A DNA stretch of 44,683 nt from Sphingobacteriales bacterium. GTDB lineage: Bacteria > Bacteroidota > Bacteroidia > Chitinophagales > Chitinophagaceae. Within the stretch, counting starts at the first letter, position 1. Each line of letters starts with the position of its first letter. Shown here in pieces: positions 1-44,683 of the stretch. The stretch spans positions 1 through 44,683 of the forward strand of contig JAIXWS010000034.1 in NCBI GenBank assembly GCA_027491165.1. The letters run 5' to 3'. The notes beneath the pieces are model-generated. The model was not told the DNA's origin and did no database searches. It was given only the letters and a program-made list of their open reading frames with translations. Position numbers and translations under genes: made by a program.

Positions 1-1
1 C

Positions 2-94
2 GATTTAGGTCGGCTGGCCCACACCATCATCATCCTTCAAGACATTATCAATATCAGAATCATCATGGCCCAAGAGGCAGACGCTAATGCCTAA
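2..94 (+). CDS. C-terminal end of an unidentified protein (5' truncated)
   Basis: Reading frame 2 is open from the window edge for 31 codons and stops with TAA at 92-94. The visible peptide is hydrophobic in the middle (HTIIILQDIINIRII) and ends in AQEADANA, which looks like a real protein end rather than random translation. Too little remains to name a family. The gene lies upstream of tRNA-His and does not continue into it. Frame 1 is also open to a TAA at 85-87 but gives a His/Arg-rich, low-quality peptide, so frame 2 is preferred. Confidence 0.5.
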   Translation, partial: DLGRLAHTIIILQDIINIRIIMAQEADANA

Positions 95-174
95 GCCCCA
101 TATTAACTCAGGTGCTCCATTTGCGAAACAACAAATAAATCAAGTCTTTGTTCCGCTTTTTCGAAAAAACCCCT

Positions 175-182
175 TACATTTG
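175..182 (+). promoter_or_regulatory. -7 promoter element of tRNA-His
   Basis: TACATTTG fits the Bacteroidota -7 consensus TAnnTTTG and ends 16 nt before the first base of the tRNA, so transcription would begin just upstream of the mature 5' end. A TTTG at 147-150 could be the -33 element, but its spacing (24 nt) is longer than the usual 19-20. Confidence 0.55.
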
Positions 183-198
183 CTGCCCAAAGAAATAC

Positions 199-273
199 GG
201 AGGTAGTAGCTCAGTTGGTTAGAGCGCCAGTTTGTGGCACTGGAGGTCGTGGGTTCGAGACCCATTTATCTCC
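199..273 (+). tRNA. tRNA-His (anticodon GTG)
   Basis: A full cloverleaf can be folded by hand. The anticodon stem-loop is CCAGT-TTGTGGC-ACTGG with anticodon GTG. The T arm is GTGGG-TTCGAGA-CCCAT, and the D arm contains AGCTCAGTTGGTTAGAGC. The acceptor stem needs eight pairs, with an extra G at 199 (G-1) opposite C73 at 273. This is the identity element of bacterial tRNA-His and confirms the assignment independently of the anticodon. No CCA is encoded after C273, so the tail must be added by nucleotidyltransferase. A strong terminator follows 15 nt downstream, so this is probably a single-tRNA transcript. Confidence 0.96.
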
Positions 274-287
274 CTCGTTTTTCGACA

Positions 288-324
288 AGAATAACCCCTA
301 CATCTGTAGGGGTTATTCTTTTTT
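288..324 (+). terminator. Intrinsic terminator after tRNA-His
   Basis: A perfect 13-bp inverted repeat, AGAATAACCCCTA and TAGGGGTTATTCT, encloses a 6-nt loop (CATCTG) and is followed by a T-run to 324. It closes the tRNA unit before the promoter of the next gene. Confidence 0.92.
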
Positions 325-342
325 CATGCAGGGTATTTTGGT

Positions 343-374
343 TTTGATAATATAGGCCTGCTTTATTACCTTTG
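343..374 (+). promoter_or_regulatory. Bacteroidota-type promoter of the DUF3127 gene
   Basis: TTTG at 343-346 and TACCTTTG at 367-374 are separated by 20 nt, matching the phylum's TTTG/TAnnTTTG promoter arrangement. The expected transcription start is near 380, leaving an A-rich leader of about 40 nt before the ATG at 421. Of the promoters in this window it has the best match to both elements. Confidence 0.75.
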
Positions 375-420
375 ACCGTATCAAAAAAACAAATTTTTAA
401 ACAATTAAATAATCATAAAA

Positions 421-837
421 ATGGCTTTAGAAGTAATCGGAAAATTAATCGAGAAAGGACCAACCATGCAAGTGTCTGAGCGTTTTAAAAAGCGCGAATT
501 TGTATTGGATATTACAGAAGAAATTAATGGCAATGCTTATCCCAACTTTGCAAAACTCCAAGCGGTACAAAACCGTTGTGAATTGCTCGATGGTTTTAGC
601 GAAGGCGACACCGTAAAAGTGAGCTTCAATATCCGTGGTAACAAATGGGAAAAGGATGGCAAAGTAAATTATATCACTAGTCTTGATGCTTGGCGAATAG
701 AGCGCGCTGCTGCAGGCGACCATAATGCTTATCAAGCTCCTGCTGCTCCACAACAACAGTACCAAGCATCGACCCCAGCAAACAACAATTTTAATAGTAC
801 ACCCAATCCTGCTGCTGCAGATGATTTGCCTTTTTAG
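421..837 (+). CDS. DUF3127 family protein, OB-fold-like, with SSB-type C-terminal tip
   Basis: This 138-residue protein belongs to the Bacteroidota family DUF3127. The conserved core covers residues about 3-95, with the typical FKKREFVLDITEE segment, a YPNFAKLQAV stretch, GDTVKVSFNIRG and a final strand ending DAWRIE. The layout resembles a short OB fold. Residues about 100-133 form a flexible linker rich in A, P, Q and N, and the chain ends in DDLPF. That linker-plus-tip design is the one used by single-stranded DNA-binding protein (SSB) to recruit repair and replication partners. It is not a canonical SSB in its core, so no ssb symbol is given. Likely role: cytoplasmic nucleic-acid-associated protein (inference). 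It has its own promoter at 343-374. Confidence 0.85.
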   Translation: MALEVIGKLIEKGPTMQVSERFKKREFVLDITEEINGNAYPNFAKLQAVQNRCELLDGFSEGDTVKVSFNIRGNKWEKDGKVNYITSLDAWRIERAAAGDHNAYQAPAAPQQQYQASTPANNNFNSTPNPAAADDLPF

Positions 838-870
838 TTTTTTAAACCCTAAACATTTGAACCCATCCCA

Positions 871-2610
871 ATGCGCAACACAAAGAGCAGTCTTTATTTA
901 ATATTGCCATTATTATTGTTGTTGGCGGCTTGTCATAGCACGCCCGACCATGCAAAGTACATTCCTAAAAACGCTCTGATGGTAGCGGAGGTGAATACGA
1001 AAGAGTTGTCTAAAAAGATAGCCTGGAGCATGATAACTGGCAGCAATCTCTGGGATAAGTTGCGCGGATCTTTGTCCAAAGACGATTCTGCAAAACAGTC
1101 GGAATTTATTAAAAACATGCAAGAGGCGGGGGTAGACGAATTGAACACATTCTATGCCTACCTTAAAAATGGTGGACCAAATAGCAACGAAGCATGTTTT
1201 GTGGCTTTAATCCCCTTAAAGGATGCTATGAAATGGGAGGCTTTTGTCAAGAAGACTTTTACAGAAGCGAACATTAAGGAAAACAAAAAACGCAAAGAGG
1301 CCCGGCTGTCAGATGAGATTTATGCAGGCTGGACTAAAGACCTGTTGATTATCGTGTCCCTCCAAAAGACACCAAGCAATGAATACTTTGAAGAAGATCA
1401 ACCTATAGATCCTGCGCTAGACAATGATCTATTGTTGGCTTCTCATGTAGAGTCGGCCTTTACTGTAAGTAGCGAGAACTCCTTGTTGAGTGACGAGCGA
1501 TTTGCACAATTTGAAAAGCATAAACACGACCTTGGTTTTTGGGTAAATATTGACGCTTTAATGAGCAATTACGGTTCTAAAAATATTGACGCAATGACCG
1601 GCGGCGTTTCTCTTGCGAATACCATGTGGCGCAATTCTGCTTTTTCATCGGCAACAAACTTTGAAAAGGGCGCTGTTGTGACCGACATGTTGATGTATAG
1701 CTCTGATGAACTCAAAGAAATCAACAAACAGTATACGCCAAAGCCTATAGAAGAAGACCTTGTTCGCCGTTTGCCTAGCAAGGGTTTAGACTTTGTAATG
1801 GCTTATAGAATGTCTCCTGAGGCCATACAAAAAACGATTGAAAAAATGGGGATGCTTGGACTGGCAGATGGATACCTTAAAGAGCAAAATCTTAGTGTTG
1901 CAGAAATCGTTGGGGCCTTTTCGGGCGACATGGTATTTTCCATGAACAATTATACGCAAAAGAAAGAGACCTTATTGTTTGACAGCTCTGATGCAAGCTC
2001 AACGTTTTCTAATTATAAAACAGATATGGATGTTTTGTTTGCTGTGAAGCTAAACAAAAAAGAGGCCTTCCAAAAACTACTCAATCTAGCAGTTGAATTA
2101 CAGATGCTGGAGCAGGTTAAGCAAGGCGAGTTCAAAATGAAATCGCTCAACCAAGCAGCAGATTCTTCAGTAATTATTATGAATGATCAGTATGCTGTTT
2201 TTGCAAACAAGAAACAAAAGGCAAACGAATACTTGAACAATGAGCGCGCTAAAAATGCTGCACCCATGTTGGTAAAACAACACGTATCTCAGCAACCGTT
2301 TGCTATGTTTTTTGATTACAACTCTTGGGCAAAACGCACCGGCGGGGCCATGGCGAATAACGCTGCAGACACGTTGATTTATGATGCATCTTTGAAAACA
2401 TTCCAAAACTTTGTATTCAATGGCGGCACGCTAGAGGGTAATACCTATAAATATCGAATGAGTATCAACTTTGTAAACAAAAAAGAAAGCAGTTTGGTGC
2501 AGCTTTTGGAGTTTGGTAAAGTACTACAACAAGCCCAGGATTTAAGAGACAAAGAGAATGAGGCTTTTGAAAAAATGTTGCAACAAAACGCAGAGGGCCT
2601 CGAGTTTTAA
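871..2610 (+). CDS. DUF4836 family lipoprotein
   Basis: A 579-residue protein with an N-terminal lipoprotein signal: a positive start, a run of leucines at about residues 8-18, then the lipobox LAAC with Cys at residue 21. Immediately after comes HAKYIPKNALMVAEVNTKEL, the N-terminal signature of the Bacteroidota family DUF4836, whose function is unknown. The mature part is mixed alpha/beta without membrane segments, so it should sit as a lipid-anchored protein in the periplasm or outer membrane. The C-terminus is charged and helical (residues about 550-575). The gene starts 33 nt after the DUF3127 gene with no terminator between them, so they may be co-transcribed. No catalytic motif is visible. 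Confidence 0.82.
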   Translation: MRNTKSSLYLILPLLLLLAACHSTPDHAKYIPKNALMVAEVNTKELSKKIAWSMITGSNLWDKLRGSLSKDDSAKQSEFIKNMQEAGVDELNTFYAYLKNGGPNSNEACFVALIPLKDAMKWEAFVKKTFTEANIKENKKRKEARLSDEIYAGWTKDLLIIVSLQKTPSNEYFEEDQPIDPALDNDLLLASHVESAFTVSSENSLLSDERFAQFEKHKHDLGFWVNIDALMSNYGSKNIDAMTGGVSLANTMWRNSAFSSATNFEKGAVVTDMLMYSSDELKEINKQYTPKPIEEDLVRRLPSKGLDFVMAYRMSPEAIQKTIEKMGMLGLADGYLKEQNLSVAEIVGAFSGDMVFSMNNYTQKKETLLFDSSDASSTFSNYKTDMDVLFAVKLNKKEAFQKLLNLAVELQMLEQVKQGEFKMKSLNQAADSSVIIMNDQYAVFANKKQKANEYLNNERAKNAAPMLVKQHVSQQPFAMFFDYNSWAKRTGGAMANNAADTLIYDASLKTFQNFVFNGGTLEGNTYKYRMSINFVNKKESSLVQLLEFGKVLQQAQDLRDKENEAFEKMLQQNAEGLEF

Positions 2611-2677
2611 AATGGCCCCACGCATTAAAATTTTGAATTAGAGAAATTTGTTTTAATTTGGTAAAAATTTTTTCGTC

Positions 2678-3709
2678 ATGAAAGTAAAAAATCTTTTGGG
2701 TAAGCTATCAATTATTGCCCTGATGGCAGTAGCCGCCCAAAGCTGTAAAAAAGAAAACGGCATCGACAACAACAACGTTATTCAAAGGCCTTACGCTTTG
2801 TACGTATCCGATTCTACAGGTAATATCTACAAAACAAATGATGGCAATAACTATAAAACCATTTTTCCCGGAGACGGCAACCCATTGCGTGCCATTACAA
2901 CATCTAAGCAAAACCTTGTTTTTGTGAAAGGCATGACGGTTTTTTTAAGCACGAATGAAGGAAAAACATTTAATCCAATTAAGCAAACGCTTGTGCAAGT
3001 GCCGAGTGGTATTCGTTGGCAAAACTTCATTTTGGACATACCCCAACTCAACAGGTTGTACATATCCAATACCCTAGGTATTATAGGTAAAATTTCACAG
3101 AGCCCGCAGAATGGCGTGTATTTTGAATTAGACACAAGCTATACCGAAGTAGACACACCTTACCTTGTTGAAAGCTTTGCCTTCACCAATAATCAAATTT
3201 TGTATGGCTATTCCTCTTCAGGAAGCAAGTTTGGCGTGAGTAAATTCTTTTACAAAGCAGGCAAAGATGCGAAATGGAAGCCAATGGTTACGGACTTGCC
3301 AAGCCCTCACAGCTTCTATCTTACTGCTTGGGGCAACAAAATTGTAGCCACCGATTACGACGGAGTAAAAGGGGCACTGCATAGCTCAGATACCGGTAAA
3401 ACATTTGTTGCATTCACTGGCCTGCCAAGCGCAAAATTGCTGTCTACCTATTCTGCTCATGATAAATTGTTGGTTGGCACACAAGGCAATGGTATTTACT
3501 TGTATGATGGCGCAACATTTGTTCCATCGAACAGCGGCATTGACGCCAAAACAAGCGTTTATGGTATTGTAGCCAAGGATAATTATTATAAAAACAAAGC
3601 CACTAAGAAATTCTTTTACATAGCTACAAATACCGGCATTTACAAGAGTGAAGACCTTGCAAAAAGTTGGATTAAAGTAAAAACAGGAGATTACCGATTA
3701 ATCAATTAA
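2678..3709 (+). CDS. Lipoprotein with Asp-box/BNR-like beta-propeller repeats
   Basis: 343 residues with a lipoprotein signal peptide ending AAQSC (Cys at residue 23). The residues after the Cys are KKEN, charged like the lipoprotein export signals that send Bacteroidota lipoproteins to the cell surface. The mature protein contains recurring S-x-D/N-x-G-x-T-F/W type turns: STNEGKTF, SSDTGKTF, and a degenerate SEDLAKSW near the C-terminus. These are Asp-box motifs found in BNR/sialidase-like propellers, and the spacing suggests one multi-bladed propeller. I see no sialidase catalytic arginines, so it is more likely a binding or structural protein. Its stop codon overlaps the stop of the convergent hslR gene. 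Function unknown. Confidence 0.7.
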   Translation: MKVKNLLGKLSIIALMAVAAQSCKKENGIDNNNVIQRPYALYVSDSTGNIYKTNDGNNYKTIFPGDGNPLRAITTSKQNLVFVKGMTVFLSTNEGKTFNPIKQTLVQVPSGIRWQNFILDIPQLNRLYISNTLGIIGKISQSPQNGVYFELDTSYTEVDTPYLVESFAFTNNQILYGYSSSGSKFGVSKFFYKAGKDAKWKPMVTDLPSPHSFYLTAWGNKIVATDYDGVKGALHSSDTGKTFVAFTGLPSAKLLSTYSAHDKLLVGTQGNGIYLYDGATFVPSNSGIDAKTSVYGIVAKDNYYKNKATKKFFYIATNTGIYKSEDLAKSWIKVKTGDYRLIN

Positions 3710-4101
3710 TCAAGAGGTTCATCTCCTAATAAATCACTCAGGTCGCGCCGCTGTTTTTTAGTGGGGCGGCCTGTTTTGCTGAGGCGCTTACCGGTATAAA
3801 AATTGGATGCCAAAGGCTTTTCTATTGTTTTGTCTTCCTCTGGGGTAAGGTCACTATAGTTTTCAATAGCTACTTCGTAGGGTCCTCTAGTTTCGAGCAA
3901 GCCCCTTACTTCAATGATCCATTTTCTGGCTGATGTTCGCACCTCGTATTGGTCGCCAATAGAAATGCTGCGAGAGGCTTTAACGTTTTGACCATTGTGT
4001 TTTACCTTGCCACTATCGATGGCTTCGCTAGCTAGCGTTCTGGTTTTGAAGATGCGTATCGCCCAGAGATACTTGTCGAGCCGAAGCCTTTTATCGCTCA
4101 T
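3706..4101 (-). CDS. hslR: S4-domain RNA-binding protein, Hsp15 family
   Basis: 131 residues. The N-terminal half (about 6-66) is an S4 RNA-binding domain, with the signature RLDKYLWAIRIFKTRTLAS and later KVKHNGQNVKASRSISIGD. The C-terminal tail is basic (GKRLSKTGRPTKKQRRDL), as in the Hsp15/HslR family. In E. coli Hsp15 binds stalled 50S subunits that carry a nascent peptidyl-tRNA and helps recycle them. The same role is assumed here by family. It starts 6 nt after the thioesterase gene, so the two are probably co-transcribed. Its TAA shares bases with the stop of the gene on the other strand. Confidence 0.88.
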   Translation of the reverse strand: MSDKRLRLDKYLWAIRIFKTRTLASEAIDSGKVKHNGQNVKASRSISIGDQYEVRTSARKWIIEVRGLLETRGPYEVAIENYSDLTPEEDKTIEKPLASNFYTGKRLSKTGRPTKKQRRDLSDLLGDEPLD

Positions 4102-4107
4102 GGTTTT

Positions 4108-4623
4108 TTAGTCTTTTACAAAAAGGGCCTTTAATTCTGCAGCATCGTCTACCTTCATTTTGCCACCTAATATCAGGCGCAATTGGCGGCGGCGCAAAGC
4201 ACCATTAAACCTTTCTTTTTCATCTTCTGTTTCGGGAATCAATTCAGGCACTTTGTTTGGCACGCCCTCTGCGGTTAAGGAAACAAAGGTAAAATAAGCC
4301 TCATTGCTCAGATATTTTCTTTGTTGCTGCAGGTCCTCTCCCGTTACTTTTAAATACACTTCCATAGAAGAGTTGAACGAGCGCGTTACCTTCGATTCGA
4401 TGGTAAGAATATTGCCCAGTTTAATCGGGTGGTGAAAGGAAACATTGTCTACAGAGGCCGTTACCACCGGGCTATTGCATAGGCGCATGGCTGATATCGC
4501 AGCAGCGATGTCCATCCAGTGCATCAGTCGTCCACCCATAAGGTTGATTAGGGTGTTGGTGTCATTGGGTAAGACCAGCTCTGTCATGGTGTTAGCGGTT
4601 TCGCGGGCGTATTTGTGTGTCAT
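4108..4623 (-). CDS. Hotdog-fold acyl-CoA thioesterase
   Basis: 171 residues from the ATG at 4623. The open frame extends upstream to 4689, but that extension looks non-coding and the family begins close to MTHKYARETANTMTELV. The segment LVLPNDTNTLINLMGGRLMHWMD is the classic YciA/BACH-type hotdog motif: a catalytic-site Asp/Asn turn before the GG of the central helix. A second block, ASVDNVSFHHPIKLGN, is also typical. The predicted reaction is hydrolysis of acyl-CoA to free acid and CoA in the cytoplasm. Chain-length preference cannot be read from sequence. A near-consensus -7 box (TACTTTTC on this strand) lies at 4652-4659. Confidence 0.88.
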   Translation of the reverse strand: MTHKYARETANTMTELVLPNDTNTLINLMGGRLMHWMDIAAAISAMRLCNSPVVTASVDNVSFHHPIKLGNILTIESKVTRSFNSSMEVYLKVTGEDLQQQRKYLSNEAYFTFVSLTAEGVPNKVPELIPETEDEKERFNGALRRRQLRLILGGKMKVDDAAELKALFVKD

Positions 4624-4701
4624 TATTAGTTGAGTATTGGATTGTTGTGTGGAAAAGTAATGGATGATAAGCCCAACAAGGGACATCAATCATCGATTCG
4701 T

Positions 4702-5298
4702 TTATTGTCCTTTAATTTCTTCCCAGGTTGCATACAATGTTTCTTGTGCGGGCCTGTCTGCGGGCATTTCCTTAAGGGCTTCACAGGCTATAAGGCTTTC
4801 GTGGCAATCGGCGGGCAATTGTTGGTATAATTGTGTGCCTTTTGTTTTCCAAGTGATCATTTCGTCGCTTACTTCTTTTATGATTTTGGCGGGATTGCCC
4901 ACAAGCAGAGATCTGCTGGGAATTGTCGTGTGTGCATTTACAAAAGAAAGGGCGCCAACAATACATTCATCTCCAATGACCACATCGTCCATGATAACAC
5001 TGTTCATGCCGATCATTGTATTGCGTCCGATGGTTCCGCCGTGAATAATGGCACCATGCCCAATGTGTGCAGCGGCTTTGAGCACAACCGTTTTGCCCGG
5101 AAACATATGTATCGTACAATTTTCTTGCACATTACAGCCGTCTTCGATAACGATGGCTCCCCAGTCGCCTCTTAAAGCCGCGCCAGGACCAACGTACACA
5201 TTTTTGCCAATAATGACATTGCCCGTAACGACAGCCTGAGGATGTACAAAAGAGCTAGGGTGCACAACAGGAATAAACCCTTTAAAAGCATAGATCAT
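4702..5298 (-). CDS. Gamma carbonic anhydrase-like hexapeptide-repeat protein
   Basis: 198 residues from the ATG at 5298. The frame is open to 5316, but the upstream codons overlap the likely -7 box. Left-handed beta-helix hexapeptide repeats run from about residue 15 to 125. Residues matching the zinc ligands of gamma carbonic anhydrase are visible as His64, His81 and His86, with the last pair spaced five apart as in the archaeal enzyme. The LRGDWGAI segment gives the conserved Arg43 and Asp45. The C-terminal helix (about 135-195) is also usual. PaaY/YrdA-like proteins share this layout, so actual carbonic anhydrase activity is uncertain. It probably heads the unit gammaCA-thioesterase-hslR. 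Confidence 0.85.
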   Translation of the reverse strand: MIYAFKGFIPVVHPSSFVHPQAVVTGNVIIGKNVYVGPGAALRGDWGAIVIEDGCNVQENCTIHMFPGKTVVLKAAAHIGHGAIIHGGTIGRNTMIGMNSVIMDDVVIGDECIVGALSFVNAHTTIPSRSLLVGNPAKIIKEVSDEMITWKTKGTQLYQQLPADCHESLIACEALKEMPADRPAQETLYATWEEIKGQ

Positions 5299-5303
5299 AA
5301 TTG

Positions 5304-5311
5304 CAAAAGTA
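5304..5311 (-). promoter_or_regulatory. -7 element of the gamma carbonic anhydrase gene
   Basis: Read on the minus strand this is TACTTTTG, a full match to TAnnTTTG. It ends only 5 nt before the ATG at 5298, so a transcript starting at the usual distance would have almost no leader. No well-spaced -33 TTTG is present. Confidence 0.45.
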
Positions 5312-5424
5312 AGCAAGCCCTAAACAAATTGGATAATATCATCCATTATTAACGTTATTCGAATTTTCAAAACTGCATTTAGTGCAGTACCTTAGCAATT
5401 CAAAAAAATTTTTAAACTACAATA

Positions 5425-6606
5425 ATGAGAAAAGCACTTTTCATTGCTGCGGCAATTCTGCCCATATTCGTTTCGGCACAAGACGAGTTGGTAAAAAAAC
5501 TTGAGAAAAACAGTAGCGATAGCTCAAAGTCAAAATTTAAATTCACGCCACAAATAGACTTAGAAAGAACTTCGGTAAAAGCACAAGGAAGCTCCGGCAC
5601 TTGTTGGAGTTATGCTACCAATTCTTTTCTTGAAAGTGAAATGATCAGAATGGGTAAAGAGCCTGTAGAAATCGCACAAATATACTCGGCTCGTCGCGTA
5701 TACACCGAAAAGGCCGATGCTTATGTACGCATGCATGGCGCCGTTGCTTGGGGTGATGGCGGATCTTGCCACGATGTAATCAATATGTTTGCAAAATATG
5801 GCGCTATGCCTCAGACCGCGTATACAGGGCTTAATTATGGCACAACTAAAAACAAGTTTGCAGAGATGCAAGAGGTGCTTAAAGCCATGTTGGATGCATG
5901 GGTAAAAAATCCCAACGGAAAATTATCGCCCAATTGGAAGCAGGCCTTTGAGGCTGTTATGGATACTTATTTGGGGAAAGTGCCTGAAACCTTTGTTTGG
6001 AAAGGCAAAAGCTATACGCCTAAATCTTTTGGCGAAGAAGTTGTGGGTATCAATCCAGATAATTATGTAGAACTCTCTTCTTTTTCAGACAAGCCCTATT
6101 ATAAAAAGACAACCTTAATGGTTCCCGACAACTGGAGCTTCGACAAGGTCTATAATGTACAAATGAAGGACCTAACCGACATTATTGATTATGCCCTCAG
6201 CAAGGGTTTTACCGTTTCTTGGGCTACCGATGTTAGTGAAAAATCTTTTAGCTGGAAGAATGGCGTGGCTTATGTTGCCGAAAAAGAATATGATGACATG
6301 AGCGATGAGGAGAAAAAGGAAATGTTCAATGGACCAAAGCCAGAGCGTATAATAACGCCTGAAATGCGCCAGCAAGCATTTGACAATTACAGCACAACGG
6401 ACGATCATGGTATGCATATTGTAGGAACAGCAATTGATCAAAATGGGCGTGAATATTATGTAGTCAAAAACAGCTGGGGTACAACCAATGATTACAAGGG
6501 ATACCTGCATGTCTCTAAGGCTTATGTACAATTTAAAACAACAGCGTTGTTGTTGCATAAAAGAGGTGTCCCTCTCGATCTGAGAACGAAACTGGGAATG
6601 GATTAG
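5425..6606 (+). CDS. Secreted C1 papain-like cysteine aminopeptidase (PepC/bleomycin hydrolase type)
   Basis: 393 residues with a cleavable signal peptide (MRKALFIAAAILPIFVSAQ), so it acts in the periplasm or outside the cell. The catalytic Cys lies in QGSSGTCWSYA (Cys59) after the oxyanion-hole Gln. The catalytic His is in DDHGMHIVG and the Asn in YYVVKNSWGTTND. These three blocks and their order are those of the C1B peptidases. At about 390 residues it is shorter than the cytoplasmic PepC/BleH enzymes (about 440-455). Export differs from the classical cytosolic enzyme but is common in this phylum. TACCTTAG at 5388-5395 is a near-consensus -7 box. It may be co-transcribed with the next two genes. 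Confidence 0.88.
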   Translation: MRKALFIAAAILPIFVSAQDELVKKLEKNSSDSSKSKFKFTPQIDLERTSVKAQGSSGTCWSYATNSFLESEMIRMGKEPVEIAQIYSARRVYTEKADAYVRMHGAVAWGDGGSCHDVINMFAKYGAMPQTAYTGLNYGTTKNKFAEMQEVLKAMLDAWVKNPNGKLSPNWKQAFEAVMDTYLGKVPETFVWKGKSYTPKSFGEEVVGINPDNYVELSSFSDKPYYKKTTLMVPDNWSFDKVYNVQMKDLTDIIDYALSKGFTVSWATDVSEKSFSWKNGVAYVAEKEYDDMSDEEKKEMFNGPKPERIITPEMRQQAFDNYSTTDDHGMHIVGTAIDQNGREYYVVKNSWGTTNDYKGYLHVSKAYVQFKTTALLLHKRGVPLDLRTKLGMD

Positions 6607-6624
6607 TTACAAGCCTAATGAATC

Positions 6625-7020
6625 ATGATAAAGCTCTCCGATTTGAAAAAATTGAAGAGCTTTATTGTTTTAAAAGAGGTTAATTTTACACACAATATGT
6701 ACATTCAAAATCAATCTTTTTCAGACGAAGAAACCCTGCTCGAGCAGCTATTCGATTTTGGCCTAGGCGATCCAAGCCCAGAGTTGAAGGTGTTTCTAGA
6801 GTCTATCAGCGAGCAACTTAAGGCCAATAAAGAATATCAGGCGTATAAAGCAACTTTAAGCGACGAGGAAGAAATCATGGAGCTAGAGGATGATGAAAGC
6901 AGGGCCTTGTTAGCTGAGCGCTTAATGGAACTATACGAAAGCTTTGTGGTCGACACAAATCAATTGTTCGGCATTAAAGGCGATCAGCGTACACTACTCT
7001 ATACCATAGACTTGTTTTAA
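6625..7020 (+). CDS. Acidic hypothetical protein between pepC-like gene and folB
   Basis: 131 residues with no family that I recognise. It has no signal peptide or membrane segment. Residues about 33-110 are strongly acidic and helical (for example LSDEEEIMELEDDESRALLAERL), and the end, DQRTLLYTIDLF, is hydrophobic. The ATG at 6625 is used; an internal ATG at 6697 (MYIQNQSFSDEE) is a possible alternative start. It lies 18 nt after the aminopeptidase gene and 13 nt before folB, so co-transcription is likely. The composition suggests a small soluble helical protein, possibly a binding partner. The function cannot be inferred from its neighbours. Confidence 0.65.
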   Translation: MIKLSDLKKLKSFIVLKEVNFTHNMYIQNQSFSDEETLLEQLFDFGLGDPSPELKVFLESISEQLKANKEYQAYKATLSDEEEIMELEDDESRALLAERLMELYESFVVDTNQLFGIKGDQRTLLYTIDLF

Positions 7021-7033
7021 ACAATACAAAAGC

Positions 7034-7366
7034 ATGTTTACAATTTCTTTGCATCAAATAAAAGTCTTTGCGCCAATTGGCTTGTATCCGCAAGAACAAA
7101 TATTGGGCAATCATTTTGAGGTGGATATAGATGTTCAGGTCGCAGAGTTTTCACAAAAAAAGTTTGTGGACTACACGGTGCTCAACAGCATCGTACAACA
7201 AGAAATGAAAAAGCCTGAAGCGATTTTGGAACAAATTGCGCTCAATATGCATGGCGAAATAAAGAAGGCTTTCTCCTTTGCAAAAAAAATAAAAATCAGC
7301 ATTCGCAAGCGGAACCCTCCAATGAGCGGATCGATGGCCTATGCCCAAGTAGTATTTGAATTGTAA
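7034..7366 (+). CDS. folB: Dihydroneopterin aldolase
   Basis: 110 residues, close to the usual 115-120. The enzyme converts 7,8-dihydroneopterin to 6-hydroxymethyl-7,8-dihydropterin and glycolaldehyde in folate synthesis, working as a cytoplasmic homo-octamer. The family signature is visible: VFAPIGLYPQEQILGNHFEVDI near the N-terminus, including the pterin-site Glu, VDYTVLNSIV in the middle, and IRKRNPPMSG near the C-terminus with the conserved Lys and the NPP turn. No other folate genes are adjacent. Confidence 0.92.
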   Translation: MFTISLHQIKVFAPIGLYPQEQILGNHFEVDIDVQVAEFSQKKFVDYTVLNSIVQQEMKKPEAILEQIALNMHGEIKKAFSFAKKIKISIRKRNPPMSGSMAYAQVVFEL

Positions 7367-7415
7367 TATAGGCTTTTTGCAAAACAGCCCATTAGCACAT
7401 TTAAAAAGGCTTGTA

Positions 7416-7823
7416 ATGTATCATAAAGACGTGGATAATTATATTGACAATTTGCCAAACGATTTGCAAGAAATAGCAGAGGCGATAAGGGATATTTTGT
7501 GGCGCACAATTCCGGACATTCAGGAAACATTTAGTTTCAAAATACCTTTCTACAAGTATTATGGGATGTTTTGCTACCTTACTACATTGGGCAAACAAAA
7601 CCAATTGCATCTTTCTTTTTTGCGCGGCAAAGACTTAGTCGATTTATATCCTCAGCTCCAACAAAAAGGTAGAGCCATGGCAGCCTCAGTTTGCTTTCGC
7701 TCCAAAAAAGATTTTAACAAATCGGATATACAAGCATTAATTATCGCAGCGGCTTTTCGGCAAAAAGAAGCGCATGAGCAAGGTGAAGGTTTTTTGAAGA
7801 AGAAGAGCAATACTGGATTTTAG
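7416..7823 (+). CDS. DUF1801 family protein
   Basis: 135 residues from the ATG at 7416. The frame is open back to 7356, where it overlaps folB by 11 nt, but those codons do not look like protein and the family starts near here. The segments RDILWRTIPDIQETFSFKIPFY and LHLSFLRGKDL are typical of the DUF1801/YdhG-like fold, a small alpha/beta domain with an exposed hydrophobic pocket. The C-terminus is Lys-rich (FLKKKSN). Biochemical function is unknown. It is convergent with zapA, with only 5 nt between stop codons. Confidence 0.78.
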   Translation: MYHKDVDNYIDNLPNDLQEIAEAIRDILWRTIPDIQETFSFKIPFYKYYGMFCYLTTLGKQNQLHLSFLRGKDLVDLYPQLQQKGRAMAASVCFRSKKDFNKSDIQALIIAAAFRQKEAHEQGEGFLKKKSNTGF

Positions 7824-7828
7824 TCTAT

Positions 7829-8110
7829 TTAATCCAGCGCCTTATCTAGTTCTTCATTTAATTTTTTAAGGTCGTCGGCGATAGTTATACTATCTTCTCC
7901 ATTGCTGTCGGCGGCATACATCAGCAAGCACATAGCTAAGAAGTCTTGATTGTCTTTTCCCGAATAGGTTTGCTTGAGCTCCATTATTTTTTCGTCTGCA
8001 AGCTTTACAGAGTGTCGAATGCGATCTGCCTCCGTCTTTTTTACCAAGATGCGGTAGCTTCGGCCTGCCAGCCAAAGATTTATAGGTGTTAAGTCGTCAT
8101 GTTGCGTCAT
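7829..8110 (-). CDS. zapA: Cell division protein ZapA
   Basis: 93 residues. The N-terminal domain (about 8-45) has the ZapA pattern PINLWLAGRSYRILVKKTEAD followed by a helix starting IRHSVKLADEKI. The C-terminal half is a coiled coil ending LKKLNEELDKALD. ZapA tetramers crosslink FtsZ filaments in the Z-ring. It begins 3 nt after lspA on the same strand, so translation is probably coupled. Confidence 0.86.
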   Translation of the reverse strand: MTQHDDLTPINLWLAGRSYRILVKKTEADRIRHSVKLADEKIMELKQTYSGKDNQDFLAMCLLMYAADSNGEDSITIADDLKKLNEELDKALD

Positions 8111-8113
8111 GCT

Positions 8114-8776
8114 TTATACATTTTGGCTTGGTGTCTCAACAGGGCCTTGTTCAGCCCCTTTTTCTATTTGATCTTTGGCGTGAATCATTTTTTTCTGAAA
8201 CACTAATAATGTTATAACGCCAGTACTGATAGCGGCATCTGCAATATTGAATACGGGGTCAAAGAAGCTGATGGTCTTGCCGCCAAGAAAGGGCAGGCCA
8301 TCGGGTAGTTTAAATTCTAGCATCGGGAAATACAACATATCAACTACTTGGCCATGAAGTAGCCTGCCATAGCCTTGACCCCAAGGCACAAAACGCGCTA
8401 TGTGAAAGCTGCTTTCCGTAAAAATGAGGCCGTAAAACATGCTGTCAATTAGATTGCCCATTGCGCCAGCTAATATCAGAGAGCCGCAGATAATGGCGCC
8501 GCGGCTATATTGTTTTTTTACCAATTGCTTGAGCATATAAAAGCCAAACCCTACCGCAATCAGTCGAAAAGAGGTTAGTAATAATTTGCCCATATCCCCT
8601 TGGCTAAACTTCATGCCAAAAGCCATTCCATTGTTTTCAATAAAATGCAATCGAAACCAATTGCCCACCACTAGCACCTCTTCGCCATAATAAAAATGTG
8701 TTTTCACATAAATCTTGGACCATTGGTCTGCTAGGATGACCAAAAATATGATAAGTAGTGAGTAGCGATATTTCAC
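8114..8776 (-). CDS. lspA: Lipoprotein signal peptidase (signal peptidase II)
   Basis: 220 residues with four membrane segments (about 5-20, 64-84, 92-112, 178-194). The aspartyl catalytic pair is Asp146 in VVDMLYF and Asp180 in FNIADAAIS, and the conserved Asn of the family is in GNLID at about 109. The enzyme cuts the signal peptide of diacylglyceryl-modified prolipoproteins in the inner membrane. Several of its likely substrates are encoded here (871, 2678 and 27064). The loop between the third and fourth segments is longer than in E. coli LspA (about 165 residues), which is usual for Bacteroidota. A charged 25-residue tail follows the last segment. zapA follows by 3 nt. Confidence 0.95.
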   Translation of the reverse strand: MKYRYSLLIIFLVILADQWSKIYVKTHFYYGEEVLVVGNWFRLHFIENNGMAFGMKFSQGDMGKLLLTSFRLIAVGFGFYMLKQLVKKQYSRGAIICGSLILAGAMGNLIDSMFYGLIFTESSFHIARFVPWGQGYGRLLHGQVVDMLYFPMLEFKLPDGLPFLGGKTISFFDPVFNIADAAISTGVITLLVFQKKMIHAKDQIEKGAEQGPVETPSQNV

Positions 8777-8799
8777 AGTTTTTGTTTTGAAGATTATTG

Positions 8800-8807
8800 C
8801 AAATATA
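8800..8807 (-). promoter_or_regulatory. -7 element of the lspA-zapA operon
   Basis: On the minus strand the sequence is TATATTTG, a full match to the Bacteroidota -7 consensus. It lies 23 nt upstream of the lspA ATG at 8776. No clear -33 TTTG is seen at the expected distance. Confidence 0.5.
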
Positions 8808-8873
8808 AGGGCAAGAATTATAGTATTGTTTTCCGTGCAGGCAGTCTGGTTTTTTTACTAAGCGCTATCTTGA

Positions 8874-8881
8874 TACCTTTG
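8874..8881 (+). promoter_or_regulatory. -7 element of the metB-like gene
   Basis: TACCTTTG, the same octamer found before the genes at 421, 19818 and 41719. It lies 41 nt upstream of the ATG at 8923. The short leader leaves no room for a SAM riboswitch. Confidence 0.55.
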
Positions 8882-8922
8882 TCCCTATTCAATATTATCT
8901 CAACCAAACGTTTAGCTACAAC

Positions 8923-10077
8923 ATGTCCTCTAATCAACACAAATTAGCCACCCGCCTTATCCATGCTGGAGTGAGTCCAGACCCGACAACAGGCGCCATT
9001 ATGACACCTATTTACCAAACATCTACTTATGTACAGGCGGCGCCTGGCGACCACAAAGGTTACGAATATGCCCGCACTCAAAATCCAACGCGCGCTGCAT
9101 TGCAAAGCGCATTGGCTAATATTGAAAATGGCCAGTATGCCTTGTGTTTTGGTAGTGGTATGGCGGCAACAGATGCAGTTGCTAAATTATTGCAGCCCGG
9201 CGACGAGGTTGTTGTCTCTAATGATTTGTATGGCGGCACCTATAGAATATTCACCAAGATATTTGCGGCATATGGTGTGGTTTTTCATTTTATTGACATG
9301 CAGGATGCCAGCAATATTGCCCATTATGTAAATGCAAAAACAAAAATGATTTGGGTAGAAACGCCGACAAATCCTTTGTTGAACATTATTGATATAGAAG
9401 CTGCTGCACAGATCAGCAAGGCGAATAATTGCTTGCTGGTTGTAGATAACACCTTTGCTTCGCCTTATTTACAAAACCCCCTGGACTGGGGTGCTGACAT
9501 CGTTTTGCATTCGGCAACAAAGTACTTAGGAGGCCACTCCGATGTTGTCCATGGCGTGCTGGTAGTAAATGATGCCGCCTTGGAAGAGCGCCTTCGTTTT
9601 ATCCAAAATAGTTGCGGCGCAGTCCCAGGGCCTCAAGATTGTTTTTTGGTGCTTCGCGGTATTAAGACCTTGCATGTGCGCATGCAGCGTCATTGCGAAA
9701 ATGGCCGCAAGATTGCCGAGTGGTTGCGCCAACATCCCAAAGTAGGAAAAGTGCTTTGGTGCGGATTTGAAGACCACCCTAACCATGCGATTGCCCGCAA
9801 ACAAATGCGCGACTTTGGTGGCATGATTTCTTTCACGCTGAAGGATGATAACATAGATGCGGCATTAGTGGTATTGAAAAAAACAGAGTTGTTTGCTTTG
9901 GCAGAATCTTTGGGCGGTGTAGAATCTTTAATTGGACACCCAGCAACAATGACTCATGCCTCTATCCCGCAAGAAGACCGAGTAGCAAGAGGTCTCAGCG
10001 ATTCGTTAATTCGATTAAGCGTGGGTATTGAAGATGCGGACGACTTGATTGCAGACTTGACACAGGCTATCGGCTAA
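8923..10077 (+). CDS. metB: Cystathionine gamma-synthase / gamma-lyase family PLP enzyme
   Basis: 384 residues, a normal length for the Cys/Met metabolism PLP family. The Schiff-base lysine is Lys200 in SATKYLGGHSD. The cofactor-binding Asp175 lies in VVDNTFASPYLQ, and FGSGMAA (about 76-82) holds the phosphate. Family members make or break the C-S bond of cystathionine from homoserine esters or cysteine. Separating gamma-synthase (MetB) from cystathionine gamma-lyase or beta-lyase by eye is unreliable, so the symbol is provisional. The substrate-side motif GYEYARTQNPTR is shared by synthase and lyase. It is transcribed alone, with its own promoter and a terminator downstream. Confidence 0.85.
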   Translation: MSSNQHKLATRLIHAGVSPDPTTGAIMTPIYQTSTYVQAAPGDHKGYEYARTQNPTRAALQSALANIENGQYALCFGSGMAATDAVAKLLQPGDEVVVSNDLYGGTYRIFTKIFAAYGVVFHFIDMQDASNIAHYVNAKTKMIWVETPTNPLLNIIDIEAAAQISKANNCLLVVDNTFASPYLQNPLDWGADIVLHSATKYLGGHSDVVHGVLVVNDAALEERLRFIQNSCGAVPGPQDCFLVLRGIKTLHVRMQRHCENGRKIAEWLRQHPKVGKVLWCGFEDHPNHAIARKQMRDFGGMISFTLKDDNIDAALVVLKKTELFALAESLGGVESLIGHPATMTHASIPQEDRVARGLSDSLIRLSVGIEDADDLIADLTQAIG

Positions 10078-10099
10078 TTATTCCAATTGCTTTTTGTTG

Positions 10100-10129
10100 C
10101 GGGGCTTCACAATCGTGGGGCCCCGTTTT
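10100..10129 (+). terminator. Terminator after the metB-like gene
   Basis: CGGGGC at 10100-10105 pairs with GCCCCG at 10120-10125 across a 14-nt loop and is followed by TTTT. The loop is long and the T-run short, so it is a moderate candidate. Confidence 0.5.
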
Positions 10130-10264
10130 CGTGTCAAGAATAGCAAAAGACCAATACTCTTTTTGGGTTTTTTAAAATTAGAGGGCGTATAAAAAACGGT
10201 TTGTTTATATCGAGCCCAGAATGTTAGCCCAACCTGTAACATCGACTGTAGCTATTGATAAGCA

Positions 10265-11524
10265 TCATATTGGGCTTTGGTGTTTTAAAAGGTCGTCCCA
10301 AAATTTAGGGTATGATTTATGAATGCATTCAGCGTTTTCTATTTCTATTTTGCCCACGCTATGCAGGCTTGCTAAGCTTGCAGCCATGGCCATTCTGTGG
10401 TCATTGGGGCATGTATATTTAAAGGCATTCAATTTTTCTGCCCCCTCGATCTTTAGTTGATCTCCCTCGACAACAAAGACAACGCCAAGAAGATTTAATA
10501 GTGCTGCAATGCTTTTGGCACGATCGCTTTCTTTGTGTATTAATCGATGCAGGCCAACAAGCGTGCTCTGCCCTTTGCAGCAAGCTGCTAAAACAGCAAG
10601 AACAGGAAAGAGGTCGGGGCAATCTGTAAGGTCTGCCTCGAAGGCTTTTAATTCCTTGTGGTGGATGTGTAGTTCATCATTTTGCCAGGCTAAGGATGCG
10701 CCAACTGCTTGTGCGATGTCCCATATTTTTTTGTCTGCTTGGAGGCTGTTGCTGTTGAGGCCAGACAATACTACAGCGCCTTTAATAGTTGCGGCAGCAA
10801 TCCAAAATGCGGCACTGCTCCAGTCGCCTTCTATTTGGATGTCCATTGCTTCTTTTGATGAAAAAAATGCTGGTTCGATTTCAAAATAGCGATAATACTT
10901 GTTCCGGATTCTTTTGCCAAAAAGTGCCAGCACTTCTAGGGTCAGATCAATGTATGGCTTGCTCACAAGACCCTTGACTTCGATGCATACTTTTTCTTTT
11001 GCAATTGCCGAAAAAGCAAACAACAAACCGCTAATGAATTGAGAGCTCATGCTGCCATCGACCACCATATTTTGGGGGCTTAATGGACCGCAAATGGTAA
11101 ATGGAATTCTGCCAGAGAAGTCATCAAAAGCCACACCCAAAGGCTCTAGGCTTTCCTTGAAAAAATGCATTGGCCTTTGGAGCAATGAACCTTTTCCGTT
11201 TATTAAGACTGGCTGCGTATTTAAGGCAGCTATTGGCGTAAACAATCGTGCCGATAATCCGCTCTCGCCGCAATTAATTTGGCCATCACTTTTTGGTTTT
11301 CCACTCGAAAAAACTTGGATTTTATGAGGCTCTATTATCACCTGAGCGCCCAATGATTGAATGATATTTAAGGCGGCTAATTCGTCTTCAGAGTTTCCAT
11401 AATTATGGATAGTCGTTTGTCCATGATGCAATAGCGCTGCTGCACAGGCCCGCTGGCTGATGCTTTTGGACGAGGGTACGGTGATTTTTCCAGTAATGCT
11501 TTTTGTCTCAACGATTACCTTCAT
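10265..11524 (-). CDS. aroA: 3-phosphoshikimate 1-carboxyvinyltransferase (EPSP synthase)
   Basis: 419 residues from the ATG at 11524. The frame continues to a GTG at 11545, but MKVIVETKSITGKITVPSSKS is the normal family start. The enzyme joins shikimate-3-phosphate and phosphoenolpyruvate in the sixth step of chorismate synthesis. The N-terminal PSSKSISQR block (about 17-25) holds the substrate-binding Lys and Arg. Other family blocks are GESGLSARLFTPIAAL, DGSMSSQFISGLLFA and NDHRMAMAASL near the C-terminus. It overlaps the end of aroB by 17 nt, so the two consecutive-pathway genes (steps 2 and 6) are tightly linked. Bacteroidota forms are often divergent from the E. coli enzyme, and this one is shortened in several loops. 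Confidence 0.93.
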   Translation of the reverse strand: MKVIVETKSITGKITVPSSKSISQRACAAALLHHGQTTIHNYGNSEDELAALNIIQSLGAQVIIEPHKIQVFSSGKPKSDGQINCGESGLSARLFTPIAALNTQPVLINGKGSLLQRPMHFFKESLEPLGVAFDDFSGRIPFTICGPLSPQNMVVDGSMSSQFISGLLFAFSAIAKEKVCIEVKGLVSKPYIDLTLEVLALFGKRIRNKYYRYFEIEPAFFSSKEAMDIQIEGDWSSAAFWIAAATIKGAVVLSGLNSNSLQADKKIWDIAQAVGASLAWQNDELHIHHKELKAFEADLTDCPDLFPVLAVLAACCKGQSTLVGLHRLIHKESDRAKSIAALLNLLGVVFVVEGDQLKIEGAEKLNAFKYTCPNDHRMAMAASLASLHSVGKIEIENAECIHKSYPKFWDDLLKHQSPI

Positions 11525-12548
11525 CGAAAAAAGTTTGGAGTGCACGATTGATTTCGCTGAAAGTAAGGGGGTGAATTTTTGCTTTCCCTATTGATTCTAA
11601 TAAAATAAAGTCAATTGTTTCGTTGCTTCTTTTTTTGTCTAGCTTAAGGGTGTGCATCACTTTTTCAACATTAAAATCAATTGTTGAAGGCAAGCCGTAT
11701 TGATGCAGCATGTTTATCAAGAGTGGTCGAATATGGACAGGGAAATCTAAGTTTTGTTCGGACGCAATAAGGGCCACAATCATACCCAATCCCACTGCTT
11801 GTCCATGTTGTAGCCTGTATATGGTTTCGAAGGCATGGCCTGCAGTATGACCGAAATTAAGGCTTTTTCGGATGTTGTTTTCCTGCTCATCGGCCAACAC
11901 AATGCGGTTTTTGTGCTGTACACATTGATGGATGATGTTGCTCAACAGTGTTGCGTCTTTTTGAAAGCCTATCAAATTTTGGGTCCTTAATTGGTGCCAT
12001 AGAGGCTCGTCGGCAATGCAAGCATATTTGATTATTTCGGCAAAACCGTTGCTCCATTCTTGCGAAGGCAAAGTGTTTAAAAAGGCGGGATTTGTTGCGA
12101 TGAATTTTGGCTGCTTAATAGTGCCTAACATGTTTTTGTTCAGGCCAATGTTTACCCCGTTTTTTCCACCGATGGCGGCATCAACCATAGCTAGCAATGT
12201 TGTAGGCATGAATCCAAACTCAATGCCGCGCATATATATGCTCGCCAAGAAGCCGCTTAGGTCGCAAATCATTCCGCCACCAAAGCCAATTATTCTTGTG
12301 GTTTTGTGTGCTTCAAATTCTGCGATTTGTTTAGCCAAAGCGCTAATCGTCTCTAGTGTTTTGCTTTGGTCGCCAGCCGACACCACTATGGTTTTGTACC
12401 CTTTGAACAGCTCACCATAATGCATGGCAACATTGTTGTCGCTTATGATAATAGTATGTTCAATGGGCGCCAATTGCAGCAGATCTTGAGTGCTGGCGCT
12501 GGGGTAATAGTCTGTTTGTCCTCCTGGAAAATGTACGGTGTATTGCAT
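11508..12548 (-). CDS. aroB: 3-dehydroquinate synthase
   Basis: 346 residues. It is an NAD-dependent, zinc-containing enzyme that turns DAHP into 3-dehydroquinate in the shikimate pathway. The NAD-binding block GFGGGMICDLSGFLAS and the substrate block DAAIGGKNGVNIGLNKNMLGT are intact. The metal-binding His residues appear in LNFGHTAGHAFE and the preceding Glu in the helix after NGFAEIIKYACI. It starts 31 nt after the S41 protease gene and its 3' end overlaps aroA by 17 nt, indicating an operon. Confidence 0.95.
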   Translation of the reverse strand: MQYTVHFPGGQTDYYPSASTQDLLQLAPIEHTIIISDNNVAMHYGELFKGYKTIVVSAGDQSKTLETISALAKQIAEFEAHKTTRIIGFGGGMICDLSGFLASIYMRGIEFGFMPTTLLAMVDAAIGGKNGVNIGLNKNMLGTIKQPKFIATNPAFLNTLPSQEWSNGFAEIIKYACIADEPLWHQLRTQNLIGFQKDATLLSNIIHQCVQHKNRIVLADEQENNIRKSLNFGHTAGHAFETIYRLQHGQAVGLGMIVALIASEQNLDFPVHIRPLLINMLHQYGLPSTIDFNVEKVMHTLKLDKKRSNETIDFILLESIGKAKIHPLTFSEINRALQTFFDEGNR

Positions 12549-12579
12549 GAAAGGGTTGCAGCAGAAGCGTTTGTTCTTT

Positions 12580-14268
12580 TTATTTTTTCACTTGCAAAAG
12601 CGCTTGAAAATCGGAGGGTTTGCTCAGCAATTCTATGGCTTTTATTAATGTTTTATCCTCTCTTAAGCCTTGGGCTATTCTTCCTTTTTGGAAATAATAT
12701 CTTGACGCTATTTCGTTTTCTAAAATACGCTTTACTTCATCTTTGTTTTTTAAGAGGTCTTGTTTTTTGTCGTGCATCATTTTGCTTTTTAGTGCAGCTA
12801 ATTCTGTTTTGCTCGCCTCAAACAACTTGTCTTCTTTAGCCGAGCTATTTAAAGAGTCTAGTAAAATTTCAGTTTTTGTCTTGTACGCATAATCTTTGTT
12901 GGCTAGCCAATTGTTAAAATCTGCAAACTCTGTTGCGCTCAAAGAAAATTCGCTGGCCTTGCTAATTGATTTATGTTGTTTGGCATACAAAGTAGCATAA
13001 TCAAAAAAGAAATTTTTCGCGTAAAGTGCAGCGGCTATAGGGCTTAGCTTTTCGTCTTCGGTGGCTAGGTCTGGGCTTACCCCTCCGCCACTTTTAACGG
13101 TTCTTCCATTTTTTGTTTTATAATTCACAATTAAGGAGTCCGCATATTTGTCTGCCAAACCATTTGCATCACGGTGCGAGTAATCAATGGCTTGAATGCA
13201 GCGCCCACTTGGTGTGTAATATTTTGCGGTAGTCAATTTTAATCGCGCATTGAATCCTACTGGGCGCGTGGTCTGCACCAATCCCTTACCATAAGATTTT
13301 GCGCCTAATACTACACCTCTATCTAAGTCTTGAATGGTTCCTGCTACTATTTCGGACGCCGATGCAGAAGTTCCATTAACCAGTACGGTAACCGGAATTT
13401 TAGTATCCCATGCATTGCCTTGGGTATTGAAGTTTTTGTCCCATTCTTTATCCTTTCCCTTTGTGCTTACTACAAGCTGGCCTCTATCTAAAAAAATATT
13501 ACAAACCTCTACTGCCTCATCGAGCAATCCGCCAGGGTTGCCCCTTAAGTCTACAACAACACCTTTTATGGATGGCTTTGCTTTTTTGAGGCTGTCTAAA
13601 GCGTTGCGTACCATTTTGCCACAGGCTTGTGTAAACTGGGTAAGTTTTACGAATGCAATGTCATTGTTTTGGCCAACAAAGCCTGCATAGGGCACGCTAG
13701 ACACCTCGATCTCTCCTCTAACAATCACTTTTTCGCTTTCTATATCTGTGTTTGCCTCCTTCACCTTCATGATTAGCTTGGTGCCTTCGCCACCCTTTAA
13801 CAATAGGCTGATGTCGTCTATGCTTTTGTCAAAAACCGACTTGCCATCTATGCTGATCAGTTTGTCTCCGGTATGCAATCCACCTAATTGAGCGGGGCTG
13901 TTTTCATAGATATCCCCGATATAGGTTTCCTTGTCTTTTTTGCGCAAGGCGGCTCCGATGCCACCGTATTTCCCGGTGGTCATAAATTCATATTCTTCGA
14001 TGTCAGACTCCGTAATGTAATTGGTATAAGGGTCGAGATCGTTAAGCATGGCGTCAATCCCAACTTTGGTGAGCTTTCCGGGCTCGATGGGATCTACATA
14101 ATAGGTGTTCAGTTCTTTGAAAATATTGGCAAAGACTTCCATGTTTTTAGATAATTCAAAATAGGAATCTGCCTTTTTTGCTTGTATAAAAAAAGAAAGA
14201 GCGGCTACCGCGGCAGCGCCAATAATGAATGACTTTAGGTTCGAATTGTTGGGTGTTTTGAATTGCAT
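12580..14268 (-). CDS. S41 family C-terminal processing peptidase (CtpA/Prc type)
   Basis: 562 residues. An N-terminal hydrophobic segment (about 13-27) anchors or exports the protein to the periplasm. A PDZ domain follows at about 85-180 (GGIGAALRKKD, then AQLGGLHTGDKLISIDG). The S41 catalytic dyad is Ser303 in NGTSASASE and Lys328 in KSYGKGLVQ, spaced 25 apart as in Tsp/CtpA. The C-terminal 150 residues are helical and charged, a common accessory region. It trims C-termini of periplasmic proteins; the substrates here are unknown. It is first in the unit with aroB and aroA, although it has no known role in the shikimate pathway. Confidence 0.93.
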   Translation of the reverse strand: MQFKTPNNSNLKSFIIGAAAVAALSFFIQAKKADSYFELSKNMEVFANIFKELNTYYVDPIEPGKLTKVGIDAMLNDLDPYTNYITESDIEEYEFMTTGKYGGIGAALRKKDKETYIGDIYENSPAQLGGLHTGDKLISIDGKSVFDKSIDDISLLLKGGEGTKLIMKVKEANTDIESEKVIVRGEIEVSSVPYAGFVGQNNDIAFVKLTQFTQACGKMVRNALDSLKKAKPSIKGVVVDLRGNPGGLLDEAVEVCNIFLDRGQLVVSTKGKDKEWDKNFNTQGNAWDTKIPVTVLVNGTSASASEIVAGTIQDLDRGVVLGAKSYGKGLVQTTRPVGFNARLKLTTAKYYTPSGRCIQAIDYSHRDANGLADKYADSLIVNYKTKNGRTVKSGGGVSPDLATEDEKLSPIAAALYAKNFFFDYATLYAKQHKSISKASEFSLSATEFADFNNWLANKDYAYKTKTEILLDSLNSSAKEDKLFEASKTELAALKSKMMHDKKQDLLKNKDEVKRILENEIASRYYFQKGRIAQGLREDKTLIKAIELLSKPSDFQALLQVKK

Positions 14269-14411
14269 ATTCGTTGGGATATGTAAAGCAAGTTACAACA
14301 AAGGGCAAATTGTGGAGCGGGCATTATTTATTGTTTTAACAAAATAAAATGGCTAGAATAGCGTTGCAATGCTAAAATTCTTTAACTTGCGGTGACTATA
14401 ATTTTTGATTT

Positions 14412-15113
14412 ATGAAAATAATTAAACTTATTGCTACTGTTTTTGTTGCACTTATCGCTTCTCAGGCGGCAAGCGCACAATCATTTACACTAGATAAAGA
14501 CAGCTCTAAAATGTGGTGGATGTCGCCAGGTGTAATGGATATTCACATTAAGGCTAAGAACGAAACCGCCTCTCCGATAACCATGTCTTGGAAATTTATT
14601 GATCATCATACAGACCTTGGCTGGGATTTCCTAGGAGGCTGTGATAATGTGGGTTGTTATATTTATTCTACAAACGTAAACACAACAGATGCCGTTGCTC
14701 CAGGGAAAGATTGCGACTTTAAATTTTCATACAGAGGCGACGGAGGAGCTTTCGATTCGAAGTCTTATTCTACAATCGAAATTACCGGTGGATCAACTAA
14801 AGATTCGGCTACTTTTGTTGCTTACAAAACAAAGGCTGTGGGTATTGTTTCAGCGATTCTTCAAGACAACGATATCGCTATTTACCCCAATCCCGCACAA
14901 AGCTATATTGATGTAATGTATAGCCCGAGTAGCGATGTAAAAACAATTGCGATTTATAATCTAATTGGTAAAGCCGTTAGCGTTTATAAAGTAACAGATA
15001 AAAACAGTGCTCGTTGTGAGTTTAATGCAGAGATGCCTTCTGGTATTTATGTAGTTAGAGTAGCTGATAGTAAAGGCGCTGTTATTGCCACAAGAAAAAT
15101 TACCCGTCAATAA
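14412..15113 (+). CDS. Small secreted protein with type IX secretion (type A) sorting domain
   Basis: 233 residues with a signal peptide ending AASAQ (about residue 23). The C-terminal 80 residues form a type A T9SS sorting domain: IAIYPNPAQSYIDV, then KTIAIYNLIGKAV, then MPSGIYVVRVADSKG, ending RKITRQ. Such domains take cargo across the outer membrane through the type IX system, after which they are cut off. The cargo part (about 24-150) is a single beta-rich domain with two Cys (GGCDNVGC) that I cannot assign to a family. This is direct evidence that the organism has T9SS. It has its own terminator. Its role as adhesin, binding protein or small enzyme is open. Confidence 0.85.
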   Translation: MKIIKLIATVFVALIASQAASAQSFTLDKDSSKMWWMSPGVMDIHIKAKNETASPITMSWKFIDHHTDLGWDFLGGCDNVGCYIYSTNVNTTDAVAPGKDCDFKFSYRGDGGAFDSKSYSTIEITGGSTKDSATFVAYKTKAVGIVSAILQDNDIAIYPNPAQSYIDVMYSPSSDVKTIAIYNLIGKAVSVYKVTDKNSARCEFNAEMPSGIYVVRVADSKGAVIATRKITRQ

Positions 15114-15134
15114 TATTCTTCTTCAATTTTATGA

Positions 15135-15162
15135 AAGCCGAGCCCTTTGCTCGGCTTTTTTG
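15135..15162 (+). terminator. Terminator after the T9SS cargo gene
   Basis: AAGCCGAGC pairs with GCTCGGCTT across a 5-nt loop (CCTTT) and is followed by a T-run (to 15161). It ends 22 nt after the stop codon. Confidence 0.9.
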
Positions 15163-15179
15163 TTTGCTATAAAAACGCG

Positions 15180-15187
15180 TAACTTTA
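15180..15187 (+). promoter_or_regulatory. Probable -7 element of the secreted unknown gene
   Basis: TAACTTTA differs from TAnnTTTG only at the last base. It sits 16 nt before the ATG at 15204 and directly after a terminator, where a promoter is expected. Confidence 0.4.
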
Positions 15188-15203
15188 GCTATAATTCAAG
15201 ATT

Positions 15204-15875
15204 ATGAAGAAAGTACTAAGGGCTATATATTGTTTTTTCGTTTTCGGGGTTTTTGCTTTTTCTAACGCAAATGCCCAAAAGCTTTTTGTAGAAGGGGAGT
15301 TATTATATGCGATAACCATTTCCCAAAACGATCCCGAGCAAAAGACGTCCAACAATATTCAGGGTACATTGAGCATAAAGCAAAAAGGCCATGCCGTATT
15401 AAAAGAGTTGCTTTTGAAAAATGGTTTCAAAAGCACAAAATTGTTTTTAGGTCAGGCTAAACCCAGCTATTCTTTTGTTCTTATTGGCGAGCAAAATTTC
15501 GCTTTAAAAAGTGATGAAGAAAGCCTTCGCAACACTTTGCTTAAATGCAAGGAGTTGACGCTAGAGCCATTGCCTACAGACATCAAGTCGATTGCAGGCT
15601 TTAAAACAGAGCGCGGAAAAATTTTGTGTAACGATCGAAAACCTATTGTGATCCATTATACCCAAGAATGGCAGACAAACAACCCCTTGCTTTTTGAGGA
15701 GTTTTCTTCATTTAAAGCCCTTCCCCTTGCCTTTGAAATCAACAATGAAGACGGTAGTCTGATTCGTTTTGAGTTGATCAATATTGAGAGCAAGCCTATG
15801 GAAAATGTGGTTTTTCAAATACCTAGTGGGTATAAAATAATAAGCCAAGAAGAGTATAAAGTTTGGCAACATTAA
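15204..15875 (+). CDS. Secreted protein of unknown function
   Basis: 223 residues with a clear signal peptide (hydrophobic 8-20, cleavage after ANAQ at about 25). The mature part is beta-strand rich with two Cys, starting KLFVEGELLYAITI and ending FQIPSGYKIISQEEYK. The opening strand pattern and the closing IPSGYK phrase resemble periplasmic DUF4412- or LolA-like lipid-binding proteins, but this is only a visual likeness. No catalytic motif is seen. Its stop codon shares TTAA with the convergent ComF gene. Confidence 0.65.
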   Translation: MKKVLRAIYCFFVFGVFAFSNANAQKLFVEGELLYAITISQNDPEQKTSNNIQGTLSIKQKGHAVLKELLLKNGFKSTKLFLGQAKPSYSFVLIGEQNFALKSDEESLRNTLLKCKELTLEPLPTDIKSIAGFKTERGKILCNDRKPIVIHYTQEWQTNNPLLFEEFSSFKALPLAFEINNEDGSLIRFELINIESKPMENVVFQIPSGYKIISQEEYKVWQH

Positions 15876-16582
15876 TCTATAGCAATACCAAGGGTAACAA
15901 TGCTCACCTCAAGGCCTTCTACTTTTTGTAAGGTTGTAATGCAGGACTCTAGGGTTGCGCCAGTTGTTAGTATGTCATCAAGTAGCAACACTCTTTTTCC
16001 TTTGAGTTGTGCACTGTTGCTTAGCCCAAAAACATCTTTCATGTTTTCTGCGCGTTGGGCACGAGATTTGTTTGTTTGACTTTCCGTGTTTTTTATCCTT
16101 ATTAGTGATTGGGTATCCAAAGTAATGTTCAGTATTTCGGCCATACTTGCTGCTATTATTTCACTTTGGTTAAAGCCTCTTTTTTTGACTTTTGTTGGGT
16201 GTAGTGGTACAGGTACAATCACATCAATATCCTTGATCCAGCTTTTGTTTTTTAACATATGGCCCAATCGGCGACCTAGAAACACAGCAATGGGCCTGTG
16301 TTTCTTGTATTTCAAGAGGTGCATTAATCTTTGTAGAAGCCCGCCTTCTCTGAAATATGCATAGGATATTGCATGTTTAAATTTGATTCGGCCAGCGAAG
16401 CGTAGGGCTGTTTCGTTATCTATTCTATCAGCGTCTTTTGTGAGGGGGATTTTGTCGGCACAAACAATACACAGGACATCTTCGTTGCCAACTAAAGCCT
16501 TGTGGCAATCCACACATAGTTTTGGATAAATGAGGTGGAGTAAGCCCCTGCCAATATCTTGAATGACTTTCTTCAAAGGCAA
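15872..16582 (-). CDS. ComF family phosphoribosyltransferase-like protein (TTG start)
   Basis: 236 residues. A four-Cys zinc-finger-like knuckle lies at the N-terminus (Cys23, Cys26, Cys38, Cys41), followed by a type I phosphoribosyltransferase fold. The PRPP-loop block is VLLLDDILTTGATL at about 195-208. ComF proteins act in DNA uptake during competence and have been linked to handling of incoming single strands. No other competence gene is nearby. There is no in-frame ATG at a sensible place. The best start is TTG at 16582, one base after the stop of the polyprenyl synthase gene, so translation is probably coupled. TTG at 16576 is an alternative. Confidence 0.87.
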   Translation of the reverse strand: MPLKKVIQDIGRGLLHLIYPKLCVDCHKALVGNEDVLCIVCADKIPLTKDADRIDNETALRFAGRIKFKHAISYAYFREGGLLQRLMHLLKYKKHRPIAVFLGRRLGHMLKNKSWIKDIDVIVPVPLHPTKVKKRGFNQSEIIAASMAEILNITLDTQSLIRIKNTESQTNKSRAQRAENMKDVFGLSNSAQLKGKRVLLLDDILTTGATLESCITTLQKVEGLEVSIVTLGIAID

Positions 16583-16583
16583 T

Positions 16584-17552
16584 CTATTGTTCGCGGTTCA
16601 GTAATTCAACGGCTAAAGCATGCAAATGACGCTTTTTCTCTTCGGCTACATCTATATCTTCTAAATTTTTAAAGGCTTTTTGCGAATAATATTCTACGGC
16701 TTCTCTGCATCTGGTGTGCGCGCCAGTGGCTTCAAACAATTGTAACATGGCCGGAACCTTTTCTGCATTGTTTTCGGAATGCAACCAAGATTCAATTTCA
16801 GACAATTGCGTTGCGTTGGCTGCCAATAGGGCTTGTATGTGTAAATATGTTTTCTTGTTGGCGATAATGTCCCCGCCCTTTTGTTTGCCTAATTTATTGC
16901 TCGCACCAAAGGCATCCAAGTAGTCGTCTTGCAGTTGAAAGGCAATGCCCAAATTTTTGCCGAATTCATAAATCTTATCACAGTTTTCTGCTGAGGCATC
17001 GGCAACAATGGCGCCAATCTTCATGCTTGCTGCTAATAGAACAGAGGTTTTTAAACTAATCATTTCAATATATTCTTCGCTGGTCACATCATTGCGTTGC
17101 TCAAAATCCATGTCCATTTGTTGCCCATCGCACACTTGAATAGCGGTAGTATTAAATATTGCTAAAACTTTTTTGAAATTAGCCTCTACAAAAGATAAAT
17201 GTTGGTAGGCGTAAATGCTCATAGCATCACCGCCCAATATGCCAGCAGTCAATCCATATTTTGAATGAATGGTCTCAAACCCACGACGCAAAGGCGCTTT
17301 GTCCATAATGTCATCGTGTATTAAAGTAAAATTATGGAACAGTTCAATAGCAATAGCCGCGTGCCATGCGCATTCTTCTATTTGTGTAAACAGCTCGTTG
17401 GCCATGAGGCATGCAGCAGGTCGAACGCGCTTCCCCCCAAGAGACAACAAGTATCGACAAGGGTCATACAGATTAGCAGGTTGTTGCGGAAATAAATCAG
17501 GGGCAATAATTCGTTCTTCGAATTGCTGAACTAGGCTGCGAAATGATTGCAT
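16584..17552 (-). CDS. Polyprenyl (isoprenyl) diphosphate synthase
   Basis: 322 residues, of the trans-isoprenyl diphosphate synthase family. The first Asp-rich motif is DDIMD at 80-84, followed by the Arg pair LRR. The second is DDYLD at 209-213. GGKRVRPA (about 39-46) binds isopentenyl diphosphate. The enzyme condenses IPP with an allylic diphosphate in the cytoplasm; chain length cannot be fixed by eye (geranylgeranyl or longer are both possible). It is followed 1 nt later by ComF. GACATTTG on this strand at 17557-17564 is one base off the -7 consensus and lies only 4 nt before the ATG. Confidence 0.92.
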   Translation of the reverse strand: MQSFRSLVQQFEERIIAPDLFPQQPANLYDPCRYLLSLGGKRVRPAACLMANELFTQIEECAWHAAIAIELFHNFTLIHDDIMDKAPLRRGFETIHSKYGLTAGILGGDAMSIYAYQHLSFVEANFKKVLAIFNTTAIQVCDGQQMDMDFEQRNDVTSEEYIEMISLKTSVLLAASMKIGAIVADASAENCDKIYEFGKNLGIAFQLQDDYLDAFGASNKLGKQKGGDIIANKKTYLHIQALLAANATQLSEIESWLHSENNAEKVPAMLQLFEATGAHTRCREAVEYYSQKAFKNLEDIDVAEEKKRHLHALAVELLNREQ

Positions 17553-17580
17553 ATAACAAATGTCCTATTGTGGGTATTGA

Positions 17581-17622
17581 AAAAAGAAAGGTCTTTACTT
17601 TTTTATCAGTAAAGACCTTTCT
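17581..17622 (-). terminator. Terminator after the thiolase gene
   Basis: A perfect 14-bp inverted repeat (AGAAAGGTCTTTAC and GTAAAGACCTTTCT) with a 10-nt loop. On the minus strand it is followed by a run of T (A-run at 17581-17585), which fixes its direction as ending the thiolase transcript. Confidence 0.88.
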
Positions 17623-17634
17623 GGTCATTATAAA

Positions 17635-18813
17635 TTAAAGGCGTTCAATAACAACCGCACTAGCACCGCCACCGCCATTGCAAATGCCCGCTGCACCGTA
17701 TTGTGCGTTGTTTTGGTTGAGTACATTAAGCAAGGTAACGATGATTCTAGAGCCACTATTGCCCAAGGGATGGCCCAAAGCAACTGCTCCGCCCAATACA
17801 TTTACTTGCTCGTTTTTAAGGTTCATTAACTGGCAATTTACAAGGCCCACTACACTAAATGCTTCGTTTAATTCATAAAAGCTAATGTCTTCCATTTTCA
17901 AACCTGCTTTGGCAACAGCCTTGGGAACAGCTAAAGATGGAGATGTGGTAAACCACTCGGGTGCTTGTTCTGCATCAGCAAAACCTTTGATGCGGGCCAA
18001 TGGTTTAAGTCCGAGCGCCGCCGCTTTTTCAGCACTCATAAGTATAACTGCCGATGCACCATCATTCATGGTTGATGCGTTGGCTGCCGTTACGCTTCCG
18101 TCTTTTATAAAGGCAGACTTAAGTCCTGGAATCTTTTCAAATTTTACATTAAAGGGCTCTTCGTCGCGTGCAAACATTTTGGGTTCGCCCCCGCGTTGGG
18201 GAATCGCAACAGGAACAATCTCGGCGTCAAATTTGCCCTCGCTTACCGATGCTTGGCTTCTGGTATAGCTTTGGATGGCAAAGGCGTCTTGTGCCTCTCG
18301 GCTGATGTTTTTTTCAGCGGCACAAAGTTCGGCCGCGTTGCCCATTGGATAATTGTGGTACACGTCTGTTAGGCCATCTTTTGCAAGGCCGTCTATCAGT
18401 GTAACATTGCCATATTTGTTGCCCCAACGTTGGTTGGGATTATAGAAAGGCACGTTACTCATACTTTCCATTCCACCAGCAACGACCACATCGGCATCGC
18501 CCAGCATAATACTTTGTGCTCCATTCATGATGGCCTTCATGCCGCTTGCGCACACTTTGTTTACCGTAGTGGCAATGACGCTATCGGGTAAGCCTGCAAA
18601 TTTAGATGCTTGACGGGCTGGCGCTTGGCCAAGGTTGGCTTGCATCACACAACCCATGATAACTTCGTTAACCTCTTTTCCATTTAGCCCAATGCGATCA
18701 AGTGCACCTTTAATGGCAATTCCGCCCAGTTGTGTAGCTGAAAAATCTTTTAAAGAACCGCCCCAGCTACCCATTGGGGTGCGCACTGCAGATACAATTA
18801 CTACTTCTTTCAT
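17635..18813 (-). CDS. Acetyl-CoA C-acyltransferase (thiolase)
   Basis: 392 residues, the standard thiolase length. The nucleophile is Cys88 in VNKVCASGMKA. The catalytic His lies in GGAVALGHPLGNSGSR (about residue 348), and the second Cys is in GICNGGGGASA (about 378). The enzyme either condenses two acetyl-CoA or cleaves 3-ketoacyl-CoA; direction is set by context. No other beta-oxidation or butanoate genes are adjacent, so the physiological role is undecided. It is a single-gene unit with a promoter and a terminator of its own. Confidence 0.95.
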   Translation of the reverse strand: MKEVVIVSAVRTPMGSWGGSLKDFSATQLGGIAIKGALDRIGLNGKEVNEVIMGCVMQANLGQAPARQASKFAGLPDSVIATTVNKVCASGMKAIMNGAQSIMLGDADVVVAGGMESMSNVPFYNPNQRWGNKYGNVTLIDGLAKDGLTDVYHNYPMGNAAELCAAEKNISREAQDAFAIQSYTRSQASVSEGKFDAEIVPVAIPQRGGEPKMFARDEEPFNVKFEKIPGLKSAFIKDGSVTAANASTMNDGASAVILMSAEKAAALGLKPLARIKGFADAEQAPEWFTTSPSLAVPKAVAKAGLKMEDISFYELNEAFSVVGLVNCQLMNLKNEQVNVLGGAVALGHPLGNSGSRIIVTLLNVLNQNNAQYGAAGICNGGGGASAVVIERL

Positions 18814-18858
18814 TTGTCTTTTTTGTTAGTTTTTAAGTTTGCCGTTTTAAAACGAGCC

Positions 18859-18866
18859 CAAAGTTA
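18859..18866 (-). promoter_or_regulatory. -7 element of the thiolase gene
   Basis: Minus-strand TAACTTTG is a full match to TAnnTTTG and lies 45 nt upstream of the ATG at 18813. No well-spaced -33 TTTG was found. The rest of the gap to 19085 shows no convincing gene. Confidence 0.5.
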
Positions 18867-19085
18867 AGGTAAATGCCTTTAGTATCTTGCTTCGTCAGGT
18901 ACTTGTGTAGCGTGAATCAGGGAATTGTTAAATTTGTGTAGAACAAAGCAGAACAAGCGGCTTCTTAAAATCCATTGCTATGCGCAACAGCAGGATTCTG
19001 ATCTCGTCTCCAAAATGAACAATATTGCTCCAAGTGCATTATTGAGGATTCTATGCGTCGAATTCCCGAGCGAATATACAGGACA

Positions 19086-19571
19086 TCAAATTGCTTCAAA
19101 ATATCCGGTCTTCTTATTCTTCATCACTTTGTCCCAGTCAAAATAGCGGCCATTCATCGCTACATAAACCCCAATAGGTAGGGTTTGTAAAAATGCTAAA
19201 GCAGCGCCAAGATTGAAAAAACCATCTGAACTACCGAATTTATAAGGAATCATTGCTCCTGTTAAAATAATGGTTTTGTTGATGTTTGCTTGAGCAAGGA
19301 AGGCGGCTGTTTGTGCCATAGTATCCGTACCGTGTGTTATCAATATTTTATCTTCTGGTGCGGTGGCGCAAAAATGCTTTAGGTTTTCACGGTCGGCATC
19401 GGTCATTTCAAGGCTGTCAATCATCATAACTGTTTGCACCTCTATATCCATAGTGCACCTTCCGAGTTCCAGCATTTCGGGAACATGGGTCTCTTCAAAA
19501 TGAAGTTTGCCATTGATCATATCATACTCTTTGTCAAATGTGCCGCCAGTAACCAAAATGCGTATTGCCAT
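19086..19571 (-). CDS. Short asparaginase-domain protein
   Basis: 161 residues, corresponding only to the N-terminal domain of type I/II L-asparaginases (usually about 330). The nucleophile-type Thr11 is in TGGTFD. The second active-site block THGTDTM gives Thr82 and Asp83, and TGAMIPYKF carries the conserved Lys. The chain ends cleanly at DKVMKNKKTGYFEAI. Stand-alone proteins of this size are a recognised group in bacteria, so this is not obviously a truncated pseudogene. Whether they hydrolyse asparagine without the second domain is unclear. It appears to be transcribed alone. Confidence 0.85.
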   Translation of the reverse strand: MAIRILVTGGTFDKEYDMINGKLHFEETHVPEMLELGRCTMDIEVQTVMMIDSLEMTDADRENLKHFCATAPEDKILITHGTDTMAQTAAFLAQANINKTIILTGAMIPYKFGSSDGFFNLGAALAFLQTLPIGVYVAMNGRYFDWDKVMKNKKTGYFEAI

Positions 19572-19786
19572 TTTTTTCTATTTAGGGGGCAAATTACAAA
19601 TTTTCGATGTTGAATTTTGATTCGGGCCCGAAGCATTGTAAAAAAATATAGATTCCAAAAGCTGTAAGCCTCCAATTGGGTGCACAAAATCTAGTTTGAG
19701 TAATATTTTAGGGTCAAACAGGAAAGCCTCGCTTTTTAAACGAATAGAGTTTTGGAATAAATTAATCCTTTCTCATCGCGCACAAT

Positions 19787-19794
19787 TACCTTTG
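19787..19794 (+). promoter_or_regulatory. -7 element of the fused E1 gene
   Basis: TACCTTTG, full consensus, 23 nt before the ATG at 19818. The remaining part of the 246-nt gap (19572-19817) is AT-rich with no other structure that I can support. Confidence 0.55.
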
Positions 19795-19817
19795 CCGTTC
19801 ATTATTTTTTGCTTGTT

Positions 19818-21797
19818 ATGAAGTTCCAAAAAAAGGGATTATCGAAAGAACAATTATTGCGCCTCTATACCGAGTTGCTACGCCCTAGAATGATTGAAGA
19901 AAAAATGTTGGTTTTGCTCAGGCAAGGCCGCATCAGCAAATGGTTTAGCGGTATAGGCCAAGAAGCTATTTCTGTGGGTACAACCCTTGCTTTAGACAAA
20001 GATGAATATATAATGCCGCTACACAGAAACTTGGGCGTTTTTACCGCACGAGAAATTCCTTTTGCCAAATTGTTTATGCAATGGCAAGGCAGTAAGAATG
20101 GCTTTTCAAAAGGTCGTGAGCGTTCTTTCCATTTTGGCACTAATGACTATCATATTTGTGGTATGATTTCGCACCTTGGTCCGCAAATGGCTCTTGCAGA
20201 CGGTGTGGCCTTAGCGCATAAATTAAATAAAGAGAACAAGGTTTCTGTAGCCTTTAGTGGTGATGGTGGCACCAGCGAAGGTGATTTTCACGAAGCGTTG
20301 AATGTAGCAGCAGTATGGGGTTTGCCGGTTATTTTTATTATCGAGAATAACGGTTATGGATTGAGCACGCCTACCAATGAACAGTTTGCCTGTACGCAAC
20401 TTGCTGATCGGGCAGTTGGTTATGGCATGAAAGGAATGACCATTGATGGCAACAACATTTTGGAAGTATACCATACCATTAAAGAGGCCCGCGAATATTG
20501 CATAAAAGAGCAAAAGCCCATTTTAATTGAGTGCATGACTTTCCGCATGCGTGGACACGAAGAAGCCAGCGGTGTAAAGTATGTGCCCAAAGAGCTGTTC
20601 GAGATTTGGGGTCAAAAAGACCCTTTAAGTAATTATGAAGAATTCTTAAAAAAGGAAAATATATTGGATGCTGCCGCCATTGATCAAATGCGCTTAAACA
20701 TTCAAACGGAGATCGAACAAGGTATTGCAGAAGGCTTTGCAGAGCCCATCATTGTGCCCAACACAGAGGAAGAAATGGGGGATTTGTTCAAAGCGCATGA
20801 TGGTGTTGCACGTTTACCGCAAAGCAACAATAGCTCTGAAATGAAAATGATTCAAGCGATTAGTGATGGGCTGAAAGTGGCGATGCGCAAGTATCCCAAA
20901 TTGGTGTTGATGGGACAGGATATTGCAGAATATGGAGGAGCATTTAAAGTAACAGAAGGTTTTGTAGAAGAGTTTGGTAAAGAAAGGGTGCGCAATACGC
21001 CTATCTGCGAAAGCGCTATTGTAGGCGCCGCACTGGGATTATCCTTAAAAGGGTACAAGTCGATGATGGAAATGCAGTTCGCTGATTTTGTGACGGTGGG
21101 ATTTAATCAAATCATCAACAACCTTGCTAAAATTCATTATCGCTGGGGGCAAAATGCGGATGTGGTGGTGCGCATGCCTACAGGTGCTGGCGTGGGCGCA
21201 GGGCCATTCCACAGTCAAAGTAATGAAGCTTGGTTTGTAAAAACGCCAGGGTTAAAAGTAGTCTATCCTTCAACGCCAGAAGACGCAAAAGGCTTGTTAA
21301 TCGCTGCTTTTGACGACCCCAATCCTGTTATTTTTTTCGAACACAAAGCGCTCTATCGCAGCGTCAGCGGGCAGGTACCCGAAGGGGATTATAGCATAGA
21401 AATTGGCAAAGCGCGCAAGGTGCAGTGCGGTAATGATGTTAGCATTATCACTTATGGGGCTGGTGTACACTGGGCTAGCGAATATGCTGAAAAACATCCC
21501 GAAATCTCTATTGATATTTTAGACTTGAGAACGCTGCTCCCCTTAGATTATGACGCCATTCAAGAAACTGTTTTGCGAACAGGAAAAGTCATGATTTTGC
21601 ACGAAGACACCTTAATAGCAGGTATCGGCGGTGAAATTTCAGCATGGATTACAGAAAATTGTTTTGACAAATTGGACGCACCGGTATTGCGCTGCGCAAG
21701 CCTTGATACGCCTATTCCTTTTTCGATAGAATTAGAACAAAATTTCTTGGCGAAAAGCAGAATGGATGAAGTAATGCAAAAGTTGTTGGCATATTAG
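19818..21797 (+). CDS. 2-oxoacid dehydrogenase E1, alpha and beta subunits fused
   Basis: 659 residues from the ATG at 19818. The frame opens at a TTG 9 nt upstream, which I reject because the ATG fits the family better. Residues about 1-330 are an E1-alpha with the thiamine diphosphate motif beginning GDGGTSEGDFHEA (from 148) and ending ENNGYG. Residues about 345-659 are an E1-beta, starting KMIQAISDGLKVAM and including GQDIAEYGGAF and ILHEDTL. The enzyme decarboxylates a 2-oxoacid and passes the acyl group to E2 lipoyl domains. The sequence looks nearest to branched-chain/2-oxoisovalerate E1, but pyruvate cannot be excluded. No E2 or E3 gene lies here. Such fusions are usual in Bacteroidota. 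pssA follows after 50 nt. Confidence 0.93.
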   Translation: MKFQKKGLSKEQLLRLYTELLRPRMIEEKMLVLLRQGRISKWFSGIGQEAISVGTTLALDKDEYIMPLHRNLGVFTAREIPFAKLFMQWQGSKNGFSKGRERSFHFGTNDYHICGMISHLGPQMALADGVALAHKLNKENKVSVAFSGDGGTSEGDFHEALNVAAVWGLPVIFIIENNGYGLSTPTNEQFACTQLADRAVGYGMKGMTIDGNNILEVYHTIKEAREYCIKEQKPILIECMTFRMRGHEEASGVKYVPKELFEIWGQKDPLSNYEEFLKKENILDAAAIDQMRLNIQTEIEQGIAEGFAEPIIVPNTEEEMGDLFKAHDGVARLPQSNNSSEMKMIQAISDGLKVAMRKYPKLVLMGQDIAEYGGAFKVTEGFVEEFGKERVRNTPICESAIVGAALGLSLKGYKSMMEMQFADFVTVGFNQIINNLAKIHYRWGQNADVVVRMPTGAGVGAGPFHSQSNEAWFVKTPGLKVVYPSTPEDAKGLLIAAFDDPNPVIFFEHKALYRSVSGQVPEGDYSIEIGKARKVQCGNDVSIITYGAGVHWASEYAEKHPEISIDILDLRTLLPLDYDAIQETVLRTGKVMILHEDTLIAGIGGEISAWITENCFDKLDAPVLRCASLDTPIPFSIELEQNFLAKSRMDEVMQKLLAY

Positions 21798-21847
21798 TCT
21801 GTTTCGTTTCTAAACCTTATTTTCGATAAAATTAATTAAGCACTTTA

Positions 21848-22612
21848 ATGAAGAACCTGCCCAATATTCTTACGCTTGCAAATCTTTTTTCGGGTTGCAT
21901 TGCTATTGCCTTTATCATGAGTTCGCAGCCCTACTTGGCCACAATTGGCGGAGACCTGCCTTATTGGATTACGGGTACCGAGCAAGCTTATTGGGGCGCT
22001 GTTTTTATTGGACTTGCAGCTGTGTTCGACATGCTCGATGGCTTTGTTGCAAGGGCTTTGCATTTGCATTCTCCAATTGGCAAAGACCTCGATTCTCTAG
22101 CAGATGTGGTGAGTTTTGGCGTTGCGCCCTCCATGATTCTATTTAAAATGCTTTGGGCGGCAAATATTGCTCAACCGAATGCCATGGATGTTAGTATGTG
22201 GGCCATGGCACCCGCCTTTTTAGTAGCTTGTTTTGGTGCCTTGCGTTTAGCTAGGTTTAATGTGATGTCCACCTCTGGCAGTAATTTTACAGGCATGCCG
22301 ATACCCGGCATTGGCATCTTAATAGCCTCTTTTCCACTAATCAATTTGTATGTTCCTACGGTTGGGATTTATTTTAAAAACACCTGGGTTTTATATGGCA
22401 TTATTGCTCTAGTATGTTGGTTAATGGTTTCAAAAATTACCTTCTTCAAATTAATGCCTAGTCAATGGAATATAGCAGCGCTTTGGCCTAGGCTAGTATT
22501 GATAATAGGAGCTGTTGCCCTGTTTCCGGTTATTAGTTTTGCTGCCATACCTGCGGCCTTTATGTTGTATGTTGTTTTGTCAATAGTCTATAAAGCGCCC
22601 CTTAAGCAATAG
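21848..22612 (+). CDS. pssA: CDP-diacylglycerol--serine O-phosphatidyltransferase
   Basis: 254 residues, integral membrane. The CDP-alcohol phosphotransferase signature is complete: Asp64-Gly65, Ala68-Arg69, Gly78, Asp82 and Asp86 with exact spacing. Membrane helices occur at about 8-25, 47-62, 112-133, 150-170, 175-198, 203-245. It makes phosphatidylserine from CDP-diacylglycerol and serine, the first step toward phosphatidylethanolamine. The decarboxylase gene is not in this window. A strong terminator follows. Confidence 0.94.
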   Translation: MKNLPNILTLANLFSGCIAIAFIMSSQPYLATIGGDLPYWITGTEQAYWGAVFIGLAAVFDMLDGFVARALHLHSPIGKDLDSLADVVSFGVAPSMILFKMLWAANIAQPNAMDVSMWAMAPAFLVACFGALRLARFNVMSTSGSNFTGMPIPGIGILIASFPLINLYVPTVGIYFKNTWVLYGIIALVCWLMVSKITFFKLMPSQWNIAALWPRLVLIIGAVALFPVISFAAIPAAFMLYVVLSIVYKAPLKQ

Positions 22613-22627
22613 GTATTTTAGGATAAT

Positions 22628-22665
22628 AAAAAGAGCCGCCTCCAGAAACAGAGGCGGCTCTTTTT
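22628..22665 (+). terminator. Terminator after pssA (probably bidirectional)
   Basis: A perfect 15-bp inverted repeat, AAAAAGAGCCGCCTC with GAGGCGGCTCTTTTT, around an 8-nt loop. The A-run and T-run on either side allow it to work in both directions, also ending the convergent radA transcript. The next 160 nt up to 22828 contain nothing that I can support. Confidence 0.92.
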
Positions 22666-22828
22666 ATGTTTTCTTTCTTTTGTGCTTGTGTTCACAGTAT
22701 AAATGTTTGCAAATAGCACTAGTTAAAAACCGGCCGAATAATCAACAAATGCAGTATTCAGGTAACAGTTAATATTGACATGCATGCTAGGAAGATTTTT
22801 GGGCACTAGGGCCTAGGATGAATTATAA

Positions 22829-24205
22829 TTAAAACATCATCCGATAAACGTCTTCAACTTTCGATGCCATTTTTACAGCAATACGATATTGGTCTATTTG
22901 TAGCCCTTTGGCATTGGCTTGTGGTATCAGTATCATATCCATTCCTAGCTTGTCGGCCTCAGCAATGCGTTGCTCAATCCGGCTGACAGCGCGTATTTCG
23001 CCACTCAATCCCACTTCGCCCACCATGCAAATATTAGAAGGAAGCGCTCTGTCCTCGTAAGACGATAGAAGAGCGCACACAAGAGCTAGTTCTATTGAGG
23101 GGTCTTCTACTTTTATGCCTCCAGCAATATTCACAAAAACATCTTTTACCCCAAAATGAAAACCGCCACGCTTCTCTAAAACGGCAAGTAATAATTGCAG
23201 TCTTCGCAAATCTAGTCCGCTTACTGTGCGCTGTGGCGTACCATATACAGCTTGTGTAACTAGAGCCTGCACTTCTATCATTAAAGGCCTAAGCCCCTCA
23301 ATGGTAGCGGCTATTGCTATGCCACTCAAGGGCTCTTTGTGTTGTGCTAATAATATTTCTGATGGGTTGCTGACAGCCCTCATGCCACCTGTCACCATTT
23401 CATAAATCCCCAATTCTGATGTGGAGCCAAAGCGATTTTTAAGTGTGCGCAAAATCCTATAGGCATAATGCCTATCGCCTTCAAACTGCAATACGGTATC
23501 CACCATATGCTCCAATACCTTTGGGCCAGCTATGCTGCCATCTTTGGTGATGTGTCCAATAATGATAACGGGAATGTTAGATGTCTTTGCAAATCGAGCT
23601 AGCTCACCTGCGCACTCGCGCACTTGCGAAACAGAGCCCGCAGACGAAGCAACATAGGGCGACTCCAAAGTTTGGATAGAATCAATAATTAATAAGTTGG
23701 GTTTAATGCGTTGTGCTTCACGGAAAATTGCCGAGGTATCTGTCGCGCTGAGAATAAATAAATTTTCGTTGGGGGCACCCACCCTTTCGGCGCGCATTTT
23801 GATCTGTTGCATGCTTTCCTCTCCCGATACATATAAGGCAATTCCGTTATTCCATTGTAAGGCTGTTTGTAAAAACAAAGTGCTCTTGCCAATGCCAGGT
23901 TCGCCAGCCACAAGCGTAACAGAGCCGGGCACTAGGCCACCCCCCAAGGTGCGATTCAATTCGATGTCTTGTAAAACAATTCGTGGCTCATCGCTTACAA
24001 TCACGTCGTCCATGCGGTGAGCTTGTTTGGCTTCTTTGCTTTGCGCCTCCCAGACAAAGGCTTCTTTTTCTGTGGTTTTATCTTCTCGCTGAACCACTTC
24101 TTCTACATAACTATTCCATGCCCCACAAGACGAACATTTGCCTGTCCACTTGGGTGTTTCGTGTCCGCACTGTTGGCAAAAAAATGCTGTTTTTGTTTTG
24201 GCCAT
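22829..24205 (-). CDS. radA: DNA repair protein RadA
   Basis: 458 residues, full length. Domains in order: N-terminal zinc finger (Cys10, Cys13, Cys24, Cys27), RecA-like ATPase with Walker A GEPGIGKST at 101-109, the RadA-specific KNRFG motif at 256-260, and a C-terminal Lon-protease-like domain (about 290-455). RadA is a branch-migration helicase that helps RecA-mediated recombination and repair. Its ATG shares one base with the TAA of the upstream peptidase gene (TAATG), so the two are translationally coupled. Confidence 0.97.
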   Translation of the reverse strand: MAKTKTAFFCQQCGHETPKWTGKCSSCGAWNSYVEEVVQREDKTTEKEAFVWEAQSKEAKQAHRMDDVIVSDEPRIVLQDIELNRTLGGGLVPGSVTLVAGEPGIGKSTLFLQTALQWNNGIALYVSGEESMQQIKMRAERVGAPNENLFILSATDTSAIFREAQRIKPNLLIIDSIQTLESPYVASSAGSVSQVRECAGELARFAKTSNIPVIIIGHITKDGSIAGPKVLEHMVDTVLQFEGDRHYAYRILRTLKNRFGSTSELGIYEMVTGGMRAVSNPSEILLAQHKEPLSGIAIAATIEGLRPLMIEVQALVTQAVYGTPQRTVSGLDLRRLQLLLAVLEKRGGFHFGVKDVFVNIAGGIKVEDPSIELALVCALLSSYEDRALPSNICMVGEVGLSGEIRAVSRIEQRIAEADKLGMDMILIPQANAKGLQIDQYRIAVKMASKVEDVYRMMF

Positions 24206-25932
24206 TAGTTAACTTTTAATTGCTGCATTTCATTGTGAACAAATTCAGACAGTTCTTTTATATAGGCGGGTGAAAAATCAAATCGGATGCCTGCAATTGC
24301 ATAAAGGTCTTTCAGTGTTTTGGTATATCCTGCGCTTAAGGAGGCCATGTAATTGTCTAGTGCCTGTTCTTTGTTGTGTTTGTATTGGCGCCACATTGCA
24401 ATAGCCCCTAATTGTGCAATGCCATATTCGATATAATAAAAGGGCACTTCAAATAGATGCAGTTGTTTTTGCCAGAAACTATATTGATACTCTTGGAACT
24501 CGCTCCAGTCAACAGTTCCGGTCGAAAACTCTTCCTGTATTGCTTTCCATACTTTTTCCCTGTCTGCTATACTATGACCAGGATGTGTGTATAGCCAATG
24601 TTGGAATTTATCAATAGTAGCAATCCATGGCAATACGTCAATCACGCGTTCCATTTCTTCCCATTGTGCCCTTATACATTCTTCTTTAGTTGCAAAGAAA
24701 TCTTGCCAGTATTCAAGCGTAAATAATTCCATGCTCATACTTGCCAATTCTGCAATTTCCATCGGGTATTCTTTCATTGCCGACAAGGGTAAGTCGTGCG
24801 ATAAAAAGGAGTGGACTGCATGGCCGCCCTCATGCATCATGGTGATTAAATCATTTACTGTGCCAGCAGCATTCATGAAGATAAACGGAACGCCAGTTTC
24901 GGGAAGCGGGCAATTATATCCGCCAGGTGCTTTTCCCATTCTGCTGTCCAAGTCCAAGCGGCCCATCTCTTTCATTTTACTCAAGCATTCGCCAAAAAAG
25001 GGCCGTAGTTTAGTGAAAACAGCAATCGATTTGTCGAGCATTTCGTCGCCATTAGCAAATGGCTGCAAGGGCTCTCTACCTATCGGTTCAGCATCTACGT
25101 CGTAGGGCTTTAATTGTTCAATCCCTAATTCTTTTCGCCGATGCTCAAGCAGTTCTCTCTGCAGTGGAACAATATGTTCTTTAACCGCTTCGTGAAAAGC
25201 AAAACAATCTTCTGGTGTATAATCGAATCGGCCTAGTTCCTGAAATTTATAATCGCGATAATTGTCGAATCCCGCATTGAGGGCCACTTTGTGGCGCAAA
25301 TCCAATAGCTTTTCAAACAAATCGTTCAGTGTGTTTTTGTCTTGTAGCCTGCGATCGACCACTTTTTCAAAAACACTTTTGCGCAAGCTCCTGTCGGAGC
25401 TGTGGAGTAATTTTGCTGCTTGTTGCAAGGTCATTTCCTTTCCCTCAATTGCTACCGACATAGCGCCGCTAATAGCACCATATTGCTGGGCAAGCACATT
25501 AATTTCTGATTGTAGTGCGATGTTTTCTTCTCGGAATAGCGCTACAGAGTTGGCTACATTGCGTAAATAGGGAAAATATATTTTTTCATCGAGTTCATTT
25601 TTGAAGGGACTATCCAAAAGTTTTTTATTGATCGCAAAGGCGTAGGGCTTTATTTTAGGCTCTATCTCTGTTACAAAAAATGTGAAAGCCTCTTCTAGAG
25701 CATTGTCTGTAGTGTCACAGGTCATTTTGATTTGGCGCCAGCAAGCGTCTTCGCCTATTGCTGATTCCAATTCGCTCAAATCGGCAAGCCATTGTTGCAA
25801 GGCTTCTGCTGCATCTAAACGCCTATTTTGTAGATTTTCAAAGTAGGGTTCTAGCCCAGCCCAATCGCTCAAGATAAAATCTTGTTTTAAGAATGTTCTG
25901 GGTCTTGCTTTAATATTCGCGCTTGCTTTCAT
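24205..25932 (-). CDS. M3 family oligoendopeptidase
   Basis: 575 residues, no signal peptide, so cytoplasmic. The zinc motif HEGGH is at 367-371, in MMHEGGHAVHSFLS, and the third ligand Glu is expected about 25 residues on, in the helix AMKEYPMEIAELAS. The size and the C-terminal segment (YGIAQLGAIAMWRQY) match the PepF-like oligoendopeptidases, which cut short peptides for recycling. It overlaps radA by one base; a functional link to repair is not known. Confidence 0.93.
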   Translation of the reverse strand: MKASANIKARPRTFLKQDFILSDWAGLEPYFENLQNRRLDAAEALQQWLADLSELESAIGEDACWRQIKMTCDTTDNALEEAFTFFVTEIEPKIKPYAFAINKKLLDSPFKNELDEKIYFPYLRNVANSVALFREENIALQSEINVLAQQYGAISGAMSVAIEGKEMTLQQAAKLLHSSDRSLRKSVFEKVVDRRLQDKNTLNDLFEKLLDLRHKVALNAGFDNYRDYKFQELGRFDYTPEDCFAFHEAVKEHIVPLQRELLEHRRKELGIEQLKPYDVDAEPIGREPLQPFANGDEMLDKSIAVFTKLRPFFGECLSKMKEMGRLDLDSRMGKAPGGYNCPLPETGVPFIFMNAAGTVNDLITMMHEGGHAVHSFLSHDLPLSAMKEYPMEIAELASMSMELFTLEYWQDFFATKEECIRAQWEEMERVIDVLPWIATIDKFQHWLYTHPGHSIADREKVWKAIQEEFSTGTVDWSEFQEYQYSFWQKQLHLFEVPFYYIEYGIAQLGAIAMWRQYKHNKEQALDNYMASLSAGYTKTLKDLYAIAGIRFDFSPAYIKELSEFVHNEMQQLKVN

Positions 25933-26005
25933 GTACAGGGTTAGTTATGCATTTAAAATGGTCAATTCAATATGTGTTTTCTGCTGTATTTCGAACGTTG
26001 GGCAA

Positions 26006-26974
26006 TTAAATAATTCCTTCTCTCACCAAGTCGTGCAAATGCAGCATTCCTGCATAATTCCCGTCTTTCGTCACTAATAATTGGGTGATATCATTATCCC
26101 TCATCAGTTCCAAGGCTTGCACCGCTAGTTCGCTCGCTTCAATACATTTGGGTTTTGCCGAATAAATATCTTTTGCGCGGAGAGGGTCTACATCACTGTG
26201 CAATTGCAACATTCTGCGAATGTCTCCATCAGTGATAATGCCTAGGATATTTTCTTGCTCATCGAGCACCGCAGTTGCCCCAAGTCTTTTGCCCGAAATT
26301 TCGACAATGATTTCTCGGATGGTGCTTTCGGTTTTTACTTTGGGAATTTCATTGAGCTTGATTAAGTCTTGTACACGTAAGTACATTCTTTTGCCCAGAT
26401 TACCCCCTGGGTGGTAGCGTGCAAAATCCTTTTCGGTAAAGCCTTTCAGGCTGAGCAAGCAGACAGCCATTGCATCACCCATCACCATTTGGGCTGTAGT
26501 GCTGGTTGTTGGGGCAAGGTTGTTGGGGCAGGCTTCTTTTTCTACGCTGCAATTCAAAAAAATATTCGCATTAGTAGCCAAATAGGATTGTTCATTTCCA
26601 CAAAGGGCGATCACCGTATTGTCAAAATTTTTAACTAAGGGAAGGAGCAATTTTATCTCGGGGCTTTCACCGCTTTTGGAAATAATCATCACCACATCAT
26701 CTTGTTGAATCATGCCTAAATCTCCGTGAATGGCATCGGCCGCGTGCATATATAATGCAGCAGTGCCCGTTGAATTCAAGGTCGCTACAATCTTTTGTGC
26801 TATGATGGCGCTTTTGCCTATTCCTGAAATAACAAGACGGCCCTTAGATTGATAAACAACATTGATTGCGGCTGCAAAATCATCATTTATAAAACCCTCT
26901 ATGGCTGCTATAGAAGCAGATTGCAATCGGATAGAATCAATGGCTTGTTGTAAAACGAGGTCTTTTGAAAACAT
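26006..26974 (-). CDS. kdsD: D-arabinose 5-phosphate isomerase (KpsF/GutQ family)
   Basis: 322 residues. An N-terminal SIS sugar-isomerase domain (about 30-165), with SGIGKSAIIAQK and ISKSGESPEIK, is followed by two CBS domains (about 205-322). This is the domain order of KdsD/KpsF/GutQ. The enzyme interconverts ribulose-5-phosphate and arabinose-5-phosphate, the first step to Kdo of lipopolysaccharide. The KdsA, KdsB and KdsC genes are not adjacent. On the minus strand TAACTTCG (26979-26986), one base off consensus, lies 4 nt before the ATG, hinting at a leaderless transcript. It is divergent from the small lipoprotein gene. Confidence 0.93.
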   Translation of the reverse strand: MFSKDLVLQQAIDSIRLQSASIAAIEGFINDDFAAAINVVYQSKGRLVISGIGKSAIIAQKIVATLNSTGTAALYMHAADAIHGDLGMIQQDDVVMIISKSGESPEIKLLLPLVKNFDNTVIALCGNEQSYLATNANIFLNCSVEKEACPNNLAPTTSTTAQMVMGDAMAVCLLSLKGFTEKDFARYHPGGNLGKRMYLRVQDLIKLNEIPKVKTESTIREIIVEISGKRLGATAVLDEQENILGIITDGDIRRMLQLHSDVDPLRAKDIYSAKPKCIEASELAVQALELMRDNDITQLLVTKDGNYAGMLHLHDLVREGII

Positions 26975-27031
26975 AGTGCGAAGTTAAGCAGCAGCTAGGA
27001 ATGAAGCATAATCTTTACATATTATTTCGCC

Positions 27032-27039
27032 TATCTTTA
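27032..27039 (+). promoter_or_regulatory. Probable -7 element of the small lipoprotein gene
   Basis: TATCTTTA differs from TAnnTTTG at the last base. It lies inside the longer open frame that starts at 27001 and therefore supports the later ATG at 27064. Confidence 0.35.
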
Positions 27040-27063
27040 ACCTTAAAAATAACGAACTTGAAA

Positions 27064-27309
27064 ATGAACTCTTCCAAAGCGCCCCGTTTCATTATTTTTC
27101 TTGTACCCCTAATAGTTTTAAGCGCATACCTTATAGCCTGCACGCCCAAAAAGTTGAGCAGTAATTACGGCGACAGTAAAGCCTATGCCGACGAAGATAG
27201 CACGGGGGTAGGTCTGCGCATAAAAGAAAGACAAGCTAAGATGCCTTTTGATACGGGAACTGTGGCTCCCAAAATACAAAAGTCGGCGCCGACATATGAC
27301 AGCCAATAG
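27064..27309 (+). CDS. Small lipoprotein of unknown function
   Basis: 81 residues from the ATG at 27064. The frame is open to 27001, but the extra 21 residues are not signal-peptide-like. The lipoprotein signal is a hydrophobic stretch (IIFLVPLIVLSAYLI) and lipobox LIAC, with Cys about 27 residues in. The mature peptide of about 55 residues is polar and probably unstructured, with RIKERQAKMPFDTG in the middle. I do not recognise a family. The gene ends 8 nt from the convergent DUF3108 gene. Confidence 0.6.
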   Translation: MNSSKAPRFIIFLVPLIVLSAYLIACTPKKLSSNYGDSKAYADEDSTGVGLRIKERQAKMPFDTGTVAPKIQKSAPTYDSQ

Positions 27310-27317
27310 GTTAGGGT

Positions 27318-28115
27318 TTATTTCTTTTTACTTATGAGCGATGTAAAAGGGTTGTTGAGATTCTCATAAGCCATCATGTCCACTTTTATGCTTCCTACTA
27401 ATATGGGGCTTTCGATGCGTACCGGTATGTGGTTGGCATCATCACTTACCCAAACGGTCATTTTTTCACCGCCTTTAAAAATAGTGCCATCTATCAGCAA
27501 AGGCATTATTTTGATCGCTTTAAATTTACCGTATTTAGTTTCTATTTCTTGTTTGCCCACATAGCGAATGTACAGGTCATAAACTTTGTCGTCTAGGAAC
27601 ATTGAAAAGGGGATTTTTGCCCCAGGCTTATATTTGTTGTAGTCTATGTTTCGGGCAAAATATATTGCAGACAAAACATCTTGTACGCAATGCGGTATAA
27701 CGAAAGTGCCATTGGTGCTAACTGCTTTTCCGATGGCGTGATTGAAGCTTACATAATTGTAGATCTTATATCCACCTTCGTTTACATTTCGGATAAATCG
27801 ATGAGGCAAAAGCGTTTCTTGATCAATAATGCTTTCATACTTATCGTTTACTTTAAAAAACCAATCATAAGATTTAGCTGTTTTTCCTATGCCGGTTATA
27901 TGGTATACCTTTTTGTTTTCGAATAGCTCGCTGTGTACCACAAACTGTGCATCTCCTGCATGTATCCAAAAGGGGTTCATATTGTAATACACCTTAAACA
28001 CAATACGTTCGCCATTTTTAAAACTGGTGTTTTGGGTATTGCAAAAATCTGTTTGTGCTTGGGCTTTTGCCCAGCACAACAGCATAGGGAGCAATAAGGT
28101 TTTTGCAAATTTCAT
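27318..28115 (-). CDS. DUF3108 family periplasmic protein
   Basis: 265 residues with a signal peptide ending AQAQ (about 21). The family pattern is clear: FKNGERIVFKVYYNMNPFWIHAGDAQF early, then YDWFFKVNDKYESIID, YNKYKPGAKIPF and YGKFKAIKIMPLL. The phrase MTVWVSDDANHIPVRIE near the C-terminus is the typical DUF3108 closing strand. The fold is a periplasmic beta-rich domain related to lipid- or polysaccharide-handling proteins; the function is not established. One Cys pair is possible (Cys25 and Cys142). Confidence 0.85.
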   Translation of the reverse strand: MKFAKTLLLPMLLCWAKAQAQTDFCNTQNTSFKNGERIVFKVYYNMNPFWIHAGDAQFVVHSELFENKKVYHITGIGKTAKSYDWFFKVNDKYESIIDQETLLPHRFIRNVNEGGYKIYNYVSFNHAIGKAVSTNGTFVIPHCVQDVLSAIYFARNIDYNKYKPGAKIPFSMFLDDKVYDLYIRYVGKQEIETKYGKFKAIKIMPLLIDGTIFKGGEKMTVWVSDDANHIPVRIESPILVGSIKVDMMAYENLNNPFTSLISKKK

Positions 28116-28270
28116 TTAATCAACTAAAAGGATTTGTGGCATATAGGAGATGCAATATTATCTCGAAAGTTGTTGTGTGCTTCGGGAATGTACCATTGAT
28201 AACATTCCTTTATCAAAAATACAATTCGCCTGAATCGGTTTTTGACAAGATTTTTTGCTTGAATATTTGG

Positions 28271-28278
28271 TACATTTG
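28271..28278 (+). promoter_or_regulatory. -7 element of ruvC
   Basis: TACATTTG, a full match to the Bacteroidota -7 element, 22 nt before the TTG start of ruvC at 28301. It supports that start, because upstream codons would lie in or before the promoter. Confidence 0.55.
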
Positions 28279-28300
28279 AACGACTTATCGAAGCGTTATT

Positions 28301-28891
28301 TTGAAAGATAAACCCCAAATTATTTTAGGCATTGACCCCGGAACTTTAGTCATGGGTTATGGATTGATTGCTATAGATAAAGCGAAAATTAGCCTTGTAG
28401 AAATGGGCGTGCTCCATTTGTCGAAATATAAAAATCACCCAGAGCGCTTGTCCCTTATTTTCAAAAAAATGGAAATGCTTATTAAAGCACACAAGCCTGC
28501 AGCAGTAGCTATTGAAGCTCCTTTCTTTGGGAAAAATGTACAAAGTATGCTCAAGTTAGGGCGCGCACAAGGTGTGGCTATTGCGGCAGCGATGATGCAC
28601 GATTTAGAGGCTATTGAATATGCGCCTCGAAAAGTAAAACAATCTATTACGGGTAAGGGTGCCGCAAGCAAAGAGCAAGTCTGGTCTATGTTGCAGCGGA
28701 TACTTGATTTTGAAGAAAGGCCCGAGTTTATGGATGCTACCGATGCCGTGGCCGTTGCCTTGTGTCATCATTATCAAATGAAAAATCCCCTGCTTTCAAA
28801 AGGCGAAGTACCCCTAAAAAAAGGGAGTGGAAAAAAGCAAAGCTGGGACAGTTTTTTGGCCCTAAATAAGGACAGAATTAAATTGAAATAA
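28301..28891 (+). CDS. ruvC: Crossover junction endodeoxyribonuclease RuvC (TTG start)
   Basis: 196 residues. The four acidic catalytic residues are Asp12 (GIDPGT), Glu72 (AIEAPF), Asp145 and Asp148 (MDATDAVAVALCH). RuvC cuts Holliday junctions as a dimer with RuvAB. The family start falls at KPQIILGIDPG, and the only suitable start codon is TTG at 28301. The next ATG would remove the first catalytic Asp. The C-terminal 35 residues are basic and unlike E. coli, which is common. A histidine kinase gene follows after 5 nt, probably co-transcribed. Confidence 0.94.
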   Translation: MKDKPQIILGIDPGTLVMGYGLIAIDKAKISLVEMGVLHLSKYKNHPERLSLIFKKMEMLIKAHKPAAVAIEAPFFGKNVQSMLKLGRAQGVAIAAAMMHDLEAIEYAPRKVKQSITGKGAASKEQVWSMLQRILDFEERPEFMDATDAVAVALCHHYQMKNPLLSKGEVPLKKGSGKKQSWDSFLALNKDRIKLK

Positions 28892-28896
28892 ACGAC

Positions 28897-30168
28897 ATGA
28901 AAAACGCCTCTATAAGATTGATAATGGTTTTGGCCCTTGTCGTGTCAGCAGGCATTATCATTACCCAGAGTTATTGGGTAAAGCGGGCGTATACACTGCA
29001 AGAAACGGAGTTTAATTTTAACGTGAATAAGGCTTTATCTAGGGTAGCACAGGATGTCATGACATTGAAAGAGGTGCAGTTGCCTAATTATAGTCCTGTA
29101 GAGAAAATTACCGACGATTACTATGTGGTTCAAATCAATGTTTTTGTCGAACAAAAGATATTGCAGCACTATCTTGAAGCGGCTTTTGCACAGCAAAATT
29201 TGGTCACAGATTTTCAGTTTGGCTTGTACGATTGTATGAGCGAAAAAGTAAATTATCAAGACTGGGTGCAAGTGGCTGGTGGCGATAAAAAACCCTTTAA
29301 ATTGGTAGAATTTCCAAATATCAAAAGGGAAAATTATTACTTCGGCGTTTATTTTCCTTATCGCCAACAATTACTCACTTCGCAAATTAGTCTTTGGTTT
29401 ATCTCCTCAGCAGTGCTTATTTGTGTTATTGGATTTTTGGGCTATTTGTTGTTTATCATTTTGAAGCAAAAAAGACTAAGTGAAGTGCAAAAAAACTTCG
29501 TTAATAATATGACCCATGAGCTCAAAACCCCTTTGGCTTCTATACAGATGAGCGCCATTGTTTTGCGCGACGAAGACATTATTCATAAGCCACATCGATT
29601 GAGAAGCTATACCGATATTATTTTAAAAGAAAGTTCGCAATTAAGTGCTCAGATAGAGCGTGTTTTGCAAATGGCCCAGTCTGATAAAGGGAAGGTGGTG
29701 TTGCACAAAGAAACAATTGTGTGGCAAGAAATATTACAAACGGTAAAAGATAGTTTTGAGCACCTGGTAGTTAGTAAAAGTGGACAGATTTTATTGCAAA
29801 TGCCTAAGGCAATAATCACCATGCAGGGGGATAGGCTTCATTTAACAAACCTAATTAGTAATCTAGTAGATAATGCCATTAAATACTGCGACAAGGAGCC
29901 GGATATAATCATTGATGTAATGGAGCAGCAAGGCAAAATTGTAATTAGTATCGAAGACAATGGAATAGGCATCGACAAGAAATACCATCGTCATGTGTTT
30001 AAAAAGTTTTACCGTGTGCCCACAGGTAATGTTCATAATGTAAAGGGTTTTGGCTTGGGGCTTAACTATGTTCAAAGTATAGCTCAATTGCATTTTGGTA
30101 AAGTCTCCTTCTCTAGCGAAATCTCAAAAGGCACTATATTTACTGTAAGTTTTCCGAGTATCCGATAA
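28897..30168 (+). CDS. Membrane sensor histidine kinase
   Basis: 423 residues. Two membrane helices (about 7-28 and 165-188) frame a periplasmic sensor region of about 135 residues that I cannot assign. No HAMP domain is seen: the second helix runs almost directly into the dimerisation helix. The H box is NNMTHELKTPLAS with phospho-acceptor His207. The N box is SNLVDNAIKYC (Asn326), the G1 box is EDNGIGID (353-360) and the G2 box GFGLGL (384-389). It autophosphorylates and passes phosphate to the response regulator encoded 11 nt downstream. The signal is unknown. Confidence 0.93.
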   Translation: MKNASIRLIMVLALVVSAGIIITQSYWVKRAYTLQETEFNFNVNKALSRVAQDVMTLKEVQLPNYSPVEKITDDYYVVQINVFVEQKILQHYLEAAFAQQNLVTDFQFGLYDCMSEKVNYQDWVQVAGGDKKPFKLVEFPNIKRENYYFGVYFPYRQQLLTSQISLWFISSAVLICVIGFLGYLLFIILKQKRLSEVQKNFVNNMTHELKTPLASIQMSAIVLRDEDIIHKPHRLRSYTDIILKESSQLSAQIERVLQMAQSDKGKVVLHKETIVWQEILQTVKDSFEHLVVSKSGQILLQMPKAIITMQGDRLHLTNLISNLVDNAIKYCDKEPDIIIDVMEQQGKIVISIEDNGIGIDKKYHRHVFKKFYRVPTGNVHNVKGFGLGLNYVQSIAQLHFGKVSFSSEISKGTIFTVSFPSIR

Positions 30169-30179
30169 AACAAAATGCA

Positions 30180-30872
30180 ATGCCCCACCCAAAAGCAAAA
30201 GTACTATTGGTAGAAGATGACGCTTCTATTGCTTTTATTGTAAAAGACAACCTTGAAGAAGGCGGCTATGAGGTCGTGTATTGTGTTGATGGCGAGACGG
30301 GATGGCAACAGTTTATGCGCAACACCTTTGATATTTGTTTGCTCGATGTCATGTTGCCCAAGAAAGACGGTTTAGCCTTAGCAGCCCAAATTCGCAAGAA
30401 AAACAAAACTGTTCCCCTTTTGATGCTAACGGCCATGGGAAGTGATGAGGCCAAAATTGCAGGCTTTCAAAAAGGTGCTGATGACTACATTACAAAGCCA
30501 TTTAACATGCAAGAGTTGATGTTGCGTATGGAGGTTTTCTTAAAACGCACACAGAAAAAGCAAGAGCCTTTAAGTGGGCCGGTCATCATTGGTTCCTTGC
30601 AGTTTGATTATAAAAACTTATTACTCAAGACCGCCACGGATACCACTCAGCTTACTCAGCGCGAGGCAGAGCTGTTTCGATATTTTTATCAGCACTGCAA
30701 TTCTGTGCTCAAAAGGGAAGACATCTTGATGGAGATATGGGGAAAGGACGACTATTTCCTGGGTCGCAGCATGGATGTTTTTATCACTAAGTTGCGCAAG
30801 TATATCAAAGGCCAAGAGGGTATTGAGATCCAAACCATACACGGGGTAGGATTTAAAATGCTCGTTTCCTAA
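30180..30872 (+). CDS. OmpR/PhoB family response regulator
   Basis: 230 residues. The receiver domain (about 7-120) has the acidic pocket Asp13/Asp14, phospho-acceptor Asp56 in LLDVMLP, Thr84 and Lys106 in ITKPF. The C-terminal winged-helix domain (about 133-230) has the OmpR pattern LTQREAELFRYF and SMDVFITKLRKYI. It is the partner of the kinase directly upstream. Targets cannot be read from sequence. Confidence 0.95.
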   Translation: MPHPKAKVLLVEDDASIAFIVKDNLEEGGYEVVYCVDGETGWQQFMRNTFDICLLDVMLPKKDGLALAAQIRKKNKTVPLLMLTAMGSDEAKIAGFQKGADDYITKPFNMQELMLRMEVFLKRTQKKQEPLSGPVIIGSLQFDYKNLLLKTATDTTQLTQREAELFRYFYQHCNSVLKREDILMEIWGKDDYFLGRSMDVFITKLRKYIKGQEGIEIQTIHGVGFKMLVS

Positions 30873-31062
30873 GCGTTCACATTCCTCAATCCTTGCAGTA
30901 AAGAAAAGGCGATTGCCGCGGTGAGAGTATGCCTCCATTATTCTATAGGGTATTGTAGCACGAAAAGCGTCAGAGGCGCTAATCCATATTAGAAACTCAG
31001 TAGTTCCCCAACAAAATCATTTAGGACTAATTTTAACCCCCCAAAATTTAGGCTATTTAGGT

Positions 31063-31103
31063 AAAAGGGGCTACATCAAACTATTGATGTAGCCCCTTTT
31101 TTT
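31063..31103. terminator. Bidirectional terminator between response regulator and M16 peptidase genes
   Basis: A perfect 17-bp inverted repeat, starting AAAAGGGGCTACATC, with a 4-nt loop (ACTA), followed by T on the plus strand and A before it. It lies between convergent genes and can serve both. The region 30873-31062 holds no other gene that I can support. Confidence 0.92.
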
Positions 31104-31126
31104 GTAGCAATAACTTTTCAGATTGT

Positions 31127-33937
31127 TTATTTCTGAGCACTAGACGCAGGCATCATTAGTGCATGCAAAACATTGGTTGCGTTAAGGTATTTATTAGCTG
31201 CTTCGGTAAGCATTGCTGGGTTTATCGCTTTTACACGGGCTTCATAATTATTGATGTTTTCCGTTGGTAAAGCATATTGCTGGTATTTGCTTAAAGTGCC
31301 TAGCCAAAAGCCATTTGTTTGTCTCCCGGCTTTGAATTTTTGAATCGCCGTTTCGCTTGCTTTAGCCAATTCTTCGGCCTGAATATTTCCTGCTTTTTTG
31401 GTATCGTTTACAATTTCCCAAAAAGCTACTTGAACCTTCTCTGCATTTTCGGGCCCGCATGGCAAATAGCTTTGCATCATAAAACGCTCTTTAGGAAATT
31501 TAGACAAGCGTAAGCCAACACCGCCACCATAAATTGCACTCATTTTTTCGCGAATAATATCAGTAATTCTGTTGTCAATTACTTCTTTCAACATAGCCAA
31601 AACAAGCTCATCCTGTTGGTTGTAGGGGGTGTTAAAATAGCTCATTTCGTTGACCATGCTTTTAGGCTCATCGCCTACTTTTACAGTAAACGTATTATCG
31701 CCTTTAACGAGCTCTATTCCTAAGTCTTTGCTTTTGTTGCCCACATCTTCTTTGCCCAATCCGCCAATATATCGCTCTACTAATCCTTTAAATGTTGCTT
31801 CGGGAATGCTGCCTACAAAAAAGTAATTCATTCCATTGGCAGATGCAAAGCGTTTGCTGTAAAACGACAGTGCATTGTTGTGGTTGATGGCATCAAAATC
31901 GCTTTGTGCTGGAATTTGCTTCATTCTTGGGTTGTTTCCATACATAAAGTTGTTGAGTGTGTCTCCAAAATAACTTTGGGGATCTGATTTCATTTGCGCA
32001 ATCATTTGCATTTGTCGGTTTTTGAACGATTCAAAAGCTGTTGCGTCAACACGAGGGGCGGTGCATTTTAGATGCAATAATTGAAGTGCCGTTTCGAAAT
32101 CTTTGATGCTGGAGCGACCATTGACCATTTCGGTGTTTAAGTCCATGATGGTAGCAACGGATACGGTTTTTCCAGTTAAGAATTTTTGCAAATCGGTATT
32201 CGAAAATGCACCATAGCCCATTTCATCTACAACATTATTGCAGTAGTCGGCACTTTGATAGTCACTGCCCGTATAGAGCGAAGAACCTCCAAATCGATAA
32301 GCCGAGAAAACAATCTCGTCGTTTTTTAGATCTGTTTTTTTAAAGGTTACTTTTGCGCCATTGCTCAAAGTCCAAGTAGTGCTACCGATTTTTGTGTCTT
32401 TTTCTTCTTTGATTACTTTACCCGCTACTGGCTCTTTTGCTAATAGTTGTGTAGGTAAAGTTTTTTCTGCATAGGCCACTACATCAGATTTCAAACTATT
32501 GTCTACATAAGACTTTAGGTCGGCATCTGTGGGCAATTTGTCTCCGGTTTTGGTTGTTACTAAAGCAAAGTAGGTTTTGTCAATTCCGATTTCTTCTCTG
32601 ATTTTGTTCACTTCTTCCAAAGTGATTTTGGATAAGTTGTTTTTCATCAGATTGTATTCCCATTCGATTCCTGGTGCTGGTTCGTTGGTAAGGAAGTGTC
32701 TAACTAATTCGTCTATGCGAGTTTTAGATTCCGTTTTGTCTCTTTCATTGTACATTCTCTCGTAGTTGGCCATTGTAGCGGCTTTAGCACGGTCAAGTTC
32801 GGCTAGGGTAAAACCAAATTTCTTCACTTTCAAAGACTCTTTTATCAAGGCCTCGGTAGCGTCTTTGATTTTATCATTGCCACACACAGCAAATAATTGG
32901 AAGTTTTCCCATCCGCGAGCCCATCCGCCTTGGATGCCTCCAAAGCTGAATATGAATGGCGGGTTAGATGTGTTTTTCAATTCGTCGAAACGAGCAGACA
33001 TCATAGCGTTAAATAAAGACTGCTTGGTATCTTCAAGGTATTCTGCCCTTGTAGTGGCTGCTGTTTTTCTTTTGTTATTGCCAATGATTTGTACCACCGT
33101 GTAGGGAGTCTCTTTGTCGCTCAACACCATTGCTTTGCTGCTCGTGCGCTCCGGCACATCATAGTACTCTGGACGCGGTCTTGGATTGGCAGGGTTTTTA
33201 AAGCCGCTGAACTTTTCTTTAATCAAACGTTCGGCTTCTGACGGGTCTATATCTCCTACCACCATTACGGCTTGTAGGTTGGGTCGATACCAATCGCGGT
33301 GAAAACGCTTAATGACATCATGCTTAAAGTTTTTCAAAAGCTTGTCATCGCCAATAGGTAAGCGTTGTGCATAGCGTGACCCATTCATGTATTCGGGCAA
33401 CCATATTTTCATCATTCTATCGTCAGCGCCCTTCCCTAAACGGCTTTCTTCTAAAACCACATTGCGTTCTTTATCTATTTCTTCGTTTTCTAATAAGGCT
33501 GCGCCACTCCAATCTGCAATGATTTGAAAGCCCTGATCAATTTTCTTTTTGTCTTCTGCGGGAATGGGTAAGATGTAGACGGTTTCATCAAAGCTCGTGT
33601 AGGCATTCAAGTCGGCACCAAATTCTACACCGATGCTTTGTAGGTAATGAACCACCTCGTTTTTGGGGAAATTTTTCAAGCCATTGAAGTTCATGTGCTC
33701 CATTAAATGGGCTAAACCTAATTGGTCGTCATCTTCTTGGATAGCTCCCGCATTCACCACCATGCGGAGTTCAATTTTCTTTTCGGGCTTTTTGTTTTGA
33801 ATAATATAATACTTCAATCCGTTAGGCAATTGGCCGGTCTTGACCTTGCTATCAAGGGGTATCTTTTCGTTTTGTGCTAGAGCCAAAAGGGGTAGCATTA
33901 GACATATAAATGCCAAAAATTGTTTGAATAACTTCAT
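31127..33937 (-). CDS. M16 family metallopeptidase (pitrilysin-like), secreted
   Basis: 936 residues with a signal peptide (MKLFKQFLAFICLMLPLLALA, cut near 21). The inverted zinc motif HLMEH is at 77-81 and the third ligand is Glu157 in IDKERNVVLEE, 76 residues on as in M16. Two M16 halves are present: an active N-terminal half (about 30-480) and an inactive C-terminal half (about 520-930) that completes the clamshell. It degrades peptides in the periplasm. PqqL-like proteins share this size, so a specific role is uncertain. It is separated from the DUF3098 gene by a minus-strand terminator and is therefore its own unit. Confidence 0.95.
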   Translation of the reverse strand: MKLFKQFLAFICLMLPLLALAQNEKIPLDSKVKTGQLPNGLKYYIIQNKKPEKKIELRMVVNAGAIQEDDDQLGLAHLMEHMNFNGLKNFPKNEVVHYLQSIGVEFGADLNAYTSFDETVYILPIPAEDKKKIDQGFQIIADWSGAALLENEEIDKERNVVLEESRLGKGADDRMMKIWLPEYMNGSRYAQRLPIGDDKLLKNFKHDVIKRFHRDWYRPNLQAVMVVGDIDPSEAERLIKEKFSGFKNPANPRPRPEYYDVPERTSSKAMVLSDKETPYTVVQIIGNNKRKTAATTRAEYLEDTKQSLFNAMMSARFDELKNTSNPPFIFSFGGIQGGWARGWENFQLFAVCGNDKIKDATEALIKESLKVKKFGFTLAELDRAKAATMANYERMYNERDKTESKTRIDELVRHFLTNEPAPGIEWEYNLMKNNLSKITLEEVNKIREEIGIDKTYFALVTTKTGDKLPTDADLKSYVDNSLKSDVVAYAEKTLPTQLLAKEPVAGKVIKEEKDTKIGSTTWTLSNGAKVTFKKTDLKNDEIVFSAYRFGGSSLYTGSDYQSADYCNNVVDEMGYGAFSNTDLQKFLTGKTVSVATIMDLNTEMVNGRSSIKDFETALQLLHLKCTAPRVDATAFESFKNRQMQMIAQMKSDPQSYFGDTLNNFMYGNNPRMKQIPAQSDFDAINHNNALSFYSKRFASANGMNYFFVGSIPEATFKGLVERYIGGLGKEDVGNKSKDLGIELVKGDNTFTVKVGDEPKSMVNEMSYFNTPYNQQDELVLAMLKEVIDNRITDIIREKMSAIYGGGVGLRLSKFPKERFMMQSYLPCGPENAEKVQVAFWEIVNDTKKAGNIQAEELAKASETAIQKFKAGRQTNGFWLGTLSKYQQYALPTENINNYEARVKAINPAMLTEAANKYLNATNVLHALMMPASSAQK

Positions 33938-34029
33938 ATAAATGATGATTTAGGGTTACAAATTAGCAACAAAAATTGAAATAATAATAAAATTTAATAA
34001 ACGCAAACAAAAGAATAAGTGCTCGGCAC

Positions 34030-34064
34030 AAAAAAGAGCGCAGCTATCACAATAGCTGCGCTCT
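34030..34064 (-). terminator. Terminator after the ftsX-DUF3098 unit
   Basis: The perfect 13-bp inverted repeat AGAGCGCAGCTAT / ATAGCTGCGCTCT has a 4-nt loop (CACA). Its T-run is on the minus strand (A-run at 34030-34035). Confidence 0.92.
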
Positions 34065-34087
34065 AGTAATGTAAATCCAAAGAGGCT

Positions 34088-34324
34088 TTATTTGTCTTTT
34101 TTGATAATGGCATATACTTCGATGCCTAGGCCTATTAAAATCATAATTGGCGCCAGCGTAATCCTGCGGAAGCTATATACTTCATCATAATTAAATTTGT
34201 GTGGGTCAGGGCTTTTGCCGCCAGCCATTAGTATGAGTCCCAGCAAAATAAAGGCTACTCCAATCAGCATCCACTTATAATTGCCCTTGTCAAAAAGGAA
34301 GTCTTGTTTTGAGTTATTGCTCAT
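34088..34324 (-). CDS. DUF3098 family small membrane protein
   Basis: 78 residues with two membrane helices (about 18-34 and 58-73) joined by a loop containing KSPDPHKFNYDEVYSFRR. This is the conserved DUF3098 pattern, restricted to Bacteroidota, function unknown. In this phylum the family usually sits beside ftsX, as it does here (40 nt after it), which suggests a role at the envelope or divisome. Confidence 0.85.
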   Translation of the reverse strand: MSNNSKQDFLFDKGNYKWMLIGVAFILLGLILMAGGKSPDPHKFNYDEVYSFRRITLAPIMILIGLGIEVYAIIKKDK

Positions 34325-34364
34325 TGTGAATTAGTTTTTTTAAGAAATCGGGTTAAAAAAGAAA

Positions 34365-35222
34365 TCAATAAAGGTCGTCTACCGTAACCTTGAGGTATTT
34401 GATAACAGACCTGTGCGTGCTGACTAAAGAAATGAGTATGCCGCCAATAATCATAGAAAACATCAACAGCACAAGAAGTGTAGGGTTGTTCAGTGCTTTC
34501 AGCTCGGGCACACTAGCTTCTGCGGCCGACTTTACTAATAGCAATCCCATTACAGCCAAGACGCCACTTATCAACCCATTAATTAATGCCCGTTGGTCGA
34601 AGGGTTTGGAAATAAACCAACGTGTAGCGCCAACCATTTGCATGGTTTTAATTAAAAAACGATTACTGAACATAGCTAGGCGCACCGTATTGTCGATAAG
34701 AACAATTACTACAATAATAAGTACGATAGAAATCAGGGCTAGAATAATACTCACTTTGCGCAAGTTGTCGTTCATTTGGTGCACGATGGTTTTGGGATAG
34801 CTTACCCGATTAACCACATTGCTTTGTTCGATAAACTGCTTGATTTTTTCGATACTGTCTTTGTTTACGTATTCTTGGTGGAGGTTAAGCTCGATGCTTG
34901 AAAACAAAGGATTAAATCCCAGAAAGCTGGAAACATCTTCACCCTCTAATTCGCTTTGCATTTTCAAGGCTTCCTCTTTAGTAATGATTCTGCTTTTTTT
35001 GGTAAAAGGCTGTTTATCTACGATTGTCTTTAGCTGAGCAACGCTTTCATCTCTTACGTTGTCATGGAAGTCTATTTGTACGGCCATGCCTTCTTTAACT
35101 ACTTGCGCAAGGCTGCTTCCATTTATAACGATCCAACCCATGGTGCCTAATAGGAACAACACGAGCGAAACGCCAATAATAGAAAAAGTGTAAGACGCTT
35201 TAGATTTGTTAGTAACCGCCAT
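34365..35222 (-). CDS. ftsX: FtsX-like cell division permease
   Basis: 285 residues from the ATG at 35222. The open frame reaches 35261, but that point lies inside a consensus -7 box. The layout is that of FtsX: a short cytoplasmic N-terminus, first membrane helix (about 11-32), a periplasmic domain (about 35-150) and three more helices (about 160-180, 208-232, 250-270). With FtsE it forms an ABC-type complex that controls cell-wall hydrolases at the septum. ftsE is not adjacent, which is usual in Bacteroidota. Confidence 0.9.
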   Translation of the reverse strand: MAVTNKSKASYTFSIIGVSLVLFLLGTMGWIVINGSSLAQVVKEGMAVQIDFHDNVRDESVAQLKTIVDKQPFTKKSRIITKEEALKMQSELEGEDVSSFLGFNPLFSSIELNLHQEYVNKDSIEKIKQFIEQSNVVNRVSYPKTIVHQMNDNLRKVSIILALISIVLIIVVIVLIDNTVRLAMFSNRFLIKTMQMVGATRWFISKPFDQRALINGLISGVLAVMGLLLVKSAAEASVPELKALNNPTLLVLLMFSMIIGGILISLVSTHRSVIKYLKVTVDDLY

Positions 35223-35258
35223 TAATAAAAAGTCTGAAAATAAAAACTGTTGAAAAGC

Positions 35259-35266
35259 CAAAGCTA
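35259..35266 (-). promoter_or_regulatory. -7 element of the ftsX-DUF3098 unit
   Basis: Minus-strand TAGCTTTG matches TAnnTTTG. It lies 36 nt before the ATG at 35222, in the 122-nt gap after mreD, so ftsX may be transcribed independently of mreBCD. Confidence 0.5.
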
Positions 35267-35344
35267 AAAAATTACAGCCAATTCTATTCTTTTTTTTGGT
35301 AAAATACTGATAAAAGAATCAGGGCCTATCTTCTGCAAGTGCTT

Positions 35345-35890
35345 TTATCGTTGTGTGTTGGCCTTTTGTGAAAAGAGCAATAGGTATACGGCAATAAGCA
35401 GCATAGTGGTTAATGTAGAGGCAAAAATCTTAAGGATTAAATAGCCAATATTATTAAAGCTCCATAACTCAATCATAAAAAAAACGGAATGATGAATGAG
35501 GATAAGAAAGGCGCTATAAGTGAGGAAAGGCGGCCAGCCCATTGTCTTTACAGAGGGCGAAAGCTGGTTGTACTCTTTCATGTTTTTAGGAAGCAGTGCC
35601 GACAAAACATTCGTACGCAAATAGGCAATTAGCACCATGGCAAAAGCATGCATGCCGGGCGTGTTCATGAATGCATCCACGGTACACCCACATGCAAAAC
35701 CAATAATAAGCAATAGCCATACAGGGGCCTCAAAGGGTAGTAATAATATAAACAATGGATATAGGTAAGGTGTAAAGACCGGGAAGCCTGCTGGTTGCGA
35801 CCACCAAAACAATCCTACATTGTTCAAAATTAAAACTTGAAATAGCAACAGTAAAAAAAACTGTGCTAAGTATCTGGCATACTGGCTCAT
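35345..35890 (-). CDS. mreD: Rod shape-determining protein MreD
   Basis: 181 residues with five or six membrane helices. MreD is the polytopic partner of MreC and MreB in the elongasome. The assignment rests on size, topology and position directly after mreC, since MreD sequences are poorly conserved. Its ATG overlaps the mreC stop by 4 nt (ATGA), giving translational coupling. Confidence 0.85.
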   Translation of the reverse strand: MSQYARYLAQFFLLLLFQVLILNNVGLFWWSQPAGFPVFTPYLYPLFILLLPFEAPVWLLLIIGFACGCTVDAFMNTPGMHAFAMVLIAYLRTNVLSALLPKNMKEYNQLSPSVKTMGWPPFLTYSAFLILIHHSVFFMIELWSFNNIGYLILKIFASTLTTMLLIAVYLLLFSQKANTQR

Positions 35891-36768
35891 TTTTTTTGTG
35901 GTGCTTGTTTTAGTGCTTGCTCGGTAGTGTCTTCTAGTTTTCTGCGCTCTTCCATATAGTCGTTTTTAATGGCATATACGTATTGCATATTGCGAAAATT
36001 AGTGGCAGGCTTGATGTGTACAATTCGTGAATTATCTTTCTTGATTACAAATACTTTTTCTACTCGGCCTACTAGCATGTCTGCAGGAAACAATGTAGAA
36101 TAGCTTGTTGTCAAAACGCTGTCTCCTTTTTTGATTTTGATTTCGGCCTGTGTTATTTTCATAAATAGTTCATCAGGGCTAGAGCCTTCTTCCCAATAGA
36201 CGAAACTGGTAGTGCCATCTGTCAATTTAGCACTCAATCTTTGTTTGGTGTTGAGCACTGATAATGCAGTCGCAAAATGAGCCGAAACATTGACCACCCT
36301 TCCCACAATTCCAGCGCTTGATACAAGGGCCATGTTTTTTTCTATGCCATCTTTCGACCCTCTATTGATGGTAATAAAATTGGATGCGGCATTGATAGAA
36401 TTGTTAACGACTCTCGCTTTGAGGTAGGTGTAATGGGCATATTGTATGCGATGCGTTGAGTCGTTTAATACAAGGCTTTGGCTAACTGAGCTGTCATTAA
36501 GCAAGTCAAATTCTGTTTGTTTCGAAAGTTGTTGCCTTAATCGAGTGTTTTCGTTGAGTAAGCTGTCGTTCATTCTGCTGAGTTCAAAATAATGACGCAC
36601 ACCAGATTGCTTTTTATACCAAAAGGCCACAAACAGATTGGCTGAATTCATTAGCTCATTTCCTTGAAGGGTATTGGTTTTAGCAATCATTACCATACAC
36701 AACAATTCTAACCCTATAAAAAGAATAAGGGTGAAGAATCGTTGAATAAAAGAAATAAGGACGCGCAA
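35887..36768 (-). CDS. mreC: Rod shape-determining protein MreC
   Basis: 293 residues. One N-terminal membrane helix (about 10-30), then a coiled coil (about 63-90, SRMNDSLLNENTRLRQQL), then the MreC beta domain (about 112-270) with the typical blocks FITINRGSKDGIEKNMALVSSAGIVGRVV and KGDSVLTTSYSTLFPADMLVG. It is a periplasmic scaffold linking MreB to cell-wall synthases. A charged tail ends the chain. Confidence 0.95.
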   Translation of the reverse strand: MRVLISFIQRFFTLILFIGLELLCMVMIAKTNTLQGNELMNSANLFVAFWYKKQSGVRHYFELSRMNDSLLNENTRLRQQLSKQTEFDLLNDSSVSQSLVLNDSTHRIQYAHYTYLKARVVNNSINAASNFITINRGSKDGIEKNMALVSSAGIVGRVVNVSAHFATALSVLNTKQRLSAKLTDGTTSFVYWEEGSSPDELFMKITQAEIKIKKGDSVLTTSYSTLFPADMLVGRVEKVFVIKKDNSRIVHIKPATNFRNMQYVYAIKNDYMEERRKLEDTTEQALKQAPQKK

Positions 36769-36837
36769 GGAAAGTGTTTGCTAAAAAGGAGAGACAAGAA
36801 AATGTTTTATTGAAAAAGAAGACTTGCCAAAGCAAAA

Positions 36838-37860
36838 TTATCGCATCAAAAAGGACATCTTGGTGATGTTTTTTAACGCCAAGCCTGTGCCACGCACAAC
36901 CGCGCGTAGTGGGTCTTCGGCTACTTGAACGGGCAGTTTTATTTTTTGAGAAATTCTGCGGTCAAGTCCGCGCAATAATGCCCCACCACCAGTAAGGTAT
37001 AAGCCTCTGCGGTAAATGTCGGCAGCTAATTCTGGAGGTGTGCTTTCCAATGCTTTTAAGATCGCTTCTTCAATTTTAAATAAAGATTTATCTAAGGCTT
37101 CTGCGACCTCTTGGTAACTCACCATTATTTGTTTCGGAATACCCGTTACCAAGTCGCGACCATTCACTGCTATATCGTCTGGGGCATTTTCTAAATCCTT
37201 CAAGGCAGATCCTACGTGAATTTTAATTTGCTCGGCGGTACGCTCTCCTATCAGTAAAGAGTGGTAACGGCGCATAGCTTCCATAATATCATTGGTAAAT
37301 TCATCACCCGCAATACGAACAGACTGGTCGCAAACGATGCCGCCCAAGGCGATTACAGAAATACCTGTTGTGCCTCCCCCGATGTCAATAATCATATTGC
37401 CTGTTGGCTCTTCAACGTCAATGCCAATACCCAAAGCGGCAGCCATGGGTTCGTGTATCATATAAACCTCCTTAGCGCCGGCGCGCTCGGCAGAGTCGTG
37501 CACAGCACGTTTCTCCACTTCGGTAATGCTCGATGGAATACAAATGACCATTCTCCAGCTCGGTGGAAATAAGGATTTTTTTGGGGTAACCATTTTGATA
37601 AACTCGCGGAGCATACTTTCTGCTGCATCAAAATCTGCAATTACACCATCGCGCAAGGGGCGGATGGTTTTTAAATTGTCATGGGTTTTTTCGTGCATCA
37701 TCATCGCCTTTTTACCCACGGCCACTATTTTATTGGTCGTTCGGTCTTTGGCTACAATAGAAGGCTCATCCACCACTACTTGGTCGTTATGAATAATTAA
37801 AGTGTTCGCCGTACCCAAGTCGATAGCGATTTCTTGTGTCAAAAAACTAAATAAGCCCAT
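36838..37860 (-). CDS. mreB: Rod shape-determining protein MreB
   Basis: 340 residues, normal length. Actin-fold motifs are clear: phosphate 1 at IDLGTANTLI (about 13-22), phosphate 2 and adenosine regions at NMIIDIGGGTTGISVIALGG and LTGGGALLRGLD. MreB filaments guide lateral cell-wall growth, so the cell is probably rod-shaped. It is first in mreB-mreC-mreD; mreC starts 69 nt later. The likely promoter (CAACTTTG on the minus strand, 37913-37920) lies within an inverted repeat. Confidence 0.97.
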   Translation of the reverse strand: MGLFSFLTQEIAIDLGTANTLIIHNDQVVVDEPSIVAKDRTTNKIVAVGKKAMMMHEKTHDNLKTIRPLRDGVIADFDAAESMLREFIKMVTPKKSLFPPSWRMVICIPSSITEVEKRAVHDSAERAGAKEVYMIHEPMAAALGIGIDVEEPTGNMIIDIGGGTTGISVIALGGIVCDQSVRIAGDEFTNDIMEAMRRYHSLLIGERTAEQIKIHVGSALKDLENAPDDIAVNGRDLVTGIPKQIMVSYQEVAEALDKSLFKIEEAILKALESTPPELAADIYRRGLYLTGGGALLRGLDRRISQKIKLPVQVAEDPLRAVVRGTGLALKNITKMSFLMR

Positions 37861-38162
37861 AAAATATGTTTTGCCTTGTTTCGGCGATTTTGTTGTCGGT
37901 AATTAATCTTCGCAAAGTTGCGAAAAAATTAACACTGTTTCTAGTCTTCTTTATAAAAAAGGGAAGCTTTGTGCTATTTATTTTGTTAAAAGAAAATTCA
38001 AAGCCCTTTTGTCGTCCCTTATTTTTTAACAAAAGCCTTATTTTCATTCATTAGCGCTTGTTGTTGAGGGCTTAATTTAATTACCCACAGCTGTGTATTT
38101 CTTTCCGAAGGTCAGTCCAAAAGCTGTGCTATTTTCGACTTGATTTTAAAGCAACAAAAGCC
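37861..38162. other. 302-nt divergent intergenic region between mreB and scpB
   Basis: Very AT-rich, no credible gene. On the minus strand CAACTTTG (37913-37920) is a one-mismatch -7 box for mreB, overlapped by the inverted repeat TTCGCAA-AG-TTGCGAA (37909-37924). On the plus strand TATTTTCG lies about 30 nt before the scpB ATG and could be its -7 box. The short open frames in this stretch are of low quality. Confidence 0.5.
37909..37924. repeat. Inverted repeat over the probable mreB promoter
   Basis: TTCGCAA and TTGCGAA are perfect 7-bp arms with a 2-nt centre (AG). The element covers the candidate -7 box of mreB. It could be an operator for a dimeric regulator; as a hairpin it would have too small a loop to be stable. 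Confidence 0.4.
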
Positions 38163-38801
38163 ATGGTACTCGATCAATTAATGCTTCATGTTGAAGCCCT
38201 CATATTTGCAAGTGAACGCCCCATTACTCAAGTAGAATTGGTTGAACACATTGGCCAAACTATTGAGGAAATAATAGAGCCAGAGCGTGTTTCGGCTGGC
38301 ATTGAAGCGGTGCGTGAAAAGTATTCAACCGATTTTTATCCATTCGAATTGCGTGAAATTGGCGGTGGTTTCCAGTTTTTGACCAAAAAAGAATTTCATA
38401 AAACAGTACTGCAGCTCAATGGCGATAAGCACATTAAAAAGCTTTCGGCATCGGCAATGGAAACATTGGCTATAATTGCCTACAAACAACCTATTGCCAA
38501 AAGCGACATTGAGTTTATACGAGGCGTAAGCGCGGACTATTCTATTCAAAAATTGCTAGAAAAGGAGCTTATTGTGATTGTTGGTCGTAATGAAGATGCC
38601 GTTGGCAAGCCCTTATTGTATAGCGTTTCGCGACACTTTATGGATTATTTAGGTATCAATTCGCCTACGCAGCTACCGCAGTTGAAAGAATTAAATCTAG
38701 AATTGACTCTTCCCTCTAGTGCGCTTGATGCTCAAGTAGCTTTGTCTGAAACCGAAATGGTCGTGGATGAAGAGGGAAATCTCGGCATTCAAGAGGCTTA
38801 G
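38163..38801 (+). CDS. scpB: Segregation and condensation protein B
   Basis: 212 residues. Two winged-helix domains are present: about 5-80 (LMLHVEALIFASERPITQVELVEHI) and 95-165 (LSASAMETLAIIAYKQPIAKSDIEFIRGV). The second block is the ScpB signature. ScpB dimers bind ScpA and the SMC ATPase to condense and segregate the chromosome. The C-terminal 45 residues are acidic and poorly conserved. scpA is not adjacent. Confidence 0.95.
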   Translation: MVLDQLMLHVEALIFASERPITQVELVEHIGQTIEEIIEPERVSAGIEAVREKYSTDFYPFELREIGGGFQFLTKKEFHKTVLQLNGDKHIKKLSASAMETLAIIAYKQPIAKSDIEFIRGVSADYSIQKLLEKELIVIVGRNEDAVGKPLLYSVSRHFMDYLGINSPTQLPQLKELNLELTLPSSALDAQVALSETEMVVDEEGNLGIQEA

Positions 38802-38926
38802 CCTGGCCTTTTTTGTTTGTTTATAAGGGTTGAAAACGACAGATTGCGCAAAAAAATTTGCAATTTCTTTTGTTTTCAGCTTTTTCGTTTTATCTTACAG
38901 CGTTAAAACTTCAAAATTTTTCTGTC

Positions 38927-39805
38927 TTGAAACGATATATACTTTCACTTGCGCTTCTTTTGCCTGCAATTTCACAGGCTCAAAAGCACCACGAAGCAGG
39001 ACTGACCTTTGGTGTAAGCAATTATACTGGTGACTTACAAGACAAGCCTTTTGCGTCTACAGGACATCATCCTTTGATAGGTGCTAGCTATAAAATGTTT
39101 ATGACGCCTCGCGTTGGTTTGCGTTTTGGCGCCACATTTACTACCATTTCTGGTGCCGATAGCCTTTCTGATATAAAAGCAAATTATCTACGTAACCTTA
39201 ATTTTACTTCTCGTATTATTGAAGCTCATGCCGGCCTTGAGTATAATTTTTGGCCTATCGATCGTGTGCGTTCACGCGTTAGCCCTTATGTTTTTGCCGG
39301 CATTGGCGTCTTTTATAGTAACCCTTTTACCAACGGTATGGATGGCGAAAAGGTTTTTCTGAAGCATTTAAGTACTGAAGGTCAAGGTTTGCCTATTTAT
39401 GCAGACAGAAAGCCTTATTCTAATGTTAATGTGTCTTTTCCGTTCGGTGCGGGGGTGAAATTTTTGGTAAATAAAACCTTAGTCATCAGCGCAGAAATGG
39501 GCTTTAGGCCTACTACTACTGACTATCTTGACGATGTCAGTAAGTCTTATGTCAATTTGGATACTTTATCTAAGTACAAAGGTGCACAAGCGGTACAACT
39601 TTCTTACAGAGGCAATAAAGCGGCTGGATGGAATGAGGATGGAAACGGTAATGGACAAAGCTATGTAGATTACGGTTTTAAGCGTGGTGATAGTCGTTCG
39701 AATGATTGGTACTGGTTTGGAAATATTACGATAGCTATTTACCTCAGAGCTTCAGGTAATACACGTACTTATTGGCAGACAACTTGCCCGAGAGGTAGAA
39801 ATTAA
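38927..39805 (+). CDS. Outer membrane beta-barrel protein (DUF6089-like)
   Basis: 292 residues if it starts at TTG 38927. The open frame extends to another TTG at 38858, but the codons from 38927 give a standard signal peptide (KRYILSLALLLPAISQAQ), while the longer form buries it. The mature protein has alternating amphipathic strands from HHEAGLTFGVSNYTGDLQ to the end, an outer-membrane barrel pattern. The YTGDL start and the PYVFAGIGVFY strand resemble the DUF6089/PorG-like group, some members of which help the type IX secretion machine. A role in T9SS is inference. A terminator follows. Confidence 0.75.
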   Translation: MKRYILSLALLLPAISQAQKHHEAGLTFGVSNYTGDLQDKPFASTGHHPLIGASYKMFMTPRVGLRFGATFTTISGADSLSDIKANYLRNLNFTSRIIEAHAGLEYNFWPIDRVRSRVSPYVFAGIGVFYSNPFTNGMDGEKVFLKHLSTEGQGLPIYADRKPYSNVNVSFPFGAGVKFLVNKTLVISAEMGFRPTTTDYLDDVSKSYVNLDTLSKYKGAQAVQLSYRGNKAAGWNEDGNGNGQSYVDYGFKRGDSRSNDWYWFGNITIAIYLRASGNTRTYWQTTCPRGRN

Positions 39806-39830
39806 TAGTAACGAAATAACGAATAATATA

Positions 39831-39862
39831 GAAAGCCCAAAACATTTGTTTTGGGCTTTCTT
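39831..39862 (+). terminator. Terminator after the barrel protein gene (probably bidirectional)
   Basis: GAAAGCCCAAAACA and TGTTTTGGGCTTTC form an almost continuous inverted repeat with an ATTT loop. The tail is weak in T, but it sits in the gap between this gene and the convergent GH3 gene. Confidence 0.75.
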
Positions 39863-39951
39863 GTGTGCCCTATTGGGGCATTGTGTTTGTAAAAAAGGGG
39901 CGTATTAAAATGCCATGCTCAGTTTATGGTTGCTATTCGGAGCCCTAGGAT

Positions 39952-41454
39952 TTATCTATTTGCTACAGCAATTAGGCCCTCAGCAAGTATGCGGTCGTTA
40001 CTTAGTCGTGGTACTTTGTTTTGTCCGCCAAGTTTTCCGATACTACGCATATATTCAATAAATGCCTTTGGCCGTAGCACGGTGATTCGAATGTTTTGTA
40101 GGATGCCCCCACGTATGAGGTCGTCGTAATAAACATTTTTTGCTCGTAGGGCATTGTTTAGGCTGAGCGCAAAGCTCGATAGGTTTTCTGGCTCTTGCTC
40201 AAAGGCAATAAGCCACTCGTGGTAGGGTAAAGATCCATCTGGAGTTTGAATCATGGGCGCTACGGTAAATTCTATAATTTGAGCGTTATGCTCTTTGGAG
40301 GCTATGCGCATGGCGTGCTCTACTTCCTCGGAAATAACATGTTCGCCAAATGCCGAAATAAAATGTTTGATACGGCCTGTTACCACTATGCGATAGGGTT
40401 CAAGGCTTACAAATTTTACGGTGTCTCCAATATTATAGCCCCAAAGGCCAGCGTTGCTGTTGATGATGAGTGCATATTGCTCACCCAATTGCACCTCTGT
40501 CAAGCGTAGACGCTTGGGTTTTTCGTTGAAAATCTCTCCAGCGGGTATAAATTCAAAAAAGATACCGGAATTTGTATTTAACAAGAGGCCTTCTTCTTCT
40601 TGGCTGTCTTGAAAGGCAAAAAAACCTTCAGATGCCGGGAAGGTCTCAATTGTATCTATGTTCTTTCCAATACTTTGCATCAATTTGGCGCGGTAGGGTT
40701 CAAAATTGACGCCGCCATGTACAATTACTTGAAGCTTAGGAAAAAGCTCTATGATTTTTTTGCCATTATTGGCTTCACTGAGCCAGTCAAAATACATTTG
40801 CATCCAAGGGGGAATGCCGCTAATCAGTCGCATGTCTTGGAGGCTCGTTTCTGAAACAATTTTGCCTAATTTGGTTTCCCAGTCTTCAATGCAGTTTGTT
40901 TCGAAGGAGGGCATTTGGTTTTTGCGTAAATAACCCGGAACAAAATGGTTGACAATCCCCGAAAGCCTTCCTGTGGGGATACCCCCTACTCGATCGAGTG
41001 TTGGCGACCCGGATAGGAATATCATTTTACCATCCGCAAACTCTGGCTTGCCTGTTTCGGCCATATAATTGAGCAAGGCATATTTAGCTGTGTCTATATG
41101 GTTGTCGATAGAGTCTTTGGTAATAGGAATGTATTTGCTCCCACTGGTGGTGCCAGAAGTTTTGGCAAAATACATGGGCTTCCCTTTCCATAAAACATTT
41201 TCGGTGCCTGACTTTATCAGTTCAATATATTCCTTTATGCCTTCGTAATCACGGATGGGTACCGCATCTTTGTATTCGGTATAGCTCGTTATTTGAGATA
41301 AGCTATGGTCTTTGCCAAAGAGCGTATTCTTGCCGTTTTTTACTTGTGCCGCAAAAATACTTTCCTGGTCTTCAATTGCATGGAGCATGTTCTTGCGCAC
41401 CTTTTTTTGAATAACAGCTGCATAAGGCTTGGCAAGAAAAGATTTAAATTTCAC
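39952..41454 (-). CDS. GH3 family protein (acyl-acid-amido synthetase-like)
   Basis: 500 residues. It resembles plant GH3 proteins, adenylate-forming enzymes that join carboxylic acids to amino acids. Adenylation motifs are visible: FAKTSGTTSGSKYIPIT (P-loop-like), the Tyr/Glu block MYFDWL and EGFFAFQDSQEEEGL, then YRIVVTGRIKHFISAFGEHV near the C-terminal domain, with the hinge Asp apparently replaced by Gly-Arg as in GH3s. The bacterial substrates are unknown; plant auxin or jasmonate are not implied. It is a stand-alone gene with a near-consensus -7 box (TACCTTTA, minus strand, 41484-41491). Confidence 0.9.
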   Translation of the reverse strand: MKFKSFLAKPYAAVIQKKVRKNMLHAIEDQESIFAAQVKNGKNTLFGKDHSLSQITSYTEYKDAVPIRDYEGIKEYIELIKSGTENVLWKGKPMYFAKTSGTTSGSKYIPITKDSIDNHIDTAKYALLNYMAETGKPEFADGKMIFLSGSPTLDRVGGIPTGRLSGIVNHFVPGYLRKNQMPSFETNCIEDWETKLGKIVSETSLQDMRLISGIPPWMQMYFDWLSEANNGKKIIELFPKLQVIVHGGVNFEPYRAKLMQSIGKNIDTIETFPASEGFFAFQDSQEEEGLLLNTNSGIFFEFIPAGEIFNEKPKRLRLTEVQLGEQYALIINSNAGLWGYNIGDTVKFVSLEPYRIVVTGRIKHFISAFGEHVISEEVEHAMRIASKEHNAQIIEFTVAPMIQTPDGSLPYHEWLIAFEQEPENLSSFALSLNNALRAKNVYYDDLIRGGILQNIRITVLRPKAFIEYMRSIGKLGGQNKVPRLSNDRILAEGLIAVANR

Positions 41455-41593
41455 TATTTCACAAGATTAAAAAAGGAGAATAATAAAGGTAAAAGTAAGG
41501 TTTTCGTGTTGCACTTGATGAACTCCAAGTTAAGAAATGCCCTTTGTTATCCTTGTTGCTATAATTCCAATAATGCTAGCTTATGATTTTCAG

Positions 41594-41633
41594 GACAAAA
41601 GCCAATTTTTGATGACAAAAGCAAGCTTTGATG
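41594..41633 (+). repeat. Imperfect 20-nt tandem repeat upstream of gltX
   Basis: GACAAAAGCCAATTTTTGAT is followed at once by GACAAAAGCAAGCTTTGATG. Nine leading bases and the trailing TTTGAT are identical. It lies 70-110 nt upstream of the gltX -7 box. The rest of the gap 41455-41718 shows only promoter elements. Confidence 0.45.
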
Positions 41634-41702
41634 TGGGCGCTTTATCTTAATTGGGCATTTTTCTTGTCGGCAATAATTCCTCTTTCAAGTACATTAAAGT
41701 TT

Positions 41703-41710
41703 TACCTTTG
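41703..41710 (+). promoter_or_regulatory. -7 element of gltX
   Basis: TACCTTTG, full consensus, only 8 nt before the ATG at 41719. A transcript from the normal start would have a leader of a few bases at most. The -33 region has only TTTC (41683-41686) at shorter spacing. Confidence 0.55.
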
Positions 41711-41718
41711 CGCAGCTT

Positions 41719-43242
41719 ATGAATAACAATAAAGTAAGAGTTCGTTTTGCACCAAGCCCTACCGGCGGATTGCACTTAGGCGGTGTGCGCACCGTATTGT
41801 ATAACTATCTATTTGCTCGCCATCATGGAGGTGATTTTGTTTTGCGGATTGAGGATACCGACCAAAGCCGTTTTGTGGCAGGTGCCGAAGAGTATATAAT
41901 GCAATGCTTGGATTGGTGTGGTATTCAGCCCGACGAGAGCCCTCTTAAGCCTGGCGCATACGGTCCGTATCGCCAAAGTGAACGCAAACCCATGTATGCG
42001 CAATATGCACATCAGTTGGTTGAGCAAGGGAACGCTTATATCGCTTTCGATACCACCGAAGACCTAGAATCGATGCGTGAACAATACAAAACGGAGCACC
42101 ATAATGCACAATATGATGGCCGTACGCGTGCTTTTATGCGCAATTCCCTCACGCTTACAAAGGAGGAGGTAGATGCTCTGCTGACCAGCAATACGCCCCA
42201 CGTTATTCGTATCAAAATGCCCCAAAACGAAACGGTGGTGTTTACGGATATGATTCGTGGCGAGGTGAGTTTTGACACCAATTTGGTAGATGATAAGGTA
42301 TTGCTGAAAGCAGATGGAATGCCCACCTATCATCTTGCCGTAGTTGTAGATGATTATTTAATGAACATCTCTCATGCCTTCCGTGGCGAGGAATGGTTGC
42401 CCAGTGCACCAGTGCATTTATTGCTCTGGAAATATTTAGGTTGGGAAGCGGCAATGCCTCAATGGGCGCACCTTCCGCTAATATTGAAACCCGATGGAAA
42501 TGGTAAGCTAAGCAAGCGCGATGGCGATCGATTGGGCTTTCCCGTTTTTGCAATGGATTGGACCGACCCCCGCAGCATGGAACAAACCACAGGTTTCCGT
42601 GAGCGTGGATTTTTGCCCGAAGCCTTTACGAATATGTTGGCTATGCTGGGATGGAATTCGGGCATGGAGCAAGAGCTCTTTACCATGGACGAATTGGTGC
42701 AACATTTCTCTATCGACAGGGTACACAAAGCCGGTGCAAAATTTGATTACGAAAAAGCCAAATGGTTCAACCAGCAGTATATTCAAAAGACAGATAATGC
42801 ACGTTTAGCCGAATTGGTTCAACCTTTTATTGCCGATAAAAATATTGCCATTCAAGATGAAAAATTAGCGACAGTTATGGGCCTTGTAAAAGAGCGCTTG
42901 CATTTATTGAGCGAATTTTGGGATCAAGCAAGCTTCTTTTTTGTTCGCCCCGAAACCATTGATGTCACTGCGATACAAGCTAAATGGAATGATACAACTC
43001 GACAGTTTTTTGTATTGCTGGCGCAAAAATTGGGTGCTGCTGCAGATTGGAATCATGTTGCCATAGAAGAAGTGTTTAATGGAGCGATTGCTGAGTCCGG
43101 TACAAAGAAAGGTGAAGCTATGTTGCCACTACGCGTGATGTTGGTGGGGGGTAAATTTGGTCCGGGTGTATTTGCCATTGCCGAGCAAATTGGGAAAGCA
43201 GAAACGGTGGGTCGCATTGATGCTGCACTGAAGCAGCTGTAG
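41719..43242 (+). CDS. gltX: Glutamyl-tRNA synthetase
   Basis: 507 residues, class I synthetase. The HIGH-type motif is HLGG (19-22) in FAPSPTGGLHLGG and the KMSKS-type motif is KLSKR (263-267). Both are normal variants for this enzyme. It charges tRNA-Glu, and perhaps tRNA-Gln in organisms lacking GlnRS. The catalytic Rossmann fold runs to about 320, followed by the helical anticodon-binding part. The -7 box directly before the ATG suggests a leaderless or nearly leaderless mRNA. Confidence 0.97.
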   Translation: MNNNKVRVRFAPSPTGGLHLGGVRTVLYNYLFARHHGGDFVLRIEDTDQSRFVAGAEEYIMQCLDWCGIQPDESPLKPGAYGPYRQSERKPMYAQYAHQLVEQGNAYIAFDTTEDLESMREQYKTEHHNAQYDGRTRAFMRNSLTLTKEEVDALLTSNTPHVIRIKMPQNETVVFTDMIRGEVSFDTNLVDDKVLLKADGMPTYHLAVVVDDYLMNISHAFRGEEWLPSAPVHLLLWKYLGWEAAMPQWAHLPLILKPDGNGKLSKRDGDRLGFPVFAMDWTDPRSMEQTTGFRERGFLPEAFTNMLAMLGWNSGMEQELFTMDELVQHFSIDRVHKAGAKFDYEKAKWFNQQYIQKTDNARLAELVQPFIADKNIAIQDEKLATVMGLVKERLHLLSEFWDQASFFFVRPETIDVTAIQAKWNDTTRQFFVLLAQKLGAAADWNHVAIEEVFNGAIAESGTKKGEAMLPLRVMLVGGKFGPGVFAIAEQIGKAETVGRIDAALKQL

Positions 43243-43433
43243 TATATAGGCTAAGCAAGGCGAAGGAATGACGAGCCCTGACGTTGCCCGCCCGGATGAA
43301 TCCTTTCGGACGGGCGTCGCCTAAATAGTTGAAGAAAAGACAAATGCCGACCTCATAAAAAATTTTAGATTACAGAACGCAAAAGCCATAATTTCGTGGC
43401 TCGGATTTAAGGATAAACATAAAAAACGATACA

Positions 43434-43685
43434 ATGCAATACACGGCCCACATCAATATTATGCCACTGAAAGAATTGCTTGACCCACAGGGAAAGGCAG
43501 TAAACAGCAGCTTACACAATCTTGGCCTCAGCCAAATCCAACATGTGCGTGTAGGTAAACATATCACTTTAGCTGTAGAGGCAAAAGATAAAGCAGAAGC
43601 AGAAATGTTGGTTGCCGATGCCTGCAAAAAACTGCTTGCTAACCAAGTAATGGAAGCTTTTGACATCACGATTACCGAAGGATAA
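43434..43685 (+). CDS. purS: Phosphoribosylformylglycinamidine synthase subunit PurS
   Basis: 83 residues, the usual PurS size. The pattern is typical: AHINIMPLKELLDPQGKAVNSSLHNLGL, then VRVGKHITLAVEAKDKAEAE and a C-terminal strand ending FDITITEG. PurS bridges PurQ and PurL in the fourth step of purine synthesis. The purQ and purL genes are absent from the neighbourhood. rsmI starts 17 nt later. Confidence 0.92.
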   Translation: MQYTAHINIMPLKELLDPQGKAVNSSLHNLGLSQIQHVRVGKHITLAVEAKDKAEAEMLVADACKKLLANQVMEAFDITITEG

Positions 43686-43702
43686 TTTATACCTCAAATT
43701 TA

Positions 43703-44371
43703 GTGGAGCTTTTTCTTGTACCAACACCGGTAGGTAACCTTGGCGATATGACCTATCGTGCAGTAGAAATATTGCAACAAGTAGATGTGATATTGTGTGA
43801 AGACACACGCACAAGCTCCTTTTTGTTGAAGCATTACCAAATTAATAAGCCACTTACTCCTTATCATCAGCACAACGAGCATAAAATTGTCCAGCATTTA
43901 GTGGACCAAATGCTGGCTGGCCGAACTTTTGCCCTCATTACAGATGCTGGCACACCCGGCATTTCCGACCCTGGGTTTTTGCTGCTGCGCGCATGCGCCA
44001 AAAACGACATTAAGGTAACTTGCCTGCCTGGTGCAACGGCTTTTGTGCCAGCATTGGTGCAGTCGGGCTTGCCTTGTAGTCAGTTCGTTTTTGAAGGCTT
44101 TTTGCCGGTAAAAAAAGGACGGCAAACAGCTATGAAAGCGCTTATTGATGAAAAGCGCACGGTGGTTTTTTACGAATCACCACACAGGCTTGTCAAAACA
44201 TTAAAGGAGCTTGCTTCCTTTTTGGGTGAAGAGCGAGAAGCCGCTGTGGTACGCGAAATTTCTAAAAAATTTGAAGAAACCCAGCGAGGCTCCTTATCCG
44301 AGCTTTTTGCACATTACGAAGCAAATCCTCCCAAAGGCGAAATAGTGCTTGTGCTTGCAGGTTCGAACTAA
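43703..44371 (+). CDS. rsmI: 16S rRNA (cytidine1402-2'-O)-methyltransferase (GTG start)
   Basis: 222 residues, a tetrapyrrole-methylase-fold enzyme. The family blocks are complete: FLVPTPVGNLGDMTYRA at the start, CEDTRTSSFLL, DAGTPGISDPGF (SAM site) and FYESPHRLVKTL. RsmI methylates the ribose of C1402 in 16S rRNA, helping decoding fidelity. The start is GTG at 43703, because no ATG exists before the family's first strand. The protein is shorter than E. coli RsmI (286), lacking a C-terminal extension. Confidence 0.95.
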   Translation: MELFLVPTPVGNLGDMTYRAVEILQQVDVILCEDTRTSSFLLKHYQINKPLTPYHQHNEHKIVQHLVDQMLAGRTFALITDAGTPGISDPGFLLLRACAKNDIKVTCLPGATAFVPALVQSGLPCSQFVFEGFLPVKKGRQTAMKALIDEKRTVVFYESPHRLVKTLKELASFLGEEREAAVVREISKKFEETQRGSLSELFAHYEANPPKGEIVLVLAGSN

Positions 44372-44565
44372 ACAATGGTGATTTGTTTAGTAATATCAAG
44401 CTTGTTTTGCATATTTTCCGCTTTCTCCGCTCCTCTTTTTTGTTTTATTAAAAATAATGCTTACTTTGCGTTACAAAAGTTTGTTATAAAACTTCTTTTT
44501 TTTGAAATAAATAGTTTTTTAACAATTTTTAGGTTTAGTAAAAAGCGAATAAAAATATTATCACT

Positions 44566-44683
44566 ATGAAAAAAATATTTACCTCCATTCTTTTATTAGT
44601 GCTATTCTTGGGTCTTGAGGCGAAAGCCCAACCTCCTTTGTCTGGCCTAGTTAATTTGCCTCGATTGGGATCATTTCCGATAC
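44566..44683 (+). CDS. N-terminus of a secreted protein (truncated by the window edge)
   Basis: The ATG at 44566 opens a frame to the end of the window: Met, three basic/polar residues, a long hydrophobic run (ILLLVLFLGLEAKA) and a typical cleavage site before QPPLSG. The 39 residues visible are mostly signal peptide, so no family can be named. Upstream 44372-44565 is very AT-rich and contains no other convincing gene. Confidence 0.65.
   Translation, partial: MKKIFTSILLLVLFLGLEAKAQPPLSGLVNLPRLGSFPI

Follow-up and report, generated by a model that had tools for sequence, protein, structure and literature searches.

DUF3127, a candidate second SSB-type protein with an acidic C-terminal tip in Bacteroidia

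The question raised by this locus was whether a small DUF3127 protein, encoded close to the start of its contig, is a second protein of the SSB type. The initial annotation had described an OB-like core followed by a disordered linker and a DDLPF end, and had proposed from these that the phylum has a second ssDNA-style hub or a competitor for the partners of SSB. In bacterial genome maintenance, partner proteins dock mainly at the SSB tip, which E. coli cannot do without, according to the available portions of two papers (PMC10164576, PMC13220808). The window, meaning the whole stretch of DNA that was analysed, is 44,683 nucleotides long; its relevant features, and two from elsewhere in the same genome, are listed in Table 1.

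Phage members of the family are already known as SSBs in annotation (PHROG 4932 and RefSeq phage records), and one phage paper, in the portion available, notes a protein that has both DUF3127 and an SSB domain (PMC8004638). Our literature search found nothing on the chromosomal DUF3127 family, on its tip or distribution, or on loss of the SSB tip beside DUF3127. On a second SSB or the SSB tip in Bacteroidetes it returned either nothing or side material, as far as the available parts of those sources go (PMC3991886, PMC5686142).

Table 1. Location of the DUF3127 gene, its parts and its neighbours in the window, and of two further genes of the same genome
Feature	Location	Strand	Basis or remark
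DUF3127 gene	421..837	+	138 aa; ATG start, TAG stop; ends NPAAADDLPF
Predicted OB-fold core, SSB/PriB type	430..702	+	Residues 4-94; PF11325, AlphaFold2, fold searches
A/P/Q/N-rich linker, predicted disordered	718..819	+	Residues 100-133; translation, pLDDT, conservation 0.19-0.20
SSB-type acidic C-terminal tip DDLPF	820..834	+	Residues 134-138; conservation 0.92-0.98
tRNA-His	200..274	+	ARAGORN; upstream neighbour, outside the system
DUF4836 protein	871..2610	+	Pfam PF16120; downstream neighbour, functional link unsupported
Main SSB of the window genome (L002)	G000:C73:2066-2377		Ends EDNLSF
DnaB of the window genome (L519)	G000:C7:53895-54689		Ends DPMDEEAPF; tail long, flexible-looking

Predicted fold of DUF3127 and its probable kinship with SSB

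The Pfam DUF3127 model (PF11325) matched residues 4-94 of the window protein with 75 bits against a cut-off of 27. AlphaFold2, run as a monomer prediction on 64 sequences (the window protein and related loci), gave pLDDT values of about 83-96 in blocks spanning residues 1-100, with strands at residues 3-17, 23-35, 38-49, 64-78, and 81-95 and a helix at 50-58. Residues 102-128 had pLDDT values below 50, so the linker is predicted to be disordered. Translation, Pfam, and AlphaFold2 thus agree on the core, linker, and DDLPF end that the initial annotation had described, and that observation is confirmed. The nearest relatives found were in Chitinophagaceae-type MAGs; at L194 the full-length proteins share 83% identity.

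When the model was compared with the PDB by Foldseek, there were 195 matches at E <= 0.001, the best with E 6.8e-7. Nearly all of the best 50 of these were SSBs, with PriB as well, and they included Salinibacter ruber SSB and S. aureus SsbB. VIA gave Z scores of 11.3-12.6, with 83-100 residues aligned, for matches to PriB and to SSBs of bacteria and mitochondria. PriB was the highest match (Z 12.6 with 88 residues aligned, then 12.5 and 12.3), and the SSBs, at Z 11-12.2, were tied with it within about 1. We conclude that DUF3127 has a predicted OB fold of the SSB/PriB type, as the annotation had supposed; a common fold is no proof of function.

Profile comparisons pointed in the same direction. 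PHROG 4932, a family named "single strand DNA binding protein" to which the window protein belongs, aligned over its entire length (positions 1-117 of 117) with residues 3-138 (E 2.1e-22), tip region included; the SSB label of phage members in PHROGs and RefSeq is itself based on homology. A DUF3127 profile compared by hhalign with 24 canonical Bacteroidota SSBs gave 96.4% (E 1.3e-9); the alignment covered 40 columns, which lie at the beta4-beta5 hairpin. After both tails were cut, the value was 75.7% (E 2.4e-5). Matches to D. radiodurans SSB were weak. The Pfam SSB model (PF00436) had no match to the window protein at E <= 1 and none over its cut-off among 26 aligned members, one of which reached E 0.062, whereas PF11325 matched all 26, the window protein included. 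These sequence comparisons support homology of DUF3127 with SSB, even though the family lies outside PF00436. The likeness to SSB rests on the fold, the profile match, the phage context, and the conservation of the tip, rather than on five residues alone.

Among known systems, bacterial SSB of the E. coli type has the same arrangement of OB fold, low-complexity disordered linker, and acidic DLPF tip in a single small gene; DUF3127 differs in being a separate family with no Pfam SSB match over the cut-off and in coexisting with at least one true SSB. PriB has a similar size and shares the SSB-derived OB fold, though its role is another one. To our knowledge PriB has no linker and no acidic PF tip, whereas the window protein carries both a linker and DDLPF. 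SsbB and SsbC of B. subtilis and S. aureus are SSBs of the PF00436 type, and DUF3127, unlike them, is not recognised by PF00436. They are likewise additional SSBs in one genome (for SaSsbC, according to the available part of the source). There is a precedent for a DUF that proved to be an acidic-tailed SSB of phages, the DUF2815/T7 gp2.5-type SSB (Enc34 ORF6). It belongs to another class of SSB, marked by a long capping helix, and the part of the description available mentions no PF tip (PMC5686142).

Distribution of the family and conservation of its tip

DUF3127 was present in 115 of 198 genomes sampled over the phylum and in all 49 of those from the class of the window genome. A larger sample of the class had it in 370 of 396 genomes (by genus, 183 of 196), mostly as a single chromosomal copy. 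Its absence from 26 of the 396 class genomes (three of them in the window's own family) and from 83 of the 198 phylum genomes indicates that it is dispensable in some lineages. To call it a property of the phylum, as the initial annotation did, was therefore too wide; it is a class-wide one.

A tip was scored when a protein ended in PF and had at least two acidic residues among its last eight. The ORF ends were examined in all 115 positive genomes of the phylum sample. Ascertainment bias, with the tip itself used to find homologues, was considered and set aside, because for these main counts the DUF3127 ORF was picked by its OB core alone, with the Pfam model or a core-only HMM. The acidic PF tip was kept in 49 of 49 genomes of the class and in 60 of 66 outside it, so the possibility that the tip is not conserved in orthologues, which would have told against the annotation, was not borne out. 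Four of the six exceptions belong to one family, one ends NLPPF, and one (G077) was matched in two pieces. In the four (G001, G006, G011, and G016; loci L352, L353, L355, and L356) the protein still ends in acidic residues, for example SDVDDD, and has lost PF. One genome, G045, has a second DUF3127 copy near a contig end (L080, C12) that ends DQPF and has no acidic tip; this copy was tallied separately from the first and is not among the 66.

Measured against the window protein, mean conservation per column was higher at the tip than in the core, and lowest in the linker, in each of three alignments: core 0.55, linker 0.20, and tip 0.98 with 21 sequences; 0.47, 0.19, and 0.92 with a wider selection of 26; and 0.60, 0.19, and 0.95 with 64. 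As background, 1521 unrelated neighbouring genes with products of 100 aa or more were examined; only 4 had a PF end, and 1 had a tip. On these background counts and the conservation, we rejected the idea that the tip arose by chance or from low-complexity sequence. The pattern [DE][DE][FLIMV]PF-stop occurred once in the window genome, in the DUF3127 gene (820-837); because the reversed control pattern also occurred once, a single match per genome is unremarkable, and it is the conservation that carries weight. We gave no weight to the finding of the tip in 80 of 80 genome-contig loci, because that set, like the viral set described below, was ranked by whole-protein tblastn, which may favour tip-bearing copies.

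The same pattern, run over six genomes, also found DnaB and the small subunit of exonuclease VII. In 28 genomes of the class (L499-L526, the window genome included), DnaB ended in PF in 26 and had a tip as defined above in 24. Our literature search found no account of an acidic PF tip on DnaB. The exonuclease VII small subunit (PF02609) of Thermoflavifilum thermophilum (G007, L458) ends QTENEDLPF.

A conserved repair operon around chromosomal DUF3127 was sought in 175 loci, 150 of which yielded a called DUF3127 gene, and none was found. The neighbours varied by lineage and included dnaA, aat, alaS, and an RNase_T exonuclease, identified by Pfam on representatives only. A gene of the dnaA family was present in 41 of the 175 loci, lying near and divergent from DUF3127 in Chitinophagaceae-type loci (L225-L273). 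It was one to three called genes upstream in 34 of the 41; its identity as DnaA was checked with Pfam on one representative.

Phage copies and the canonical SSB of the same genomes

By tblastn, DUF3127 was found in 97 phage records, comprising phages of Flavobacterium, Cellulophaga, Nonlabens, Riemerella, Tenacibaculum, and Bacteroides and one unnamed phage. In IMG/VR at least 530 stretches encode a relative (530 of 600 among the pattern matches listed). Ten phage regions were inspected, and in these the gene lay within early or DNA-metabolism regions, in the company of varying sets of genes for Erf, a YqaJ-type exonuclease, RecT, NinB/Orf, NinG, primase/helicase, replication-initiation, and DnaA-like proteins. 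In 90 phage and viral stretches, 87 of which yielded a called DUF3127 gene, the recurring neighbours were an exonuclease family, phrog_5715 (41 stretches), primase-like (38), primosomal/O-like (19), NinG (14), and Erf (10) proteins, each family being identified from one representative.

None of the ten whole phage records contained a canonical SSB (PF00436) above the cut-off, and the two weak matches were the DUF3127 genes themselves. An HMM built from canonical SSBs recognised, at E <= 1e-3, 15 of the 87 called phage and viral DUF3127 proteins; it matched nothing else in the stretches. The plain reading is that DUF3127 serves these phages as their SSB. A strict tip was present in 8 of 10 phage DUF3127 proteins. 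Of the viral ORFs, one had no stop and was excluded; 63 of the other 79 carried the strict tip. Three viral copies (L137, L158, and L177) run past LPF by G, NEEL, and S, respectively, and these added residues should spoil the free-carboxylate contact and tip docking.

All PF00436 proteins were read in 36 genomes, consisting of 25 of the class (the window genome included) and 11 relatives, some of which are incomplete MAGs in which an SSB may be missing. One genome, G545, had no SSB match and was left out of the 36. Tail strings of SSB and DnaB were transcribed by hand for the tally. The window genome, which is 97.7% complete, has two PF00436 proteins, the longer of which is the main SSB of Table 1; the shorter is tipless. 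No PF00436 protein ended in PF in 5 of the 36 genomes, and in all five DUF3127 ends DDLPF. These are the window genome, T. thermophilum, a second Thermoflavifilum (G555), G547, and G012. In G547, a close relative of the window genome, SSB ends DDNLDF; G012, from another family, has a single SSB, which is short and tipless. We considered whether a frameshift had removed the tip from Thermoflavifilum SSB and rejected this, since a check by eye downstream of the stop showed no in-frame tip and the SSB of G555 is tipless too. A further close relative of the window genome, G546, has a main SSB ending DDISF, but its other PF00436 proteins bear tips.

The converse case was also found: in G006, G011, and G016 DUF3127 lacks PF, and SSB retains an intact DLPF tip. 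No genome in which both proteins were read was seen to lack the tip on both. This complementarity is suggestive and is not a statistical test. The DNLSF end of the window-genome SSB has its change at the position of the Pro-to-Ser substitution of E. coli ssb113; in the window's clade natural changes may be fixed at the very proline whose mutation to Ser makes SSB113 temperature-sensitive. In E. coli that substitution weakened RecG binding from 3.1 to 23 uM (PMC10164576), made growth temperature-sensitive, and left the cells sensitive to DNA damage, while losing the tip was lethal (PMC10164576, PMC13220808), as given in the available parts of these papers.

Two other kinds of PF00436 protein were noted in these readings. 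Many Bacteroidia genomes have a short second SSB with no linker or tip, ending like EILLLGK (L003, L402, L404, L439, and others). Several have a divergent third type with a DLPF tip (L409, L422, L423, L424, L451, and L484), possibly SSBs of mobile elements or phages.

Possible roles of DUF3127

We consider it likely that DUF3127 is a second ssDNA-binding protein of the SSB superfamily, with a tip by which it recruits the partners of SSB, and that in some lineages it may be the main hub. The N-terminal OB domain would bind ssDNA, as the fold, the homology, and the use by phages suggest, and the disordered linker would present the DDLPF tip. The tip would then dock at the same hydrophobic-pocket/basic-lip sites that the SSB tip uses on proteins of the RecG, RecQ, PriA, and RecO type; this docking is proposed from the near-invariance of the tip and by analogy with the established behaviour of E. 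coli SSB. In most Bacteroidia DUF3127 would work beside canonical SSB, and in the few lineages with a lost or altered SSB tip it would probably be the main or only tip-bearing ssDNA hub. In phages of these bacteria, their own DUF3127 copy would replace canonical SSB.

The main alternative is that DUF3127 is an adaptor or loader resembling PriB: its OB fold would have been turned to protein contacts or replication restart, and its tip would recruit partners, but the protein would not coat ssDNA in the manner of SSB. The fold fits this role equally well, PriB having the top VIA scores with the SSBs close beside it; a PF00436 SSB is available for coating in every class genome read for it, and dnaA lies near some of the loci. 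We nevertheless regard it as unlikely, because both the tip and the use by phages speak for a role like that of SSB: PriB is not known to have an acidic PF tail, and the phage genes adjoin exonuclease and annealing genes, the usual place of an SSB, with no other SSB there.

The competitor proposed in the initial annotation, for instance a domesticated phage gene that sequesters SSB partners and so regulates recombination, would be in keeping with the wide spread of the family in phages and viral contigs and with the match between its tip and that of the host SSB. It seems to us very improbable, given the near-universal and mostly single-copy chromosomal presence in the class and the retention of the tip where SSB is tipless and there is nothing to compete with. 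The fold, the scarcely varying tip, and the use by phages speak for the hub, and "partner or substitute" describes the relation to SSB better than "competitor" (5 of 36 genomes), so the earlier interpretation is partly supported. Just as little probability attaches to an OB protein that acts on RNA or in regulation, its acidic PF end being unrelated to SSB partners. OB folds are functionally promiscuous and genetic data do not tie the chromosomal gene to DNA repair, but the best structural matches are DNA proteins, the phage copies lie in a DNA-recombination context, and such an end was found in only one of the background genes.

The reading of DUF3127 as a second tip-bearing ssDNA-binding protein can be extended, with a good deal less confidence. 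Thermoflavifilum, the window's clade, and the family of G012 might have moved the essential recruiting tip from SSB to DUF3127, so that SSB would mainly coat and DUF3127 would bring the enzymes. Together with the tips on DnaB, this would make a re-wired network, peculiar to the class, with the tip on multiple carriers. We hold this to be possible and, on balance, doubtful.

If the class does carry this docking address on two families of ssDNA-binding proteins, and some members carry it on DUF3127 only, then models of SSB partners based on E. coli would not carry over to Bacteroidota. DUF3127 would be a likely missing component of replication, repair, and phage recombination in these bacteria, and may be a candidate host-adapted SSB for recombineering in them. 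The natural losses of the SSB tip render the question of which protein is the hub directly testable.
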